DNA of 64,000 nt from Granulicella sp. (GTDB lineage Bacteria; Acidobacteriota; Terriglobia; Terriglobales; Acidobacteriaceae). The translations under genes were made by a program, and so were the position numbers. Of this stretch, positions 1 through 64,000 are shown piece by piece (position 1 is the stretch's first letter; every line of letters starts with the position of its first letter). The stretch is from positions 62,001-126,000 of the forward strand of contig JANXYX010000013.1 of the NCBI GenBank assembly GCA_025408425.1, read 5' to 3'. The notes under the pieces were generated by a model, which ran no database searches, had not been told where the DNA came from, and saw only the letters and a list, made by a program, of their open reading frames with translations.

Positions 1-50
1 TAAGGTCAACGTTAGTGTTATTGCCCGAACCGCTCCACTAGGCCCACGCC

Positions 51-428
51 ATGCCCCAACTCCCCAATCAAGTCCTCGCCACTGACGCCGCCATCGAGCT
101 CATTGCCACCCTGCATGGCAAACACGGCGACCTCATGTTCCACCAGTCCGGCGGATGCTGCGACGGCAGCTCCCCCATGTGCTACCCCCGCGGAGACTTC
201 ATGGTCGGAGACGAAGACGTCCTCATCGGCACGCTCGGCGACACACCCTTCTACATCAGCCGCCCTCAGTTCGAGTACTGGAAGCACACTCAGCTCATCC
301 TCGACGTCGTTCCCGGCCGCGGTGGCATGTTCTCTCTGGAAGGCCCCGAAGGCGTACGTTTCCTCATCCGCTCTCGTGTCTTTACCGATGAAGAGATCGC
401 CTGCCTCCGCGCAGCAAACCGTATCTAG
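51..428 (+). CDS. DUF779 domain protein
   Basis: A 125-residue soluble protein that matches the DUF779 family along its whole length. It has the Cys-rich segment SGGCCDGSSPMCYP (residues about 34-47) and the later VVPGRGGMFSLEGPEGVRFL segment. The biochemical role of the family is not established. Members usually sit beside an NAD-dependent aldehyde dehydrogenase (acetaldehyde/alcohol catabolism), and such a partner could lie just left of the window edge, but this cannot be seen here. The clustered cysteines could bind a metal or be redox active, which is inference. Its stop codon shares the sequence CTAG with the stop of the convergent amidase gene, so the two reading frames end on top of each other. 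Confidence 0.85.
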   Translation: MPQLPNQVLATDAAIELIATLHGKHGDLMFHQSGGCCDGSSPMCYPRGDFMVGDEDVLIGTLGDTPFYISRPQFEYWKHTQLILDVVPGRGGMFSLEGPEGVRFLIRSRVFTDEEIACLRAANRI

Positions 429-2212
429 AATCCCTTTGGATTCTCGCCAGCCACCCCAAAGCTTCGCTCCATCGCCACTCCCACGCGCCCCATCCTACCT
501 TCATCAAACAGCCGCCCAATCAGCGTCACCCCATGCGGCACCCGCCGTGGTGGCGAAAACTTCGGTAAAGGCTTCTTCGCATCCGGAGCCCAGTCGCTCC
601 GCGCCTCTGAGACCTCAACAAACCCCGCACGCAGCGTCAGCGACGGATGGCCAGTGAAATTCGTAATCGTCAGCATCTCGTCCCTCAACGACGGCACCAG
701 CAGCAGATCCACCTCCCCCATAATCCGCTGCATCTCCAGCGCCACCTTCCTCCGCAGCCGGTCAGCCTGAACGAAATCCACCGCCGAAAGAAACCGAGAC
801 TGTCGAAACGTGTTGGGCCACGCATCTGGCGTCTGCATCTTTAGCTGATCCACCTGTCCGCTCAACGTCAGCTCTTCAAACGCCGCACCAGCCTCCGCGA
901 ACAGAATCACCTCCAGCGAGTCATAAGGCCAGTCCGGCAACGAGACCTCTACCGGCACCATCCCAATCTTCTTCGCCGTCTCCAACGCTGACCGATCAAC
1001 TGCCGTCGCCCCCTCCATCCACTTGGGGAAGTACCCTACCCGCAGCCCCGACAAAGATCCCGCCGCATCGAAGTCCAGATGGCTCGGCACACTCGCGACA
1101 TCCCCCGCATCAGGCCCGGAAATTACTCGCAGCACCAGCAACGTATCCTCGACGCTCCGCGCCATCGGCCCCAGCTTGTCCAGCGACCAGCACAGCGTCA
1201 TCGCTCCCCCACGCGGAACTCGCCCATACGTGGGCCGCAGCCCCGTGATGCCGCATCGCATGCTGGGACTCACAATGCTCCCACCTGTCTCGCTGCCAAT
1301 CGCAAACCCCACCAGCCCCGCCGCTGTAGCCGCACCCGGCCCCGCGCTTGAGCCAGACGACCCCTCTTCCAGTAGCCACGGATTCATCGTCTGGCCACCA
1401 AACCACACGTCGTTCAGCGCCAGCGCTCCAAGGCTCAGCTTTGCCACCAGCACCGCGCCCGCCTCATGCAGTCGCTGTACCACCGTAGCGTCAGTCGCCG
1501 GCACACGGTTTCTGTAAGGCTCCGCACCATAGGTCGTCGCGATTCCAGCCGTATCCAGCAAATCCTTCGCCCCCCATGGAATCCCGTGCAGTGGTCCCCG
1601 GTAATGTCCGGCTGCAATCTCCTGGTCCGCCCGTCTCGATTGTTCCAGCGCCAACTCGCGGGTCAGAGTAATTACGCACCGCAGTTGCGGATCGAATCGC
1701 TGCAACCGCTCCAGATAGATTCCAGTCAACCGCTGCGAGGTAAGCATCTTCTTTTCGATCCACCGCGACAGCTTCGTTACCGAAGCAAATGCAATCTCGC
1801 TGTCACTCCCCGGCAGTGGCCCGGGATCCCCCGCGCTCCGCACAAAACGGTCTTCGCTTTTTATCTCTACATGAGGCAAAGCAGGATTCCATCGAGTCGC
1901 CGGAGGCATCGTCGCTTCCAACGCCACCTTGCGCGGGCCTGTTCGCCGTTCGTACAGTCCCGCCATGGCCACCCGCCAGCTCTCTGCCGCCTGCGCCTGC
2001 TGAGCAGCCGTCAACTCCACTTGAACCAGCTTCTCCGCTGCCGCGAACGTGCTCGCCGACACCTGCGGCCCCACTGCCGGACCAGTAGCAAAGGCAGAAG
2101 GTGTGCCCGGTGGCGGTTCCGTCGGCTTCTCTGCACCCTTGTGACACCCAACCGCTGCACCCAACACCCCAAGCGTAGTCTGGGTCAGAAACTTCCGACG
2201 TGATCTTCCCAT
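425..2212 (-). CDS. Exported amidase-signature family hydrolase
   Basis: A 595-residue amidase-signature (AS) enzyme of the Ser-cisSer-Lys type, hydrolysing an unknown amide. The catalytic Lys is K216 in GIPWGAKDLL, the cis-Ser lies in the GSSGSS segment (residues 284-289), and the nucleophile is probably S312 in GSETGGSI. The N-terminus MGRSRRKFLTQTTLGVLG is a twin-arginine signal followed by a possible lipobox LGAAVGC, so the protein is probably exported and perhaps lipid-anchored. About 100 residues of low-complexity spacer and helix precede the AS core. The homology resembles GatA, but the signal peptide argues against a tRNA amidotransferase role. A GGAGGG Shine-Dalgarno site supports the ATG at 2212. 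The gene is probably a single unit. Confidence 0.9.
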   Translation of the reverse strand: MGRSRRKFLTQTTLGVLGAAVGCHKGAEKPTEPPPGTPSAFATGPAVGPQVSASTFAAAEKLVQVELTAAQQAQAAESWRVAMAGLYERRTGPRKVALEATMPPATRWNPALPHVEIKSEDRFVRSAGDPGPLPGSDSEIAFASVTKLSRWIEKKMLTSQRLTGIYLERLQRFDPQLRCVITLTRELALEQSRRADQEIAAGHYRGPLHGIPWGAKDLLDTAGIATTYGAEPYRNRVPATDATVVQRLHEAGAVLVAKLSLGALALNDVWFGGQTMNPWLLEEGSSGSSAGPGAATAAGLVGFAIGSETGGSIVSPSMRCGITGLRPTYGRVPRGGAMTLCWSLDKLGPMARSVEDTLLVLRVISGPDAGDVASVPSHLDFDAAGSLSGLRVGYFPKWMEGATAVDRSALETAKKIGMVPVEVSLPDWPYDSLEVILFAEAGAAFEELTLSGQVDQLKMQTPDAWPNTFRQSRFLSAVDFVQADRLRRKVALEMQRIMGEVDLLLVPSLRDEMLTITNFTGHPSLTLRAGFVEVSEARSDWAPDAKKPLPKFSPPRRVPHGVTLIGRLFDEGRMGRVGVAMERSFGVAGENPKGF

Positions 2213-2283
2213 GAGCCCTCCAGTCCAGATTCTAGAGGGTTACGGCGTCAGTAACGAAAGATAAGACAAGAACATTTTCGCCG

Positions 2284-2856
2284 CTAGGGATAAAGCCTGG
2301 TCTTCGTCCAGCCATCCCCATCCCGCGTAAACAGCATCCGGTCATGGAGCCGGTCCTGTCCTTCCTGCCAGAACTCGATCCGCTCCGGGCGCAGCACATA
2401 CCCTCGCCAATAATCAGGCCGCGGAATCTTATTGGGATAGGCCAACTCATACTCCCGAACCATCACCTCCAACAGCCCACGGCTCTTAAGTGGCCGGCTC
2501 TGACGAGAAGCCAGTGCCGCCCTCTGACTCCCTTTCGACCGGCTGTGAAAGTACTCGTCCGCATCAGCCGCTGAGAGCTCCGACACCGTACCTTGCACCC
2601 GTACCTGCCGCCGCAGCGACTTCCAGTGGAAGCACATCGCCGCCAGGGGATTCTCTTTAAGTTCCAACCCCTTCTGACTCTCGGCATTCGTAAAAAAGGA
2701 AAACCCGCGATCATCCAGCCCCTTCATCAGAACCATGCGCACCGAAGGCACACCATCCTTCGTAGCCGTCGCCAGAGCCACAGCATTCGGATCGTTTAGT
2801 TCGCTGGCCTCGGCTGCAGCCATCCACTCACGAAAAGTCGACATCGGATCAATCAC
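2284..2856 (-). CDS. pdxH: Pyridoxamine 5'-phosphate oxidase
   Basis: PNPOx, about 190 residues and normal for the family. It oxidises pyridoxine/pyridoxamine 5'-phosphate to pyridoxal 5'-phosphate using FMN, in the cytosol. Family landmarks are present: PSVRMVLMKGLDDRGFSFFT near residues 36-55 (FMN phosphate contact), FHWKSLRRQVRVQG (residues about 77-90), and the C-terminal PDYWRGYVLRPERIEFWQ with the substrate-binding Arg-x-His-like tail DRLHDR. The frame opens with GTG at 2856; an ATG four codons later (2844) is an alternative. It lies 86 bp downstream of the PIG-L gene on the same strand and may be co-transcribed with rnhB and PIG-L. Confidence 0.95.
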   Translation of the reverse strand: MIDPMSTFREWMAAAEASELNDPNAVALATATKDGVPSVRMVLMKGLDDRGFSFFTNAESQKGLELKENPLAAMCFHWKSLRRQVRVQGTVSELSAADADEYFHSRSKGSQRAALASRQSRPLKSRGLLEVMVREYELAYPNKIPRPDYWRGYVLRPERIEFWQEGQDRLHDRMLFTRDGDGWTKTRLYP

Positions 2857-2942
2857 GTCAGGGTCCCCAAATCCATGTGCATTCCATCACCAGCAATTCA
2901 CCACGATTAAGCAGCACCGTACCGCAAAAAAACCACACGAAA

Positions 2943-3662
2943 TTACTCCGATAATCCCTCAAAAAGATCATCCGACAGCCGTGCTGGCTTCGTTCCAGCC
3001 TCCGCCATTAATGCATAAAACTCTTCATTACCGTACTGTTCAAACAGTTTTCGCGTCGTTTCCATCACCGGACCCTGCGAAACATGCATCCGGAAAGCCT
3101 TCGCTTTTCGCTCCTGTACCGCACGAATATCCAACTTAACAGTCCAAGGCAAAGGCAAAGGCACAGGCCTCCCCGGAATAAAAAAGTTCGTCGTCGCATG
3201 AAATAGCCGCTTCGGCTGAAATACAGGCCCCATCGTCGGATAGCGTTTTACCCGTCCAGCCCAATGAAACGCAGCTGTTGTCAGCGCCGAAACCATCGTG
3301 TGATCGTTGTGGGTATTCAGGCCGCCATCCGCGCCAAAAGTAATCACCACATCCGGTTTGAATCGTCGCATCCTTTTTACCAATCTCCCCGCTATTACGG
3401 AAAAATCGGCAAACTCCAACTCGGCGTCGGGATGATCGAGCAACTCATGGTGCGCCACCCCCAGCACACTGCACGACGCGGCAAACTCTTTACGCCGGAT
3501 GCTCCCAAGTTCCTCGCCGGAGACGGCATCGCCCCGATGCGTAGCAGCCTGACCGTCGGTCAAACACACCACATAGGTTTCTACGCCGAGGTCGGCTGCA
3601 AGTCCCAACGCACCACCAAATGCAAAGCACTCATCGTCTGGGTGCGCAATGACACACATCAT
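2943..3662 (-). CDS. PIG-L family deacetylase
   Basis: A zinc-dependent LmbE/PIG-L de-N-acetylase, 239 residues from the ATG chosen here. The hallmark AHPDDE motif follows the start directly (MMCVIAHPDDECF), and a downstream HNDH (THNDHTMVS) supplies another metal ligand. The frame extends 12 codons upstream to a TTG at 3698 inside rnhB. The ATG at 3662 fits better because family members begin about five residues before the AHPDDE motif and it lies nine bases past the rnhB stop. Relatives deacetylate GlcNAc-inositol, bacillithiol or mycothiol precursors, or small amino sugars. The substrate here cannot be told from sequence; a bacillithiol BshB-like role is only one possibility. Confidence 0.88.
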   Translation of the reverse strand: MMCVIAHPDDECFAFGGALGLAADLGVETYVVCLTDGQAATHRGDAVSGEELGSIRRKEFAASCSVLGVAHHELLDHPDAELEFADFSVIAGRLVKRMRRFKPDVVITFGADGGLNTHNDHTMVSALTTAAFHWAGRVKRYPTMGPVFQPKRLFHATTNFFIPGRPVPLPLPWTVKLDIRAVQERKAKAFRMHVSQGPVMETTRKLFEQYGNEEFYALMAEAGTKPARLSDDLFEGLSE

Positions 3663-3670
3663 TCTTAGAC

Positions 3671-4456
3671 TCAACTCTTTGGATCCTCCAAATCGCAATC
3701 GTCGAATAGCAACAAATCCTCTGAGGCCTCATCCACGGATTCCGCTGCCGCTACGTGTAAGAACGTGCGCCGGTGCAGCGGGCAAGGCCCATGCTCCGCC
3801 AGCGCACGCCGGTGCTGAGGAGTCCCATAACCCTTGTGAGCCGCTAGACCATACGCCGGATGAACCGCATCCAACTCACGCATCAGGCCATCTCGATGCA
3901 CTTTTGCCAGTACGGAAGCTGCAGCAATGGAGAGACTTAGAGAATCGCCATAGTACAAACTGGTCTGTGCACAAGGATGGTCCACCAGCATTGCATCAAT
4001 CAGCAGATGGTCCGGTGAAATTGACAAGCCTTCGACGGCGGCTCGCATCGCCAGCCGCGTGGCTTGGTAGATATTTACTTGGTCGATTGTTTCGGCAGCC
4101 ACCTCTGCAATGCTTAACGCGATTGCCATCTTTCGGATGCGCTTGTCTAAAGTCTCGCGTTCTTTGCGCGTCAACTGCTTCGAATCTTTCAAGCCAGCTC
4201 GTGATAGTCCGCTCAGGCGTTCCGGCAAAATCACGGCAGCCGCCACTACCGGTCCAAATAAAGCTCCGCGCCCAACTTCATCCACTCCAGCGATGCATCG
4301 AAAGCCTCGGTAACGCAACGCCTGTTCTGGTCCATCACTACAAATCAACTGCCTCAACATCCGTTGTTTCGCTGCCGCGGCGCCTACGGTCTTACCGATT
4401 TCATTTGGGGAGGGAGCTGTCATATCTGCATCTCCGAGTCTATATCCGCCATTCAT
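3671..4456 (-). CDS. rnhB: Ribonuclease HII
   Basis: A 261-residue RNase HII, which removes ribonucleotides and RNA primers from DNA using divalent metal. The acidic catalytic motif GVDEVGRGALFGPVVAAAVIL is present near residues 58-78, with DHLLIDAM and the later SIAAASVLAKVHRD supplying the remaining conserved residues. The N-terminus is about 50 residues longer than the compact E. coli enzyme, so a later start is possible. Although rnhB belongs to the classical rpsP-trmD-rplS neighbourhood, a strong terminator separates it from rplS, so it is probably transcribed on its own with PIG-L and pdxH. Confidence 0.94.
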   Translation of the reverse strand: MNGGYRLGDADMTAPSPNEIGKTVGAAAAKQRMLRQLICSDGPEQALRYRGFRCIAGVDEVGRGALFGPVVAAAVILPERLSGLSRAGLKDSKQLTRKERETLDKRIRKMAIALSIAEVAAETIDQVNIYQATRLAMRAAVEGLSISPDHLLIDAMLVDHPCAQTSLYYGDSLSLSIAAASVLAKVHRDGLMRELDAVHPAYGLAAHKGYGTPQHRRALAEHGPCPLHRRTFLHVAAAESVDEASEDLLLFDDCDLEDPKS

Positions 4457-4503
4457 ATAAAGGGTTGCTTAGCAGGGAAGTGGCCAGGGGTCTGTGCCGC
4501 AAA

Positions 4504-4544
4504 AATCAAAAAGCCACGAACCCGAGGGTCGTGGCTTTTTGATT
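4504..4544 (-). terminator. Strong bidirectional Rho-independent terminator after rplS
   Basis: Perfect 16-bp inverted repeat (4504-4519 and 4529-4544) around a 9-base loop. The core stem is GC-rich (AGCCACGA/TCGTGGCT) and is flanked by A5 on one side and T5 on the other. On the minus strand the stem is followed by a T-rich stretch. It closes the rpsP-to-rplS transcription unit, leaving rnhB with its own promoter. Confidence 0.9.
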
Positions 4545-4560
4545 ACGCGAATTCTTTAAA

Positions 4561-4917
4561 CTACTTAGCGCGCTCAACTTCGCGAAGCCGAGCGGCCTTA
4601 CCGCGCAGACCGCGCAGGTAGAACAGCTTCGAGCGGCGAACTTCATAAGAACGAACTTTCTCGATCTTATCTACAACTTTGGAATTGTAAGGAAAGATGC
4701 GCTCAACGCCCTGACCAAAACTCATCTTGCGAACGGTAAAAGTACCTTGCGCTCCCTTGCGGCAGGAGATAACCATTCCTTCGAAGGCCTGAAGACGCTC
4801 TTTCTCGCCCTCTTTGATCTTCACTTGAACCCGGATGGTGTCGCCAGGAGCGAACTGCGGTAGATCGGTCCGCTCTAACTTGGCGGCCAGCTTTTGCATG
4901 ATTGGATGAATTGACAT
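4561..4917 (-). CDS. rplS: 50S ribosomal protein L19
   Basis: Ribosomal protein bL19, at the 30S-50S interface. From the ATG at 4917 it is 118 residues, normal for the family, starting [15 protein letters not shown], with the conserved [16 protein letters not shown] and the C-terminal [17 protein letters not shown]. The reading frame stays open 30 codons further upstream into trmD, but that extension is not L19-like. An AGGAAAG ribosome-binding site lies 8-10 bases before the chosen ATG. It follows trmD directly (about 80 bp), as in most bacteria. Confidence 0.97.
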
Positions 4918-4996
4918 GACTACTTTCCTATGTTGGACTCGAAATTCTAGTGTACACGAAATCTTCGCTTGAAATCGCATATGGGTGCGATTCCTC

Positions 4997-5836
4997 TCAC
5001 TTGTCAATTAAGTCATGCCGCCTTTTATCGCTGGCCCGAAGTTCTCGCAGAACCCTTTTATCGGCTTCGCTCAATAGTGTTCCCTCTAACAGATCAGGTC
5101 GGTTCTGCATGGTCTTCTGCAGTGACATCCGTCGTCTCCAGAGACGAATCTCTTCATGATTGCCGCTCGTCAGCGCCTCAGGAATTGTCGTCCCCCGAAA
5201 ATCTGCCGGCCGTGTGTAGTGAGGATAGTCGAGCAACCCGCCCGAACCATGCGTGGTTCGGGGCGGCCCCGTCACCCCATCCTTCGGTTCTGCAACATCA
5301 TCTGCACCGAAGCTCTCAAACCTTGCCGAATCGGGATTCCCCAGCACTCCCGGTAGAAGCCTAACCACTGCATCCACAATTACCGCTGCCGCCAACTCTC
5401 CGCCGGAAAGAACATAGTCGCCGATGGAAATTTCCTGATCGCACAACATTTCATTGACGCGCTCATCTACCCCTTCATATCGTCCGCAGATAATCACAAC
5501 GCGCTCCATGCGAGCCAACTCATGCGCAAGTGCCTGCGTAAATGGACGCCCCTGAGCGGACAGTAGAATCACTGTCTCTCGACTGCAATCCCGTTCCGCT
5601 TTCGGAGAAATTCCTAAGGAGCTTACCGCATCGAAAATAGGCTCCGGTTTCAGAACCATCCCTTCGCCGCCACCGAAAGGCCGGTCATCCACCGTCCGAT
5701 GCCGATCATGTGTAAACCCTCGCAGATCGTGTGCTGCTACTTCCACCTGGCCTGTCCCGATCGCGCGGCTGAGAATGCCGTACTCCAATGTACTGCTGAA
5801 AAACCCAGGGAAGATCGTGATGATGTCAAAGCGCAT
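4997..5836 (-). CDS. trmD: tRNA (guanine-37-N1)-methyltransferase
   Basis: TrmD, 279 residues, the SAM-dependent enzyme that makes m1G37 in tRNAs and prevents +1 frameshifting. It shows the N-terminal [11 protein letters not shown], the [12 protein letters not shown] segment, and the trefoil-knot SAM pocket with [11 protein letters not shown] and [14 protein letters not shown] (residues about 110-155). The C-terminus is somewhat longer than in E. coli (255 residues). In most bacteria rimM lies immediately upstream of trmD; here an outer-membrane-type gene on the opposite strand separates them, so trmD must have its own promoter or depend on transcription through that antisense gene. Confidence 0.97.
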
Positions 5837-5991
5837 ATATAACCATTTCGTTGCAGAAAGTCATTGATCTCCAGTCTATGCGATCTGGTAGCTTGAAACC
5901 TGTAGCGAATTGTTCGATAGATCTCGAACCCGCACCAATACTGACCAAAGCAAGACAAGTGGACCGGTGCAAAGCAAAGAGGGCCAGCATC

Positions 5992-6891
5992 ATGTTCCAG
6001 GCAAAACCCGCCATAGTCTTTATGGCGTTAGCAATTTTCTGTAGCCGCGTATCAGCACAAAGCCTGCACGAAAATGGCTTGGACACCTCTGCTTCAGTGA
6101 CAGTGCCTGAACTGTACGAACCCATCGACAACACTGTGTTTAGTTCAAGTTCAGCACGGGATACAGCTTCGTTGGCCAACCACTCGGTGCGATCCACGTC
6201 GGGGATGATTCCGCCATCCACCTATCCGGACAAGTTGCACGTACACCCGTTTTCAAAATTGGCACTCGGATTCAAAGCCGATACCTTGGGAGCAGGAGTC
6301 GAACTCGCAGCACCGATCTCGCGTAGGCTCAATCTTCGTGCTGCTGCTAATACCTTCAACTTTAGATATCTCTTTAATATCGATGGAATTGACTACGATG
6401 CCCAGTTGCACTTTCACTCCGGTCAGTTAGCGGTGGATTGGTTCCCATTTCACGGAGAGTTTCATATCAGCCCTGGCGTCCTGTACTTTCAGAACACTCT
6501 GACTGCAAAGGCTTCCGTTTCGGCAGGGCAGCCCTTTCAGCTTGCTAACACTTCCTACACCAATAGTGTGGATGATCCGATCTACGGTACGGCCGATATT
6601 ACTTACTCGAGAAAGATTGCTCCCACAATAACGGTCGGGGTTGGAAATCTCATTCCCCGCACCGGACGTCATATTTCCGTTCCATTTGAAGTGGGTATCG
6701 CCTATCTGGGGGCGGCAAAGATGAACATCAAACTTGCCGGCACTACCTGCACCACAACTGGCTGTTTCAACGCAGCTACCGATCCCGAAACGCAATCCAG
6801 CCTACAGCAGGAAGTGCAAGACCTGAACGGAGAGCTTGTGAAATACAAGCTCTATCCCATCGTCTCCCTTGGCTTCGGCTATCGCTTCTAG
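5992..6891 (+). CDS. Signal-peptide-bearing beta-barrel-like protein of unknown function
   Basis: I do not recognise the family. From the ATG at 5992 the product is 299 residues and starts with a clear Sec signal (MFQAKPAIVFMALAIFCSRVSA followed by QS). The remainder alternates short polar and hydrophobic stretches and ends KLYPIVSLGFGYRF, a C-terminal aromatic typical of outer-membrane beta barrels; segments such as LHFHSGQLAVDWFPF look like amphipathic strands. The frame is open for another 47 codons upstream (to 5851), without signal-peptide character. It lies on the opposite strand between trmD and rimM, inside the ribosomal-protein operon, with its 3' end 20 bp from the 3' end of rimM. 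Confidence 0.75.
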   Translation: MFQAKPAIVFMALAIFCSRVSAQSLHENGLDTSASVTVPELYEPIDNTVFSSSSARDTASLANHSVRSTSGMIPPSTYPDKLHVHPFSKLALGFKADTLGAGVELAAPISRRLNLRAAANTFNFRYLFNIDGIDYDAQLHFHSGQLAVDWFPFHGEFHISPGVLYFQNTLTAKASVSAGQPFQLANTSYTNSVDDPIYGTADITYSRKIAPTITVGVGNLIPRTGRHISVPFEVGIAYLGAAKMNIKLAGTTCTTTGCFNAATDPETQSSLQQEVQDLNGELVKYKLYPIVSLGFGYRF

Positions 6892-6911
6892 TGTTCCGGT
6901 TTAGGTAAGCG

Positions 6912-7496
6912 TCAGCGATTGACGTCCAGCAGCCCTGAAGGCAAAACCATGTTCACGCGCTTCGCGTTAGCATCGATGTCAACCAGAAAGTCCTTAGCAA
7001 AAGGGATAAGCAACTCATCTCCTGCTTGCGATGACACTACCAAAATCGGAGCCATCTCTTCAAGCCGACGACTCCCATCCGGCGTAGTTGCGAATTGGAT
7101 ATCATCGATCACGCCAACAGCCACCTGTCTGTCATATACCGTGCAGCCGATCAAGTCACTGATGTAGTTCGCGTCCTCATCCAGTGTCAAGCGTTCCTCC
7201 GCGGGAATCATGACCTCCTGTCCCGCAACACTCTCCGCAACAGATATGTTGTCAATGCCCTGCAGCTTCAAGACGATCCGTCCTTGATTTTTGCCTAGCG
7301 GCAACCAGAAGGAAGTAACTTCCGCTTGTCTGGCTTCAGACACTTCGCCGTCAAAATCAGGAGGTGCAAGATACACGCGGCTATGATCGTCAAACCGCTG
7401 AGGAAAGTCAGTGTACAGTTCTGCCAGTAACTCTCCTTTTCGACCCTGCGGTCGCAAAAGATGCGCCAGCACAACCCACGTAGAACGTTTTTCCAT
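6912..7496 (-). CDS. rimM: Ribosome maturation factor RimM
   Basis: RimM, 194 residues, assists assembly of the 30S head domain and binds S19. It has the N-terminal RimM domain (VVLAHLLRPQGRKGELLAELYTDFP, residues about 8-32) and the C-terminal PRC-barrel domain with YISDLIGCTVYD (about 112-123) and the terminal LLIPFAKDFLVDIDANAKRV. The spacing to khpA upstream is only 15 bp, so the two are co-transcribed. Downstream, instead of trmD, comes the convergent barrel-like gene. Confidence 0.95.
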   Translation of the reverse strand: MEKRSTWVVLAHLLRPQGRKGELLAELYTDFPQRFDDHSRVYLAPPDFDGEVSEARQAEVTSFWLPLGKNQGRIVLKLQGIDNISVAESVAGQEVMIPAEERLTLDEDANYISDLIGCTVYDRQVAVGVIDDIQFATTPDGSRRLEEMAPILVVSSQAGDELLIPFAKDFLVDIDANAKRVNMVLPSGLLDVNR

Positions 7497-7511
7497 TAAG
7501 AGATCATCACG

Positions 7512-7853
7512 TTACAGCTGTCTATCGTTGCGTTTCGCCTGATTCGATAGCTCAGGAATTGGTTTTTTTTCATCTTCTTCGACGATATCCAGGGAATAAC
7601 GATGCTTCACCTTCATGCTCGCAGCGCTCAGAATCGTACGCATTGAGCGTGCGGTCCGTCCCTGCTTCCCAATTACTTTGCCAACATCCACCGGTGCCAC
7701 GCGAAGCCGAAGCAGCGTCCCATCGCGGTCAGATATTGCTTCCACCACGACGCTTTCCGGATGGTCTACAAGTGCGGTGGCGATCTCTTTTACGAGGTCG
7801 ATTATGTCCTGAGAAAAGTCGTCAGGAACAGCTGGCACAGTGGCCTCATTCAT
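7512..7853 (-). CDS. khpA: KH-domain RNA-binding protein KhpA
   Basis: A 113-residue single KH domain protein of the KhpA/YlqC family. The GxxG RNA-binding loop is seen as VGKVIGKQGRTARSMRTIL (residues about 57-75). In Gram-positive bacteria KhpA works with KhpB in cell elongation and sRNA biology. The C-terminus carries a charged tail (EEDEKKPIPELSNQAKRNDRQL) longer than the compact family core. A near-perfect AGGAGGT ribosome-binding site lies just upstream. It sits in the normal place between rpsP and rimM, but the gap to rpsP is unusually long (about 300 bp). Confidence 0.93.
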   Translation of the reverse strand: MNEATVPAVPDDFSQDIIDLVKEIATALVDHPESVVVEAISDRDGTLLRLRVAPVDVGKVIGKQGRTARSMRTILSAASMKVKHRYSLDIVEEDEKKPIPELSNQAKRNDRQL

Positions 7854-8103
7854 TGCCTAATACCTCCTGGGAGTCACGATGCTGCACTCATACTCAGTCC
7901 TTTCGTCTCGTCTGTTGCGAGATCTTCCAGGAAGAGTTGGTACGAGGTGCGACAACGGTTCGCGAATATCTCACGGACAAATTCTCCATGAATCGATACC
8001 GCTTTGCGAAGAGTGGCAGATAGGTAATATCTCTTCGCAATACCAAGAGTCTACTTGAGTAACCTTGCAACTAGTGATCATTAGAATCAATAACATAACC
8101 AAA

Positions 8104-8132
8104 CTTTGGGAACCAAAACTGAGTTCCCAAAG
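8104..8132 (-). terminator. Stem-loop in the rpsP-khpA gap
   Basis: Perfect 10-bp inverted repeat CTTTGGGAAC / GTTCCCAAAG around a 9-base loop, located just past the rpsP stop in the direction of transcription. Only a short, broken T stretch follows, so it may attenuate rather than stop transcription, or stabilise the rpsP 3' end. No protein gene is visible in the rest of the 7854-8149 gap. Confidence 0.5.
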
Positions 8133-8149
8133 AATGGATGCAGGTGACT

Positions 8150-8404
8150 TTAGGCTGCTGCAGTTACCGCTTCAACTGTGGGAGCGGCTGCCAAAAGCTT
8201 GCCAACCCGCTCAGACAACTGAGCGCCATTGCTGGTCCAGTAGGCAATACGTTCGCGCTTCAAATCAACGGTCGCAGGATTCGTGCGCGGATTATAGGTG
8301 CCAACGACTTCAACCGAACGGCCGTTACGGGCGCGATCTTTTTCAATAACGACAATACGGTAGTGGGGCTGCTTCCGCGCTCCAACGCGCGCCAAACGGA
8401 TCAT
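8150..8404 (-). CDS. rpsP: 30S ribosomal protein S16
   Basis: Ribosomal protein bS16, 84 residues from the ATG at 8404 (MIRLARVGARKQPHYRIVV). The conserved RDGRSVEVVGTYNP-like segment is present as ARNGRSVEVVGTYNPRT (residues about 26-42), followed by the YWTSNGAQLSERV region. An in-frame GTG two codons upstream is less likely because family members begin M-(I/V)-(R/K)-L. It is the first gene of the rpsP-khpA-rimM group. Confidence 0.97.
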   Translation of the reverse strand: MIRLARVGARKQPHYRIVVIEKDRARNGRSVEVVGTYNPRTNPATVDLKRERIAYWTSNGAQLSERVGKLLAAAPTVEAVTAAA

Positions 8405-8410
8405 TAACAC

Positions 8411-8848
8411 TGGGAATGCCTTTCAGAACATTTTATTTTGGGCGAAACTATGATTTTCAGCTCATTCCCGGACGTGCCGCGGAACTGAATCACCAACACC
8501 TAAGTATGGCGGATATTGCTGTTTTCTGCAATTCAGAAGCGAAAATCACCCTACTTTTTCAGAAAGAGAGAAAGGGCAGTACGTCTCTGAAGCGCTTAGC
8601 ATGCGAATTCTTTCGTGGACCGCTCTCACATAGAAAACGTCCCTCCCTCCTCTCCTTAATAGCAGTCAATACAAAACGTCCGCTTCCTGCAGGTTATGAG
8701 TTCCTTTGGCCGTCCTATGTCACGCAAACCCGCTTGATCTGCATTACATACTGTCGCCCAAGGAAGAACGATCCTAAGCTAAAGGTCCAATGATCGTGAT
8801 ACGACTCACTGCGTTACGATTGCATCAGACTTCGCAAAGGGGAAGTGC
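8411..8848. other. Gene-free divergent intergenic region
   Basis: About 440 bp between rpsP (minus) and the esterase gene (plus). It is more AT-rich than its surroundings and presumably holds the promoters for both directions. An open frame at 8416-8793 has no recognisable similarity, no signal and poor composition, so I do not call it. I see no RNA gene. Confidence 0.5.
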
Positions 8849-9559
8849 TTGAAACGCGAATATAGCAAGTGGTTCTCGCCATCTCTTGGACGCGAAATGG
8901 AATTGCTCACTTTCGGGCACGCCGGTCTGCCCGCAATCGTGTTTCCCACATCCTGTGGCAGATTCTTCGAGTTTGAAGATAGAGGTATGGTCGATGCCGT
9001 TCTCCATAAGCTTGAGCACGGGCATCTCCAACTATTTTGTGTAGATTCCGTCGATGCCGAGAGCTGGTACAACCGCGCCGCTCCCCCCCGCTTTAGAATC
9101 GCGCGCCAAGTTCAATATCAGCAATACCTCATTCAAGAGGTGTTGCCCTTCATAAAAGCGTGCAATTCAGGTCCGGGGCTGGCAACCGTCGGCTGTAGCT
9201 TCGGTGGATTCCACGCGATGAATCTGGCTCTCCGTCATCCCGATATCTTTCACGCGGTACTTTCGCTGGGCGGAGCATTCAATCCTATCAATTTCCTGAA
9301 TGGCTACTACGACGATGACTGCTACTTCAACCTGCCCATGCACTATATGCCCAACATGAGCGACCCATGGTACCTCGCTCATTACAGAAGAAATAACTAT
9401 GTGTTGGCGACCGGTGTGGACGACATGTGCCGGAATGACAATGAGCGGATGGCACAAGTGCTCAGGGCGAAGGACATTCCGTGCCGTCTCGATATATGGG
9501 GAGACGGCGCAGGCCACGATTGGTCCTGGTGGCAAAAGATGTTGCAAAGTTATCTGTAA
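8849..9559 (+). CDS. Putative esterase (alpha/beta hydrolase)
   Basis: A 236-residue cytosolic alpha/beta hydrolase of the putative-esterase (esterase D-like) superfamily. The nucleophile elbow is VGCSFGGFHA, with Ser in G-C-S-F-G, and the catalytic His is probably in GAGHDWSWW near the C-terminus; an acidic residue in the TGVDDMCRND region may complete the triad. It opens with TTG behind a strong AAAGGGGAAG site. The next gene, an ATP-grasp protein, begins 30 bp downstream with another TTG, so the two form an operon. Their combination suggests making or trimming a small amide or ester conjugate, but neither substrate can be predicted. Confidence 0.85.
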   Translation: MKREYSKWFSPSLGREMELLTFGHAGLPAIVFPTSCGRFFEFEDRGMVDAVLHKLEHGHLQLFCVDSVDAESWYNRAAPPRFRIARQVQYQQYLIQEVLPFIKACNSGPGLATVGCSFGGFHAMNLALRHPDIFHAVLSLGGAFNPINFLNGYYDDDCYFNLPMHYMPNMSDPWYLAHYRRNNYVLATGVDDMCRNDNERMAQVLRAKDIPCRLDIWGDGAGHDWSWWQKMLQSYL

Positions 9560-9588
9560 AGTTCAATTCCGTCCGTGGAGGCAGCAAT

Positions 9589-10551
9589 TTGAAGAAAATC
9601 GGTGTTCTGTTCGGCGTGGAGAATACCTTTCCGGGTGCATTGGTAGACAAAATCAACTCGATGGACATCGAGGGCGTCAGCGCAGAGTTTGTACACCTCG
9701 GCGGAGTACAAATGGCGGTCCCATCTGGCTACGCTGTTATTGTTGATCGCATCTCCCACGACATTCCGTTCTACCGGGCATTCCTTAAGAATGCGGTCCT
9801 CACCGGCACCCAGGTCATCAATAATCCATTCTGGTGGTCTGCCGATGATAAGTTCTTCAACTACGCTCTCGCATCGCAGCTTGGCGTCGCGGTTCCGCGC
9901 ACAGTTCTATTGCCCCACAAGCAATATCCGGCTCAGATTAACAGTCGCTCACTACGAAATCTCGAATACCCCCTCGACTGGGACGCAATCTTCGACTACG
10001 TGAGATTTCCTGCTTTTCTCAAACCGCATGACGGCGGAGGATGGCGCGATGTCTTCTATGTCCAAAATCGAGAGGAGTTCTTCGCCGCCTACGACCAGAC
10101 CCGCGACCTTTGTATGATCCTCCAGGCCGCGGTGCACTTCAAGGAGTACTTCCGTTGCTACGTTGTGGGCCAATCTGAGATCAGAATCATGTCTTACGAT
10201 CCGCACCGTCCGCACGAGCAGCGCTACGTTCTGGATCCTCCTCCCTATGATAAAAAACTCCTGAAGAGAGTAGAAAAAGACGGATTGACCTTGTGTCGGG
10301 CTCTCGGCTATGACCTAAATACCGTAGAATTTGCCGTCAAAGACGGGACGCCCTATGCAATTGACTTTATGAACCCGGTTCCTGACGCCGACCTCCACTC
10401 AGTTGGTGAAAAAAGCTTCCGCTGGATCGTTGACGCTGTTGCTCGCCTCGCCGTTAAAAAGGCTCAAACAACGAATAAACTTCGATCACCGTTGAACTGG
10501 GCTGGGTTTTTGAATGGACCTTTGGCAAAGAAAGATCGTCCAGCTCGGTAG
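9589..10551 (+). CDS. ATP-grasp family protein (RimK/glutathione-synthetase-like)
   Basis: A 320-residue ATP-grasp ligase-like protein. The central FPAFLKPHDGGGWRDVFYV carries the adenine/phosphate-binding Lys and glycine loop, and the C-terminal NTVEFAVKDGTPYAIDFMNP supplies the acidic Mg2+ ligands (E and D/N). Such enzymes activate a carboxylate as an acyl phosphate and join it to an amine or thiol. The start is TTG at 9589, preceded by GGAGG at the right distance; the frame is open further upstream inside the esterase gene, where the sequence is only overlap. No partner amino acid or peptide gene is visible nearby, so the product of the pair is unknown. Confidence 0.85.
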   Translation: MKKIGVLFGVENTFPGALVDKINSMDIEGVSAEFVHLGGVQMAVPSGYAVIVDRISHDIPFYRAFLKNAVLTGTQVINNPFWWSADDKFFNYALASQLGVAVPRTVLLPHKQYPAQINSRSLRNLEYPLDWDAIFDYVRFPAFLKPHDGGGWRDVFYVQNREEFFAAYDQTRDLCMILQAAVHFKEYFRCYVVGQSEIRIMSYDPHRPHEQRYVLDPPPYDKKLLKRVEKDGLTLCRALGYDLNTVEFAVKDGTPYAIDFMNPVPDADLHSVGEKSFRWIVDAVARLAVKKAQTTNKLRSPLNWAGFLNGPLAKKDRPAR

Positions 10552-10726
10552 CCAAATCTATGCCTAAGAAAACGAAACTCTATCGATAACGCCAGAAGAT
10601 CCATTGGTACGCTGGGCCTCACCTAGGCTCGGTAGTCCATGCCATCACACCGCCGCCACCCCAAGTGGCAAAGAGAGATAAGCGGTTTTGCTCAATACAG
10701 AATGAGTCGGTAGCATCAAAGGAATC

Positions 10727-11677
10727 ATGAAGACAAAACAACTTGGCAATTCTGATATGCACCTGACTCCAATTGGATTCGGTGCTTGGGCAATTGGAGG
10801 TGGTGACTGGGCTTACGCATGGGGTCCACAGGACGATGCTGACTCTATCGCTGCAATACATCGAGCACTGGATCTCGGCATTAATTGGATCGATACGGCC
10901 GCGGTGTACGGTCTGGGACACTCAGAAGAGATCGTTGGCAAAGCGCTTAAGGGTACCTCCTCGAAGCCTTACATCTTTACTAAGTGCGGGATGGTGTGGA
11001 ACGAGAAGCGTGAGATTTCACAATCACTTAGGACCATTCGTCAGGAAGTTGAGAAGAGCCTCATGAGGCTTCAGGTGGATGTAATCGATCTCTACCAGAT
11101 TCATTGGCCCGTTCCCGATGTAGAGGTTGAAGAGGGTTGGTCGACCCTTGCAGACTTGAAGCGCGAGGGTAAAGTGCGCTGGATAGGCGCATCGAATTTT
11201 ACCGTCGCGCAGATGGAACGCGCACTAAAGATTGCTCCTATTACGTCGTTGCAGCCGCCATATTCCATGATCAACTCAGCGGTCGAGGCCGAGATTTTGC
11301 CGTTCTGTCTGAACAATGGAATCGGAGTAATTAACTATGCACCAATGCATTCGGGCATGCTGACTGGGGCGATGAGCAAAGAGCGGGTCGCAGCATTTCC
11401 GAAGGACGACTTTCGCCGTAATGCGAAGCAATATCAGGAGCCCCACCTGTCTTGGAATCTGTCGCTTGCAGAGTTGCTTGGACAGATCGGCGCGCGACAC
11501 GGCGTCGTTGCTGGAGTCATAGCAATTGCATGGACTCTGCACCATCCCGCGATTACCGCCGCAATTGTGGGTGGACGCAGCGCCAAGCAAGTTGAGGGCA
11601 TAATTTCAGCGGGAGAATTCCGTCTGCCCGAGTCAGAGTTTGCCGAGATCGGACATTTTTTGGCCACGCGAGCGTAG
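10727..11677 (+). CDS. Aldo/keto reductase
   Basis: A 316-residue NADPH-dependent aldo/keto reductase with a TIM-barrel fold. The catalytic tetrad is recognisable: Asp in GINWIDTAAVYGLGHSE, Tyr in AAVYG, Lys in YIFTKCGM and His in YQIHWPVPD. The GASNF motif and the C-terminal AIVGGRSAKQVEGI (cofactor 2'-phosphate binding) are also present. The substrate class is not determinable; the sequence resembles the general AKR11/YajO-like group that reduces sugars and aldehydes. An AAAGGA site lies before the ATG. It looks monocistronic. Confidence 0.93.
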   Translation: MKTKQLGNSDMHLTPIGFGAWAIGGGDWAYAWGPQDDADSIAAIHRALDLGINWIDTAAVYGLGHSEEIVGKALKGTSSKPYIFTKCGMVWNEKREISQSLRTIRQEVEKSLMRLQVDVIDLYQIHWPVPDVEVEEGWSTLADLKREGKVRWIGASNFTVAQMERALKIAPITSLQPPYSMINSAVEAEILPFCLNNGIGVINYAPMHSGMLTGAMSKERVAAFPKDDFRRNAKQYQEPHLSWNLSLAELLGQIGARHGVVAGVIAIAWTLHHPAITAAIVGGRSAKQVEGIISAGEFRLPESEFAEIGHFLATRA

Positions 11678-12082
11678 GTCGGTCTAACAAGGCTGCCAGA
11701 AATTAGACCTGCAGCCATCCTCCAGCCATATCGCATGGATTCAACTGTATGAGTTAGCTTACTAGCCGTTTCTCGATCGCCGATCGATTCCTCAGGGAGT
11801 GTTCCTTTATAAGTCGTTTACCGGCAACGGGAAAGCGGAACGACCTGAAGGGCATCAGATCCAGGTTCAGCTGGTCTGCTGGTAATGCCCCTATATCCGC
11901 AGTTGGCGCAAACTTATATAGGAGCCAGCAACGGTTAGGTTGTTTGCGGCGCTATTTGCCATCTCCTAATCCTGACTTTGCCCAAATTCTGGGGACGGAG
12001 GCTGTATATTGCGGTAGACTGCTCTGACTAACTCAGAATGCTCAGAGAGTAGCCTAAGTGAATGCGGTCGGAAGGAGGACGT
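11678..12082. other. Gene-free region upstream of the PilZ gene
   Basis: About 400 bp with no supported coding frame. I noted a self-complementary CGATCGCCGATCG stretch near 11775, but no convincing promoter, terminator or RNA fold. It presumably contains the promoter of the PilZ/LuxR unit. Confidence 0.4.
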
Positions 12083-12409
12083 GTGGCTCAGCGGCAAAAG
12101 CCAGTGGTGGATAATCCTGTCCGCACGGCAGTACGTTTTCCGATGAAGCTCGCCTTGCATGTCCAAAGCGAGGCGGGATCGCTGGACGCGATGACGGAAA
12201 ACATATCGGCCAACGGCTTGCTATTTGTAAGTGATATTCTGCCGGCAATTGACAGCAGAATTGAGTTCACTATATCGATGCCCTCAGCCGTAATGGGATC
12301 GGCAACTGACGTTACCATCCATTGCATTGGCAGAGTGGTGCGTCATCAGCAGCATGGAGATGTGAAAAAAGCTGCTGCCGTTATCGACGAATATTTCTTA
12401 AGGGCTTGA
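12083..12409 (+). CDS. PilZ domain protein
   Basis: A 108-residue protein consisting of one PilZ domain, the cyclic-di-GMP-binding module. NPVRTAVRFPMKLAL resembles the RxxxR arm and TENISANGLLF matches the (D/N)xSxxG motif. The chosen start is GTG at 12083, four bases after a GGAGG site; an ATG at 12062 would place that site inside the gene. The stop codon is two bases before the start of the following LuxR-type regulator gene, implying translational coupling. An obvious inference is that the pair senses second messenger and adjusts transcription. Confidence 0.85.
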   Translation: MAQRQKPVVDNPVRTAVRFPMKLALHVQSEAGSLDAMTENISANGLLFVSDILPAIDSRIEFTISMPSAVMGSATDVTIHCIGRVVRHQQHGDVKKAAAVIDEYFLRA

Positions 12410-12411
12410 CT

Positions 12412-13191
12412 ATGACCGTTGTGAATTTTGATCAGACTCGGAATAACGAGGATATTTTCGAAGATGATGTAGTCGCACCGGGAATTAGAGTCATCCTGGC
12501 GGACTCTCAGGCTATCTATCGTGTGGGCATGAAGAAGATCTTTGCGATCGAAGATGATATTCGCGTTGTTGCACAAGTTGAGACGCTTCCCAATCTTTAT
12601 GCTGCTCTCCAGCGATATCCCACCGATGTAGTGATCCTGGAAGGACAGTTGATTGCCGGAACGATTGATGCCATTCCTGAGCTTGTGCGTCAGGCTCCGG
12701 ATGCAAAATTAATCGTGCAAGTGACCGAGACAGACGAAGCTAATACGGTGGAACTTTATCGGCGCGGCGTTCGAGGTGTAGTGCCACGGGCGATTTCACC
12801 GGACCTGCTTGTAAAGTGCGTACGCAAGATTGCGGATGGAGAGACTTGGATAGATAACCAATCCATTAGCTGGGTGATTGAGGCTTATCGTGCGCAGGCG
12901 ACGACGCTTACCGACCCTAGAGTCCAGCCAAAACTGTCGAAAAAAGAGCTTGCGATTATTAGCTGTATTACGCGAGGCATGAGGAATAAGGAAATTGCCT
13001 ACCAGATCGGCACCACAGAACAGGTAATCAAGAACTATTTGCGCAAGGTCTATGACAAACTGGGCGTGTCTGATCGATTGGAACTCGCCCTTTATTGCCT
13101 TCATCATGAACTGCTGAAGAAATATCTACAGGAACCGGAGATTTCCGTTCATGCCGCGGAACCTTCCCAGCCGCTTCGGGCCAAGATGTAG
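12412..13191 (+). CDS. LuxR/NarL-type regulator with degenerate receiver domain
   Basis: A 259-residue protein with an N-terminal receiver-like domain (residues about 24-145) and a C-terminal LuxR-type helix-turn-helix (KLSKKELAIISCITRG to the GVSDRLELALY segment, about 183-240). Compared with NarL, the phospho-acceptor Asp is replaced by Glu (E77 in DVVILEG), the active-site Lys by Arg (R126 in GVVPRA), and only one acidic pair residue remains (D31), while Thr105 is kept. It is therefore likely not controlled by phosphorylation, or is locked in an active-like state. The ATG at 12412 follows the PilZ stop by two bases with AAGGG upstream. The frame is open 30 codons further into the PilZ gene. 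Confidence 0.85.
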   Translation: MTVVNFDQTRNNEDIFEDDVVAPGIRVILADSQAIYRVGMKKIFAIEDDIRVVAQVETLPNLYAALQRYPTDVVILEGQLIAGTIDAIPELVRQAPDAKLIVQVTETDEANTVELYRRGVRGVVPRAISPDLLVKCVRKIADGETWIDNQSISWVIEAYRAQATTLTDPRVQPKLSKKELAIISCITRGMRNKEIAYQIGTTEQVIKNYLRKVYDKLGVSDRLELALYCLHHELLKKYLQEPEISVHAAEPSQPLRAKM

Positions 13192-13224
13192 CTAGCAACC
13201 GCCGGTCACTGGCTGGATGCCAGC

Positions 13225-14505
13225 ATGTCACATATGGGATTTAGGGAAGAACTTCGCTCACTTACTGCGGCTCAGAAAAACACTTTTCTAGCCTGTTTCC
13301 TCGGCTGGAGCCTTGACGCGTTTGATTTTTTCCTCCTGACCCTTTGCCTAAAAGCGATTGCGGCTGACTTCCATGTCGGCATCAAGCAAATTGCTGAGGC
13401 AATTTTCTGGACACTTGTAATGCGTCCGGTGGGGGCCCTGCTATTTGGATTGATGGCAGAGCGTTTTGGAAGGCGTCCGACGCTTATGCTCAACGTGATT
13501 GCCTTCTCTGTGTTCGAGCTTGCGTCAGCTTTCGCGCCTTCTCTTGGGAGCTTTCTAGTCTGCAGGGCGTTGTTTGGTATTGCGATGGGCGGGGAGTGGG
13601 GAGTGGGTGCAGCACTGGCCTTGGAGACATTGCCAGCATCCGGCCGTGGGTTCTTCTCAGGAGTATTGCAGGAGGGCTACGTCGTAGGAAATCTCATGGT
13701 AGCGGCGGTATATGGTCTAGTATTTCCGCATCTTCATGGCCAAGGTATGTTTACACCCTGGCGAGTGATGTTCATGATTGGCGCACTGCCAGCTGTTTTG
13801 GCACTTTACTTACGGTTCAAAGTTCAGGAATCCCCGGCTTGGGAAGCCGCGAGGGATGCGCGAGTTGTCCAACGGGTCACTCGGTCAGGCTTAGCCAAGC
13901 TAAAGGAAGTCTTGAGCTATCTACCATCTTTTCTTTTTCTTATTGCTTTGATGACGATGTTTACTTCTTTCAGCCATGGGACGCAAGATCTCTACCCGAC
14001 GTTCTTGGAGAAGGATCACGCGTTGGCACCTGGTACCGTTGGATTTGTTGTCGTTATTGCAAATATTGGGGCACTCCTTGGGGGTATATGTTGCGGGACG
14101 TTGTCGGAGCGATGGGGACGAAAGCGGACGATCGTAATCGCTGCGCTGTTGGCGCTTCCGATGATACCGCTCTGGGCTTGGTCGCACTCTGTAGCTTCAC
14201 TGGCTGTAGGAGGGTTTCTAATGCAGTTTATGGTCCAGGGAGCTTGGGGCGTTATTCCGGCTCACTTGAATGAGCTGTCGCCTGGGCCGGTGCGAGCAGT
14301 ATTTCCGGGTTTTGCTTATCAGTTGGGAAATTTGTTCTCCTCACGCAATAGTGTGTTTCAGACAGTGTTTGCGGGGCGTTTTTATGGCGGGATGATGAAT
14401 GTTGTGTTGTCGTGGACGGTGGTTTTGGGCGGTTTGTTGGTTGCAGCGGTGACGGCTTGGGGGCCGGAAGCGAAAGGGGCTGACCTGACCGTGGACGGGG
14501 AGTAG
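13225..14505 (+). CDS. MFS transporter, SHS/sugar-acid type
   Basis: A 426-residue major facilitator with about 12 predicted membrane segments. The N-terminal FLGWSLDAFDFFLLTLCL and the loop-2/3 motif GLMAERFGRRPTLM place it with the SHS/metabolite:H+ symporter group (Jen1, NanT, ShiA-like), which move carboxylates, sialic acid or shikimate. The second half repeats the motif as GTLSERWGRKRTIVI. The substrate is unknown. Phenylalanine hydroxylase follows about 100 bp downstream on the same strand, so an aromatic acid is conceivable but unproven. The start is ambiguous among closely spaced methionines (MSHMGF). Confidence 0.88.
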   Translation: MSHMGFREELRSLTAAQKNTFLACFLGWSLDAFDFFLLTLCLKAIAADFHVGIKQIAEAIFWTLVMRPVGALLFGLMAERFGRRPTLMLNVIAFSVFELASAFAPSLGSFLVCRALFGIAMGGEWGVGAALALETLPASGRGFFSGVLQEGYVVGNLMVAAVYGLVFPHLHGQGMFTPWRVMFMIGALPAVLALYLRFKVQESPAWEAARDARVVQRVTRSGLAKLKEVLSYLPSFLFLIALMTMFTSFSHGTQDLYPTFLEKDHALAPGTVGFVVVIANIGALLGGICCGTLSERWGRKRTIVIAALLALPMIPLWAWSHSVASLAVGGFLMQFMVQGAWGVIPAHLNELSPGPVRAVFPGFAYQLGNLFSSRNSVFQTVFAGRFYGGMMNVVLSWTVVLGGLLVAAVTAWGPEAKGADLTVDGE

Positions 14506-14642
14506 GGTGTTTTTCCTTGGGATTGCAGTGATCGGAAGTTGGCGAATACAAGAGACAAGTCAGCTTAGCAAGGGTTCTCTCGATGCTGCGAGGCCATAGT
14601 GCGAGTCTAAGATGTATCCTTTCCATGGCGAAAGGGGGGCTT

Positions 14643-15416
14643 ATGGGGATTATTGGCGTAAGTCGTCTTGAGCTAGAGCAACATAAGTTGAATGTGGCCT
14701 CCCCATACTTGATCGAGCAAGTCTGGGCAGACTATACGCCGGAACAGCATGCAGTCTGGGCGGAGCTTGTGACGCGACGGATGTCGCAACTTAGGGAGTC
14801 TGCCTGTCGTGAGTACGTAGATGGATTTGAGTTGATTGGCCTTCGGGCGGATCGACTTCCTGATCTCAGGGCGGTGAGTGCGAGACTTGAGCCGCGGACA
14901 GGTTGGCAGTCGACACCCGTCAGTGGATTTCTACCAGCTGATGCTTTCTTTGAAATGCTAGCTGCGCGGATGTTTCCGACGACGACTTGGATACGGGCGC
15001 GGGAAAGCATGGAATACACACCAGAGCCTGACATCTTTCATGACGTGTTCGGGCATGTTCCTATGCATGCGCATCCTGTGTTTGCAGATTTTCTGCAGCA
15101 TTATGGGATGATTTGCGCGCGTTTGATACACGATCCAGTGGAACTTGAGCGGATGGGACGGCTGTTTTGGTTCACGGTGGAATTTGGCCTGATCCGTCAG
15201 GCAGGGGAGATTAAGGTCTATGGGAGCGGCTTGATCTCGTCCCATGGAGAGTGTTCGCGGGTGTTAGCGGGTGGGTGTGAGGTTCGGGAGTTTGATTTGG
15301 AGGCGATCATGGATCAGGAGATCGACACGGGGGCGATGCAGCCGGTGCTGTACGCGGTGGAGTCTTTTGAACAGATATATGAGGCGATGAAGCTAGCTGA
15401 GGAGCGACTGGATTAG
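14643..15416 (+). CDS. phhA: Phenylalanine 4-monooxygenase
   Basis: A bacterial single-domain aromatic amino acid hydroxylase, which converts phenylalanine to tyrosine using tetrahydropterin, Fe(II) and O2. The iron ligands are visible as H133 and H138 in the FHDVFGH motif and E180 in FTVEFGL (numbering from the ATG at 14643). The 257-residue length is close to the usual 260-300. Two earlier ATGs are in frame (14625 and 14583). The one used lies three bases after AAAGGGGGGC; the earliest has an AAGGG nine bases upstream, so the true start is uncertain. No pterin-4a-carbinolamine dehydratase gene (phhB) is seen next to it. Confidence 0.92.
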   Translation: MGIIGVSRLELEQHKLNVASPYLIEQVWADYTPEQHAVWAELVTRRMSQLRESACREYVDGFELIGLRADRLPDLRAVSARLEPRTGWQSTPVSGFLPADAFFEMLAARMFPTTTWIRARESMEYTPEPDIFHDVFGHVPMHAHPVFADFLQHYGMICARLIHDPVELERMGRLFWFTVEFGLIRQAGEIKVYGSGLISSHGECSRVLAGGCEVREFDLEAIMDQEIDTGAMQPVLYAVESFEQIYEAMKLAEERLD

Positions 15417-15426
15417 GCGCGCGCGG

Positions 15427-15972
15427 CTACTTCAGGGGGTGGGGGAGCAGTGCCTTGATCCTGGCTTCGAGCTGAGTGAGGTCTGGTTCTCCCTGGTAAC
15501 GGACTACTATGCGGCCCTCGGGATCGATGAGGTAGGAGATTGGCAGACCGAGGACACCACCGTACAGGTTCCCGAGGTGTTCGTCACCCATGACGACCGG
15601 ATAAGCGAGACTGTACTTCCGGTAGACGCGTTGGACCGGGGCAGAGTCGTCGTCCATTGATACACCCAGGACCTGCAACCCTTCGGCGCCATATTTCTTC
15701 TGCCAGGCTGAGAAGCGTGGGATCTCGGCGAGGCAAGGCTCGCACCATGTTGCCCAGAAGTTGAGCAGAACGACTTTTCCCCGATAGCTGCTGAGGTGTA
15801 TGGGCTTGCCCGTCAGGTCGGAACGGGTGAAGTCGGGTGCGGTTTTGGCTTTTGAGTGGGCGGGGATTGAAGGCTGGGTTTGTGCGCGAAGGTGCGGGGC
15901 AGCCGTGGCTAGACTGAGTGCGACGAGTACGGCCAGGAAAGAGCAGTTAGCGCTGTGAGGCCTCTGCATCAT
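15427..15972 (-). CDS. TlpA-type periplasmic thioredoxin
   Basis: A 181-residue TlpA/ResA-like protein disulfide oxidoreductase. It has a cleavable Sec signal (hydrophobic run ending LRAQ, residues about 12-31), then DFTRSDLTGKPIHLSSYRG and the redox motif FWATWCEPC (WCEPC), followed by the cis-Pro region LPISYLID. It probably acts in the periplasm to reduce thiols, for example in cytochrome or copper-protein maturation. Its start lies four bases downstream of the rhodanese gene stop, so the two are co-transcribed at the end of the siroheme and sulfite/nitrite reductase group. Confidence 0.92.
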   Translation of the reverse strand: MMQRPHSANCSFLAVLVALSLATAAPHLRAQTQPSIPAHSKAKTAPDFTRSDLTGKPIHLSSYRGKVVLLNFWATWCEPCLAEIPRFSAWQKKYGAEGLQVLGVSMDDDSAPVQRVYRKYSLAYPVVMGDEHLGNLYGGVLGLPISYLIDPEGRIVVRYQGEPDLTQLEARIKALLPHPLK

Positions 15973-15975
15973 TGT

Positions 15976-16455
15976 TCAGCGACCTTTGGCGACTGGGTAG
16001 CCCTTGTCGACCCAGTTGGCGCCGAAGTTATCGGCAAGGTAGAGGACTTTGAGATGGGTGAAGCCCAGGGCTTGGAGCTGTTCATATGCCGGGGCGATGT
16101 TGGGGCATCGTCCCCAAGGGCAGCACCCGCAATACAGGACGATCGAGGTGTCTTTTGGCAATTTGGCGACTCGGTCGCGGAGAACCTGAAGGCCGCTCTC
16201 CTGGCCAGTGGGGCCGGCGTATTCGGAGGCGGGGATATGGGCTTCAGCGAAGAGAACATGGGAGCCTACCTGAAGGATCAGCGGTTTCGATGTGGTTGTG
16301 GTCTGGAGGCTCGCGGCGAGTTCAGCGGGCTGGATGAAGTCCGCAGTGGGGATGGATGACGCGGGCTTGTGCTGGGCCGAGGTGTAGGTTGGCTGGGCCA
16401 GAAAGGTGACGAGGAAGGCTAGAGCAAAGAAGAGTTTGGCTGCAGTGGCTTTCAT
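15976..16455 (-). CDS. Exported rhodanese-like protein
   Basis: A 159-residue single rhodanese domain with a signal peptide (FFALAFLVTFLAQPTYTSA). The active-site loop reads VLYCGCCPWGRCPNIAPAY. The catalytic Cys is probably the first of an unusual C-x-C-C-x4-C cluster; typical rhodaneses have one Cys in a six-residue loop. Extra cysteines could serve thiol relay or metal binding. The chosen ATG (16455) follows GGAG; the frame is open 26 codons upstream into cobA without signal-peptide character. It is co-oriented with cobA, met8-type and sir genes, suggesting a role in periplasmic sulfur handling alongside TlpA. Confidence 0.85.
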   Translation of the reverse strand: MKATAAKLFFALAFLVTFLAQPTYTSAQHKPASSIPTADFIQPAELAASLQTTTTSKPLILQVGSHVLFAEAHIPASEYAGPTGQESGLQVLRDRVAKLPKDTSIVLYCGCCPWGRCPNIAPAYEQLQALGFTHLKVLYLADNFGANWVDKGYPVAKGR

Positions 16456-16480
16456 AAGGAGAACTCCGGAAACAGTATCG

Positions 16481-17257
16481 CTAGTCCAAGTGGATTGGAT
16501 GTTGATTGAGTTGAAGATCGGGTTGGATGGCATTGCCGATCAGGAGTATGACCGGGGCTGGGCCGACGTGGGCGGTGCCGAGTTTTTCGAGGGTGGTTGC
16601 TGTAACTTGCTGGTCGCGGGTCGTGGCTTTGCTGACCGCGACGCAGGGGGTGCCGGGGGCGATGCCGGAGTGCATCAGGTCTTCGGCGAGGGCGGCGAAG
16701 TTACGGCCTGGCATGTAGATGACGAGGGTGGAGTGCTCGGGGAAGGCACCTGACCAGCTAGGGGTGAGATCGACCTTGCCCTCGGCATGGTGGGCGGTGG
16801 CGAGGATGAGCTTGGAGGCGGCGGTGCGGTCGGTGAGGGGGGTGAGGAGGGAGGCGGCTGCGGCGAAGGCTGTGGTGATGCCGGGGACAATCTCGAACGG
16901 GATGCTGGCTTCGCGGAGGGCAGCGATCTCTTCTCCAGCGCGACCGAAGATGAGGGGGTCTCCGGACTTGAGGCGGAGTACGGAACTGCCGGGCTGACCG
17001 TTTTTGGGGCGGGCGTGGTGGATCATGAGGGCGTGGATCTCGGCCTGGGTGATACGGGGCTGGCCGCAGCGCTTTCCGACGGGGATGATGGTAGCGGTGG
17101 GGCTGGCGAGATCAAGGACTTCGTCGGAGACGAGATCGTCGGGGAGGATGACATCGCAGGTGCGGAGGAGGTGCGCTGCGCGCAGGGTGAGGAGATCGGG
17201 GTCCCCTGGGCCTGCGCCTACGAGGTAGACGGTGCCGGGCTGAGATTCAGAGTTCAC
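16481..17257 (-). CDS. cobA: Uroporphyrinogen-III C-methyltransferase
   Basis: SUMT, 258 residues. It methylates uroporphyrinogen III at C2 and C7 with SAM to give precorrin-2, the branch point to siroheme. Conserved segments are VYLVGAGPGDPDLLTLRAAHLL (residues about 10-31), VPVGKR-like IIPVGKRCG, LRLKSGDPLIFGRAGEE (about 94-110) and EIVPGITTA. Its start overlaps the stop of the precorrin-2 dehydrogenase gene by four bases (translational coupling). Together with that gene it forms a split version of E. coli CysG, supplying siroheme for the nitrite/sulfite reductase encoded upstream. Confidence 0.96.
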   Translation of the reverse strand: MNSESQPGTVYLVGAGPGDPDLLTLRAAHLLRTCDVILPDDLVSDEVLDLASPTATIIPVGKRCGQPRITQAEIHALMIHHARPKNGQPGSSVLRLKSGDPLIFGRAGEEIAALREASIPFEIVPGITTAFAAAASLLTPLTDRTAASKLILATAHHAEGKVDLTPSWSGAFPEHSTLVIYMPGRNFAALAEDLMHSGIAPGTPCVAVSKATTRDQQVTATTLEKLGTAHVGPAPVILLIGNAIQPDLQLNQHPIHLD

Positions 17258-17907
17258 TGCTGGGCCTTGTCGTTGGATTGTGGAAGGGGGTTGGTGCGGG
17301 CGTGTTCACGGGCAAGGGTGCGGGAGGGGCACTGATCGAATCCGCAGACTTCGCGCTGGGCGAGTTGGTGGAGGATCAGTTTGCGCTCTTCGTTGAGGGG
17401 TTCGGCGGCGACCACTTCGCGGCGGAGGTTGCCGAGGTCGGTAAGCCAGTCTCCGGTGTCCAGGGGGAGCTGGGCATTGATCTCCTTACGGAGGCGCTGG
17501 GCGAGGGCTGGGCTGGCTCCTGCGGTGGAGATGGCAATCTGGAGGTCGCCTCGGCGAACAACGGAAGGGAAGTAGAAGTCGCAGAAGGGTGGATCATCGA
17601 CGGCGTTGCAGATGATGTTTTTTGAGGTTGCTTCCAGATAGACTGCGCGGTTGACGGCGGGGACGTTGGTGGCGGTGACGACGAGGAAGTAGTCCTGGAC
17701 GTCGCCTTCAGCGTAGGGGCGCTGGAGGTATTCGATCTCACCAGAGGCGGCCATGTCGAGGATGCGCAGGCTGGCCTGTGGGGCGATGACGGTGACCTTG
17801 CCGTTGGCGGCCCGCATGGACTCAATTTTGGACTCGGCGAGGTTGCCAGCTCCGATGACGAGGCAGGGGCGACCGGTCAGTTTGAGGAAGATGGGGAAGA
17901 GGTCCAT
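17254..17907 (-). CDS. Precorrin-2 dehydrogenase / sirohydrochlorin ferrochelatase (Met8/CysG-N type)
   Basis: A 217-residue bifunctional enzyme of the CysG N-terminal/Met8p type. It oxidises precorrin-2 with NAD+ and inserts Fe2+ to complete siroheme. The NAD-binding Rossmann start is FPIFLKLTGRPCLVIGAGNLA (residues about 4-24), followed by NIICNAVDDPPFCDFYFPS and RGDLQIAISTAGASPALA, the family hallmark (Ser for phosphorylation in CysG). The C-terminal FDQCPSRTLAREHARTNPLP tail is extra. It is coupled to cobA by a 4-bp overlap. Confidence 0.93.
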   Translation of the reverse strand: MDLFPIFLKLTGRPCLVIGAGNLAESKIESMRAANGKVTVIAPQASLRILDMAASGEIEYLQRPYAEGDVQDYFLVVTATNVPAVNRAVYLEATSKNIICNAVDDPPFCDFYFPSVVRRGDLQIAISTAGASPALAQRLRKEINAQLPLDTGDWLTDLGNLRREVVAAEPLNEERKLILHQLAQREVCGFDQCPSRTLAREHARTNPLPQSNDKAQQ

Positions 17908-17953
17908 GATCGGTGCTCCGCGGCTCCTATGCCTGGTTTTTCTATCTGGCTCA

Positions 17954-18092
17954 GGGGGTACCCACCCCCAGGGTTAATTGCGCAAAATCTTGACAACATT
18001 GGACTTAGGTCTGGACCAAGCCCGCCCTTATCCGGCAAAGTATTGATTATAAAGGCACAGAATTGTAAAGTCTTCATTCTATGGGACTTGAT
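17954..18092. repeat. Degenerate intergenic repeat units with a GGGGGTACCC box
   Basis: A GGGGGTACCCACCCCC box is followed by three related units beginning near 17983 (CAAAATCTTGACAACATTGG), 18036 (CAAAGTATTGATTATAAAGG) and 18066 (TAAAGTCTTCATTCTATGGG), each close to CAAARTMTTGATTMTAAAGGACTTA. The units are visible by eye. I associate this style of intergenic repeat with Acidobacteriaceae genomes, but cannot confirm its copy number here. Confidence 0.5.
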
Positions 18093-18321
18093 TCCGTAGC
18101 GGGATCCTACGTGACTCTGGCTGGTCTTGAATAAGCTCCTGTATCTATTGTACGAGTTTGAGTGGGGCGATTCGGCAACTTTCTTTGCGGCGGAAAGGCG
18201 CGTCTTTGCTGGGGATTTGAGTGATGCGGGTGATTTGGGGGCTTGACAGCTTATTGGTGGAGGCTGGTCTCATCGGTGCGGAGGATTTTATTACGGCGAC
18301 AAGGGTAAGGGCACAAGCAGG

Positions 18322-18371
18322 TCACCTTTCCCGGCACTCACGATGGAAGCGTGAGCGCCGAGATAAGGTGA
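18322..18371. repeat. Long imperfect hairpin downstream of the reductase gene
   Basis: Nested inverted repeats: TCACCTT pairs with AAGGTGA at the ends, and CGGC-A-CTCACG pairs with CGTGAG-C-GCCG around an ATGGAAG loop. It lies 30-80 bp past the reductase stop. There is no clear T-run on either strand, so it may be a repeat element or an mRNA-end structure rather than a classical terminator. Confidence 0.5.
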
Positions 18372-18400
18372 TACTTCTATTTGGCATGGGCTACGGTGGG

Positions 18401-20137
18401 TTATTCGCCTGGGGCGTGGAAGCCTACGAGGACGGGCGGGGTATCTCGTTCGACGGGTTCGAGGCGAGCGCCAGCCAGTTGGGCTCGGAGTGTCTCGTCG
18501 TCGGTGCGGGCGAAGTAGGAGCGGAGATCTTCACCGGGGGTGCGTGCTTCGAGGTAGCCGTTGAGGAGGCGCTCGATGGCGTCGGGGCAGTCCTCTGCGG
18601 CGGCACGGAAGCCGATCTGGCGAGCGATGCCGGCGTACTTGCCGACCGCACCTCCGACGCAGAAGTAGAAGGCGTCGACCATCTTGCCATTCTTCTTGAT
18701 TTTTTTGCCTTCAAGTCCGATGTCTGCGATCCAGCTCTGTCCGCAGGAGTTGGTGCAGCCGGTGACGTTGATGCGGACCTGCTGGTCGAATCCGGGGAGA
18801 CGCTCTTCGAGTTCTGAGACGAGCCACTTGTTGAAGCCCTTGGTTTCGGCGATGGCGAGTTTGCAGAACTCGGTGCCGGTGCAGGCGATGGCTCCGCGCC
18901 AGAAGGCGGAGGTGTCGACGTAGAGACCGAGGCTGTTGAGTTCGATGACGAGTGCGGCCGTTTCGCGGTCGGGGACGTTGGTGATGAGGATGTTCTGCCC
19001 GATGGTGGCGCGGAGCTGTCCGTTGCCATACTTGTCGGCAAGGTCGGCGAGCTTGCCGAGCTGTTCGCCGGAGAGACGACCGTTGAGCACGGAGGCTCCG
19101 ACGGTGCTGAGGCCGGGCTGCTTCTGGGAGGTGATGCCGACGTGGTCGCGGTAGACGTCGTCGGGGACGGTGTCTGCGGTGACGGGGCTGGGATCGAGCT
19201 TGTAGCCTAGCTTGGCTTCGATGGCTTCGAGCATGGACTCTGCGGTCCAGCCGTGGCGCATGAAGAGGTACTTGATGCGGGCGCGGGTGCGGTTCTCGCG
19301 AAGGGCGGTCTGCTCCTTGAAGATGCGGACGATGGCGGTGACGACATCGAGGGCCTTGTCCTGGGGGATGAAGGCGGGGATGCGGACGGCGATGTGAGGC
19401 TCGGTGGAGAGGCCGCCGCCGACGCGGAGGGTGTAGCCGATTTCTTCGACGCCGTTGACGGTGCGCTTGATGGCGGTGAGGGCTACGTCGTTGATCTCTG
19501 GATAGGAGCACCAGATGGGGCAGCCGGTGACGGAGATTTTGAACTTGCGGGGGAGGTTGTAGAACTCCGGGTTGGCGGTGAGGAGGTGAGCGATCTCTAC
19601 GGCGAGGGGGCTGGCGTCGATGAGTTCATGACTGTCGATGCCGGCGAGGGGGCAGCCGGTGACGTTGCGGACGACGTCGCCGCAGGCTCCCTTGGGGGAG
19701 AGATTGATTTCAGTGAGGGCGTCGACGGTTTCGACGAGGGAGTCGATGGTGAGCCAGTGAAGCTGGATGTTCTGGCGGGTGGTGATGTCGGCGAGGTTGC
19801 GGGCGTGCTTTTTGGTTAGATCGGCGATGACGCGGGTCTGGTGGGAGGTGAGCAGGCCGTTGGGCATGCCGATGCGCATCATGAAGTACTCCGAGGTTTT
19901 TCCTTCGCCGCCGGAGCCGCCGGTGACTCCGAGGCCGTCGCCCTGGGTGTAGACGCCCCACCACTTGAAGTAGAGGCCAGTCCACTCTGGGAGGACGGTG
20001 TCACGGCCTCGCTTGGCAAACTCGCGGACTTCGTCCCAGGCATCCCAAGGGTTCTTGGCGAGCTTGAGGCGCTCGGACTTCTGGGCTTTGGTTTCTTTGA
20101 CGGCGGGGGCCGCGGGCTTGGGTGCGAGGTCAGTCAT
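18401..20137 (-). CDS. Siroheme- and 4Fe-4S-dependent nitrite/sulfite reductase
   Basis: A 578-residue six-electron reductase. The two halves carry the ferredoxin-like repeats (FMMRIGMPNGLLT, residues about 85-97) and the cluster/siroheme ligands CTGTEFC and CTNSC (the Cx5C...Cx3C pattern near residues 420 and 465). It reduces nitrite to ammonia or sulfite to sulfide in assimilation; the sequence alone does not separate the two. Downstream siroheme genes supply its cofactor, and the rhodanese/TlpA genes lean towards sulfur. It begins with a lysine-rich N-terminus (KPAAPAVKETKAQKSERL) and no signal peptide, so it is cytosolic. Confidence 0.92.
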   Translation of the reverse strand: MTDLAPKPAAPAVKETKAQKSERLKLAKNPWDAWDEVREFAKRGRDTVLPEWTGLYFKWWGVYTQGDGLGVTGGSGGEGKTSEYFMMRIGMPNGLLTSHQTRVIADLTKKHARNLADITTRQNIQLHWLTIDSLVETVDALTEINLSPKGACGDVVRNVTGCPLAGIDSHELIDASPLAVEIAHLLTANPEFYNLPRKFKISVTGCPIWCSYPEINDVALTAIKRTVNGVEEIGYTLRVGGGLSTEPHIAVRIPAFIPQDKALDVVTAIVRIFKEQTALRENRTRARIKYLFMRHGWTAESMLEAIEAKLGYKLDPSPVTADTVPDDVYRDHVGITSQKQPGLSTVGASVLNGRLSGEQLGKLADLADKYGNGQLRATIGQNILITNVPDRETAALVIELNSLGLYVDTSAFWRGAIACTGTEFCKLAIAETKGFNKWLVSELEERLPGFDQQVRINVTGCTNSCGQSWIADIGLEGKKIKKNGKMVDAFYFCVGGAVGKYAGIARQIGFRAAAEDCPDAIERLLNGYLEARTPGEDLRSYFARTDDETLRAQLAGARLEPVERDTPPVLVGFHAPGE

Positions 20138-20170
20138 GATGGGTGTAGATCCTTGTTTGGGGTGGTTCAG

Positions 20171-20200
20171 ATAATAGAAAGGCCCACGAGGTTCGTGGGC
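20171..20200 (-). terminator. Terminator-like hairpin between phoU and the reductase gene
   Basis: Perfect 8-bp stem GCCCACGA/TCGTGGGC with a 3-base loop (20182-20200). On the minus strand it is followed by CTTTCTATTAT. It could end the phoU transcript or act as an attenuator in the leader of the reductase gene, whose start is only 34 bp further on. Confidence 0.5.
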
Positions 20201-20376
20201 GCTGTGTGCATTTGCTGGTGGGTCTCGACTTTAGATAATCGTCGATTTCAGGCAAAGGCAGCGGCGCACGACATCGCAACAACAGATGCGACAGATCAGG
20301 GTGCGCTGCATGAGCATGGTAGCCATTACCTTCAAGGGTATCTGCGGTAGAGGGTTGCGTCAAGAGCCGAGTGGCG

Positions 20377-21051
20377 TTAGTCGGCCTCGGCGAGGGAGAA
20401 CTTGTGGCGGACATCGGAGCCGCGGACCCAGAAGATGACATCTTCCGCGATGTTGGTGGCGTGATCTGCGGCGCGCTCGAGATTGCGGGAGACGATGATG
20501 GCGTTGAGTGCCTGGCTGCTGACGGCGGGTTGCCGCTGCATGACTTCGACGAGCTCGGACTGGACCGCGCGGTTCATCTGATCGATTTCGTCGTCCATGG
20601 CAAGGACGGATTCGGCGAGCTTGGCGTCGGCCTCGAGGAGAGACTGGATGGCGCGACGAATCATAATGCCGACTTTTTCTCCCATTTCGGAGATATCGAC
20701 GGGGAGAGAGATTTTGGGAAGGTCGTTGAGTATCTGAGCCCGCTGAGCGATGTTTGTGGCCTGGTCGCCGATGCGCTCGAGGTCTCCGTTGATCTTGATG
20801 ACGGAGAGGATGAAGCGGAGGTCGATGGCCATGGGCTGCTCCTTGGCAAGGAGGTCGTATGCCATCTCATCGACGCTGGTCTCTGCGGCGTTGATGCCGG
20901 CTTCAATCTCGATGACGTGATCGCAGAGGCCCATATCGCTGGTGATGTAGGCCTCGACAGAGAGGTGGAGGGCCTGCTGCGAGAGGGCGGCCATAGCGAG
21001 GAGCTTGTCCTTGAGGGCTACGAGTTGCTGCTGGAAGTGAATACGGGGCAT
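20377..21051 (-). CDS. phoU: Phosphate-signalling protein PhoU
   Basis: PhoU, 224 residues, all-helical with two copies of the PhoU repeat (three-helix bundle with an ExxxD metal signature): DEMAYDLLAKEQPMAIDLRF at about residues 60-79 and ELVEVMQRQPA...LNAIIVSRNLERAADHATN near 170-205. It modulates PhoR and the Pst transporter in response to phosphate. No pst or phoBR genes are visible in the window, so it is either detached or the cluster continues elsewhere. It appears to be transcribed alone. Confidence 0.94.
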   Translation of the reverse strand: MPRIHFQQQLVALKDKLLAMAALSQQALHLSVEAYITSDMGLCDHVIEIEAGINAAETSVDEMAYDLLAKEQPMAIDLRFILSVIKINGDLERIGDQATNIAQRAQILNDLPKISLPVDISEMGEKVGIMIRRAIQSLLEADAKLAESVLAMDDEIDQMNRAVQSELVEVMQRQPAVSSQALNAIIVSRNLERAADHATNIAEDVIFWVRGSDVRHKFSLAEAD

Positions 21052-21177
21052 TGGGGAGACCCTCTCGAAATAACCTAATTTTTCTATTGTGACGTAGGGA
21101 AGGCGAAGGGATGATGAATTTATGTGGGTAGGGAACGATCTAGATACATATTTTAAGTATGGGAGAGGACGCAGGGA

Positions 21178-24100
21178 TCAGGGATAGAGAAGGTAGGGCT
21201 GGCGGCGTTGCAGGAATTCGGCGAGATCGGCGGACCAGGCGGCGGCGATTTTGCGAGGATCCTCGTTGTCGGCGAGGGATTGCATGGTGTTGACGTTGGC
21301 GATGAGACGTGAGGTCTTGGCGAAGTCGAAGCGGGTTGGGTAGAGGTGGTGCAGGGCGCTGATGAGCTCGATGCCTAGCTCGGGGGAGTCAAGGAGATTG
21401 CGGTCGGTGAGTGAGATGGCGACGCCCTGGACAGTGAGGCCGTGGAGTGGGTAGTGGTTGGAGTCTTCGTCGACGGTGAAGTGGGTGGGGGTAAAAGCTA
21501 CTCCGGGGATGTGGCGGGCGTTGAGGTAGGCGGCGAGGGCGGGACCGTCGAGTTGGTCCTCGGGGGCGCAGGTGGCAGGTGGGGCTTTTTTGCTGGGGGA
21601 CTTGATGGGGGGCCAGCAGGCTCCGATGTGTTCGAAGGGAGTGTCTGTGCCGCGGCCTACGGAGACGTTGGAAAATTGGAGCAGCTCTACGCCGGGGTAA
21701 AGGATGGAGGCGGCGGGAGAGCGGAGGTTGGGGCTGGGGTTCGTCCAAGGCAGGCCAGTCTCGTCGAAGTACATGCTGCGGTGCCAGTACTGCATGGGAA
21801 CGACGGTGAGCTGGGCGCTGAGAGGGATGAACACGTTGGGGGAGATTGGGCTGGGGCGGCGGTTCTCGTGGTTGATGTAGCGGGCGAGTTCTCCGATGGT
21901 GAGGCCGTGGCGGATAGGGAGGGGCATGTAGGCGGTATAGGAGGAGAGGTTGGCGTCGGAGACGGGACCCTGGACTTTTTCGCCGCCGAGGAGGTTGGGG
22001 CGGTCGAGGACGATGACTTCGATGTGGGCATCGGCGGCGGCTTCGAGGAAGTAGCCGACGAGGGTGTCGTAGGTGTAGAAGCGGACACCGGCGTCCTGGA
22101 GGTCGATGACGATGGCGTCCAGATTGCGGAGGTCTTCGGGTTTAGGGCGTTTGTCTGCGTCGTGGGGGCCGTAGATGGAGATGACAGGGAGGTGGGTGGT
22201 AGGGTCGGTTTCGTTGCCAATGTGTTCGGTGTCTGCTGCGCCGAAGATGCCATGCTCTGGCGAGAAGAGGGTGGTGAGGGAGAGGCCGGGGACGACTTTG
22301 GGGGCGTCGGAGAAGAGGATGTCGATGGTGCGGCGGTGCATGGCGTCGAGGCCAGTCTGGTTGGTGAGGAGACCGAGGCGGAGATTGCCGCGGTGACGAG
22401 CAGTGGCGGCGGCTAGGGCGGCGTAGCGGGTGGCTTCCAGGGTGTCGATGCCGGTGAGGGTGGCGGGGGTGGAGTTGGGGAGAGCATACCCCAGGGGCTG
22501 AAGCCCCTTTTCCTGATCCGGGCTGGAGAGACCCAAGGCTGAAGCCTTGGGGTACCTAGAAGCTGGAGACTCCGACGGGGGACGGGTAGCTGCACGCGGG
22601 ATCTTTGTAGGATCGCAGAAGGTGTTTGGTTGAGCGCACTCGATTGCGTGGGCGGCGGCGGTGGCGACTTCGCCGCGGAGGACGGAGATGGGAGCCGCTC
22701 CGCGAGGGTGGATGGCGTTGCTGAGGAGGATGACGTAGGTGTTGGAGGTGGGGTCGATCCAGAGGGAGGTGCCGGTGAAGCCGGTGTGGCCGAAGGAGCC
22801 GGGTTTATTGGCTTCGGCGATTGGAAAGACTTCTCCTCTCGGGCGAGAGAAGGGGGAGTTGATATCCCAGCCGAAGCCTCGGGTGGCGATGCCTTTGGTG
22901 GTCTGGCCGTCGGGGGTGAAGATGGTGGCGCCGGGTTGGGCGGTGGCGGGCTGCTCGGGCTTGGTCATCAACTGCAGAGTGGATTGTTTGAGGGGGAAGG
23001 GACCGGTGTTGTGGAGGAGCTTGTCGAGGAGGGCCTGGGCGAAGAGGCTGATGTCGTGTGCGGTGGAGAAGACACCGGCGTCTCCGGCTACTCCTCCCAT
23101 GCGGCGGGTGGCGGGGTCGTGGACGGTGCCGCGGAGGAGATGGTCGAAGTCGGGGTTGGTGGCGGGGGTGCCTTCGTCGTCGTGGGCTGTGGGGGCAGTG
23201 TTGGCGGTGGCGCTGACATTCCAGCTATCTTGCTCGCAGAGTCGGCTTGGTCCCGAAAAGACAGTGCGGGTGGATGTTTGCGAGGGCAAAAAATAAAGGT
23301 AGGAGGTTGCGCCGAGATGACGCATGAGGCCGCAGGCTGTGGCGAAGGGGTGGAAGCGGGTGGAGGACATGCCGAGGGGAGAGAAGATGTGCTGTTGGGC
23401 GTATTGGTCGAGCGTTTCGCCGCTGAGTTTTTCTACGAGGGCACCGAGGGTGATGAAGTTGATGTCGGAGTACTCGAAGTGGGTGCCGGGTGTTGCGACC
23501 AGCGATGAGGCGAGTGCGCGGCGGATTCCTTCTGCTTTGTCGGGTGCGGTGAGGCCCCATGGGTCTTTGAGGGGGATGTCTTCGGGCAGGCCGGAGTAGT
23601 GGGTGAGGAGTTCGCGGATGGTGACTTTCTCTTTGCCGTTGACGGAGAAGTCGGGGAGGTATTTGGCGACGGGGTCGTCGACGTCGAGTTTATGTAACTC
23701 GTAGAGTTGCATGATTGCGGTGGAGGTGACGAGGACTTTGGTGAGGGAGGCTATGTCGAAGATGGTGTCTTCGGTCATGGGTTCGACTGCGGTTCCAAAG
23801 GGGCCGGGTTCTCCGGCTAGTTTGCGGGCGCCGTAGGCTTGCTCGAAGTCGATCTTTCCGTTGTGGCCGATGACGACTACTGCTCCGGGGATTTTGTGGG
23901 CGGCGATGGCGTTGTTGATGAGGGTGGAGATGGGGGTGAAGTCGGGGGTGGCTGCTTTGGCTTCGGAGGCGGTTTGGGCGAGAGCATACCCCAGGGGCTG
24001 AAGCCCGGATTTGAGGGCGGGGTTATAGAGACCCAAGGCTGAAGCCTTGGGGTACCTAGAAGCAAGTGCCGGGCGGCTGGACTGATCCTGGGGGGAGGCG

Positions 24101-25776
24101 AAGGGGGTGAGGCTCAGGCAGAGGATGAGAGCCACGGCGACTGCGGCTTTGCGGGTGGATTGCTTGCGGAAGATGAGGCTGGCGAGGGAGCCGATGGCGA
24201 AGGTGACGATGGCTCCGATGAGGACGTACCAGGTGAAGGCGATGTGGGGAATGGTGATTGTTGGCACGGCGCAATGTCCGAGATACAAAGTTCCGGGTGC
24301 AACTTCCTTCGCATCCGGACAATTCATGAGGTCACCTTGATAAAGAACCTTACCAGGCCATTGCCATAGAACAAGGTTGAGGGCGAAGCCGGTGATCATG
24401 CCGATGATGGTGCCGGTTTGGGTGGCGTATTTGGTTAGGGTTCCGAGGAGGAAGACTCCGAGGAGGCAGCCGTAGGCCACGGAAGCGATTGAGAGGCCGG
24501 TCTCGACGACGTGGCCTTTGCCTCCGGCGTGGATGCTGTAGACGGCGATGGCGAAGAGGACGAAGGCCCACAGGACAGTGGAGCTGCGAGAGATGAGCAT
24601 GCGTTCGCGGTCGTCGGCTTTGGGGCGCCAGTGCATGTAGAAGTCTACGACGGTGGTGGAACTTAGGGAGTTGAGAGCGGCGGAGAGGTTGGACATGGCT
24701 GCGGCGAGGATGGCGGCTACGAGGAGGCCTGCGATCCCGATGGGCATTTGTTGGACGATGAAGGTGGGGAAGATGCGGTCTGCGCTGAAGAAGGTTTGGG
24801 GGTGAAGGCCGTAGAAGACGTAGAGGCCTGCTCCGATAAGGAGGAAGAGAGTGAACTGGAAGAAGATGACGACGCCGGAGGAGAGCAGGGCGAGGCGGGA
24901 CTCGGCGAGGCTCCTGGCAGCGAGCATGCGCTGGACCATGAGCTGGTCGGTGCCGTGGGAGGCCATGGTGAGGAAGGTTCCACCGAGGACTCCAGCCCAG
25001 AAGGTGTAGGACTGGGTGAGGTTGAAGGCGAAGTGCAGCATGTGGAACTTGCCTGCGGCGGAGGCGACCTGGTGAATATGAGACCAGCCTCCAGGGACGT
25101 GGGTGCCGAGAGTGGAGATGGCAACGATAGTTCCGCCGATGTAGATGGCCATTTGGACGACATCGGTCCAGATGACGGCGGCCATGCCTCCCTCAAAGGT
25201 GTAGAGGAGGGTGAGGAACGAGATGATGGCGATGGAGAGGGTGTCGTTGGTGCCGATGGCGATGCCGACGACGATGGAGACGGCGAAGACGCGAACGCCT
25301 TCGGCTGCGGCTCGGGTGAGGAGGAAGAGGCCGGCGGTGACTTTGTGGAGGGTGCGGCCGAAACGCCGGTCGATAAGCTGGTAGGCGGTGAGCATCTCGC
25401 CGTGGAAGTATTTGGGCAGGAAGATGAGTGCTACGACGATGCGGCCTAGCATGTAGCCGATGACGATCTGAAGGAAGCCGAAGTCTCCGGCGAAGGCTAC
25501 GCCGGGGATGGAGATGATGGTGAGGGTAGAGGTTTCGGCGGAGACGATGGAGAGGGCGATAGCCCACCAGGGGATGGTGTTGCTGGCAAGAAAGTAGTTT
25601 TTGAGAGACTTGTCGAGCTTGCCGTCCGGTCCGCGTTTACCGGAGTTGCGAAAGCGGAGGCCGAAGAGGGTGATGCCAATGAGGTAGACGATGATGAGGG
25701 CGAGATCGAAGGGATGGAGGCGCGTGGGCAGCGAGGGGAGAGACGAGGCGAGACTGTGAAAGCTGGTGCTGATCAA
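21178..25776 (-). CDS. Three-domain fusion: sodium/solute symporter + beta-lactamase-fold hydrolase + NamZ (DUF1343)
   Basis: One uninterrupted frame of 1532 residues from a TTG at 25776 (GGAGAG upstream). Residues about 20-545 are an SSS-family transporter with about 13 membrane segments (YFLASNTIPWWAIALSIVSAE, TMASHGTDQLMVQR). A hydrophobic stretch resembling a signal peptide (KAAVAVALILCLSLTPFA) follows and would carry the chain out of the cytoplasm. Residues about 600-1070 are a serine hydrolase of class C beta-lactamase fold: SLTK, YSD and HTG motifs. Residues about 1100-1532 are DUF1343/NamZ exo-beta-N-acetylmuramidase (FSPEHGIFG, VIDLQDAGVRFYTYDT, DRPNLLGG). Two 83-bp repeats encode the interdomain linkers. 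I infer release and uptake of muropeptide sugars by one polypeptide. Confidence 0.85.
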   Translation of the reverse strand: MISTSFHSLASSLPSLPTRLHPFDLALIIVYLIGITLFGLRFRNSGKRGPDGKLDKSLKNYFLASNTIPWWAIALSIVSAETSTLTIISIPGVAFAGDFGFLQIVIGYMLGRIVVALIFLPKYFHGEMLTAYQLIDRRFGRTLHKVTAGLFLLTRAAAEGVRVFAVSIVVGIAIGTNDTLSIAIISFLTLLYTFEGGMAAVIWTDVVQMAIYIGGTIVAISTLGTHVPGGWSHIHQVASAAGKFHMLHFAFNLTQSYTFWAGVLGGTFLTMASHGTDQLMVQRMLAARSLAESRLALLSSGVVIFFQFTLFLLIGAGLYVFYGLHPQTFFSADRIFPTFIVQQMPIGIAGLLVAAILAAAMSNLSAALNSLSSTTVVDFYMHWRPKADDRERMLISRSSTVLWAFVLFAIAVYSIHAGGKGHVVETGLSIASVAYGCLLGVFLLGTLTKYATQTGTIIGMITGFALNLVLWQWPGKVLYQGDLMNCPDAKEVAPGTLYLGHCAVPTITIPHIAFTWYVLIGAIVTFAIGSLASLIFRKQSTRKAAVAVALILCLSLTPFASPQDQSSRPALASRYPKASALGLYNPALKSGLQPLGYALAQTASEAKAATPDFTPISTLINNAIAAHKIPGAVVVIGHNGKIDFEQAYGARKLAGEPGPFGTAVEPMTEDTIFDIASLTKVLVTSTAIMQLYELHKLDVDDPVAKYLPDFSVNGKEKVTIRELLTHYSGLPEDIPLKDPWGLTAPDKAEGIRRALASSLVATPGTHFEYSDINFITLGALVEKLSGETLDQYAQQHIFSPLGMSSTRFHPFATACGLMRHLGATSYLYFLPSQTSTRTVFSGPSRLCEQDSWNVSATANTAPTAHDDEGTPATNPDFDHLLRGTVHDPATRRMGGVAGDAGVFSTAHDISLFAQALLDKLLHNTGPFPLKQSTLQLMTKPEQPATAQPGATIFTPDGQTTKGIATRGFGWDINSPFSRPRGEVFPIAEANKPGSFGHTGFTGTSLWIDPTSNTYVILLSNAIHPRGAAPISVLRGEVATAAAHAIECAQPNTFCDPTKIPRAATRPPSESPASRYPKASALGLSSPDQEKGLQPLGYALPNSTPATLTGIDTLEATRYAALAAATARHRGNLRLGLLTNQTGLDAMHRRTIDILFSDAPKVVPGLSLTTLFSPEHGIFGAADTEHIGNETDPTTHLPVISIYGPHDADKRPKPEDLRNLDAIVIDLQDAGVRFYTYDTLVGYFLEAAADAHIEVIVLDRPNLLGGEKVQGPVSDANLSSYTAYMPLPIRHGLTIGELARYINHENRRPSPISPNVFIPLSAQLTVVPMQYWHRSMYFDETGLPWTNPSPNLRSPAASILYPGVELLQFSNVSVGRGTDTPFEHIGACWPPIKSPSKKAPPATCAPEDQLDGPALAAYLNARHIPGVAFTPTHFTVDEDSNHYPLHGLTVQGVAISLTDRNLLDSPELGIELISALHHLYPTRFDFAKTSRLIANVNTMQSLADNEDPRKIAAAWSADLAEFLQRRQPYLLYP
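22481..22563 (-). repeat. 83-bp double-hairpin repeat, copy A (hydrolase-NamZ linker)
   Basis: Element with two hairpins: AGGGGCT-GA-AGCCCCT and CCCAAGGCT-GA-AGCCTTGGG, separated by a 20-bp variable spacer. The 26-bp left and 37-bp right arms are identical to copy B exactly 1500 bp away. Read on the minus strand it encodes ASRYPKASALGL, a variable stretch, then GLQPLGYAL, and stays open in frame. Confidence 0.95.
23981..24063 (-). repeat. 83-bp double-hairpin repeat, copy B (symporter-hydrolase linker)
   Basis: Same element as at 22481, with identical arms and total length but an unrelated 20-bp spacer. It is translated in the same frame, giving ASRYPKASALGL-YNPALKS-GLQPLGYAL compared with SSPDQEK in the middle of copy A. 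It sits directly after the signal-peptide-like segment. Confidence 0.95.
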
Positions 25777-25895
25777 TACTTCTCTCCGGATGTTACCTGC
25801 TGTTGACTGACACTCTTGATGATGAGGGTTATGATAACGGGCTTGGTGGTGTGTGAGTTGGCTGAGATGATTTGGAGACGATAGGAGACCTGGAC

Positions 25896-26828
25896 TTGGC
25901 ATATTTTCTGGCGGTGGATGGTGGTGGGACGAAGACGACGGCTGTGCTGGCGGATGAGACGCGGGTGTTGGCGCGGGCGACGTGCGGGAGCGTGAAGCTG
26001 ATGCGGGTGGGCGAAGCTGAGGCGACGACTCGTATGCTGGGGCTGCTGAATGAGTTGTCGATGGAGTCTGGCGTCGCGCTGAAGGATGTTGTGAGGAGTT
26101 GTGTGGGGCTGGGTGGAACTGCGGTTGAAGCCGTGCGGGAGTGGGTGGGGAAGACGTTTCGAGGTGCCGTGGGTGGGGAGATGGAGCTTTGCGGGGATGA
26201 GGAGATTGCGCTGGATGCGGCGTTTCGAGGTGGACCGGGGATTCTGGTGGTGGCAGGAACGGGAGCTATTGTGGTGGGGCGGGTGGTGGTAGAGGAGTCT
26301 GGCGATGAGGTGACGGAGGCGAAGTTCTGGGCCGGGGGCTGGGGGCCGGCGTTGGGGGATGAGGGGTCAGGCTACTGGATTGGGCAGGAGGCGGTGAAGG
26401 CGGGGCTGTGGGGGAGAGACCGGGGTGTGCCGACGCGGTTGTTGGAGGAGATTCAGTCGTTCTGGGGGCTGGGGTCTCTGGGAGAGCTGGTGGAGAAGGG
26501 GAATGCGCAGCCGGGGCCGGACTTCGCGGCGCTGGCTCCGGTCGTGGCGAAGTGTGCGGAGGAAGGGGATGAACTGGCGGTGGCGCTGCTGGGGCGGGCT
26601 GGGCAGGAGTTGGCCGAGCAGGTGGCGCTGGTGTATTTGAAGATGATGGAGGCAGGAGATATCGGGGAGGTGGGGGTGGCCTACACGGGTAGCGTACTGG
26701 AGCGGATTGGGATGGTGCGGGAGGCGATGGTGGAGGCCTTGCGCGAGAGCGCTCCGGGGGCGAAGGTGATGGATAGGGCGGTGGACTCAGTTGATGGGGC
26801 GTTGTGGCGGGCGAGGGGTGGGGCTTAG
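25896..26828 (+). CDS. BadF/BadG-type ATPase, probable N-acetylglucosamine/N-acetylmuramic acid kinase
   Basis: A 310-residue ASKHA-fold sugar kinase of the BadF/BadG/BcrA/BcrD family, which includes eukaryotic GlcNAc kinase and clostridial MurK. The phosphate-1 motif is FLAVDGGGTKTTAVLAD at the N-terminus, with ILVVAGTGAIVVG and GWGPALGDEGSGYWIGQEAV (phosphate-2/adenosine) following. TTG at 25896 with GGAG eight bases upstream is the likely start; another TTG at 25872 is possible. It is divergent from the symporter-NamZ fusion, with which it shares a promoter region, and its 3' end overlaps the Hsp70 gene by four bases. Context predicts phosphorylation of imported GlcNAc and/or MurNAc. Confidence 0.88.
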   Translation: MAYFLAVDGGGTKTTAVLADETRVLARATCGSVKLMRVGEAEATTRMLGLLNELSMESGVALKDVVRSCVGLGGTAVEAVREWVGKTFRGAVGGEMELCGDEEIALDAAFRGGPGILVVAGTGAIVVGRVVVEESGDEVTEAKFWAGGWGPALGDEGSGYWIGQEAVKAGLWGRDRGVPTRLLEEIQSFWGLGSLGELVEKGNAQPGPDFAALAPVVAKCAEEGDELAVALLGRAGQELAEQVALVYLKMMEAGDIGEVGVAYTGSVLERIGMVREAMVEALRESAPGAKVMDRAVDSVDGALWRARGGA

Positions 26829-28159
26829 TTCGCAGCGAGTGCGCGCAGGGCGAGGCCCTGGGCGACGGATGTGAACTCGTTGCCGGTGACGACGCGGGTG
26901 GGGAAGCGGGACTCGAAGATACGGCGGACGGCGGGGACGAAGCTGGTGCCGCCGGTGAGGAAGACGCGGTCTACTTTTTCGGGAGCGATGCCCGTGGTTT
27001 GGAGGAGTGAGTCGACGCAGGTTTCGATGCTGGTGAGTTCTTCGGCGATCCAGGACTCGAAGTCGGCGCGGGTGACGGTGCGCTCGATCTCCATGCTGCC
27101 TGAGATACGGAGCTGGGGAAAAGTGAATCGGGCGGAGTCGTTGTGGGAGAGGTCGATCTTGAGGCGCTGGACGGCCTGGTGGAGTTGATAGCCGAGGTCG
27201 TCTTCGATGAGGGAGATGAGGGCGGCGATCTGGTCGGGGTCTTCGGCGCGGGCGCGTGCGGATTTGAGGATTTCGGCGACGTTGCGGGTTTTGAGGAATG
27301 AGAGGTAGTGCCAGCGCTCGAGATTGCGGTAGATCCAGGCGGGTGCGGCGGGGATAAGGTTGGCGGGTCGGTCCGGTGCCTGGCTGTAGGATCGCTCGAA
27401 GGACTCTGAGCCGAGGGCGGGTGAGACGAGTTTGCGGACGATGCGGGCGTCAAAGGCGTCGCCAGCGAGGCCGAGGCCGGAGTTGCCGAGGATGCGTTCG
27501 GTTGGGCGGCTGTTGGGGCCTACGTGGAGGAGAGAGAAGTCGCTGGTGCCACCACCGAAGTCGCCGATGAGGATGAGTTCGTCGTGGGTGAGGGTGGACT
27601 CGTAGGCGTAGGCGTAGGCGGCGGCGATGGGCTCCATCTCGAATTTGACTTCAGTAAAGCCGGCGTGGGTGAGAGCGGCGTGGAGACGGGTGACGGCGAA
27701 GGCGTCGTCCTCGGGGGAGTCGGAGCCGACGAAGCGGACGGGGCGGCCTACGGTGGCGTGGTGGATGGGCTGCTGGAGTTGAAGCTCGGCGTGGGCGCGG
27801 AGGTCGGAGAGGATGCGGGAGATGAGGTCTTCGATGGTGTAGCGGCGGCCGAAGACTTCAGTTCCGGTGAGGGTGCGGCTGGGGAGGTAGGACTTAAGGG
27901 ACTGGATGAGACGGCCCTTGGGGTCGGCGTCGAGGTAGTGCTGGATGGCGCTGGGGCCGGTGAAGGACTTGGTGGAGGTGCGCCCGGCTTGTTTGAGCTG
28001 CTCGAGGTAGAGGACGGAGCGGAAGGAGTGGGTGGTGGCAGAGGCGGTGGGGAATGCGACGAGCTCTACACGGCCGTTGGGGTGAGCGAGGGCGACGGAG
28101 CTGTTGGTGGTGCCGAAGTCGATGCCGATAGCGGGGTGGTGGTGGGCCGAAGAAGACAT
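26825..28159 (-). CDS. Hsp70-family protein (YegD-like)
   Basis: A 444-residue ASKHA ATPase of the Hsp70 superfamily, resembling E. coli YegD. It has the nucleotide-binding start AIGIDFGTTNSSVALAH (residues about 11-27), ILIGDFGGGTSDFSLLHVG (about 197-215) and the C-terminal VFLTGGTSFVPAVRRIF. It lacks the substrate-binding domain of DnaK (about 630 residues), so it is a stand-alone ATPase domain whose clients are unknown. It lies between the kinase gene (4-bp convergent overlap) and nagA (6-bp gap, same strand), so it is probably expressed with the amino-sugar genes. Confidence 0.92.
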   Translation of the reverse strand: MSSSAHHHPAIGIDFGTTNSSVALAHPNGRVELVAFPTASATTHSFRSVLYLEQLKQAGRTSTKSFTGPSAIQHYLDADPKGRLIQSLKSYLPSRTLTGTEVFGRRYTIEDLISRILSDLRAHAELQLQQPIHHATVGRPVRFVGSDSPEDDAFAVTRLHAALTHAGFTEVKFEMEPIAAAYAYAYESTLTHDELILIGDFGGGTSDFSLLHVGPNSRPTERILGNSGLGLAGDAFDARIVRKLVSPALGSESFERSYSQAPDRPANLIPAAPAWIYRNLERWHYLSFLKTRNVAEILKSARARAEDPDQIAALISLIEDDLGYQLHQAVQRLKIDLSHNDSARFTFPQLRISGSMEIERTVTRADFESWIAEELTSIETCVDSLLQTTGIAPEKVDRVFLTGGTSFVPAVRRIFESRFPTRVVTGNEFTSVAQGLALRALAAN

Positions 28160-28165
28160 GAACTT

Positions 28166-29287
28166 CTAGGGTGCCATATGTCCGCGGAGGATGGTGGACT
28201 GGAGGGTGCCGTCGGAGGAGAAGCGGTTGAAGCTGGCGGGTCGACCGGGGGTGATGGTGGTGTCGAGATCGAGCAGGGTGGCGGGGTTGTGGGAGGCGAG
28301 GCGGACGGCGGTGGCAAGGCTGGCGCCAGTGAAGTGCTGGAGGTTGGTTACGGCGCGGTCCATGGTGAGGACGGATCCGGAGAGGGAGCCGTTCGCGGTG
28401 GCGCGGCCATTGGCAACCTGGACCTCGAAAGTCCCGAGGGTGTATGTGCCGTCGGGCATGCCGGTGGCGGACATGCTGTCAGTAACTAGGATGGCTTTGT
28501 CGGGGCCCTTCGCTTTGAGCCAGAGGCGGATGAGTTCGGGGGCGACGTGGATGCCGTCACAGATGAGTTCGGCGAAGAGGGAATCAGTGTCGAGGACGGT
28601 GGCGAGGATGCCGGGGTCGCGATGGTCGAGGGGGCGCATGGCGTTGAAGGTGTGAGTGGCGGAAGTGGCTCCGGCGGCGATGGCGGCCTCGGTTTCGGGG
28701 GCCGTGGCGTTGGAGTGGCCGAGGGAGACTTTGATGCCGAGGGCGACGCAGTGGGTGATGAGGTCGAGGGCGCCGGGTGTTTCTGGAGCGATGGTGATGA
28801 GGCGGATGTGGCCGCGGGAGGCCTGGTGGAAGCGGTCGAAGAGGGCAATGCTGGGGGCCAGGATGTCGGCCGGGGGGTGGACTCCGCGTTTGGCGTGGGA
28901 GATGAATGGGCCTTCGAGGTGGATGCCGATGGGTGAGGCCTGTCCGGGCTGCGCGGGGGATTCGATGGCGTTGGCGATTCCTTCGAGGGAGCGGAGGGTC
29001 TGGTCGATGGGTGCGGTGACGGTGGTGGCGAGGTAGCGGCCTACGCCTTTGGTGGCGAGGAAGTGATTGATGGCGGCGAAGGCCGCGGGGGTCGCCTCCA
29101 TGACGTCGTGGTTGGCGCAGCCGTGGGTGTGGATGTCGAGGAAGGTGGGGGTGAGGGTGTCTTCGCTGGTGATGGAGGGATCGGAGGAGATGTCGGCGAT
29201 GAGGCCGTCGGGGGTGAGGGTGATGACGGGGTAGTCGATGGTGTCGGTGGGGGTGAGGAGGCGGCGGGCTGTGAGGATTTGAGGCAT
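28166..29287 (-). CDS. nagA: N-acetylglucosamine-6-phosphate deacetylase
   Basis: NagA, 373 residues, removes acetate from GlcNAc-6-P in amino-sugar catabolism. Metal-dependent amidohydrolase landmarks are present: FLDIHTHGCANHDVMEA (residues about 48-64), HLEGPFISHAKRG (about 124-136), VSLGHSNAT, ATHTFNAMRPLDHRDPG and ILVTDSMSATGMPDGTY (catalytic Asp). The order is kinase then NagA, as expected for GlcNAc/MurNAc use. A nagB glucosamine-6-phosphate deaminase is not visible in the window. The start ATG follows a short GC-poor leader, and the hairpin at 29347-29383 lies upstream. Confidence 0.95.
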   Translation of the reverse strand: MPQILTARRLLTPTDTIDYPVITLTPDGLIADISSDPSITSEDTLTPTFLDIHTHGCANHDVMEATPAAFAAINHFLATKGVGRYLATTVTAPIDQTLRSLEGIANAIESPAQPGQASPIGIHLEGPFISHAKRGVHPPADILAPSIALFDRFHQASRGHIRLITIAPETPGALDLITHCVALGIKVSLGHSNATAPETEAAIAAGATSATHTFNAMRPLDHRDPGILATVLDTDSLFAELICDGIHVAPELIRLWLKAKGPDKAILVTDSMSATGMPDGTYTLGTFEVQVANGRATANGSLSGSVLTMDRAVTNLQHFTGASLATAVRLASHNPATLLDLDTTITPGRPASFNRFSSDGTLQSTILRGHMAP

Positions 29288-29346
29288 GGCGTACCTGAGT
29301 GTACGAGATTCGAGAGTAATTACGTCCGGCCGTGCTTTGCATCATG

Positions 29347-29383
29347 CCCATCTTTGGCGGGATGAAGCTGCGCCAAAGATGGG
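29347..29383. repeat. Intergenic hairpin, 13-bp arms
   Basis: Perfect inverted repeat CCCATCTTTGGCG / CGCCAAAGATGGG with an 11-base loop, located 28 bp past the hexosaminidase stop and 60 bp upstream of nagA. There is no T-run, so it may be a REP-like repeat or processed mRNA end. Confidence 0.65.
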
Positions 29384-29411
29384 ACACCCGGATTTGTGGC
29401 TGGGCGGTTCG

Positions 29412-31592
29412 TTATTTTGAACTGCGGGCGTTAGGGCAGGGGCCGGCGTTGTTCATCATCGGGCAGCCTGCTGGCGGGTTTGGGATGCCGAGGTCGGTGG
29501 CGGGCGGTAGGGATTGGGAGTTGGACCATTGGCGTTGGGCGGTTCGGACCTTGTCGATGCGCTGGAGCCAGAGCTGGATGGTGAGGTCGAAGCGCTCGAG
29601 ATTGTTGCGGAGGAAGTAGGGGCGGTTGGATTTGAGCCAGGCTGTCTCGTAGAGGTCGCGGATGAGGGAGTAGTTATTGCGGAGATCCTGGAGCTTGCCG
29701 TTGGCGGAGTTGATGTCACTGAGCTCGCGGGAGAGTTCTTCGCGGTCTTCCTTCTTGTGGGAGGTTTGGAGGGAGAAGGCGTGGGCGTAGCTGGTGGCGA
29801 TCTCGTCGGTGAGCTGGTACTTGAGGCCGATTAGATCGACGCGGCGGGCACCAAGTTCAAGGGCGTCGATGGCGTCGGTCTCGCGCAGGTTTGGGTTGGA
29901 GGTGCGGACCTGGGCGAGAAGGGTGATGGCGCGCTCGGCGTGGAGACGGAGGTCGGAGAGGATGGGGCGGAGCCTGGTGGCCTGGTGCTGGCCGTCAGTG
30001 GACCAGGGATCGACCCAGAAGACTAAATCGGACGCGTCGGTCTTGAGGGGGGTGTCGTGGAGGATCTGGTGGGCAGCCATGATCTCTTTTTGAGCTTCGT
30101 CGATTTTTCCAGTGGAATCTCCGTGGAAGACGGAGCCGTAGGAGGACTGGAAGGCGGGGATAGAGGCTTCGCCTTTGTGCCATGCGGCTTCGGCCCCGAA
30201 GAGGACGCCGTACCAGTTGTTGTCAGCGAGGGTTTCGCCGTCGTCGTCCCAGATGGTGTTGAGCTGGCCGGTGGCTCCGAGTTGCTGGCCCTGCAGGGTG
30301 AACTGCTGGATGTTGGGGAGAGCATTATTCCAGTTGGGGTAGACACGGGACCAGTTGTTGATGCCGGGGGCGACCCAGGTTTCCATGTGCGCGTCGGTGA
30401 AGGGGGTGATGAACTTGGCGAAGCCGCGAGGCTGGGGGTTGTACTCCCAGGCTACGGCGATGGTGGCTTGTTTGAAGTCGGGGGGAAGCTGTTTGACCAG
30501 ATCGGGGTCGTGCATGGCGATGTCGCCCCAGAAGAGGAGCTTGCGGTTGAGCGGCTTGAGGTCGGCAACGATCTTCTGGAGGTAGCCGAGATAGACGGGG
30601 CCGAGTCCCTGGGCGTCGACGTCGGCTTTAGTTTGACCTTTGCCGAGGTCGACGGTTTCGTCGGCCCCAAGGTGGAGGAAGGGGCCGGGATAGACGGCAG
30701 CCAGCTCAGAGAACATATTGTGGGTTAGTTTCTGGGCTTCGGACTGGGAGGGGGCGAAGACGTGGCCGTGCGGGGTTTCTGCGATGGGGGAGTACTGCTC
30801 CCAGTTGAGGAGATAGTGAAGGTGGCCGAAGGCTTCCTGCTCGGGAATGATGGTGACGTGGTATTTGGCGGCGTAGGCGACGAGTTCGCGGGCCTGGGCC
30901 TGGGTGAAGGTTCCACCGGGAGGCGCCATGAGAGGGAGGCTGGTGTACTGCATGGTGTGTTCGAAGTAGGGGGAGTAGATGTTGATCTTGAATGCGGCGA
31001 TGGTGCGGATCTGCTTCTTCTGGAAGTCGAAGGTGGGCACGGGGCCGCGGGAGAGATCGTCGCTGAGGCCGCGGTACTTCATCGCGGGCCAGTCGCGGAT
31101 GGTGGCGGTGTGGAGGACGGCCTGGGATCCGTCACCCTCGATGAGCTGCTTGATGGTCTGGAGTCCGTAGAAGACGCCGGCGGAGGTTACGGCGGTGAGG
31201 GCGATGCCCTTGCTGTCAGGGATGATGGCGTAGCCTTCGGGCTGGAAGGCTGCTGTCGGCTGTGCGGGGGTGGCGGGCGCTGGAGAGACAGATTCAGCGT
31301 AGATGGAGCGCGAGAGGGGGGAACCGTAGCGGGTGACGAGAATGTGGACCGGGGCTGAGGCGCTGACGGAGATGTTGCGGGTGGCGAGCGCGGTCTTCAG
31401 ATCGTCGATGGCAAAGGCATCTTCGGGGTCGCAGGGGGTGGCGCAGGTGATCTCGATGCCGTTGGCGAGAGACTGGTCGGCGGCATCGTGGATCTCGCGC
31501 GGGACGGGGATGATCTTGAGGCTTTGGGCCGGGGCGAAGGCGGAAGCAGAGAAGGACGAGAGGAGAACCAGGCCGATGCGAGAGAGGAACAT
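29412..31592 (-). CDS. Exported glycoside hydrolase family 20 beta-N-acetylhexosaminidase
   Basis: A 726-residue GH20 enzyme that cleaves terminal GlcNAc/GalNAc from chitin fragments or peptidoglycan. It has a signal peptide (MFLSRIGLVLLSSFSASAFA), a GH20b N-terminal domain (KIIPVPREIHDAADQ), and a TIM barrel with MKYRGLSDDLSRGPVPTFDF, TIIPEQEAFGHLHYLLN and the catalytic Asp-Glu in FLHLGADETVDL (residues about 305-316). A long helical C-terminal part follows (about 500-700). The frame is open 30 codons further upstream without a good signal peptide, so 31592 is preferred; its Shine-Dalgarno site is weak. It completes the cluster by supplying monosaccharides for the symporter and kinase. Confidence 0.93.
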   Translation of the reverse strand: MFLSRIGLVLLSSFSASAFAPAQSLKIIPVPREIHDAADQSLANGIEITCATPCDPEDAFAIDDLKTALATRNISVSASAPVHILVTRYGSPLSRSIYAESVSPAPATPAQPTAAFQPEGYAIIPDSKGIALTAVTSAGVFYGLQTIKQLIEGDGSQAVLHTATIRDWPAMKYRGLSDDLSRGPVPTFDFQKKQIRTIAAFKINIYSPYFEHTMQYTSLPLMAPPGGTFTQAQARELVAYAAKYHVTIIPEQEAFGHLHYLLNWEQYSPIAETPHGHVFAPSQSEAQKLTHNMFSELAAVYPGPFLHLGADETVDLGKGQTKADVDAQGLGPVYLGYLQKIVADLKPLNRKLLFWGDIAMHDPDLVKQLPPDFKQATIAVAWEYNPQPRGFAKFITPFTDAHMETWVAPGINNWSRVYPNWNNALPNIQQFTLQGQQLGATGQLNTIWDDDGETLADNNWYGVLFGAEAAWHKGEASIPAFQSSYGSVFHGDSTGKIDEAQKEIMAAHQILHDTPLKTDASDLVFWVDPWSTDGQHQATRLRPILSDLRLHAERAITLLAQVRTSNPNLRETDAIDALELGARRVDLIGLKYQLTDEIATSYAHAFSLQTSHKKEDREELSRELSDINSANGKLQDLRNNYSLIRDLYETAWLKSNRPYFLRNNLERFDLTIQLWLQRIDKVRTAQRQWSNSQSLPPATDLGIPNPPAGCPMMNNAGPCPNARSSK

Positions 31593-31707
31593 GGTGATAA
31601 CGGTAAATGAATTGATTGCAAACGTGGAGATGCCGGGCGAGCCGAGTGGGGCACAGGGGCAGAAGTGGGGGGACTGCGCCATCTTGAATTGACCGATATT
31701 TGAGGAA

Positions 31708-31724
31708 ATTAACCTTTGGTTAAT
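31708..31724. promoter_or_regulatory. 17-bp palindrome, candidate operator
   Basis: Perfect ATTAACC-TTT-GGTTAAT between the divergent GH20 and porin genes. It overlaps a possible promoter for the porin (TTGGTT at 31717, TATTCA 18 bp later). The symmetric half sites suggest a dimeric repressor (GntR or LacI-like). No matching regulator gene is next to it. Confidence 0.5.
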
Positions 31725-31862
31725 CTGAATCGCGGTGAATATTCACACAATACTGCGAGGATTCAAGAACAAAGAGCAAAGGGAAGATTATGAATACAGG
31801 CGGTGTCTGCCTGGTCCATCTTCTTGTGTTCCCTTCGTCTTTCTTAATTCTTGTGAGGTTCC

Positions 31863-33686
31863 ATGACTAAGCAACTACAGGCGACTCTGGCAGCGATATT
31901 GGTAATTTCGACAATGTCGGTGCCGGCGCAAACGAGTTCGACGGCGACGCCGGCGAAGGCCAGGAAGACTGCTAAGAAGGCTCCAGTTGAATCCACGACC
32001 GAGCGGCAGATTCGGGAACTGCGTGAAGAGATGCAGAGCCAGCAGGCCGAGATTGATGCGTTGAAGCGGCAGAACGCGGACAAGGATGCGAAGCTTGCTA
32101 CTGCGTCTCAGGATGCTCAGGCGGCGAATGCGGCAGCAGCGGCGGCGACCGCGCAGACGCAGAGTGTGAGCTCGAGCGTGCAGGAGAACAAGGAAGCTGT
32201 CACGACACTGAACAGCACCTTGACAGACCTAAAGAACTTGAACGTCGGGATTGCGCAGACGATCAGCGATACGAAGAAAGACCTGAGCGAGAAGATTGAT
32301 TCGCCAACGACCCTTCACTATAAGGGCGTGACGATTACGCCGGTTGCGTACTTTGCGTTTGAAAATGTGTACCGTTCGCGTTCGATGAACTCGGACATCA
32401 ACACTCCATTCAATGCAACGCCTTATCCTGGCGCGGCGCAGGCCCACACGAGCGAGCTGAATTTTTCTGGCCGGCAGAGCCGTCTTGGCGGTCTGTTCGA
32501 AGGAAATACCGGGCCGTTCAAGCTGTCTGGCTACTTTGAATCGGACTTTTTGGGAACGGGCATCACGAGCAACAGCAACCAGAGCAACAGCTATGTGCTG
32601 CGTCAGCGGCAGATCTGGGGCCAGGCAGCGACGACAAGTGGTTTCGCGGTGACGGGCGGCCAGATGTGGTCGCTGGTGACGGAGACGAAGGTATCGACGA
32701 ACAACCGCACCGAGAACACCCCGATGAACATCGACGCGCAGTACAACGTTGGCTTCAGCTGGGCTCGTCAGGCTGCGATCCGGTTTCAACAGAAGACAGG
32801 GAAGCTGACGGTTGCGATGGCGCTTGAGAATGCGCAGATTCTGTATTCGGCCACGAATGCGAATGCGAATTTCTTTATAGGCAATGCTGGTGCGGGCGGC
32901 GGTCAGTATAACTTGTCGGCGAACTTCTCGAATAACGTCGCGCCTGACGTAATCGTGAAGGCGACCTACGACCCGAAGCTTGGCCACTACGAGATTGGCG
33001 GTCTGGCCCGGTTCTTCCGCGATCGTTATTATCCTGGGCAGACGAACGCAACTCCGACGGCTGCAGGTGGTGTGAATGACACGAAGATTGGCGGCGGATT
33101 CTTTGCGAATGCCCGTTTCCCCGTAACCAAGTTTGTGGACTTCGGGCTGCATGCACTGGTGGGAACTGGTGTAGGCCGGTATGGGACATCCTCACTGCCT
33201 GATGTGACGGTTCATCCGGATGGGACGCTGGCACCGATCAAGTCGTACCAGGGTCTTTACTCGATGGAGTTCCATCCGAACAAGAAGTTGGATCTCTTCG
33301 GATACGCTGGCGCCGAGTACGCACAGCGCACCGTGTATCTCAGCACGCTGGGCACATCTGCCGGCAAGCTGGTTGGGTATGCTCCGCCGACGAGCTCGAA
33401 TGCGGGTTGCAATACGGAGACTCTGCCGACCAGCGCTGGTAATGGCCTGGCTGGAGCAGCGCCTTACGATCCGGGTACTCCTGGAAGCTGCCTGGGCGCG
33501 ACTCGTGTGGTGATTGAAGGCACGGCGGGCATTACCTATCGTGTCTACACCAGCCCGAAGTTTGGGCGACTCCAGTACCAGCTGCAGTACAGCTATCTGG
33601 ATCGCGCCGCCTGGACCGGGGTTGGTGGTGCACCGAAGGCGACGAACAACATGGTGTTCACGGGAATGCGTTACTACATTCCGTAG
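31863..33686 (+). CDS. Outer membrane porin with N-terminal coiled coil
   Basis: A 607-residue outer-membrane protein. A Sec signal ends at VPAQ (residues about 1-23). Residues about 45-125 form a charged heptad-like coiled coil (RQIRELREEMQSQQAEIDALKRQ), probably trimerising and peptidoglycan-facing. The remainder is a beta barrel of amphipathic strands ending GMRYYIP. The layout resembles large trimeric porins (DcaP or phosphate-selective types) more than TonB receptors. It stands first in a plus-strand series leading to uxaC, so a uronate or sugar-acid entry role is a reasonable inference. A strong terminator follows at 33702-33731, so it is transcribed separately from uxaC or with partial read-through. 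Confidence 0.82.
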   Translation: MTKQLQATLAAILVISTMSVPAQTSSTATPAKARKTAKKAPVESTTERQIRELREEMQSQQAEIDALKRQNADKDAKLATASQDAQAANAAAAAATAQTQSVSSSVQENKEAVTTLNSTLTDLKNLNVGIAQTISDTKKDLSEKIDSPTTLHYKGVTITPVAYFAFENVYRSRSMNSDINTPFNATPYPGAAQAHTSELNFSGRQSRLGGLFEGNTGPFKLSGYFESDFLGTGITSNSNQSNSYVLRQRQIWGQAATTSGFAVTGGQMWSLVTETKVSTNNRTENTPMNIDAQYNVGFSWARQAAIRFQQKTGKLTVAMALENAQILYSATNANANFFIGNAGAGGGQYNLSANFSNNVAPDVIVKATYDPKLGHYEIGGLARFFRDRYYPGQTNATPTAAGGVNDTKIGGGFFANARFPVTKFVDFGLHALVGTGVGRYGTSSLPDVTVHPDGTLAPIKSYQGLYSMEFHPNKKLDLFGYAGAEYAQRTVYLSTLGTSAGKLVGYAPPTSSNAGCNTETLPTSAGNGLAGAAPYDPGTPGSCLGATRVVIEGTAGITYRVYTSPKFGRLQYQLQYSYLDRAAWTGVGGAPKATNNMVFTGMRYYIP

Positions 33687-33701
33687 ACTGCCTGCAGTGC
33701 A

Positions 33702-33731
33702 AAAAAGGGCACCCTCGTGGTGCCCTTTTTC
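33702..33731 (+). terminator. Rho-independent terminator after the porin
   Basis: Stem GGGCACC/GGTGCCC (33707-33713 and 33719-33725), 5-base loop, preceded by A6 and followed by TTTTTCTTTT. It lies about 20 bp after the porin stop codon. Confidence 0.92.
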
Positions 33732-33841
33732 TTTTGTGTTGGGCTAGGGATTTTGTTCGTGGTCCGTCCAATTGTCGATATTTTTTGATAGGCTGTTAGC
33801 GCTGGGCTTCGGCCACGATCAAAGTAACTGAAAGAAAAATA

Positions 33842-35245
33842 ATGACGATATTGGATGCAAACAGGCTGTTTCCTGCGGATGTGGCAGCGCGAAGAGTAGC
33901 TGCGAAGTTGTATGAGATGGTGAAGGATCTGCCGATCATCTCGCCGCACGGACACACGGATCCGCGCTGGTTTGCAGAGAACGGGGCGTTTCCAAACCCT
34001 GCGGCGTTGTTGATCCAGCCAGATCACTATGTGTTTCGGATGCTGTATTCGCAGGGGGTTTCGCTGGAGTCGCTGGGGATTCCGCAGTTGGATGGGAAGG
34101 AGCATGCCGATCCGCGTGAGGTTTGGCGCATCTTCGCGAAGCACTATTACCTGTTCCGCGGAACGCCGACGCGGCTGTGGCTGGACTATACGTTTGAGAA
34201 CCAGTTTGGGCTGAAGAAGCGGCTGGGACCTGACAATGCGGATGAGTACTACGAAGTGGTCGCGAAGGCTCTGGAAACACCAGAGTTTCGTCCTCGCGTA
34301 TTGTTCGAGAAGTTCAATATTGAGGTGTTAGCGACGACCGATACTCCGCTGGATACGCTGGAGTTCCACCAAGCGATTCGAGCGTCGGGGTGGAAGGGCC
34401 GGGTGGTGCCGACGTTTCGGCCGGACTCGGTGATTGATGCGGAGTATGCAGGATTTGTTGAGAACATCGAGAAGCTGGGGGAGATTGCCGGCGAGGATGT
34501 TGGGACCTACAAGGGATATCTGAACGCGCTGCGGAACCGGCGTGCGTTCTTCAAGACGATGGGGGCGACGGCGACCGACCATGGGCATCTGACGGCGTTG
34601 ACGGCGGATCTGGATGCGGGGGCAGCGGAAGCGCTGTATCAGCGGATTGTTTCAGGACATTCGTCGCCGGAGGAGCAACAGCTCTTCCAGGCGCAGATGC
34701 TGACGGAGATGGCCGGGATGAGCGTGGAGGACGGACTGACGATGCAGCTGCATCCGGGGTCAGTACGGAACCACAACAAACTGGTGTATGAGAAGTTTGG
34801 CCGGGACAAGGGCGCGGACATGCCCTCGCCGACTGAGTATGTCCGGGCGATGCGTCCGTTGCTGAGCAAGTACGGGAATGATTCGCGGCTGACGTTCATC
34901 GTGTTTACGCTGGATGAGACGGCGTTTTCGCGTGAGTTGGCTCCGCTGGCGGGCCACTATCCTGCGTTGAAGCTGGGGCCGCCGTGGTGGTTCCACGACT
35001 CTGCTGAGGGGATGATGCGGTTTCGGGAGACGGCGACCGAGACGGCTGGTTTTTACAACACGGTTGGGTTCAACGACGATACTCGTGCGTTGCTGTCGAT
35101 ACCGGCGCGACATGATGTTGCCCGACGGATTGATTGCGCGTTTCTGGGACGGCTGGTGTCGGAACATCGGCTGGATGAGGATGAGGCTGTCGAGTTGGCG
35201 ATGGATTTGACGGTGAACCTGGTGAAGAAGGCCTACAAGCTGTAG
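33842..35245 (+). CDS. uxaC: Glucuronate/galacturonate isomerase
   Basis: UxaC, 467 residues, interconverts D-glucuronate with D-fructuronate and D-galacturonate with D-tagaturonate. An amidohydrolase-superfamily protein: SPHGHTDPRWFAEN near residue 35 contains the H-x-H pair, VLATTDTPLDTLEFHQAI and MQLHPGSVRNHN follow, and the C-terminal PARHDVARRIDCAFLGRLV is typical of the family. The upstream ribosome site is weak (GAAAGAAAAATA). It is the first gene of a close five-gene run (LarA homologue, uxaE, gntK, SDR) on the plus strand that terminates at 39295. It feeds both uronates into the epimerase UxaE and the SDR. Confidence 0.95.
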   Translation: MTILDANRLFPADVAARRVAAKLYEMVKDLPIISPHGHTDPRWFAENGAFPNPAALLIQPDHYVFRMLYSQGVSLESLGIPQLDGKEHADPREVWRIFAKHYYLFRGTPTRLWLDYTFENQFGLKKRLGPDNADEYYEVVAKALETPEFRPRVLFEKFNIEVLATTDTPLDTLEFHQAIRASGWKGRVVPTFRPDSVIDAEYAGFVENIEKLGEIAGEDVGTYKGYLNALRNRRAFFKTMGATATDHGHLTALTADLDAGAAEALYQRIVSGHSSPEEQQLFQAQMLTEMAGMSVEDGLTMQLHPGSVRNHNKLVYEKFGRDKGADMPSPTEYVRAMRPLLSKYGNDSRLTFIVFTLDETAFSRELAPLAGHYPALKLGPPWWFHDSAEGMMRFRETATETAGFYNTVGFNDDTRALLSIPARHDVARRIDCAFLGRLVSEHRLDEDEAVELAMDLTVNLVKKAYKL

Positions 35246-35273
35246 GCGACAGGACTCAGGAAGGCGTTGGACT

Positions 35274-36548
35274 ATGAGTTTATTTTTTGGAGCGGGATCG
35301 CCGACTACTGAGATGTCGCCGGTAGAGGTGCGGGCGGGCCTGTTTGCTGCGCTGGAACTGATTGGGAAGCGTGAGCGAGTGTTGGTGGTGCCGCCGGACT
35401 TCACTCGGATGCACTCGCAAAGCGGTTTGGTGACGGAGCTGGCGTGGGAGTTCTACGGCGAGCGGCTAAAGGACGTACTGCCGGCGCTGGGGACGCACAA
35501 GCCGATGTCGGACCACGAGATTGCCACGATGTATGGGGCGACGCCGCGAGCGCTTTTCCGGAACCATGACTGGCGGAACGATGTGGTGACGCTGGGTGAG
35601 GTTCCTGGGGAGTTCATGTACGAGGTGAGCGAGGGGAAGCTGGACTACACGTGGCCGGCCCAGGTGAACAAGCTGCTGCGGGATGGTGGTCACGACCTGA
35701 TTCTGTCGATTGGGCAGGTGGTTCCGCATGAAGTGGTGGGGATGGCGAACTACAACAAGAATATTTTTGTGGGAACGGGTGGCTCGATCGGGATTCATCG
35801 CTCGCATTTTCTGGGGGCGGTGTATGGGATGGAGCGGATGATGGGGCGCGCCGATACCCCGGTGCGGCGGGTGCTGAACTATGCCAGTGACCACTTCGCG
35901 AAGGACATGCCGATTGTGTATGTGCAGACGGTGGTGGGGAAGAATGCGGTGGGCAAGCTGGTGATTCGCGGAATGTATATCGGCGATGACGTGGAGTGCT
36001 TTGAGAAGGCCGCGGCGCTGAGCCTGAAGGTGAACTTCCTGATGATGGATCGGGAGATCAAGAAGGCGGTGGTGTTTTTGGATCCGCATGAGTTCAAGAG
36101 TACCTGGCTGGGGAACAAGGCGGTATATCGGACGCGCATGGCGTTGGCGGATGATGCTGAGTTGATCGTGCTTGCTCCGGGGGTGCATGAGTTTGGCGAG
36201 GATGGGGCGATTGACACGCTGATTCGTAAGTATGGATATTGCGGGACTCCGGCAACGCTGGAGGCGGTGAAGGAAGATGCGCAGCTGGCAGGGAATTTGA
36301 GCGCGGCGGCGCATTTGATCCATGGCTCGAGCGAGGGGCGGTTCACGATCCGGTACTGTCCGGGGCATCTGACTCGGCAGGAGATTGAGGCTGCCCATTT
36401 TGAGTATGGAGACCTGGCGGAGATGATGGCGAAGTACAAGCCGGAGAGTCTGAAGGATGGCTGGAACGTGGTTGATGGCGAGGAGATCTTCTATATTTCG
36501 AACCCTGGGCTAGGGCTTTGGGCGTATGAGGGGCGGTTCAAGGATTAG
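35274..36548 (+). CDS. LarA-family nickel-pincer racemase/epimerase
   Basis: A 424-residue LarA homologue (DUF2088 superfamily), 28 bp after uxaC. The NPN cofactor site is intact: H152, K162 and H178 (in VPHEVVG, YNKNIF, HRSH) have exactly the 10- and 16-residue spacing of H174, K184 and H200 in Lactobacillus LarA, and H75 in ALGTHKPM corresponds to catalytic H108. The family racemises or epimerises 2-hydroxy acids at C2; besides lactate racemase, malate racemase and D-gluconate 2-epimerase members are known to me. Being inside a uronate operon with gluconokinase but without mannonate dehydratase, it most likely interconverts D-mannonate and D-gluconate. Cofactor genes larB, larC and larE are nearby. 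Confidence 0.88.
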   Translation: MSLFFGAGSPTTEMSPVEVRAGLFAALELIGKRERVLVVPPDFTRMHSQSGLVTELAWEFYGERLKDVLPALGTHKPMSDHEIATMYGATPRALFRNHDWRNDVVTLGEVPGEFMYEVSEGKLDYTWPAQVNKLLRDGGHDLILSIGQVVPHEVVGMANYNKNIFVGTGGSIGIHRSHFLGAVYGMERMMGRADTPVRRVLNYASDHFAKDMPIVYVQTVVGKNAVGKLVIRGMYIGDDVECFEKAAALSLKVNFLMMDREIKKAVVFLDPHEFKSTWLGNKAVYRTRMALADDAELIVLAPGVHEFGEDGAIDTLIRKYGYCGTPATLEAVKEDAQLAGNLSAAAHLIHGSSEGRFTIRYCPGHLTRQEIEAAHFEYGDLAEMMAKYKPESLKDGWNVVDGEEIFYISNPGLGLWAYEGRFKD

Positions 36549-36637
36549 GAGTTGCCGAGTGAGTGGGTGAATCGGTATGCTTGGACGGCTGGCAAGTGGT
36601 TAGACCAATATGGTTCGAAAGTTGAGAGTGGATTGCA

Positions 36638-37900
36638 ATGAGTGAAGGATTGAAGCTTCCGAGGTTTTCGGTTGGAGTAGGCGATCGTTTTGCGCATCAG
36701 GCCAAGGCGCAGTTGGCAGCATGTGTATTGGCAGGTGAAGCGGGTGTAGAGGTTGTGCCGGTATGGAACAAGTCCAACCGTGAGCACATGATTATTGGTT
36801 CTGAGCCAAGCAATACTCGGATTGCAGCGGATGCTGCGGTGAAGGCCCTGGGTTGGACGAAACCTTACTTCCTGGATGCGGACCACATCAACCTGAAGAC
36901 TGTAGGACGGTTTCTCGAGCCTTGTGATTTCTTTACGCTGGACGTGGCGGACCTGATTGGACAGCCGGCGAAGGCGGAGGATGTGGATGCGTTTGTGACG
37001 CGGCATCCAGAGCTGGTGGGGACGGTGACGATTCCGCATATCGCTGAGCCGTTCAAGACGGATGAGGCGTTTGTGAAGGGTGTTGCGAACAAGTTTCTAG
37101 CTGCAGTGCAGCATGCGGGAGAGATCTATCGGTTGCTGGTGGACAAGAATGGTGCAGGGAAGTTTGTGTCTGAGGTTTCGATGGACGAGACGGACTATCC
37201 GCAGACGCCGGTGGAGTTGTTGATTATTCTGGCGATGATTGCGGATGAGAAGATTCCGATCCAGACGATTGCGCCGAAGTTTACGGGCCGGTTCAACAAG
37301 GGCGTTGATTATGTGGGCGACGTAGCGCAGTTCACCAAGGAGTTCAACGAGGATCTGGCGGCGATTGCATTTGCGATCAAGACTTATGGGCTGCCAGAGA
37401 ATCTGAAGCTTAGCGTGCACTCGGGCTCGGACAAGTTTTCGATCTACAAGGCGATTCATGATGCGGTTATCAGCTTTGGTGCTGGCGTGCACTTGAAGAC
37501 AGCCGGGACGACGTGGCTGGAAGAGTTGATTGGTCTGGCGGAAGCGGGCGGAACTGGACTGGAGATTGCGAAAGAGGTCTACTCCGAGGCCTATGCGCAC
37601 AGCGAGGAGCTTTGCGCCCCGTATGCAACTGTGATCGATATCGACCCGGCGAAGCTACCGACACCAGAAGAGGTGAACGGCTGGACGAGTGAGCAGTACA
37701 CTTCGGCGCTGCGGCATGTGCAGAGCAATGCGGCGTACAACCAGAGCTTCCGGCAGTTGCTGCATGTGGGCTTCAAGGTGGCAGCGAAGATGGGCGACCG
37801 GTATTTGAATGCGCTTGAGGCGAATGAAGAGATCGTCGCGAAGAATGTGACGACGAACCTGTTTGAGCGGCACATCAAGCCGGTATTTCTTGGACTGTAG
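36638..37900 (+). CDS. uxaE: Tagaturonate epimerase (tagaturonate/fructuronate)
   Basis: UxaE, 420 residues, the metal-dependent epimerase first described in Thermotoga maritima, which converts D-tagaturonate to D-fructuronate so that galacturonate joins the glucuronate path. Family features seen are FLDADHINLKTVGRFLEPCDFFTLD (residues about 79-103), EVSMDETDYPQTPVELL (about 177-193), and KFTGRFNKGVDYVGD with HSGSDKFSIYKAIHD (about 255 and 310), which carry His and Asp residues likely to bind metal. It lies 90 bp after the LarA homologue. Its presence explains why no tagaturonate reductase (UxaB) is seen. Confidence 0.93.
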   Translation: MSEGLKLPRFSVGVGDRFAHQAKAQLAACVLAGEAGVEVVPVWNKSNREHMIIGSEPSNTRIAADAAVKALGWTKPYFLDADHINLKTVGRFLEPCDFFTLDVADLIGQPAKAEDVDAFVTRHPELVGTVTIPHIAEPFKTDEAFVKGVANKFLAAVQHAGEIYRLLVDKNGAGKFVSEVSMDETDYPQTPVELLIILAMIADEKIPIQTIAPKFTGRFNKGVDYVGDVAQFTKEFNEDLAAIAFAIKTYGLPENLKLSVHSGSDKFSIYKAIHDAVISFGAGVHLKTAGTTWLEELIGLAEAGGTGLEIAKEVYSEAYAHSEELCAPYATVIDIDPAKLPTPEEVNGWTSEQYTSALRHVQSNAAYNQSFRQLLHVGFKVAAKMGDRYLNALEANEEIVAKNVTTNLFERHIKPVFLGL

Positions 37901-37928
37901 CGAAGGGTTTTGATCAGGAAGAGAGCGG

Positions 37929-38432
37929 ATGATAGTTGTTTTGATGGGTGTAACCGGATCCGGCAAGAGCACGATCGGGACGCTGCTGGCTGAGCGTGCC
38001 GGTACGGTGTTTGCGGACGCGGACGACTATCATCCGCTGGCGAACAAAGAGAAGATGGCTGCGGGACACCCGTTGAATGATGACGACCGTCAGCCGTGGC
38101 TGGAGGAGCTGAATCGGCTGCTGCGTGGTTGGTTCGCGTCTGGCGAGGGCGGTGTGCTGGCTTGCTCTGCGCTGAAGCAGAGGTATCGGGATACGCTGGA
38201 GGCGGGAATGCCTGCGGGTACGGTCCATTTCGTACTGCTGGATGGTTCACCGGAGTTGATTGCTGAACGGTTGGCTGCGCGGGTGCATGAGTATATGAAT
38301 CCGAATCTGCTGGCCAGTCAATTGGCGACGCTGGAGCGTCCAGCGGATGCTTTACGGGTGTTGAACGATCGGGCGCCTGAGTTGGTTGTGGATGAGATTC
38401 TGAAGCAGATCGATGTAGCATCCAAGATATAA
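37929..38432 (+). CDS. gntK: Gluconokinase
   Basis: A 167-residue GntK/IdnK-type kinase that phosphorylates D-gluconate to 6-phosphogluconate using ATP. The P-loop is GVTGSGKST (residues 7-15), followed by FADADDYHPLANKEKMAAG (about 31-49), a near-perfect match to the family, and CSALKQRYRDTL. It begins 29 bp after uxaE with AGAGAG upstream. In a uronate operon without KDG kinase or aldolase its presence implies that the route ends in gluconate rather than 2-keto-3-deoxygluconate. Confidence 0.95.
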   Translation: MIVVLMGVTGSGKSTIGTLLAERAGTVFADADDYHPLANKEKMAAGHPLNDDDRQPWLEELNRLLRGWFASGEGGVLACSALKQRYRDTLEAGMPAGTVHFVLLDGSPELIAERLAARVHEYMNPNLLASQLATLERPADALRVLNDRAPELVVDEILKQIDVASKI

Positions 38433-38468
38433 TTCAAAGAGCGAACAAAATAAGAGAGAGGTACTTTG

Positions 38469-39245
38469 ATGGGGCATCCGTTGTTTGACTTGAGCGGCAA
38501 ATCGGCAGTAGTGGTGGGTGGGACATCGGGCATTGGGTTGGCGATGGCGATTGGACTGGCGGAGGCTGGTGCCGATGTGGTGGCGAGCTCGCGGCGTGCC
38601 GAGCAGGTGGATGAAGCGGCGAAGGCGATTGAAGCCAAGGGCCGCAAGTCACTGCGGTTGACCTCGGATGTGGGGGACAGGGCTTCACTCGTAGCGCTGC
38701 TGGAAGGAACGGTGGAGGCGTTCGGCAAGGTCGATATTCTGATCAACTGCGCGGGCAAGATAAAGCGGGCGCCGACGGTCGATTTTCCTGAGGATGTCTG
38801 GAACGACATTATGGATACAAACGTGACGGGTACACTGCGGGCCTGCCAGATCTTTGGTAAGCATATGCTGGAGCGCGGTTCTGGGCGGATTATCAATATC
38901 GCTTCGCTGAACACGTTTGTTAGCCTGAAAGAAGTGACGGCTTATGCGGCGAGCAAGGCGGCAGTAGGTTCGCTGACGAAGTCGCTGGCAGTGGAGTGGA
39001 GTTCGAAGGGCGTGACCGTAAATGCGATTGCGCCGGGGGTGTTCCGGACGGCGTTGAATCAGAAGCTGCTGGATGAGAGCGAACGCGGCAAGGAGCTGTT
39101 GATGCGGACGCCGATGGGGCGGTTCGGCAAGACGGAGGAGCTGGTAGGATCGGCGATCTTTCTGGCGAGTGACGCTTCAGCGTTTGTCACCGGAGAGATT
39201 CTGGTGGTGGACGGCGGATTCCTGGCCAGTGGCGTGAATCAGTAG
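38469..39245 (+). CDS. SDR oxidoreductase, probable fructuronate reductase/mannonate dehydrogenase or gluconate-type dehydrogenase
   Basis: A 258-residue classical short-chain dehydrogenase. The cofactor motif TSGIG lies in VVGGTSGIGLAMA (residues about 17-29), NCAG follows, and the catalytic Ser-Tyr-Lys is ASLN...YAASKAAV. The closest named relatives are 2-deoxy-D-gluconate 3-dehydrogenase (KduD) and gluconate 5-dehydrogenase. In this operon the missing step is NAD(P)H reduction of fructuronate to mannonate, normally done by UxuB, and this SDR is the only candidate. ATG 38469 follows GAGAGG; a TTG one codon earlier is possible. It is the last gene before the terminator. Confidence 0.9.
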   Translation: MGHPLFDLSGKSAVVVGGTSGIGLAMAIGLAEAGADVVASSRRAEQVDEAAKAIEAKGRKSLRLTSDVGDRASLVALLEGTVEAFGKVDILINCAGKIKRAPTVDFPEDVWNDIMDTNVTGTLRACQIFGKHMLERGSGRIINIASLNTFVSLKEVTAYAASKAAVGSLTKSLAVEWSSKGVTVNAIAPGVFRTALNQKLLDESERGKELLMRTPMGRFGKTEELVGSAIFLASDASAFVTGEILVVDGGFLASGVNQ

Positions 39246-39266
39246 GTTGGTTTGAATGCAGTAAAG

Positions 39267-39295
39267 AGCGGACGTGAGAGGATCTCACGTCCGCT
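39267..39295 (+). terminator. Terminator at the end of the uronate operon
   Basis: Perfect 12-bp inverted repeat AGCGGACGTGAG / CTCACGTCCGCT with a 5-base loop, 20 bp past the SDR stop. The T tract is short (TTTGCCGTTCTT), so efficiency may be moderate. Confidence 0.8.
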
Positions 39296-39346
39296 TTGCC
39301 GTTCTTAGCGGTTGTGCGGGCGGGTGCCGACGGTGGGGTGAGCAGC

Positions 39347-40375
39347 TTAGCCGAGCCACTTTGGGTTGGCGGCGGTGCCGTCGTAGTGCTGCGTGGTTTT
39401 GAAGAGCTCGAACTTGCCTTCGCTGGCGGCCTCGCGGGTGCGATCGAGGATGTTGGCGAGTTGAGCTTCGGTGAGCGGCTTGAAGGTGCGGGCGGCTTCG
39501 AGGGCCTGGTCGAGGATGGGCATGGAGTCGATGCCAGTGATGAGCACGGAGACTGGCTGGGAGAGGACGTAGTGGAGGGCCTCGATGGGTTTCACGGTAT
39601 TGCTCTGGAGGATATAAGGATCGCCGAAGGCCTTCATGGCGAGGATGCCGATGCCTTGTTTGATTGCGACGGGCATGACGTCCTTGCTGAAGGAACGGAA
39701 GTGGGCGTCCATGACGTTGATGGGCATCTGGACGGCGTCGAAGTGGAAGCCGTGCTTTTGGGCTACTTCGAGCATGCGGAGATGGACGATGGGGTCTTTG
39801 TGGCCGGTGAAGCCGATGTAGCGGATCTTGCCCGCTTTTTTGGCGGCGACAGCTGCTTCGATGGCGCCACCCGGGGCGAAGATGCGGTCGGGGTCTTCCA
39901 TGCGGATGATCTCGTGGAACTGGACGAGGTCGATCATGTCGGTCTGGAGGCGGCCGAGGGATTGTTCGAGCTGCTTGTTGAAGGATTCGGCGGTGCGGCC
40001 GTCCATCTTGGTCATGAGGAAGACTTTTCCGCGGTTGCCGTTGCGGAGAGCCTGCCCCATGCGGACTTCGCTGATGCCGTCGTTGTAGTCCCAGCAGTTG
40101 TCCATGAAGCTCATGCCGTGGTCGATGGCTTTGTGCATGATGGCGATGCTTTCGGCGGGGTCGCTCTGTTTGCCGATGTGGAAGCCGCCGAGGCCGATGG
40201 CAGAGACTCTCTCGCCGGTGGTGCCGAGTTCGCGATAGATCATATCGGGGGACTCGGGACGATTGCGGCTGCTGGATTTTGCCGGAGAGGAGGATTGAGC
40301 TTCAGCCCGTGGGAGGGCGGTTGCAGCAGCTACGGTGGCGGCGGTGGCTGATTTGATGAAGTCTCTGCGTTCCAT
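39347..40375 (-). CDS. Tat-exported aldo/keto reductase
   Basis: A 342-residue aldo/keto reductase with a twin-arginine signal (ERRDFIKSATAATVAAATAL). Catalytic residues are Asp in MSFMDNCWDYNDG, Tyr in WDYNDG, Lys in VFLMTKMDG and His in DLVQFHEIIR. A periplasmic AKR with its NAD(P) cofactor requires folding before export, which fits the Tat signal. The substrate is unknown; similar Acidobacteria proteins are common. It lies between the uronate operon terminator and larB on the opposite strand. Confidence 0.9.
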   Translation of the reverse strand: MERRDFIKSATAATVAAATALPRAEAQSSSPAKSSSRNRPESPDMIYRELGTTGERVSAIGLGGFHIGKQSDPAESIAIMHKAIDHGMSFMDNCWDYNDGISEVRMGQALRNGNRGKVFLMTKMDGRTAESFNKQLEQSLGRLQTDMIDLVQFHEIIRMEDPDRIFAPGGAIEAAVAAKKAGKIRYIGFTGHKDPIVHLRMLEVAQKHGFHFDAVQMPINVMDAHFRSFSKDVMPVAIKQGIGILAMKAFGDPYILQSNTVKPIEALHYVLSQPVSVLITGIDSMPILDQALEAARTFKPLTEAQLANILDRTREAASEGKFELFKTTQHYDGTAANPKWLG

Positions 40376-40428
40376 GTGGCTTTCCGCTTTCTGGTTCTGC
40401 AGTTGGGATGTGGGAATCTTTGGTTCAG

Positions 40429-41184
40429 TTAGCGGCTGGCCGCGCGTGCAATGAGAGTCGCAGTATAGGCTGCGCCGAAGCCGTTATCAATATTGACGAC
40501 GGTAACGTTTGGGGAACAGGAGTTGAGCATGCCGAGGAGTGCGGCGGCCCCGGCGAAGGAGGCTCCGTAGCCTACCGAGGTTGGGACAGCGATGACGGGA
40601 ACGGCGACCAGACCGCCGACAACGCTAGGGAGAGCGCCTTCCATTCCGGCGCAGACGATGATGGCATCGGCGGTGTTGAGGACTTCGCGGTGGGCGAGGA
40701 GACGGTGCAGGCCAGCGACGCCTACGTCGTAGATGCGGGTGACATTTGTGTTGAAGAGCTCTGCGGTGATGGCGGCTTCTTCTGCGATGGGGATGTCGCT
40801 GGTGCCGGCGCAGAGGATGGCGATGTGGCCCTTGAACTCCGGCGCAGTGGATTGGCGGAGAGTGAGGGCACGAGCGTGGGGGTGGTATTGGGCTGTGGGG
40901 GTAGCGGCGATTACGGCGTCAGCGGTGGTGGTATCGGCGCGGGTGGCTAGTACGTCGGCACCGGTAGCGGCCATTCTGGCGAATATTTCAGATGTCTGGG
41001 AGGGAGTTTTTCCGGCTGCGTAGATGACTTCGGGTAAGCCGTTGCGAAGGTTTCGATGGTGGTCGATCTTGGCGTGGCCCAGGTCTTCAAAGGGGAGAGA
41101 GGCGAGGCGCACGGACGCATCTTCGGGGGAGAGGTTGCCGCGTTGAACTTCGGCCAGAAGAGTGAGGAGAGAGGTCTTGTTCAT
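40429..41184 (-). CDS. larB: Nickel-pincer cofactor biosynthesis protein LarB
   Basis: LarB, 251 residues. It carboxylates nicotinic acid adenine dinucleotide at C5 and hydrolyses the phosphoanhydride, the first NPN step. The C-terminal half is PurE-like: ILCAGTSDIPIAEEAAITAE (residues about 122-141), VGVAGLHRLL and IVCAGMEGALPSVVGGLVAVPVIAVPTS, with GASFAGAAALLGMLNSC at the end. The N-terminal VIYAAGKTP segment also matches the family. It overlaps larC by four bases, so the two are translationally coupled. LarB, LarC and LarE together activate the LarA homologue encoded about 4 kb away. Confidence 0.95.
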   Translation of the reverse strand: MNKTSLLTLLAEVQRGNLSPEDASVRLASLPFEDLGHAKIDHHRNLRNGLPEVIYAAGKTPSQTSEIFARMAATGADVLATRADTTTADAVIAATPTAQYHPHARALTLRQSTAPEFKGHIAILCAGTSDIPIAEEAAITAELFNTNVTRIYDVGVAGLHRLLAHREVLNTADAIIVCAGMEGALPSVVGGLVAVPVIAVPTSVGYGASFAGAAALLGMLNSCSPNVTVVNIDNGFGAAYTATLIARAASR

Positions 41185-42539
41185 ATTGCTTTGGTTGCGA
41201 GGTACGCTGCGGTGGCTGCCTGGATGACTTGTTTGACGGGGACGGAGTTTTTTGCAGCGGCGGCTCGGCAGTCTTCGAACTCGGGTGCGGCGTTGAGTTC
41301 TTCGCCTCGGAGGGATCCGATCTTGATGCGGATGTCGCCGTAGGAGGTGGCGACGGTGGCGAATGTACGGTGGAGGCAGGAGCGGTGCTCGCGGTGTATG
41401 CGGATGCCGAGGGTGCTGGTTTCGGTGAGGAGCAGGCGCTCAAGGGCGTGGGCGTGGGCGTCGTCTGTGAGGACGGTGAGTAGAGTGCCGAGGCGACCCT
41501 TCTTCATCTGGACGGAGGTGCACATGACGTCGAGCGCGCCCTGGGTCAGGGCAGCTTCGGTGACGTGGGCGAGGATCTGGGGGCTGAGGTCGTCGATGGC
41601 GGTTTCGAGGATGGTGACGGTGTCTTTGTCGCTGCCGTGTCGGGAGGTGGCATCGGATCGGGTGTCGTCGGTGTCGCCGATGGAGAGGCGCAGGACGTTA
41701 GGGAAGTCTTTCGGGTTGCGGGAGCCAGCACCGTAGCCGATGTGTTGAACGCGCATGGCGGGCTGGGGGCTAAAGGTGGGAGCGAGGGCGCGGATGATGG
41801 CGGCTCCGGTAGGCGTGACGAGTTCCTTTTCGATGTGGGCGGAGTAGGTGGGGAGACCGCGGAGGAGGTCCGCAGTGGCGGGAGCTGGGACGGGGAATCG
41901 TCCGTGGGCGCAGTCGACCATGCCGCCGCCGACGTTGAGGGGGGAGGCATACCACTTGTCAATTTTGAGGGCGTGGATGCCGGCGCTAGCGGCTACGATG
42001 TCGACGATTGCATCGACTGCGCCAACTTCGTGGAAGTGAATTTTTTCGATGTCGACGTTGTGGATTTTAGCTTCGGAGGCACCGAGGAGTTCGAAGGCGT
42101 GTATGGCGGTTTGCTTGACCGGGGCAGCTAGATGAGCGGATTGGATGAGGTTGCGGATGACGTTGAGGGAACGGCCGTGTGAGTGATCGTGCGGATGGTC
42201 GTGTGAGTGATCGTGGGAGTGGCCGATTTTGTGCTCGTGCTGCGTTTTGGGCTGGTGCTGGTGTGTATGCGAGAGCTGGTGGGCCTGCTCGATTGTGCTG
42301 TCGATGCCGGCTTGTTTGGGTGGCGTGGGGGAGTCAGCGGGAGTTGTGCCGACCATGACGTTGACCTTGGCGCTGGAGATGCCGCTGCGATCGACTTTCT
42401 CGATATGGAGGGATGCGCCGAGATGGAGTGAGGCAGTGGCTGCGTGGAGGATTTGAGGGTCGACTCCGGCGTCGATGAGTGCGCCGAGGAACATGTCTCC
42501 GCTGATACCGGCGAAGCAGTCGAGATAGGCGATTCGCAT
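41181..42539 (-). CDS. larC: Nickel insertion protein LarC
   Basis: LarC (DUF111), 452 residues, inserts nickel into the pyridinium bis-thiocarboxylate mononucleotide by CTP-dependent cyclometallation. The start MRIAYLDCFAGISGDMFLGALIDAG is diagnostic; FHEVGAVDAIVDIVA (His/Glu ligands) and GGGMVDCAHGRFPVPAPAT follow. A strongly His-rich loop (42172-42276; many H-x-H and HDH units) probably binds or stores nickel. In L. plantarum LarC is made from two frames by programmed frameshifting; here it is one continuous frame. An earlier ATG at 42548 is possible. Confidence 0.94.
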   Translation of the reverse strand: MRIAYLDCFAGISGDMFLGALIDAGVDPQILHAATASLHLGASLHIEKVDRSGISSAKVNVMVGTTPADSPTPPKQAGIDSTIEQAHQLSHTHQHQPKTQHEHKIGHSHDHSHDHPHDHSHGRSLNVIRNLIQSAHLAAPVKQTAIHAFELLGASEAKIHNVDIEKIHFHEVGAVDAIVDIVAASAGIHALKIDKWYASPLNVGGGMVDCAHGRFPVPAPATADLLRGLPTYSAHIEKELVTPTGAAIIRALAPTFSPQPAMRVQHIGYGAGSRNPKDFPNVLRLSIGDTDDTRSDATSRHGSDKDTVTILETAIDDLSPQILAHVTEAALTQGALDVMCTSVQMKKGRLGTLLTVLTDDAHAHALERLLLTETSTLGIRIHREHRSCLHRTFATVATSYGDIRIKIGSLRGEELNAAPEFEDCRAAAAKNSVPVKQVIQAATAAYLATKAI

Positions 42540-42772
42540 GGAGGACATTGTTTCACGGAGCAGATGGGGATGGGTAGGCACAGCAACTTCAAGAAAAGAA
42601 GATGATTAGCCGTGCAGGAATTGGGGATTGGGTATAGACTTCGTGCCATTCTCATTTTTATCGAAGTTTGGGCCCGCAATTTCTCAAGGTTTATCCGCGT
42701 TTATTTCCGGATTTCGTTGGCGGAGATCCGAATAATTCAACTGATTCTCAAAGCTCGAGGAGGCGTACCGCT

Positions 42773-43642
42773 ATGAAAAAGTTAGCAGGATTTTGTACGG
42801 GGTTGTGTGTGCTTTTCAGTGGTGTTGGTGCAATGGCGGCACAGGAGATGTCTGGCGGAAGCATGGCTCCTCCTAAGGTGCTGGTGATCCAGCGTGAGTT
42901 TCTGAAGCCGGGTAAGGCCGGCAGTGTGCATGAGAAGAGCGAGAGTGCTTTTGTTCAGGCGTTTTCTGCAGCTAAGTGGCCGACGCACTATTTGGGAATG
43001 AATTCGCTGTCCGGCCGTCCGCGGGCGTTGTTCTTTTTAGGGTATCCGTCGTTTGAAGCCTGGGAGAAGGACAACCAGGCCACTGAGAAGAATGCAACCT
43101 TGTCTGCAGCACTCGACCGTCTTTCAGTGGCGGATGGAGACTTGCTGACTGAGTTCGGTCAGAGCGTCCTCGTCTACGACGAGGATCACAGCCTGCGTGC
43201 TGGTAGCATCGTCCACTCGCGCTACTTTGAGATATCCCAGTACAAGATCAAGCCGGGCCACAGGAAAGAGTGGGTCGAACTGATGAAGCTGTATCGCGAT
43301 GGGTATGAGAAGGCCACAACCAATGCGAACTGGGCTGTGTACGAGAGCTACTATGGGCAAGACAATGGCGGGTACTATCTTGCCATTTCCAGGATGACGT
43401 CGCTGGCCGAAGATGACCAGAGCATGGGAGATGACAAGAAGTTTGCGGACGTCATGGGCGAAGACGGAATGAAAAGGGTCAGGGAACTGACTGCCAGCTG
43501 CATCGAGTCGCAGCAGACCAACCTGTTTCAGTTCAACCCCAAGATGAGCTATCCGGCGGATGAATGGATCAAGGCCGATCCGTTCTGGAAGCCGAAGGTG
43601 GCAATGGCGGTGAAGAAGGCCGCAGCACCAGCGACTCCTTAG
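42773..43642 (+). CDS. Exported protein of unknown function (NIPSNAP-like fold possible)
   Basis: A 289-residue secreted or periplasmic protein. It has a signal peptide (KKLAGFCTGLCVLFSGVGAMAAQ) and a good GAGGAGG site before the ATG at 42773. Two related halves of about 110 residues (VLVIQREFLKPGKAGSVHE... and RYFEISQYKIKPGHRKEWVEL...) suggest a duplicated dimeric alpha-beta-barrel (NIPSNAP/ABM-like) domain. I have no confident family. It lies between larC and larE but on the opposite strand, so a link to the cofactor is not implied. Confidence 0.72.
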   Translation: MKKLAGFCTGLCVLFSGVGAMAAQEMSGGSMAPPKVLVIQREFLKPGKAGSVHEKSESAFVQAFSAAKWPTHYLGMNSLSGRPRALFFLGYPSFEAWEKDNQATEKNATLSAALDRLSVADGDLLTEFGQSVLVYDEDHSLRAGSIVHSRYFEISQYKIKPGHRKEWVELMKLYRDGYEKATTNANWAVYESYYGQDNGGYYLAISRMTSLAEDDQSMGDDKKFADVMGEDGMKRVRELTASCIESQQTNLFQFNPKMSYPADEWIKADPFWKPKVAMAVKKAAAPATP

Positions 43643-43738
43643 GCTTATTGGGAAGATTGAATGCAGGTCTCTCCCCGCCTTGTCGCTTTGCGATGGGGTG
43701 GGGATTTGTTTTGCGTGTCGTTTGCGGTGGAGTAAGGA

Positions 43739-44572
43739 TCAGCGGGTGGCGGGCTGGATGGCGGAGGCGGGGAGCACGTCATTCATAGAGCCGGACCGAT
43801 AGCCCTGGGTGTCGAGGGTGATGTAAAGGAAGCCGAGAGGCTTGAGTGCGGCGGTGATTCGGTCGAGGGTTTCGAGCGAGAGGGCGCGTGGCAGGTCGGT
43901 GCGTGCGATTTCGATGCGAGCGAGGTCGCCGTGGTGGCGGACGCGGACCTGGAGGAAGCCCAGTGCGTGGAGGGCTTCTTCGGCTTGTTCTACCTGGCTT
44001 AGGTTTTCGCGGGTGACATCGCGGCCGTATTCGATGCGGGAGGAGAGGCAGGCTGAGGCTGGCTTGTCTGCAAGGGAGAGTCCGGCTTCGCGGGCGAGGG
44101 TGCGGATCTCGGATTTGGTGAGCTGCGCGGTGACGAGAGGGGCGACGGCGTGGTGCTGGGTGGCGGCCTGCTGGCCGGGGCGGAAGTCGCCGCGGTCGTC
44201 GAGGTTCATGCCGTAGGCGATGTGATGGAAGTTTCGGGCGATGCGGGTCTGCTCCATCTGGGTGAAGAGCTCGTCTTTGCAGTAGAAGCAGCGATGGCTG
44301 TCGTTGCGCTGGTAGTCGGGGTTCTCTAGCTCGTCGGTGTGGAGGATGTGGGTGGGGATGTTGTGCTGTGTGGTGAAGGCGAGGGCTGCGGCGAGCTCGG
44401 CGCGGGGGAGGGAGGGGGAGTCGGCGATGACAGCGAGCATGTTATCGCCGAGTACCTGGTAGGCGGCGTAGGCGAGGTAGGCCGAGTCGGTGCCGCCGGA
44501 GTAGGCGACGAGGACGGAGCCCAGGTCGCGGAGGGTGGTGGAGAGGAGTTCGGATTTTGCGGCGAGAGACAT
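43739..44572 (-). CDS. larE: ATP-dependent sacrificial sulfur transferase LarE
   Basis: LarE, 277 residues from the ATG at 44572. It adenylates the pyridine dicarboxylate mononucleotide and donates sulfur to form the thiocarboxylate of NPN. The PP-loop is VLVAYSGGTDSAYLAYAAY near the N-terminus; HRCFYCKDELF and the ASACLSSRIEYGRDV segment contain the conserved cysteines, including the family's sacrificial or cluster-binding Cys. The frame extends 42 codons upstream with a Pro/His-rich non-family sequence, so the later start is preferred. Together with larB and larC it gives a full cofactor set in the window. Confidence 0.94.
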   Translation of the reverse strand: MSLAAKSELLSTTLRDLGSVLVAYSGGTDSAYLAYAAYQVLGDNMLAVIADSPSLPRAELAAALAFTTQHNIPTHILHTDELENPDYQRNDSHRCFYCKDELFTQMEQTRIARNFHHIAYGMNLDDRGDFRPGQQAATQHHAVAPLVTAQLTKSEIRTLAREAGLSLADKPASACLSSRIEYGRDVTRENLSQVEQAEEALHALGFLQVRVRHHGDLARIEIARTDLPRALSLETLDRITAALKPLGFLYITLDTQGYRSGSMNDVLPASAIQPATR

Positions 44573-44674
44573 GCTGCAACGATTGTAGGACAGGAGGATG
44601 GGGTTGGTCAGATTTGTGAGATGATGCGGCGAGTGGCGACGATGGCAGGCAGGCGAAGGAAGATTGAGTAAATT

Positions 44675-45163
44675 ATGCAGGTCTGGCTGATCCTTCAATT
44701 ACTGGTTTTGCTGGCGCTGGCCAATGGGACGCCAGTTGCGGTCAATAAGCTGCTGGGGCAGCGGTGGGCGTATCCGATTGATGGCGGCGTGACGTTTTTT
44801 GACGGGCGGCCTTTGTTTGGGGCGTCGAAGACTGTGCGGGGGCTTGTGCTTTCGGTGCTGGTGACGTCGGCTGGGGCGCTGCTGATGGGGTTGGGGTGGA
44901 AGACTGGAGCTGCGATAGGTGCCGTGTCGATGGCGGGGGATATTTGCTCCAGCTTTTTGAAGCGTAGGATGAGGCTGGTTGCGAGCAGCAGGGCGACGGG
45001 GCTGGATCAGATACCTGAGTCTCTACTTCCGCTGCTGGCGTGCCGCCAGGCGCTATCTTTGACGGTGCTGGATATTGCGGTGGTGGTAGGGGTGTTTTTT
45101 GTGGGAGAGGTGCTGCTGTCGATTTTGTTTTACAGGCTTCACCTGCGAGAGCGGCCTTATTAG
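44675..45163 (+). CDS. CDP-archaeol synthase-like (CarS/PF01864) membrane protein
   Basis: A 162-residue integral membrane protein with about four hydrophobic helices. It has the CarS signature: DGRPLFGASKTVRG (residues about 43-56), GDICSSFLKRRMRL, and LDQIPESLLPLL, which carry the acidic and basic residues of the cytidylyltransferase site. The archaeal enzyme activates unsaturated archaetidic acid with CTP; bacterial members are of unknown substrate, perhaps phosphatidate-like lipids or polyprenyl phosphates. It is divergent from larE, about 100 bp apart, and convergent with the phosphoesterase gene with only 1 bp between stops. Confidence 0.86.
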   Translation: MQVWLILQLLVLLALANGTPVAVNKLLGQRWAYPIDGGVTFFDGRPLFGASKTVRGLVLSVLVTSAGALLMGLGWKTGAAIGAVSMAGDICSSFLKRRMRLVASSRATGLDQIPESLLPLLACRQALSLTVLDIAVVVGVFFVGEVLLSILFYRLHLRERPY

Positions 45164-45164
45164 A

Positions 45165-46106
45165 TTAGGCAGATGCGCAGTGCAGGTGGTGGAGGGTGAT
45201 TTCGGGCAGGCAGTTGAAGCGTACGGGGACGATGGACGAGCCGACGCCGACTGAGGTGTAGCCGGCCATTTTGCCGTATTTCCAGGGGCCGGCTCCCATG
45301 TGCCGGGGGAGGACGGAGTCGAGCGTGATGGGGATGGAGCCGGGCAGGCAGATCTGGCCGCCGTGGGTGTGGCCGCTGAGCATCACCTGAAAGCCTGCGT
45401 GGGCCGCTTGCCGGTAGATCTCCGGGGTGTGCGACAGGAGGATGGAGATTTCGTCATGCGGGATGCCGGAGGCTGCTTTCTGGATATTGTCGGCGCGGTA
45501 GTAATGGGCATCGTCAATACCAACCAGATGAATCTGTTGATTGCCGCGAACGATTGTTTCGGACTCATTGAGCAGCATCCGGATATCCATGGCCTCGATC
45601 TCAGGGAGCATTTGAATGGTGTCGTGATTGCCGAGCACTCCATAGACGGGGCGATGGAGATGGCTCCGCACCAGAGCGAGGCCACGCAGAGCAGCTTCGA
45701 AGGGGCCGAAGGTTTGGCCGCGGAAGTCTCCGGTGAGGACGCAGATATCGTATTGCAGACCCTGAAGAATCTCCGTCAGGCGTTGCATCGGCCCGGGATT
45801 CAGGTCGACATGCATATCGCTGATGTGAAGGATGGTGAAATTGTCGAATGAGGCAGGCAGGCCGGGAATTTCGATATTGTTGTGCCGTACCTGGATCTTT
45901 TTTGTGTTCTTGTGGCCTATGCGATAGAGACCTGTGACCTTGAGGGCGAATCGAAGGCCGGCGTGTGCTGAGTACCAGTTCTCTGGATGAAAGAAGTTGA
46001 TGCCGTGACCGAAGATGGCCTCGTGATCTTTCTCGATCCCGAGGCGCTGCTGGGCATGCACTCGACCAAGCCGCTGCTCCAACCGTTCCACTCGATCCAG
46101 CTGCAT
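45165..46106 (-). CDS. Calcineurin-like metallophosphoesterase
   Basis: A 313-residue calcineurin-type phosphoesterase. Metal ligands are in FTILHISDMHVD, CVLTGDFRG, GVLGNHDT and LSGHTHGGQICLPG (His-x-His), in the canonical order D-x-H, GD, GNHD, GHTH. It resembles UDP-2,3-diacylglucosamine-type or YkuE-like enzymes, some of which act on phospholipid head groups; no clear transmembrane helix is present, although VTGLYRIGHKN is moderately hydrophobic. It sits convergent to the CarS-like gene, which also suggests lipid-related metabolism, but this is weak. Confidence 0.9.
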   Translation of the reverse strand: MQLDRVERLEQRLGRVHAQQRLGIEKDHEAIFGHGINFFHPENWYSAHAGLRFALKVTGLYRIGHKNTKKIQVRHNNIEIPGLPASFDNFTILHISDMHVDLNPGPMQRLTEILQGLQYDICVLTGDFRGQTFGPFEAALRGLALVRSHLHRPVYGVLGNHDTIQMLPEIEAMDIRMLLNESETIVRGNQQIHLVGIDDAHYYRADNIQKAASGIPHDEISILLSHTPEIYRQAAHAGFQVMLSGHTHGGQICLPGSIPITLDSVLPRHMGAGPWKYGKMAGYTSVGVGSSIVPVRFNCLPEITLHHLHCASA

Positions 46107-46273
46107 GGCGGGTCTTGACCTCTGTAGCCGATGATATGACCACTCTGCAGGATACGTTCTGCTATTTTCTCATCAGAGGCCAGCGCGGGATTCACCTGGG
46201 GCGCAAGGTGCGAGGAGATATTTGCTTCGTGTCCTTGGGGGTGAGATCTGAGGAATAGTGTGGGGAGGATGAG

Positions 46274-48151
46274 ATGGGGCGGAGGAAGATGATCTTTAAC
46301 GGAATTGTGCAAGAGAAGCAGACGCGTTTGCCGTATCGCCGGGGACGTTCGATTGGTGGGCTCAAGCTGAGTGTGATTGTCCTGATGGCTGTTGCGGGTG
46401 GTATGGGCATGACAGCAGTGGCGCAGATGGCTGGGCACGACATGGGCATGCAGATGAAGGAGATTCCCGCTCCGGATAAGCTGCCATTGCCAGTGAAGAT
46501 GGTGGGGATCGGGAATAGTCATCTTGCGATTACCGGGACGGCCGAGGCGCAGATGTGGTTCGATCAGGGGCTGAACCTGTTGCACGATTTTTGGGACTAT
46601 GAGTCTGAGCGGGCGTTTGAGCAGGCTGTGCGGGTGGATCCGCAGTGTGCGATGTGCTACTGGGGGTTGCATGAGGCGCTTGGGTTCCGGAACAGCCAGA
46701 GTAAGGCCTATGCGGAGCAGGCACTGGCGAGTGCGGTGAAGCTGAAGGCGCATGCTGGGGCGGCGGAGCAGTTGTATATCGAAGCGACCGTTGCAGAAGA
46801 CGAGGCAGTGAAGGCCGCCGGGCCAAGGGGCGAACCAGACAGCGAAAAGGCGACGGCGATATGGCGGCGGTTAGTGAAGGAACATCCGGAGGACTTGCAG
46901 GCGCAGATTTTTCTGTCCAATAGTTTGAGTGATGGCTATGAGACGTCCGGGGAGCCGAAGCAAGGCACGAAGGATTCGATTGCTGTCTTGCAGGGGATTT
47001 TGAAGGTGGCGCCGAACGATTCTGCTGCGAATCACTACTGGATTCATGCGTTGGAGCCGGGCAAGCAGCCGGAGCAGGCTCTGGACAGTGCGAAAAAACT
47101 GGCGAGCCTGGCACCGGCTTCGGGGCATATGGTGCATATGCCGGGGCATATCTTCTATCGGGTGGGTGACTATGCACAGGCGGAGCACTGGTTTGCAGCG
47201 TCGACGGCGGTGGATGAGAAGTACATGCGCGATCAGAACGTGGACGTGGACAACGACTGGAACTATGTCCATAACCTGATGTACGGAATTGCGAATCTGA
47301 TGGAAGAGGGCAAGTTGCGCGAGGCGACAGAGCTCTCGGGCAAGTTGACGGGAGCGCGTGGTCAATTGGCGGAGACGCTGTATACAGCTTCGCCACGCGA
47401 TGGGATGGAGCGGATCAGTCAGTTGCTTCCGATTGCTTTAAGGAAGGGCGATTGGGTGGGTGTACTGACGATGCTGGAGGGAAGTAAACCCGAGGCGAAG
47501 CTGGAGAATCTGGCGTTTCTCGCGGGACAGTTGAAGGAGTTTGCGCTTGGGATGCAAGCAGTGGAAAAGGGGGATTTGGCGGGGGCGAAGGCGCTGTCTG
47601 TGGAGCTGGATGCCGGGTTGTGGCAGGAGTCGCAGAAGGTGAAGGATGCTCCGAAGAAGAAGGAGGAACCGGGGATTCCTGCGATGGCACCGGTGATGCC
47701 AGATGCGAAGCCAGGGCCGCTGCTATCGAACCTTTCGATTATGTCACTGGAACTTCGCGCATCGATTCTTGCGGCGCAGAAGAGGTTGGATGAGTCAAAG
47801 GCTTTGTTTGCGCAGGCGGCGCATGAGGAGAAGGAGTTGGGTTATCGCGAGCCTCCTTCGTATATTCGTCCGGTTGGAGAAGCAGAGGGAGCGGCGCTGA
47901 TGAGGGCTGGAGACTTTGCCGGAGCCCATGCGGCTTTTGCCAAGGCTCTGGAGGAGCGGCCAAGGTCGGGGTTTGGGTTGTATGGGGTTGCTCGGGCGAG
48001 CGAAGAGGCGGGCGATGTGGCTGCGGCGCGGAAGGAGTATTCGACGTTTCGAGAGGCCTGGAAGGATGCGGATGCAGGGCTGCCGGAGGTGGTGCATGCG
48101 CAGGCCTATTCGACTGCACATATGGGGGTGGCGAGCGGAGGCGGACGATAG
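46274..48151 (+). CDS. Large exported TPR-repeat protein
   Basis: A 625-residue protein with an N-terminal membrane/signal segment (LKLSVIVLMAVAGGMGMTAVA, residues about 30-50) preceded by a basic stretch. Several tetratricopeptide-type helical repeats follow (FDQGLNLLHDFWDYESERAFEQAVRVDPQCAMCYWGL, about 93-130; more at 210-250 and 540-610). The Met-rich linker GHDMGMQMKEIP follows the signal. It resembles periplasmic TPR scaffolds common in Acidobacteria; partners are unknown. ATG with GGGAGG six bases upstream gives a good start. It is probably monocistronic. Confidence 0.85.
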   Translation: MGRRKMIFNGIVQEKQTRLPYRRGRSIGGLKLSVIVLMAVAGGMGMTAVAQMAGHDMGMQMKEIPAPDKLPLPVKMVGIGNSHLAITGTAEAQMWFDQGLNLLHDFWDYESERAFEQAVRVDPQCAMCYWGLHEALGFRNSQSKAYAEQALASAVKLKAHAGAAEQLYIEATVAEDEAVKAAGPRGEPDSEKATAIWRRLVKEHPEDLQAQIFLSNSLSDGYETSGEPKQGTKDSIAVLQGILKVAPNDSAANHYWIHALEPGKQPEQALDSAKKLASLAPASGHMVHMPGHIFYRVGDYAQAEHWFAASTAVDEKYMRDQNVDVDNDWNYVHNLMYGIANLMEEGKLREATELSGKLTGARGQLAETLYTASPRDGMERISQLLPIALRKGDWVGVLTMLEGSKPEAKLENLAFLAGQLKEFALGMQAVEKGDLAGAKALSVELDAGLWQESQKVKDAPKKKEEPGIPAMAPVMPDAKPGPLLSNLSIMSLELRASILAAQKRLDESKALFAQAAHEEKELGYREPPSYIRPVGEAEGAALMRAGDFAGAHAAFAKALEERPRSGFGLYGVARASEEAGDVAAARKEYSTFREAWKDADAGLPEVVHAQAYSTAHMGVASGGGR

Positions 48152-48171
48152 GCTTTCTGGATGCGGACTGA

Positions 48172-49188
48172 CTAAGGAACTATTTTGAGTTTTTGCCAGA
48201 TTTCTGGGTCTACGGGGACTCCTAGTCGGAGGTTTTCTTCGCGGAGGTGGAGGGTTTGTTCGCCGGGGTAGCGGATTGGTTTGGCTGGATCGACTGGGGT
48301 GGCGTGGCGGAGGGATTCGATGACACCGTCGGCGATATGGTTGAGTTCGGCAGCGGGCGCGAGGGAGGATGGGTCGATAGCGATGAAGAGCTGGGACTGG
48401 CCGGCTTCGCGAAGGGGATCGAGCGGAAGTTGATGGGTGGCTAGGCCTCCGGAGAGCATGGAGGCGAGCAGATCGAGGACGATGGTGAGTCCGGAGCCCT
48501 TCCAGTAGCCGATGGGGAGGGAGCGCTGTGAGGCTTCGATTGCTGCGGCGTCGCGGGTTAGATTTCCTTCGGAGTCGAAGCCACCGTCTACTGGCAGGGG
48601 CTGGCCGCGTTTTGCGTAGCCGGCGAGTGCTCCGTAGGAGAACTGGGAGCTGGCCATGTCGAGGACGACGTGACCGGCGGCGCGTGGGACGGCGATGATA
48701 AAGGGATTGTTGCCGATGGAGGGGGTGGTGGCTCCCCAGGCGGGAACGTTGGCGAGGGTGTTGGACCAGCACATGGCGAAGAGGCCGGACCCTGCGGCGA
48801 GCCAGCCGTAGGTGCCGCCCCGCATCCAGTGATTGGTGTTGGCGAGGGCGACGGCGCCGATGCCGTTTTGCTGAGCGAGGGTGATGGCGCGTTGCATGGC
48901 GGCGTAGGCGTTGAGGTTGCCGGGGCCGCGGTGGCCGTCCCAGCGTTCGATTGCGCCGATGCCGACGGAGCGCGTGGGTTTGGCGTTGACGTCGATACTA
49001 CCGTTGCGGACCATGGCGGCGAAGCGTGGGAAGCGATTGAGCCCGTGGGTGTAGACGCCGTCGCGGGTGGTCTCGGCGAAGAGGCGGGCGCAGAGTTCTG
49101 CTCGGGCTTCTTTATCGTCTTTGAGGCCGAGTTGGAGCATGGCGCGATGGAGGGCTTTGTAGAGATCGTCGTACGGGACTCTGAGCAT
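48172..49188 (-). CDS. Ldh2/YiaK-family NAD(P)-dependent dehydrogenase
   Basis: A 338-residue malate/L-lactate/2,3-diketogulonate dehydrogenase of the Ldh2 family. Diagnostic features are VALANTNHWMRGGTYGWLAAGSGLFAM (residues about 108-135), IIAVPRAAGHVVLDMASSQFSYG (about 165-188) and KGSGLTIVLDLLASMLSGG. Relatives include 2,3-diketo-L-gulonate reductase (DlgD), malate dehydrogenase and ureidoglycolate dehydrogenase. The substrate is a 2-hydroxy acid or its keto form, which interests me because the window also has 2-hydroxy acid epimerisation, but no direct operon link is seen. Confidence 0.92.
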   Translation of the reverse strand: MLRVPYDDLYKALHRAMLQLGLKDDKEARAELCARLFAETTRDGVYTHGLNRFPRFAAMVRNGSIDVNAKPTRSVGIGAIERWDGHRGPGNLNAYAAMQRAITLAQQNGIGAVALANTNHWMRGGTYGWLAAGSGLFAMCWSNTLANVPAWGATTPSIGNNPFIIAVPRAAGHVVLDMASSQFSYGALAGYAKRGQPLPVDGGFDSEGNLTRDAAAIEASQRSLPIGYWKGSGLTIVLDLLASMLSGGLATHQLPLDPLREAGQSQLFIAIDPSSLAPAAELNHIADGVIESLRHATPVDPAKPIRYPGEQTLHLREENLRLGVPVDPEIWQKLKIVP

Positions 49189-49367
49189 AGGTTTCCATGG
49201 TATCGCGAGGGAGATTCGAACTGAGCATGAATGAGGTGCCAGGGAAGAGAAACAGAAGCGCCGTCAATAGCCTCATAACGAGTGAAAGCTTAATTTTGTC
49301 CGTTATTTACAATGAGGCAGGATTGCCGGCTTCACCCTTTTTGGGAGCTGCCCGATAAGGAGCGATA

Positions 49368-50864
49368 TTGAAATCTCTGACAATGTCATCTGTTGGTGCA
49401 GTACTAATTGCGTCACTTACCTGCTCTGTTGTGGCTCAGACGGCGCCTGCTCTGCTCGCCAGTAAGTATCGGGTGGACGCGGGCCGGTTGATTCAGGCAG
49501 CTCTGGCGGATACGGATGGATACGGCGATCTGACTTATCTTTGCGATCACATCGGCAAGCGAGTCAGCGGTAGTCCTCAGTTAAATACCGCGGTGGAGTG
49601 GAGCGCAGATCTGATGCGCCAGGCTGGTCTGCAAAATGTCATGATTCAGCCTGTGATGGTGCCGCATTGGGTGCGTGGGCATGAAGAAGGGGCGATTCTT
49701 GCGCCGATCAGCAAGCCTCTCCACCTACTGGGCCTGGGGATGAGCGTGGGTACGCCGAAGGAAGGTATTACGGCTGAGGTTGTCTTCGCTCCGGACTTTG
49801 CGACGCTGGATGCCATGCCGGACGAGAAGATCAAAGGCAAGATTGTGGTGTTCAACCCGGGCTGGAAGGGTTACGGCGTAGGTTCGTTGTACCGCGTTGC
49901 TGGCCCGTCGCATGCTGCGGCGAAAGGGGCGGTGGCGGTGCTGGTGCGTTCGGCCACGGGGCTGGTGCTGCAGACACCGCACACCGGTACGTTGCGCTAT
50001 GACGAGAAGCAGCCAAAGATTCCTGCGGCTGCCATTTCAGTGGAAGATGCGCTGTTGATCGAGCGTCTGGCGAAAGAAGGTCCGGTAAAGGTTCACCTGC
50101 AAATGGATGCGCATCTTGAGCCGGAGGTGCAGGCTGGGAATGTGATGGGGGAGATTGTCGGTAGCGAGCATCCGGAAGAGGTGGTGGTGCTGGGCGGGCA
50201 TATCGACTCGTGGGATGTGGGTCAGGGTGCGCAGGATGATGGGTCGGGCATCATGGCCACGTTTGAGGCAGTGTCGTTGATCCATAAACTGGGGCTCAAG
50301 CCGAAGCGGACGATTCGTCTGGTCTTCTGGGTGAATGAAGAGAATGGTGGCGCGGGTGGGCGTGCTTATAAGGAGTTGATTGGGAGCAAAGTTGAAAAGC
50401 ATGTGGCGGCCATTGAGATGGACGAGGGTGCGGAGAAGCCGCTGGGGATCGGCTACGGTGGGTTTGGGACTCAGCGTAGAACCAATGCGCCGGGACCGGG
50501 GAATGCCGCGACTGCGGTGGCTCCAGCAGTCTTCGATGAGAGCACGCTGACGGCGCAGGAGCAGGAGTCGTTTGCGACTTTACGTGATCTTACGAGGTTG
50601 CTTGAGCCAGTCGGAGCCAATAGTGTTGCCCCCGGGGGCGGCGGCTCGGACATTGGGCCGATTGTGGCTGAAGGTGTGCCGAGCCTAAGCCCGCGTACCG
50701 AGGCACTGCACTATTTCGATTGGCACCACACTGAGGCGGATACGCTGGACAAGGTCGATCTGGAAGATTTCCGCAAGAACATCGCGGTACTTTCTGTGAC
50801 GACCTACGTTCTTGCGGATATGGATGGAAGGCTGGCAGGGAGCAAATCGACGGTGCATGAGTAG
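49368..50864 (+). CDS. Secreted M28-family metallopeptidase (glutamate carboxypeptidase-like)
   Basis: A 498-residue exported zinc peptidase of the M28/PGCP (carboxypeptidase Q) type. The start is TTG at 49368, five bases after AAGGAG. A signal sequence (AVLIASLTCSVVAQ) is followed by a propeptide-like and PA-like region and the metal core: GGHIDSWDVGQGAQDDGSG (His and bridging Asp), NEENGG (catalytic Glu), IEMDEG (Asp) and FDWHHTEADT (His). It presumably degrades small peptides in the periplasm. It is divergent from the Ldh2 gene and convergent with the M56 gene. Confidence 0.93.
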   Translation: MKSLTMSSVGAVLIASLTCSVVAQTAPALLASKYRVDAGRLIQAALADTDGYGDLTYLCDHIGKRVSGSPQLNTAVEWSADLMRQAGLQNVMIQPVMVPHWVRGHEEGAILAPISKPLHLLGLGMSVGTPKEGITAEVVFAPDFATLDAMPDEKIKGKIVVFNPGWKGYGVGSLYRVAGPSHAAAKGAVAVLVRSATGLVLQTPHTGTLRYDEKQPKIPAAAISVEDALLIERLAKEGPVKVHLQMDAHLEPEVQAGNVMGEIVGSEHPEEVVVLGGHIDSWDVGQGAQDDGSGIMATFEAVSLIHKLGLKPKRTIRLVFWVNEENGGAGGRAYKELIGSKVEKHVAAIEMDEGAEKPLGIGYGGFGTQRRTNAPGPGNAATAVAPAVFDESTLTAQEQESFATLRDLTRLLEPVGANSVAPGGGGSDIGPIVAEGVPSLSPRTEALHYFDWHHTEADTLDKVDLEDFRKNIAVLSVTTYVLADMDGRLAGSKSTVHE

Positions 50865-50930
50865 CGCTTGCCACCCGTAGTTGGATGTCTTATGAGGTGA
50901 GGACGAGGTAGAGTTGCGCGAGACGGATCG

Positions 50931-52307
50931 CTAATTGCGCTCGTGCTCGTGACCTCCTCCTCCCATCCGGCCTAGCTGCGTTGCTGTATCGATGATGACG
51001 GTTGTTGCCGAGGGTACTGACGGATGTGGGTTAGCGCTTGATCCGCCCTGCTTCCATGTGGCGTCGCCGGTTTGCGATTCATCGCTGGCGACCGGGTTCG
51101 ACATGGGTTCGTCTGCATTCTGGATCTGGTAATGCGGCAGGTTGGAGGCTGAGTGCGAGATGATTGCCGCGGGCACGGTATCTGGTGCGGAGAGCGATGG
51201 CGCGTTGGATCGAACCGTCGAGCGTAGTGACGCGTGGTGAGGGATGGAGCCTGCCGTGGTTGGCGTGAAGGTGTTGACTATGGCTGCCTGTTGCAGCGGA
51301 GCGAGGCGAAACGCTATCCAGAGTGCTGGAGTGGCAGCGAGGAAGAGAAACAAGATACCTACGCTCACTACCGCGCGGCCTTTACGGGACCAGGCCGAGT
51401 AGATGTCCTCTCCGGTGAGAATCCAGCGGACTCGGGCGTTGAGAACGGCGGCTGCCGAGGAGAAGCCAATGCCGATGTAGTCGGGTTGTTCGGCGACAGC
51501 AGTCTTCCATCCGAAGCGGACCAGGGTTTCAGCATATAGATCGCGCTTCTCGGGGCAGCTTCGGACAACGGCCATATCGCAAGCTACTTCTCGCTCGAAG
51601 CGTGCCGCTGCGAAGGCCTGATGAACGAGGGGATGGAAGAAGAGCAGAAAACGGGACGTCCGGCAGACGGTCTCCCAGAGGCTATCCATTCGCTTGACGT
51701 GCTTTAACTCATGGCGCAGGATGTTGCGGAGTTCAGTTGGGTCCTGGTCCTGGCAGTCCGCTGGAAGGTAGACGGCTGCCTGCACAGAGCCCAGTGTGGC
51801 CGGGGAGGTTAGGCCGGGGAGTACCCAGAGATCGCAGGGCGCGATGTGCATATCGTACGCAACAGCCTGGAAGACCTGCGCGACTGGAGGTGGTGGAGCG
51901 AGGCGAAGGTTCAAGGCACGGTGCAGTTGAAGTCGTCGCCAGAGGCCGAGACAGGCCGTGACTGCCAGGACGAGACCGTAGAGGATGATGAGTGTTGTGG
52001 TAAGCCGTACGACGTTGAAGGCAAGTTGCGAGGGGACTACATAGGTAAGTCGTGCCGAAGAGGCTGCGGTAGAACTGGCTGCGGAGCGCGATATATTCGC
52101 GGGGAAGAAGTGACTGGCGAGGCTGTAAATCCAGAAGGTTCCGGTTCCAACAAGATAGAGAAACCAGATGGTAAAGCGTCGGCTTGCGGAGGTGGCGCAC
52201 CGTGCGAGCAGCCAGCAGCAGGCGTAGGCGGCTATGGTTTTGAGCAAGAAGGCGCAGAGTGCAGACAGGATGGAGATTGCGGTATCGGGCGTGATGGAGG
52301 GATTCAC
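50931..52307 (-). CDS. M56-family (BlaR1-like) membrane peptidase
   Basis: A 458-residue membrane protein with about four N-terminal helices, then the zinc-protease motif NILRHELKHVKRMD (HExxH-like: H-E-L-K-H) and another helix (AVVSVGILFLFLAATPALWIAF, residues about 310-331). The C-terminal 130 residues are low-complexity and periplasmic, and lack the penicillin-binding sensor domain of classical BlaR1. It overlaps the upstream blaI-type gene by four bases, the usual coupling. It presumably cleaves the partner repressor after an unknown signal. The regulated targets are not evident; the flanking M28 gene and FAD/YceI genes are candidates. Confidence 0.92.
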   Translation of the reverse strand: MNPSITPDTAISILSALCAFLLKTIAAYACCWLLARCATSASRRFTIWFLYLVGTGTFWIYSLASHFFPANISRSAASSTAASSARLTYVVPSQLAFNVVRLTTTLIILYGLVLAVTACLGLWRRLQLHRALNLRLAPPPPVAQVFQAVAYDMHIAPCDLWVLPGLTSPATLGSVQAAVYLPADCQDQDPTELRNILRHELKHVKRMDSLWETVCRTSRFLLFFHPLVHQAFAAARFEREVACDMAVVRSCPEKRDLYAETLVRFGWKTAVAEQPDYIGIGFSSAAAVLNARVRWILTGEDIYSAWSRKGRAVVSVGILFLFLAATPALWIAFRLAPLQQAAIVNTFTPTTAGSIPHHASLRSTVRSNAPSLSAPDTVPAAIISHSASNLPHYQIQNADEPMSNPVASDESQTGDATWKQGGSSANPHPSVPSATTVIIDTATQLGRMGGGGHEHERN

Positions 52308-52720
52308 TGCGCCATCTCCTCTGACGACCTCGTAAGTCGGTACTTGCGGATGAGATCTTCCATTTTTTCAAGGTCGCTTGACTTCAGGGCTTGTGTCTCG
52401 AGGAGATTGACCAGCAGACCGCTGGCAGAGCCGCCGAAGCTTTGTTTGAGGAGCGATTGTACGGAGGCTTGCGCTACATCCTGCTGGGCGACGATCGGAT
52501 TAAAGACGAAGACCTTGCCGCGGTTGGTGTGGCGAATGAAGTTCTTGCCTTCCATGATGCGCAGAAGAGTGTGGGTGGTCTTGTAGTTTGGGCGCTCCTC
52601 GGGAGGGAATGAGGAGACGATCTCTTCGACCGTAGCTTCACGCAGCGCCCAAAGTGCCTGGAGCAGGCGCATCTCAGCAGGTGTCGGGATAAGTGGTTTG
52701 TTTGACTTGAGTAGCTTCAC
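52304..52720 (-). CDS. BlaI/MecI/CopY-family repressor
   Basis: A 138-residue winged-helix repressor. The N-terminal DNA-binding domain (PTPAEMRLLQALWALREATVEEIVSSF) and KTTHTLLRIMEGKNFIRHTNRG (recognition helix and wing) are typical, followed by a dimerisation region (FVFNPIVAQQDVAQASVQSLL). It is translationally coupled to the M56 peptidase. A loose inverted repeat TACTAC-GAAA-GTGTGA (52766-52781), 46 bp upstream of the start, could be its own operator, but the second half matches poorly. Confidence 0.93.
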   Translation of the reverse strand: MKLLKSNKPLIPTPAEMRLLQALWALREATVEEIVSSFPPEERPNYKTTHTLLRIMEGKNFIRHTNRGKVFVFNPIVAQQDVAQASVQSLLKQSFGGSASGLLVNLLETQALKSSDLEKMEDLIRKYRLTRSSEEMAQ

Positions 52721-52791
52721 GTTATGTCCTGACTCAATGTTTCGCTAAGGGTTAGCAATGCTTAATACTACGAAAGTGTGACGCCGTTTGC

Positions 52792-52820
52792 TTGACACAT
52801 ATATCTTAATACCTTAAGAC
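52792..52820 (+). promoter_or_regulatory. Sigma-70-like promoter for the FAD oxidoreductase gene
   Basis: TTGACA at 52792-52797 and TAAGAC at 52815-52820, separated by 17 bp. The leader to the TTG start at 52898 is about 70 nt. It lies next to the possible BlaI-type site. Confidence 0.5.
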
Positions 52821-52897
52821 TGGAATAGTCGAGTGCCCGCAGATTGATTTACGGCGTCTAACAAGAGAGATCGAGAAAGTTTTTTGAGGGTTCAATT

Positions 52898-54010
52898 TTG
52901 AGTTTACTGAATCCCGATGTTTTTATTGTCGGCGCAGGCCCTGCAGGACTATCGGCAGGCATCGCAGCAGCAGATGCTGGGTTTTCGGTAGAGATTGCGG
53001 ATTGTTCTGCGCCACCGATCGATAAGGCCTGTGGCGAAGGGTTGATGCCGGATTCGCTGATGGCTTTGCGTGAGCTTGGAGTTGGTCTGGACGGGGTGGA
53101 GACTGCTCCGTTTTTCGGAGTGCGCTTTATTGGACGCGGGCAGACTGCAGAGGCGAGATTTCCGGAGGGAACGGGTTTAGGCGTTCGTCGGACGGTTCTG
53201 CATCCGTTGCTGATGGAGCGTGCTGAGAAGCTTGGCGTCCAGTTTCGGTGGAAGACTGTGGTTCGCGGGCTGGAGAACGGCACGGTAAAGATGGATGAAG
53301 ATACGGTGCGCCCGCGGTGGGTGGTGGGTGCGGATGGCCATCAGTCTCGCGTACGGCATTGGGCGGGTCTGAACACCGGCAAGCTGAGTAGCAGGAGGAT
53401 TGGACTGCGTCAGCACTATGCGGTTGCGCCCTGGTCGAAGTTCGTCGAAGTCTATTGGGGTGAACAAGGACAGGCCTACGTGACACCAGTTGCGAAGGAT
53501 GAAGTGTGTGTCGCATTCATGTCGCAACAGAAATTTACTTGCGTTGAGGACGCCCTGTCCCACTTCCCAGAGTTGAGCGATCGACTTGATGCTGCCCATC
53601 CAAGTGATGCGCCTCGGGGGGCGGTGTCTTTGGTGAAGCGATTGCATTATGTGCAGAGCGGCAACGTTGCGCTGATCGGCGATGCATCGGGATCGATTGA
53701 TGCCATTACAGGCGAGGGAATGGCGGTGGGGTTCCGGCAGGCGGTTGCGTTGGTGGCGGCGCTGAAGGCTAACGACCTAACCCAATATGAGGCGTCGCAC
53801 AAAGTGATAGGGAAGCTGCCGCACTTCATGTCGGACGGCATGCTGATGATGGACCGCAGTGGACTGGTTCGAAGGCATGTCTTGAAGGCGCTTACGGCCA
53901 AGCCTCAACTATTCGACCGGATGATGAGGATTCATGTTGGTCATACACCGCTCCGGATGCTGGGCCGGGACGGAGTGCTGAATCTTGGTTTAGGGCTTTT
54001 GACCGCATAG
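52898..54010 (+). CDS. FAD-dependent oxidoreductase (geranylgeranyl reductase/PHBH type)
   Basis: A 370-residue flavoprotein. The Rossmann motif DVFIVGAGPAGLSAGIAAADAG opens the chain (residues about 6-27), followed by RWVVGADGHQSRVRHWAGL (the DG motif) and NVALIGDASGSIDAITGEGMAVGF (GD motif). It belongs to the broad group that includes geranylgeranyl reductases and aromatic hydroxylases, so either isoprenoid saturation or ring hydroxylation is possible. The start is TTG with GAGGG eight bases upstream. The YceI gene follows 16 bp later on the same strand, so they are probably one operon, and YceI-type proteins bind isoprenoids, which favours a polyprenyl-related function. Confidence 0.88.
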   Translation: MSLLNPDVFIVGAGPAGLSAGIAAADAGFSVEIADCSAPPIDKACGEGLMPDSLMALRELGVGLDGVETAPFFGVRFIGRGQTAEARFPEGTGLGVRRTVLHPLLMERAEKLGVQFRWKTVVRGLENGTVKMDEDTVRPRWVVGADGHQSRVRHWAGLNTGKLSSRRIGLRQHYAVAPWSKFVEVYWGEQGQAYVTPVAKDEVCVAFMSQQKFTCVEDALSHFPELSDRLDAAHPSDAPRGAVSLVKRLHYVQSGNVALIGDASGSIDAITGEGMAVGFRQAVALVAALKANDLTQYEASHKVIGKLPHFMSDGMLMMDRSGLVRRHVLKALTAKPQLFDRMMRIHVGHTPLRMLGRDGVLNLGLGLLTA

Positions 54011-54026
54011 GTCTGAGAGGTATTCC

Positions 54027-54611
54027 GTGAAGAAAGTTTTGATGAAAGTCTTTAAATCGGGCGCTGCCGCACTGCTGGTCGTAGCTGGAAGTAGCAATGC
54101 GAGGGCGCAGCAGGTTTATCGGATCGATCCGGCCCAAAGTGAGGTCCACTTTACGCTGGGTGACGTTCTGCATGTGGTGCATGGTACGTTCCGCGTGCAG
54201 CAGGGCAATGTCATATTTAATCCAGCATCCGGAACGATGGATGGAACCGTTGCCGTGGATGCGCGGAGCGGGGAGAGCGGCAACAAGATTCGTGACCGGC
54301 GGATGAGCGATGAGGAGTTGAAGGCCCCATCGTTCAGCATGGTGACGTTTGCGCCGAAACGATTCAGGGGAGTGATCCCGGCGTCGGGCGATTCGAAGAT
54401 TGAGGTTGAAGGGGTGTTCACGATTCTGGGATCGGCGCATGAGATCAAGGTTCCGATGCAGGTGCACTTTGAAGCGAATCATTGGAAGGCGACTGGTTCA
54501 TTTGCAGTTCCGTATGTGGATTGGGGACTGAAGGATCCGAGTACGTTCGTTCTGCGGGTTGAGAAGGCAGTTGCAATTGATCTTGTGCTGGTTGGGGATC
54601 TGGCTTCATAG
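54027..54611 (+). CDS. YceI-family periplasmic protein
   Basis: A 194-residue YceI-like lipocalin-fold protein with a signal peptide (AAALLVVAGSSNARAQ). Family segments are RIDPAQSEVHFTLGDVLHVVHG, ATVPV-like AVDARSGESGNKIRDRRMSDE, FAPKRFRG and the DWGLKDPSTFVLRVEKAVAID end. YceI proteins bind long isoprenoids such as polyprenyl chains. It is probably co-transcribed with the FAD oxidoreductase 16 bp upstream. Confidence 0.93.
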   Translation: MKKVLMKVFKSGAAALLVVAGSSNARAQQVYRIDPAQSEVHFTLGDVLHVVHGTFRVQQGNVIFNPASGTMDGTVAVDARSGESGNKIRDRRMSDEELKAPSFSMVTFAPKRFRGVIPASGDSKIEVEGVFTILGSAHEIKVPMQVHFEANHWKATGSFAVPYVDWGLKDPSTFVLRVEKAVAIDLVLVGDLAS

Positions 54612-54731
54612 CGGGTTGGCCGTGTGATGGTGACATGGGCTTCGCGGTTCAGCGGTTGATTTGTGATTGTGTTTAGATGAGATGCGACTGAGGAATCGAT
54701 TCGGTCATGCACTTGTTGGAGACTCAGCCCC

Positions 54732-55637
54732 TTGAACCGCCGCCACTTTATCGCACAATCACTTGCTTTGCCCTTTGCTGATGTATTTGGCTCGTCGGAC
54801 ATATCGTTGGCGGCGACAAAGCCTGTGTTGATTGATTCCCACGTTCATGTCTGGAAGCACGATCCTGTCTTTCCTTTCGCGCCTGGTGCCCGACCGGCAG
54901 AGGACGCTTCTGCTGAGACGCTGCTTGATCTGATGAAGGCCAATGGGGTTGCGCGGACTGTGCTTATCCAGGTGATCCACTATCGCTGGGATAATAGCTA
55001 TCTTGCTGCGGTGCTGAAGCGATATCCGGGAAGTTTTGCAGGGGTGTGTCGTGTTGATCCGACAGACGCCGGTGCGCCGGATCATTTGAGCCGATTGACT
55101 GAGGAGCAGGGATTTCGGGGAGTGCGGCTGAGCCCTGCTGCGACCGCTGATGGGGACTGGATACGCGGGCCGTTGATGTCGCCGCTGTGGCAGCGCTGTA
55201 GTCAGCTAAAAGTGCCGATGACGTTGTTGACGCCAGTCACGCGGCTGCCTGATATCGTGCCGCTGCTGGAGCGGAATTCAGAGCTGACGGTAGTGATTGA
55301 CCACATGGCAGACTCACCACTGGATGAGCCGAACAAGCTGGAACTGCTCTTGGCGCTGGCACGTTACCCGAAGGTGTTTGTGAAGATATCCCATATGTGG
55401 TCGCTGTCCAGACAGACATATCCGTATCCGGATGCTGAGGTCCAGGTGCGACGGCTCTATGACAGTTTTGGTGCAGGTCGATTGATGTGGGGGACTGACT
55501 GGCCGGTTTCTTTGAAGGAGCTTTCCTATGAGAAAGCTGTGGCGTTGTTTCGCGATCATCTTGGATTTCTAGCCTGGGAAGAGCGGAAGCAGATTCTGTC
55601 AAAGACAGTACAGAAGGTTTGGCCGTTCGGTTTGTAG
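54732..55637 (+). CDS. Tat-exported amidohydrolase (Amidohydro_2, lactonase-like)
   Basis: A 301-residue TIM-barrel metal-dependent hydrolase of the fuconolactonase/L-rhamnono-lactonase type. The N-terminus NRRHFIAQSLALPFADVF looks like a Tat signal. Metal-site motifs are IDSHVHVWKHDP (H-x-H), GVRLSP, VIDHMADSPLD and MWGTDWPVS (Asp). It begins with TTG at 54732. It is convergent with the GarD-type gene 16 bp away, next to kdgD and GudP-like genes, so a sugar-acid lactonase (for example for galactaro- or glucaro-lactone) is an attractive inference, but the export signal would place it outside the cytoplasm. Confidence 0.87.
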   Translation: MNRRHFIAQSLALPFADVFGSSDISLAATKPVLIDSHVHVWKHDPVFPFAPGARPAEDASAETLLDLMKANGVARTVLIQVIHYRWDNSYLAAVLKRYPGSFAGVCRVDPTDAGAPDHLSRLTEEQGFRGVRLSPAATADGDWIRGPLMSPLWQRCSQLKVPMTLLTPVTRLPDIVPLLERNSELTVVIDHMADSPLDEPNKLELLLALARYPKVFVKISHMWSLSRQTYPYPDAEVQVRRLYDSFGAGRLMWGTDWPVSLKELSYEKAVALFRDHLGFLAWEERKQILSKTVQKVWPFGL

Positions 55638-55653
55638 CTGAACGTGCAACGTT

Positions 55654-57204
55654 TTATGTGACTGGTGATGGGTTGAAGAGTGCGAACTCGTTGTGGAGCC
55701 CCCAGTGATCCGCCCAGGTCTGCTTGTTTCCGCTGGCTACTTCGAGGATCATGTCGAAGATCTTTTTGCCCACTTCTTCGATGGTTTCGTGGCCGGACGC
55801 GATGGTCCCTGCGTCGATGTCGATGAGATCTGACCAGCGCTGAGCCAGCGATGTGCGAGAAGCAACCTTGATGACCGGTACCATCGCAAGTCCATAGGGG
55901 GTACCGCGGCCGGTGGTGAAGACGTGCATGTTCATTGCGGCGGCGAGTTGGAGAGTGCCGCAGATGAAATCGCTGGCTGGGGTGGCGGCAAAGATGAGCC
56001 CTTTGGTCTTGACCTGTTCGCCGGGTCCGTAGACCGCGGTGATGGGGCTGGTACCAGCCTTGGCGATGGAGCCCATTGCCTTCTCGACGATGTTGGCCAA
56101 GCCGCCGCGCTTGTTTCCGGGGGAAGGGTTGGCACTGCGATCGACGGAGCCGCGGCCGAGGTAGTCGTCGTACCACGCCATCTCGCGGATGAGGTCGCGA
56201 GCGACGGTTGGGTCTGCTGCGCGGGCGGTGAGCAGGTCGATAGCATCGCGGACTTCGGTGACTTCAGAGAACATAACCGTGGCACCGGCGCGGACGAGCA
56301 AGTCAGCGGCGTAGCCTACGGCTGGATTTGCGGTGACACCAGAGAAGGCGTCGCTGCCCCCGCACTGGAGGCCTACGACGAGGTCAGAGGCTGGCCGTGT
56401 GGTTCGTTTTCTGGCGTTGAGTTGAGCCAGGCGTTTCTCGGCCATCTCCATGATGGCGGCTACCATGTCACCGAAGCTGCGGTGCTGCTCGTCCTGCAGG
56501 CGAACAAGGTAGGGTTCACGGGAGAGGATGGGGAGAGTGCTGACGGGAAGAAGCTGGCCGGGTTGCAACTTTTCGCAACCGAGACTGACGACGAGAGGCG
56601 CGCCACCGAGATTGGGATTGAGGCTGAGGTTGCGTAGCGTGCGAATCGGGATTTCGGCACCGGGGGCGCCAATTGCGATGCCGCAACCGTAGTTATGGGT
56701 TATGGCAATGACGTCATCGACGTTGGGGTAGCTGGGGAGCAACTCAGCTTTGATTCTCTTTACGGCGAAGTCAACTGTGGCAGCAACACATTGAACAGTG
56801 GTTGTGATGCCGAGAATGTTCTTCGTGCCTACGGAGCCATCTTCGTTGAGATAGCCCTGAAAGGTGAAGCCTTCGAGGGGAGGCTGGGCAGGTGGCACGG
56901 TGGTTGCGAGAGGAAGGTTATCGAGGTCGGGAGCAAGCGGATGGGTGATCAGTTCCTCATGTACCCAGCTTCCTTTGGCGATGGGACGTTCCGCGCAGCC
57001 TATGGTGACGCCATAGCGGATGACTGGCGATCCTTGCGGGATATCGATCAGCGCCACTTTATGTGCTTCGGGCACTGCTTCAGTAAGCACCAGGCCTGAT
57101 TCAAACTGCGCGCCAGCAGGTAAGCCACCTTCATTCACGATGATGGCAACGTTATCCGACGGATTGACTTTGACATAAAGCGGGCGAGGTAGACGGTCGC
57201 TCAT
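55654..57204 (-). CDS. UxaA/GarD-family aldarate or altronate dehydratase
   Basis: A 516-residue iron-dependent hydrolyase with an N-terminal SAF domain ([15 protein letters not shown]..., residues about 13-100) and the C-terminal catalytic part ([47 protein letters not shown]). Altronate dehydratase (UxaA) and galactarate dehydratase (GarD) share this layout. KdgD and a GudP-like carrier directly upstream make galactarate the more probable substrate; no altronate-forming UxaB is present. ATG at 57204. It is last in the minus-strand kdgD-MFS-dehydratase run. Confidence 0.9.
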
Positions 57205-57253
57205 AGATTGATCCTACGATTCTCTCGGTTTGGAGCGGGGACTGCAATGGCCT

Positions 57254-58606
57254 CTAGGTGGTTGCTACGCTCTTGACGAGGTCGCTGGGCTCCAGGCGTC
57301 TGATGGTACCAACGATGGGAAGATAGGCGACGATTGCTAGAAGAGCGGTCGCTGCGACGAAGATTAGCGCGCCACGAAACGAGCCAGTCTTCTGGACGAT
57401 ATAGCCAATGGCAATCGGGGTGGTGATGCCGGCGATGTTGCCGATGAGATTGAATACGCTGCCGTTAAGGCCAATCATGCCTTTGGGGGAGGTGTCGGAG
57501 ATGACACTCCAGCCGAGTGCGCCGAATCCCTTGCCGAAAAATGCGAAGGACATCAAGAGGATGATGATCCACTCTGTATTGATGTAGTTGCAGAGCAGCA
57601 TGGTCATCGAGAGCGACATACCAATGATGATGGGGGTCTTTCTCGCGAAGGTAAGCGAGCGGCCAGCGCGGAGTAGTTTGTCCGATACGAATCCGCCGGA
57701 TATGCCACCGATGGAGCCGCAGAGTGCGGGCAGGGTCGCAACGAAGCCGACCTTCATGATCGACATGTGGCGCGCCTGACTGAGGTAGAGAGGGAACCAG
57801 GTGAGAAAGAACCACGTTAGCGTCACGATGCAGTATTGGCCGAGGTAGATGCCGAGAAGCATGCGGTTGCTCAGGAGCTTTCCAACGGCGCTCCAGGTAA
57901 GGCCAACTGCTCCGGAGACGGTAGTCGCGGGGCCGATGTTGCCGAGGCCACCACCCTCTTCAATGGTGCTGATTTCAGTTGCAGTGATGCTGGGGTGAGT
58001 TTTTACGTCGTAGATGACTCGGAACCATAGGATCGTCAGAATGACGCCGAGGATGCCAAGGAACCAGAAGCACTCTTTCCATCCTCGGGTGTGGGCGATC
58101 CAGGCCATGATGGGGGCAAACAGGACGACGGCGAAGTACTGTGAGGAGTTGAAGATTGCCGAAGCGAGACCACGCTCCGCAGTTGGGAACCACGCTGCGA
58201 CGATGCGGCCGTTACCGGGGAAGACTGGTGCCTGTGCCAGGCCGGAGAGTAGACGCAACGCAAAGATGACGGTAAAGGCCAGAGCCGGGGCAAGGAATCC
58301 GGCAAAGCCCGCCAGAACGGCACAAAGAGACCAGCAGAAGATGCTGATGCCGTATACCCGTTTGGCTCCGTATCGATCGAGCATGCCGCCTGAGGGCAAC
58401 TGCTCTGCAACGTACGCCCAACTGAAGCCGGAGAAGAGATATCCCATGTGGAGGGGATCGAGGTGCAGATCCTTGGTGAACGAGATACCGGCGATGGACA
58501 GGACAACCCGGTCCCCATAGCTGAAGGTGCTGACGATAAACAGCATGGCGAGAATCAGATAACGCACATGCGTTGATTTTCTGGGGGCGCTCATCTCGTC
58601 AGACAA
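57254..58606 (-). CDS. GudP/ExuT-like MFS sugar-acid transporter
   Basis: A 450-residue major facilitator of the anion:cation symporter family with about 12 membrane segments. RYLILAMLFIVSTFSYGDR (residues about 14-32) and GMLDRYGAKRVYG (the DRYG-R loop) are typical of D-glucarate, D-galactonate and hexuronate carriers. The possible starts are TTG 58606 or ATG 58594. The kdgD stop lies immediately before the TTG, indicating coupling. Its neighbours suggest import of glucarate/galactarate. Confidence 0.92.
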   Translation of the reverse strand: MSDEMSAPRKSTHVRYLILAMLFIVSTFSYGDRVVLSIAGISFTKDLHLDPLHMGYLFSGFSWAYVAEQLPSGGMLDRYGAKRVYGISIFCWSLCAVLAGFAGFLAPALAFTVIFALRLLSGLAQAPVFPGNGRIVAAWFPTAERGLASAIFNSSQYFAVVLFAPIMAWIAHTRGWKECFWFLGILGVILTILWFRVIYDVKTHPSITATEISTIEEGGGLGNIGPATTVSGAVGLTWSAVGKLLSNRMLLGIYLGQYCIVTLTWFFLTWFPLYLSQARHMSIMKVGFVATLPALCGSIGGISGGFVSDKLLRAGRSLTFARKTPIIIGMSLSMTMLLCNYINTEWIIILLMSFAFFGKGFGALGWSVISDTSPKGMIGLNGSVFNLIGNIAGITTPIAIGYIVQKTGSFRGALIFVAATALLAIVAYLPIVGTIRRLEPSDLVKSVATT

Positions 58607-59512
58607 TCAGGCACGTCCTGCGATCAACCGGCTTAGTAGCTGGAACTCTTCGTCGTTGAGATCGGTAAGTGGCGAACGTACCGGGCCAGCCGACCGACCA
58701 ACCGCGCGCATGCCTGCCTTGACGATGGAGACGGCGTATCCCTTGCGACGGTTGCGGATGTCGATATATGGCAGCACGAATTCGCGCAGGTCTCGATAGA
58801 CGGCGTCATGGTTACGCTGCCGAACCGCGGTGTAGAAGTCCTGCGCGAACTGGGGCAGGAAGTTGAAGATGGCTGAGGAGTATGTGGTTACTCCCATTTC
58901 GAGGTAGGGAAGCGCAAAGGTCTCCGCTGTGGGGAGTCCGCCGATGTAGGTGAGGCGATTTCCGAGCCGGGCGTAGATGCGGGTCATCAGTTCGATGTCG
59001 CCGTAGCCGTCCTTAAAGCCGATGAGGTTTGGGCAGAGGTCGCAGAGGCGGGCGAGCGTGATGTCGTTGATGATCGCGTTATCACGGTTATAGAAGATGA
59101 CTCCCTTACTGGTGGTGGCGCAAACCGCTTGCACGTGGGCGATGAGGCCATCGGGCTCAGAGTTCAGGAGGTAAGGCGGCAACAGAAGAATGCCATCGGC
59201 ACCGGCGTCATCCGCGGCTGCGACAAATTCTTTTGCCATTGCGGTTCCGTAGCCGCATCCTGCCAGCACGGGGACCTTGCCTGCGGTTTCGTCGACCGCG
59301 GCGCGTACTACCTGAGAGAACTCAGAGAGCGTGAGGGAGAAGAACTCACCCGTGCCACCGGCGGCAAAGAGACCCGCAGGCTTATATTCCAGGAGCCATG
59401 CGATGTGTCGCCGGTAGGCGGTTGCATCAAATTGGTGATCCGGAGTGAAGTGGGTGACAGGAAACGAGAGCAGCCCTGCACCGATTTTTTGCGCAAGTTC
59501 CGTGGGGTTCAA
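58607..59512 (-). CDS. kdgD: 5-dehydro-4-deoxyglucarate dehydratase
   Basis: KdgD, 301 residues, a DHDPS-superfamily TIM barrel. It dehydrates and decarboxylates 5-keto-4-deoxyglucarate to 2-oxoglutarate semialdehyde. The phosphate-like carboxylate-binding loop is [13 protein letters not shown] (residues about 47-59), VIFYNRDNA carries the catalytic Tyr, and GFKDGYGD the Schiff-base Lys. The start is TTG with GGAG six bases upstream. 2-Oxoglutarate semialdehyde dehydrogenase is not visible here. Confidence 0.95.
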
Positions 59513-59570
59513 TTGGTCTCCGCGTACGGTGAATCAGTCTTTTATGAAACACAGAAACTATAGTGCAAGC

Positions 59571-59608
59571 ATTGATGCATTTACATGCTAAAGATGCTAT
59601 TGATTCAT
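59571..59608 (-). promoter_or_regulatory. Repeated ATTGAT-KCAT boxes upstream of kdgD
   Basis: ATTGATGCAT (59571-59580) and ATTGATTCAT (59599-59608) are directly repeated with start points 28 bp apart in the kdgD promoter region between kdgD and the LysR-type gene. They are candidate regulator contacts for the latter. Confidence 0.4.
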
Positions 59609-59668
59609 GCTTATATTGGATCAATCGTCTGAGCGAGCAACTTGGCGGAAAGCTGATCTCTTGAGGGA

Positions 59669-60586
59669 TCAGGCGGATCGTTTGCCCTGGGATTTCTCTG
59701 TGATTGCGAACTGGCGGCGAACGAGACTTGTAAAGATCGGCAGGGCTGGGTTGTCATTATCCGTCCGCCACACCAGATGAAGGTCCGCATAGACTGCGTC
59801 CGACTTTAGCTGACGCAGGACGATGCCGCCGAAGTGCAGTGCGCGAGCGCTCTCTGGCACCAAGGCGATACCCATGCCCGCACTAACGAGGGCGAGGATG
59901 GAATGGATCTGGCTGACTTGCTGGACGTATCTCGGAGTTATGGATGCGCGGGCGAAGAGACTGTCAATGAGTGCGTAGAAGTAATGGCCGTCGATGGGAG
60001 AGAAGGTGATGAAGGGCTCCCCTGCGAGGTCGGCGAGTTTGGGCAGCCTGCCGCGAGCAAGAGCGTGGTTACGGGGGATGGCCAGAACCATCTTCTCCCG
60101 CGCTACGCAGAGGCGATCCAGACCCTGCATCGCCTGGGGTGAGCGCTGCAGGCCGATGTCGATTACGCTGGAGTGCAACGCTTCGACCTGCTGTCTCGAT
60201 ACCATTTCAGTCAGAACGACTTGAATGTCGTGCAGCGATTCGCTGGCCTGAGTTAATAGTTTGGGCAAGAAGCTGTAACTTGAACCTGCCGTGAATGCCA
60301 GCCGGATGAGTCCTGCGTCGCCTCTGGCGATTCGCTGTGTGCTGAGGGTCGCACTCTGGACGAGAGCGAGGACGCGGACTGCTTCCTGAAGAAACGATTT
60401 GCCAGCAGGTGTCAGGCGCACAACTCGACTGGTTCGTTCGAGCAGCTTTGCCTGCAGCTCAAATTCGAGCAGCTGGATGTGGCGGCTGAGCGGGGGCTGC
60501 GTCATATGCAACCGTTTTGCGGCGCGTCCGAAGTGCAATTCTTCGCCAACCGCCACAAAGCATTGAAGCTGCTTTAGATCAAACAT
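59669..60586 (-). CDS. LysR-family transcriptional regulator
   Basis: A 305-residue LysR regulator. The N-terminal winged helix is FDLKQLQCFVAVGEELHFGRAAKRLHMTQPPLSRHIQLLE (residues about 2-42); the remainder is a periplasmic-binding-like effector domain. It sits directly upstream of kdgD on the same strand with a 156-bp gap, so it is transcribed in the same direction as its probable targets rather than divergently. An aldarate or uronate intermediate is the likely co-inducer. Confidence 0.92.
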   Translation of the reverse strand: MFDLKQLQCFVAVGEELHFGRAAKRLHMTQPPLSRHIQLLEFELQAKLLERTSRVVRLTPAGKSFLQEAVRVLALVQSATLSTQRIARGDAGLIRLAFTAGSSYSFLPKLLTQASESLHDIQVVLTEMVSRQQVEALHSSVIDIGLQRSPQAMQGLDRLCVAREKMVLAIPRNHALARGRLPKLADLAGEPFITFSPIDGHYFYALIDSLFARASITPRYVQQVSQIHSILALVSAGMGIALVPESARALHFGGIVLRQLKSDAVYADLHLVWRTDNDNPALPIFTSLVRRQFAITEKSQGKRSA

Positions 60587-61008
60587 AGATGCCCATACTC
60601 TATATCTTCATCTTCACGATAGATGCGGGCGGTACTGACCGGCGAGTGACCCGGTAGCCGGCTGGGGGCAGATCGGGGTTTGGGCCGTTCGGCAGTGGAG
60701 ATTGGCTGATTCAGGTTGATTTTGGCGCCACCTGTAATGAGATCGCAGACATTTCAGTAAAAATCTGCTAAGTTTTCATTCCGCCATAGCTTCGGCTGGC
60801 TGGCCATTGGAGATCCGGTCCGATGACAGGATATGCTTGTCTATCGTCGGTTTCAGCCTTTCTGCTTTGTCGGGGGGAGCCGGGTTTTGCGTAAGAAATA
60901 TGTTGGAAGGTGGGAGGATTTCATATCTCACATTCAGTTTGATAATGACTATCAGGGGCATGACAAACGGAAGTAGAACCCGCGGCACGTTCATACGAGG
61001 CGTCAAGA
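60587..61008. other. Gene-free region between the LysR gene and the GH13 gene
   Basis: About 420 bp, more AT-rich than its neighbours. A small perfect inverted repeat TGATA-N5-TATCA (60940-60954) lies about 55 bp upstream of the GH13 start and might be a regulatory site. No coding frame is supported. Confidence 0.4.
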
Positions 61009-64000
61009 ATGGAATTTCATGTTTCGCGAGATGTTCGGAGAAAGTACGACGTAGACGAGGTGCTGTTCAACTACGCCGGAAACCTCGTGTTTGGCAACAT
61101 CGCTGCGAGCCGCAAGCTGGCCAAGAACATCAATGAGGCTCGCGCGAGAGAGGGTGGGTCTGCCGCGACGGTTCATGCGGGAGCTCTGTTTGCAATGGGC
61201 CTGATCGACGAACTGAACCACGCAATGGTTGCCCGCTATCGCCAGACATTGGATCCAGCCGTTTTGCCGGAGGCGCTCCGTTGGCTGGAGTCAAAAGGGA
61301 ACGCGATTGAGGTTGATAAGCTGCTGCGCAAATTTACCGAGCAGTTTCCGAATGTTTCGATCTACCGGGGAGAGAAGACCATTACCGAGTGGCTTCGTGA
61401 GAGCACCCAGGATATGCCGAATCGTGAGGCGGCCCTGGAAGAGCTTTTGATGCTATGGCTGGCAAATATCAATCCTGCGTTCACACCGTTCAAGGAGTTC
61501 TTTGACGACCAGAGTCTGCAGCAGCAGACGATCTACAAGAATGTCACCACGGAGTTCAAGGATTACTTTGCGACCCGGCCACAGATAGCGCCTGAGATCG
61601 GGAGTCTGCTGGATGCACTGAAGGCACCAATGCTGGCTTCGCCCGACTCGCTTGGTGGACAGCTCGACTATATCAGGGAGAACTGGGCCGAGCACTTGGG
61701 GCCGGACCTACGGAAGATTTTGCTGGCGATCGACATTCTGAGGGAAGAAGACATCGCGATCTGGATGCGCTTCCATCCGCCGTCCACCCACTCGCGCCAC
61801 GGTCACGATCTGGGCGGGTGGGGCGCGGAAGGGTTTCTTGGAGATCAGTTTGTAGGGTTTGGCATCGGCGCGGGGGGGCGGCAGCTGGGACAGCCGCTGC
61901 ATGAGTATGAGGCGTTCAGCCCAGACCAGGCGTGGATGCCGACCGTTGTGCTGATCGCGAAGAGCACCTATGTCTGGCTGGAACAGCTTTCGAAGAAATA
62001 TCAGAGACATATCCACCGTCTGGATCAGATTCCGGACGAGGAAATGGGCCTGCTGGCCAGCCGAGGGCTGAATGGTCTTTGGTTGATTGGCCTTTGGGAG
62101 CGCAGCACGGCCTCACAGACAATTAAGCGGCTGCGAGGGCAGGCGGACGCTGTTGCTTCAGCCTACTCCTTGAAGGACTATCGGATCGCAGAGGACCTGG
62201 GAGGCCCGGCCGCCTATGAACACCTGCGCAACCGGGCTGCCGCGGCTGGAATTCGGCTGGCGAGCGATATGGTTCCGAATCACATGGGCATTGATTCGAC
62301 CTGGGTGATGGAACATCCAGAGTGGTTTCTTTCCCGGCACGACAGTCCGTTCCCGGCTTATCAGTTTCAAGGGCCGGACCTGTCCACCGACAGCCGGTTT
62401 GAGATCAGGATCGAAGACCACTACTACGAAGAGACGGACGCCGCGGTCGTATTTCAACTGCGCGATCGACGGAACGGTAGAACAGAGTACGTTTACCACG
62501 GCAACGACGGTACGACGTTTGCCTGGAACGATACAGCGCAGTTGAACTACTCTCGGGCGGATGTACGAGAGCATGTGATTCAGACGATTCTGAACGTGGC
62601 CAGGCAGTTTCCGATCATCCGTTTCGACGCAGCGATGACGCTGGCCAAGAAACATGTCCAACGGCTTTGGTTCCCGCTGCCGGGAGTGGGCGGTTCGATT
62701 CCTTCACGATCTGAGTCTGCTATGTCGCAGGAAGAGTTCGACGCGCTGATGCCGAATGAGTTCTGGCGGGAGGTAGTAGATCGGGTTGCGGTGGAAGTCC
62801 CGGGCACGCTGTTGCTGGCGGAGGCCTTCTGGCTGCTGGAGGGCTATTTCGTTCGGACGCTTGGGATGCATCGCGTCTATAACAGCGCCTTCATGAATAT
62901 GCTGCGCGATGAAGAGAACGCCAAGTATCGCTCCTATTTGAAGAAGACGATCGAGTTCGACCCCGACATTCTGAAGCGCTACGTTAACTTTATGAGCAAT
63001 CCGGATGAGCGCACGGCGATCGACCAGTTTGGCACGGGTGATAAGTACTTTGGCACTTGTACGTTGCTGGCGACGCTTCCGGGCCTGCCAATGTTTGGTC
63101 ACGGCCAGATTGAAGCGTTTGCCGAGAAGTATGGGATGGAGTACAAGCGGGCGCGATTCGATGAGTATCCGGACGAAGACCTGGTGCGTCGGCATCAGCG
63201 CGAGATTGCGCCTCTGTTGAAGCGGAGATATCTCTTCGCCGAGAGCAGTAATTTTGTGATGTACGATTTTTGGGGCGAAGACGGCAAGGTGAACGAAAAC
63301 GTCTTTGCCTATTCGAATCGCTGCGGTGACGAGCGCGCCCTGGTGCTCTACAACAACTCTTACAGCAGCACGCGGGGCACGATCCATGCCTCTGCGGAGT
63401 CCATGGACAAGGGTAGCGGCCAGTTGAGACAGCGGAGCCTGACCGAGGCACTGCACCTGCCCTCGACGGACTCGATCATCCTCGCGTACAAGGACACCGC
63501 GACGAATCTGATCTATCTGCGCCGCTCCAAGGCGTTTGATCATAGTGGCTTTTCCATTGATCTTCGCGGGTATCAATATGTTGTTTTGCAGTACTGGATT
63601 GAGCTTCAGTCGAGCGCGGAGTACCCCTGGGACAGGCTGTGCGACGCACTGCATGGCGAAGGTGTGTACAACCTTGAAGAGGCGTTGACGAAGCTGCGTC
63701 TGCGTCCGCTGCATGAGGCGCTGTGGGCAGTGCTTAGCCCGAGCATGATCAGGGGTTATGTTGATTTTGCGGAGGAACATCTGACGCCAGCCAAGTCCGG
63801 AGTCAAGGATATTACTGCGATTCCGCAGGATACTTCGGCGGGTGAGAAGGTCGCTGGGAAGAACGCGAAATTGGAGCAAGCCAAGAAGCCGAGCGCGCAA
63901 GGGAAGACGCAGGATGCGACCCCGTCAAAGGATGGCGCTCCTGCTACGAAGGACATCGTCGATCCAAGGATTGATGCACTGACTGAACGAGCGGTTGCTT
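61009..64000 (+). CDS. Large GH13 alpha-amylase-family protein (3' end outside the window)
   Basis: An uninterrupted frame of at least 997 residues, running off the right edge. ATG at 61009 with GAGG upstream. The first ~330 residues are helical, of no family I recognise. The catalytic barrel follows: SDMVPNHMG (region I, residues about 417-425), IIRFDAAMTLA with nucleophile D540, LLAEAFW with acid/base E605, and NPDE with D666 (region IV). The usual region IV His is replaced by Pro. A Lys/Ala-rich linker appears near the end (about 930-985). Large GH13 proteins of this shape are typical of Acidobacteria; the substrate (starch-like or trehalose-like glucans) is unknown. Confidence 0.88.
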   Translation, partial: MEFHVSRDVRRKYDVDEVLFNYAGNLVFGNIAASRKLAKNINEARAREGGSAATVHAGALFAMGLIDELNHAMVARYRQTLDPAVLPEALRWLESKGNAIEVDKLLRKFTEQFPNVSIYRGEKTITEWLRESTQDMPNREAALEELLMLWLANINPAFTPFKEFFDDQSLQQQTIYKNVTTEFKDYFATRPQIAPEIGSLLDALKAPMLASPDSLGGQLDYIRENWAEHLGPDLRKILLAIDILREEDIAIWMRFHPPSTHSRHGHDLGGWGAEGFLGDQFVGFGIGAGGRQLGQPLHEYEAFSPDQAWMPTVVLIAKSTYVWLEQLSKKYQRHIHRLDQIPDEEMGLLASRGLNGLWLIGLWERSTASQTIKRLRGQADAVASAYSLKDYRIAEDLGGPAAYEHLRNRAAAAGIRLASDMVPNHMGIDSTWVMEHPEWFLSRHDSPFPAYQFQGPDLSTDSRFEIRIEDHYYEETDAAVVFQLRDRRNGRTEYVYHGNDGTTFAWNDTAQLNYSRADVREHVIQTILNVARQFPIIRFDAAMTLAKKHVQRLWFPLPGVGGSIPSRSESAMSQEEFDALMPNEFWREVVDRVAVEVPGTLLLAEAFWLLEGYFVRTLGMHRVYNSAFMNMLRDEENAKYRSYLKKTIEFDPDILKRYVNFMSNPDERTAIDQFGTGDKYFGTCTLLATLPGLPMFGHGQIEAFAEKYGMEYKRARFDEYPDEDLVRRHQREIAPLLKRRYLFAESSNFVMYDFWGEDGKVNENVFAYSNRCGDERALVLYNNSYSSTRGTIHASAESMDKGSGQLRQRSLTEALHLPSTDSIILAYKDTATNLIYLRRSKAFDHSGFSIDLRGYQYVVLQYWIELQSSAEYPWDRLCDALHGEGVYNLEEALTKLRLRPLHEALWAVLSPSMIRGYVDFAEEHLTPAKSGVKDITAIPQDTSAGEKVAGKNAKLEQAKKPSAQGKTQDATPSKDGAPATKDIVDPRIDALTERAVA

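Follow-up and report, generated by a model that had tools for sequence, protein, structure and literature searches.

A putative D-mannonate/D-gluconate 2-epimerase of LarA clade 18 in a uronate operon of Granulicella sp.

Described routes from mannonate to 6-phosphogluconate

The epimerization of mannonate to gluconate was proposed for Thermotoga by Rodionova et al. in 2012, with uxaE, a fructuronate reductase gene, gntE, and gntK in one cluster, and gntE homologues were noted in Acidobacterium and Terriglobus, according to PMC6978723 and PMC3750489. For Thermotoga maritima, the UxaR-regulated genes are given as aldH-pelB-gnd-uxaRED-gntEK (PMC3750489). GntE1 and GntE2 have been assayed on D-mannonate, the activity of GntE2 being reported in 2020 (PMC7583248), as has LarAH15 (PMC11770544). 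The Km values given for D-mannonate are 17 and 120 mM (PMC7583248) and 9.4 mM, plus 3.8 mM for LarAH10, which belongs to another clade (PMC11770544); given these high values, the native substrate may be another compound. Also, mannonate kinase and 6-phosphomannonate 2-epimerase activities are reported for extracts of Lactobacillus suebicus, with no genes assigned to them (PMC6978723).

We analyzed a window of 64,000 nucleotides from the genome of a soil Granulicella, in which uxaC, a LarA homologue, uxaE, gntK, and a short-chain dehydrogenase/reductase (SDR) gene form one run on the plus strand. A preliminary description of this DNA had presented such an operon as novel, an idea that we rejected because the Thermotoga proposal and the later assay of GntE2 precede it, as presented in PMC6978723, PMC3750489, and PMC7583248; the operon would be a branch of a known pathway, one put forward for Thermotoga and in part proven there. 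As described for T. maritima, uxaE, a (here probable) fructuronate reductase gene, a LarA-type epimerase gene, and gntK stand together, the same route to 6-phosphogluconate is proposed, and a dehydratase route (there kdgAK-uxuBA) coexists. However, compared with the arrangement given for T. maritima, the operon of the window includes uxaC, while gnd, a regulator, and an ABC transporter are missing from its run, and lar maturation genes adjoin it. Moreover, the LarA homologue belongs to clade 18, showing 31% identity to GntE2 over 341 aligned residues, and the dehydratase encoded elsewhere in the Granulicella genome is of the ManD type, no UxuA exceeding the cut-off. With the reported L. suebicus system, the locus would share a connection of mannonate to 6-phosphogluconate without a dehydratase, although there the kinase precedes the epimerase. 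A literature search found no paper linking nickel-pincer, gluconate, and Acidobacteria.

Layout of the operon and identity of its products

The start and stop codons of the five genes were checked, and their positions (33842-39245 of the window), order, and families agree with the preliminary description (Table 1). The intergenic gaps are, in order, 28, 89, 28, and 33 bases. A stem-loop with a perfect stem lies between uxaC and an upstream gene (31863-33686), being a possible terminator that bounds the operon, in a scan whose 10 sites in total are no excess over the shuffle mean of 11.0. Because this stem-loop intervenes before uxaC, the upstream gene was set aside as a member of the operon. 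It has no match in Pfam or NCBIfam and looks porin-like by eye; a relative is retained nearby in 9 of 42 Acidobacteriota loci. The promoter scan performed no better than shuffles (5 found, shuffle mean 4.1).

Table 1. Position and classification of the operon genes and neighboring features in the window.
Feature	Position	Strand	Classification
Stem-loop, possible terminator	33702..33730	+	Perfect 12-bp stem, T-rich tail; between upstream gene and uxaC
uxaC, uronate isomerase	33842..35245	+	NF002794 577.6 bits (cut-off 387); PF02614 281.4 bits
LarA homologue, clade 18	35274..36548	+	NF052594 NPN_18_hexonate 650.9 bits (cut-off 500)
uxaE, tagaturonate/fructuronate 3-epimerase	36638..37900	+	PF16257 163.6 bits (Pfam gathering score 27.1)
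gntK, gluconokinase, GntK/IdnK type	37929..38432	+	TIGR01313 153.8 bits (cut-off 113.75)
SDR, probable fructuronate reductase, UxaD-like	38466..39245	+	KduD/gluconate-5-dehydrogenase type, below curated cut-offs
larB, nickel-pincer nucleotide synthesis, accessory	40429..41184	-	NF033503 292.1 bits (cut-off 175)
larC, nickel insertion, accessory	41181..42581	-	TIGR00299 214 bits (cut-off 90); NF052512 140.8 bits (cut-off 50)
larE, sacrificial sulfur transferase, accessory	43739..44698	-	TIGR00268 310.5 bits (cut-off 150)

UxaC would carry out the reactions of a uronate isomerase, the conversion of glucuronate to fructuronate and of galacturonate to tagaturonate, and UxaE that of tagaturonate to fructuronate. 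UxaE aligns to positions 80-473 of the 475 in its Pfam profile, the first 79 being missing, and in the PDB it comes closest to Cohnella UxaE (E 5.7e-25). GntK matches PDB gluconokinases at E values of about 1e-30.

The LarA homologue matches NF052594, a model named "putative hexonate epimerase," through residues 12-417. Its catalytic residues D42, H75, H152, and K282 and the cofactor-binding residues R45, K162, and H178 correspond in the alignment to those that PMC7583248 names for GntE2, and each of them is found in all 42 clade-18 proteins aligned, in agreement with the intact catalytic H/K/H spacing described before. The AF2 model (pLDDT 92.3) is closest in the PDB to GntE2/LarAH20 (4nar, TM 0.81), and all 19 PDB matches with E under 0.001 in this structure comparison are LarA-type proteins. 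In addition to the fold and the catalytic and cofactor residues, both proteins have two features described for groups 18-20, a loop Glu that follows the catalytic His and the Trp of helix 11. Nonetheless, clade 18 is separate from those of GntE2, GntE1/LarAH19, and LarAH15, T. maritima fails the NF052594 cut-off, and where GntE2 has E-S, G286, and N348, clade 18 has E-V, N281, and in most cases S343, respectively. The genes that LarA maturation requires, larB, larC, and larE (40429-44698), lie downstream on the opposite strand, a group absent from the preliminary description. Judged from sequence, the protein is a probable D-mannonate/D-gluconate 2-epimerase that uses the nickel-pincer nucleotide. 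No assay of any clade-18 enzyme was found in the literature searched.

The SDR is less specific in its matches. Its top NCBIfam model is kduD (257.6 bits, under the cut-off of 338.85), it also scores under the curated cut-offs of PRK08213 and PRK08277, and with the D-mannonate oxidoreductase model NF006132 it reaches 228.8 bits of the 281 required. It matches PDB 1vl8 at E 6.5e-57; KduD or gluconate 5-dehydrogenase accounts for its top NCBIfam models and for several of its PDB matches, D-mannonate oxidoreductase ranking lower. Translation may instead start at the ATG at 38469. A paralogue with 67% identity immediately precedes manD in this genome, which ties this SDR family to mannonate, and a profile search of the genome found no PF08125 protein (UxuB/UxaB type). 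The SDR would then be a probable UxaD-like fructuronate reductase, its D-mannonate oxidoreductase role resting on genomic context.

We consider it likely that the operon serves uronate catabolism of a gluconate-branch type, from fructuronate to mannonate, gluconate, and 6-phosphogluconate, with mannonate as the branch point. Here, the SDR would form D-mannonate by reduction at C5 of fructuronate, which is chemically 5-dehydro-D-mannonate, and the clade-18 protein, carrying the nickel-pincer nucleotide that the adjacent LarB, LarC, and LarE produce, would invert C2 to give D-gluconate. GntK would phosphorylate gluconate to 6-phosphogluconate, which could enter the pentose phosphate pathway through Gnd or the Entner-Doudoroff pathway through Edd and Eda; gnd, edd (over its cut-off), and eda are present elsewhere in the genome. 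Every reaction of this route is what we infer, above all the substrates of the SDR and of the LarA homologue.

Genome complement and neighborhoods of clade 18

A search of the genome for MR_MLE_C followed by profile classification located a ManD-type mannonate dehydratase on the same contig, about 86 kb upstream, with 702.1 bits to NF043051 (cut-off 550). The idea of a genome without a mannonate dehydratase, or of a pathway without UxuA or ManD in the genome, was rejected on this basis. The SDR-manD pair has a divergent neighbor that resembles an IclR-type regulator by eye. Also, a kdgK-kdgA pair adjoining an alginate lyase gene is encoded on another contig. A third contig encodes a UxuA-like protein that is divergent, its scores of 85 and 108.4 bits lying under the curated cut-offs of 199.55 and 191, respectively. 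Then, the earlier statement that UxuA, KdgK, and KdgA are missing holds for the cluster and not for the genome. Together with KdgK and KdgA, the separate SDR-ManD module could direct mannonate to 2-keto-3-deoxygluconate; therefore, the LarA step need not carry the flux, and mannonate is probably a branch point between the LarA and ManD routes. The "bypass" of the preliminary description should accordingly read "branch": the argument from missing enzymes fell, whereas its biochemical reading is the best supported.

With this dehydratase module at hand, it could be that ManD and its partners carry the uronate flux and that the LarA homologue and GntK mainly serve another hexonate, or run from gluconate to mannonate, the epimerization being reversible in principle. 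We regard this as improbable, since uxaC and uxaE flank the LarA gene in one run with gntK, the kdgK-kdgA pair can be explained by the alginate lyase gene beside it, and a ManD relative over 250 bits was found near clade 18 in none of 110 loci scanned (80 named and 30 short ones of the order).

Clade 18 was found in 129 of 200 sampled genomes of the order, with uxaC in 124 and uxaE in 105 of these 129. In the same sample, UxuA is more common with clade 18 (29/129 versus 5/71 of the other genomes), as is PF08125 (16/129 versus 1/71), the Fisher tests being descriptive only, as they ignore shared ancestry, and the UxuA counts covering UxuA and not ManD, so that "no UxuA" there does not equal "no mannonate dehydratase." A replacement of UxuA by clade 18 across the order was rejected, the two being positively associated.

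The neighborhood is conserved in other phyla. Outside Acidobacteriota, gnd lies within 6 kb of clade 18 in 26 of 38 named loci and a D-mannonate-oxidoreductase-like SDR in 29 of 38, all three of these SDRs that were scanned passing NF006132; uxuA is also present at 4 of the 38. Within Acidobacteriota, 15 of 42 loci have no UxaC, UxaE, GntK, or same-strand SDR within 6 kb, of which five end at a contig edge and two have gnd. Among relatives with a LarA protein under the clade cut-off, gnd adjoins that LarA in four of six fetched; both of the LarA proteins taken to a PDB comparison proved GntE2-like, scoring 212 and 238 bits to 4nar, and a GntE2-type relative has an adjoining SDR of the D-mannonate oxidoreductase type. 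As a pattern of gene context, these cross-phylum neighborhoods strengthen the fructuronate to mannonate to gluconate reading.

Alternative substrates and significance

If phosphorylation came first, the GntK homologue would act on mannonate as a kinase, and the LarA homologue would be a 6-phosphomannonate/6-phosphogluconate 2-epimerase. Both activities are those reported from L. suebicus (PMC6978723), a kinase gene and gnd are often near clade 18, and R286, R288, and R356 recur in every one of the 42 clade-18 proteins aligned, although their binding of a phosphate is speculation. Against this order, which seems unlikely, the GntK of the window passes the ordinary TIGR01313 model, mannonate is reportedly no substrate of Escherichia coli GntK (PMC6978723), and the assayed GntE enzymes accept unphosphorylated mannonate. 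Very unlikely is an exchange of the two central steps, in which the LarA homologue would epimerize C2 of fructuronate to 5-dehydro-D-gluconate and the SDR, as a gluconate 5-dehydrogenase, would form gluconate for GntK. This order is permitted by stereochemistry and fits the KduD and gluconate 5-dehydrogenase matches of the SDR and the high mannonate Km of the assayed GntEs. Against it, the paralogous SDR adjoins manD, which needs mannonate, the SDR next to clade 18 in other phyla and to the GntE2-type relative is of the D-mannonate oxidoreductase type, and uxuA accompanies some clade-18 loci outside Acidobacteriota. Overall, there is some small chance that the in vivo substrate of the clade-18 enzyme is not free mannonate but either 6-phosphomannonate or fructuronate, the latter being converted to 5-ketogluconate. 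Either substrate would mean a new nickel-pincer reaction, and 6-phosphomannonate would provide the first gene for the L. suebicus epimerase, spread over several phyla beside gnd.

Finally, if the route through free mannonate and gluconate is true, many uronate-using soil Acidobacteriota and many Bacteroidota would degrade part of their pectin and glucuronate by way of a nickel-pincer enzyme. The turnover of plant polymers would then be linked to the supply of nickel, and a branch would open by which redox cofactors could be balanced. Moreover, a large clade would gain a concrete substrate candidate, for which the ManD branch would compete within the same cell.

The operon and its LarA homologue

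Gene calls and family searches bear out the coordinates and gene identities given for the five-gene run in the preliminary description, and the operon is real. Between it and the downstream lar genes lies a gene for an aldo-keto reductase that bears a TAT signal. The UxaE match to PF16257 begins only near profile position 70-80 and so lacks the N-terminal part of the model, as do most of the PF16257 matches listed for the order Terriglobales.

Features of the operon region
Feature	Position	Strand	Remarks
uxaC, LarA homologue, uxaE, gntK, SDR gene	33842-39245	+	five genes, short gaps
UxaE	36638-37900
larB, larC, larE	40429-44698	-	downstream of operon; nickel-pincer nucleotide (NPN) synthesis genes
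Stem	33702-33730		perfect 12-bp, T-rich tail; between upstream gene and operon

The LarA homologue belongs to clade 18, with 650.9 bits (cut-off 500) against the NF052594 equivalog, "nickel-dependent putative hexonate epimerase", and 38.8 bits (cut-off 23.3) against Pfam Lar_N. Its sole match in a PDB sequence search, 4nar (117.5 bits), is also the top fold match of its AlphaFold model (pLDDT 92.3; TM 0.81), and excerpts of PMC7583248 identify this entry as GntE2. With residue roles assigned through the GntE2 numbering in those excerpts, the catalytic residues are D42, H75, H152, and K282 and the cofactor residues R45, K162, and H178, all unchanged across 42 aligned clade-18 proteins (of 81 gathered from the window and the named-genome relatives). 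Moreover, the protein carries the loop Glu and helix 11 Trp that the same excerpts give as the signature of groups 18-20. A second LarA homologue (L001:853-2124, contig 19 of the same genome) has LarA and malate racemase as best models, each below cut-off (353.8 of 460), and adjoins two apparent CoA-transferase subunit genes, as judged by eye.

Fates of mannonate in the genome

The genome (4.23 Mb, 53 contigs, 99.67% complete) encodes no Mannitol_dh_C protein, a family found in 7 of 14 control genomes, and therefore no UxuB or UxaB of that type. Its sole UxuA-family protein (L034:1123-2340, contig 50) falls under both curated mannonate dehydratase cut-offs; this protein has an apparent TAT signal as read, and UxuA matches under cut-off recur throughout the order. 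One of five MR_MLE_C proteins is ManD (NF043051, 702.1 bits, cut-off 550), with PDB relatives that include entries named D-mannonate dehydratase (E near 1e-180). Directly before manD lies an SDR gene whose product shares 67% identity with the window SDR, and this pair (L137:7306-10341), which is on contig 13 with the operon and lies about 86 kb upstream of it, is a second mannonate module with a paralogue of that SDR. The divergent gene adjoining the pair resembles, by eye, an IclR-type regulator. Also present are gnd, a genuine edd that scores 977 bits (cut-off 708.25), and one kdgK-kdgA pair adjoining an alginate lyase gene; with ManD and kdgK-kdgA alongside gnd and edd, the genome codes for both fates of mannonate. 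The pairing of SDR and manD favors mannonate as the product of the window's SDR family, and this in turn favors it as the input of the LarA homologue.

Distribution and neighborhoods of clade 18

Over the same 200 genomes of the order, with shared ancestry ignored, UxaC occurs in 149, clade 18 over cut-off in 129, UxaE in 111, UxuA over cut-off in 34, and PF08125 in 17. Clade 18 is found in 103 of the 109 genomes having UxaC and UxaE, and UxuA over cut-off is missing in 80 of these 103, a count that leaves ManD aside and does not equal absence of mannonate dehydratase. The UxaC genomes comprise 95 with clade 18 and no UxuA, 29 with both, 3 with UxuA only, and 22 with neither, 10 of which hold a sub-cut-off LarA (177-203 bits against NF052594). 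These counts speak against a replacement of UxuA by clade 18 across the order, UxuA (29/129 against 5/71) and PF08125 (16/129 against 1/71) both being commoner with clade 18 than without it. In the best 40 of the 129 clade-18 genomes, the start of the clade-18 gene has uxaE within 6 kb in 23 cases and uxaC in 28; both genes are that near in 16 and neither is in 5.

The named loci cover 80 of 568 places encoding relatives, 42 from Acidobacteriota (by title) and 38 from others, chiefly Bacteroidota, Ignavibacteria, and Planctomycetota; the 6-kb span is cut short by a contig end in 12 and 18 of them, respectively. The Acidobacteriota loci hold an SDR (28), GntK (22), UxaE (20), UxaC (16), LarB (11), and Gnd (2). 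Fifteen of these 42, five of them cut by contig ends, are without UxaC, UxaE, GntK, and same-strand SDR, two having gnd, and they weigh against the neighborhood evidence. In the other 38, a D-mannonate-oxidoreductase-like SDR (29), Gnd (26), UxaC (19), UxaE (14), and UxuA (4) are found within 6 kb, a GntK relative in none, and no partner in five, each at a contig end. The three SDRs of this set that were scanned with NCBIfam models all pass NF006132 (366-390 bits, cut-off 281); an SDR of this type and Gnd place clade 18 between mannonate-making and 6-phosphogluconate-consuming enzymes. This context, with another SDR type and no GntK relative, is the strongest new support for the proposed route from uronate through fructuronate, mannonate, and gluconate to 6-phosphogluconate.

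A divergent PfkB-family kinase gene lies near the clade-18 gene at 20 non-Acidobacteriota loci (L077:8851-9939 and 19 more), mostly with the D-mannonate-oxidoreductase-like SDR and gnd and with no GntK relative seen; its product is a candidate for a gluconokinase or a mannonate kinase with an unexpected fold. On a contig labeled Rhodanobacteraceae (L061), uxaC adjoins a clade-18 gene whose product is 77% identical to the window's, reflecting either mis-binning or transfer.

In 12 genomes of the order sample, LarA proteins score 177-221 bits against NF052594, none over cut-off. At six of these loci inspected, the gene adjoins gnd in four, of which three have a D-mannonate-oxidoreductase-like SDR nearby and three UxaE on the inspected stretch; the remaining two show no gnd, SDR, or UxaE context. 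Two of the six proteins, compared with PDB, match 4nar at 212 and 238 bits and are GntE2-like (window protein, 117.5). A GntE2-like LarA beside gnd means that, within one family, clade 18 shares its slot with a clade of which one member is proven. Similar-looking proteins, possibly HAD-type hydrolases from their N-terminal motifs by eye, are encoded immediately upstream of genes for LarA homologues from two different clades (L127:5463-6359 and L112:9069-9992).

Reaction order and relation to the Thermotoga route

The window SDR has a close relative in PDB 1vl8, presumably T. maritima TM0441, which by Thermotoga gene order would be UxaD. Excerpts of PMC7953866 give uxaD as fructuronate reductase. 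Those of PMC6978723 credit Rodionova et al. 2012 with proposing the mannonate-gluconate link and with finding gntE homologues in Acidobacterium and Terriglobus. For D-gluconate 2-epimerase activity on D-mannonate, excerpts of PMC7583248 report a Km of 120 mM for GntE1 and 17 mM for GntE2, whose role had already been hypothesized earlier, and those of PMC11770544 a Km of 9.4 mM for LarAH15 and weak activity for LarAH10 (3.8 mM).

Because the assayed GntEs show a high mannonate Km, two other orders remain viable, both chemically sound: the LarA homologue would epimerize fructuronate at C2, or phosphorylation would come first and C2 epimerization act on 6-phosphomannonate, an activity that has been measured in L. 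suebicus. The order in which the SDR makes mannonate, the LarA homologue converts it to gluconate, and GntK phosphorylates this product is nonetheless the likely one. On this reading, the operon is the Thermotoga route, already known in kind, but differs from it in having uxaC inside, lar maturation genes alongside, and a LarA from a clade for which no assay was found, in a genome that also encodes the dehydratase branch.
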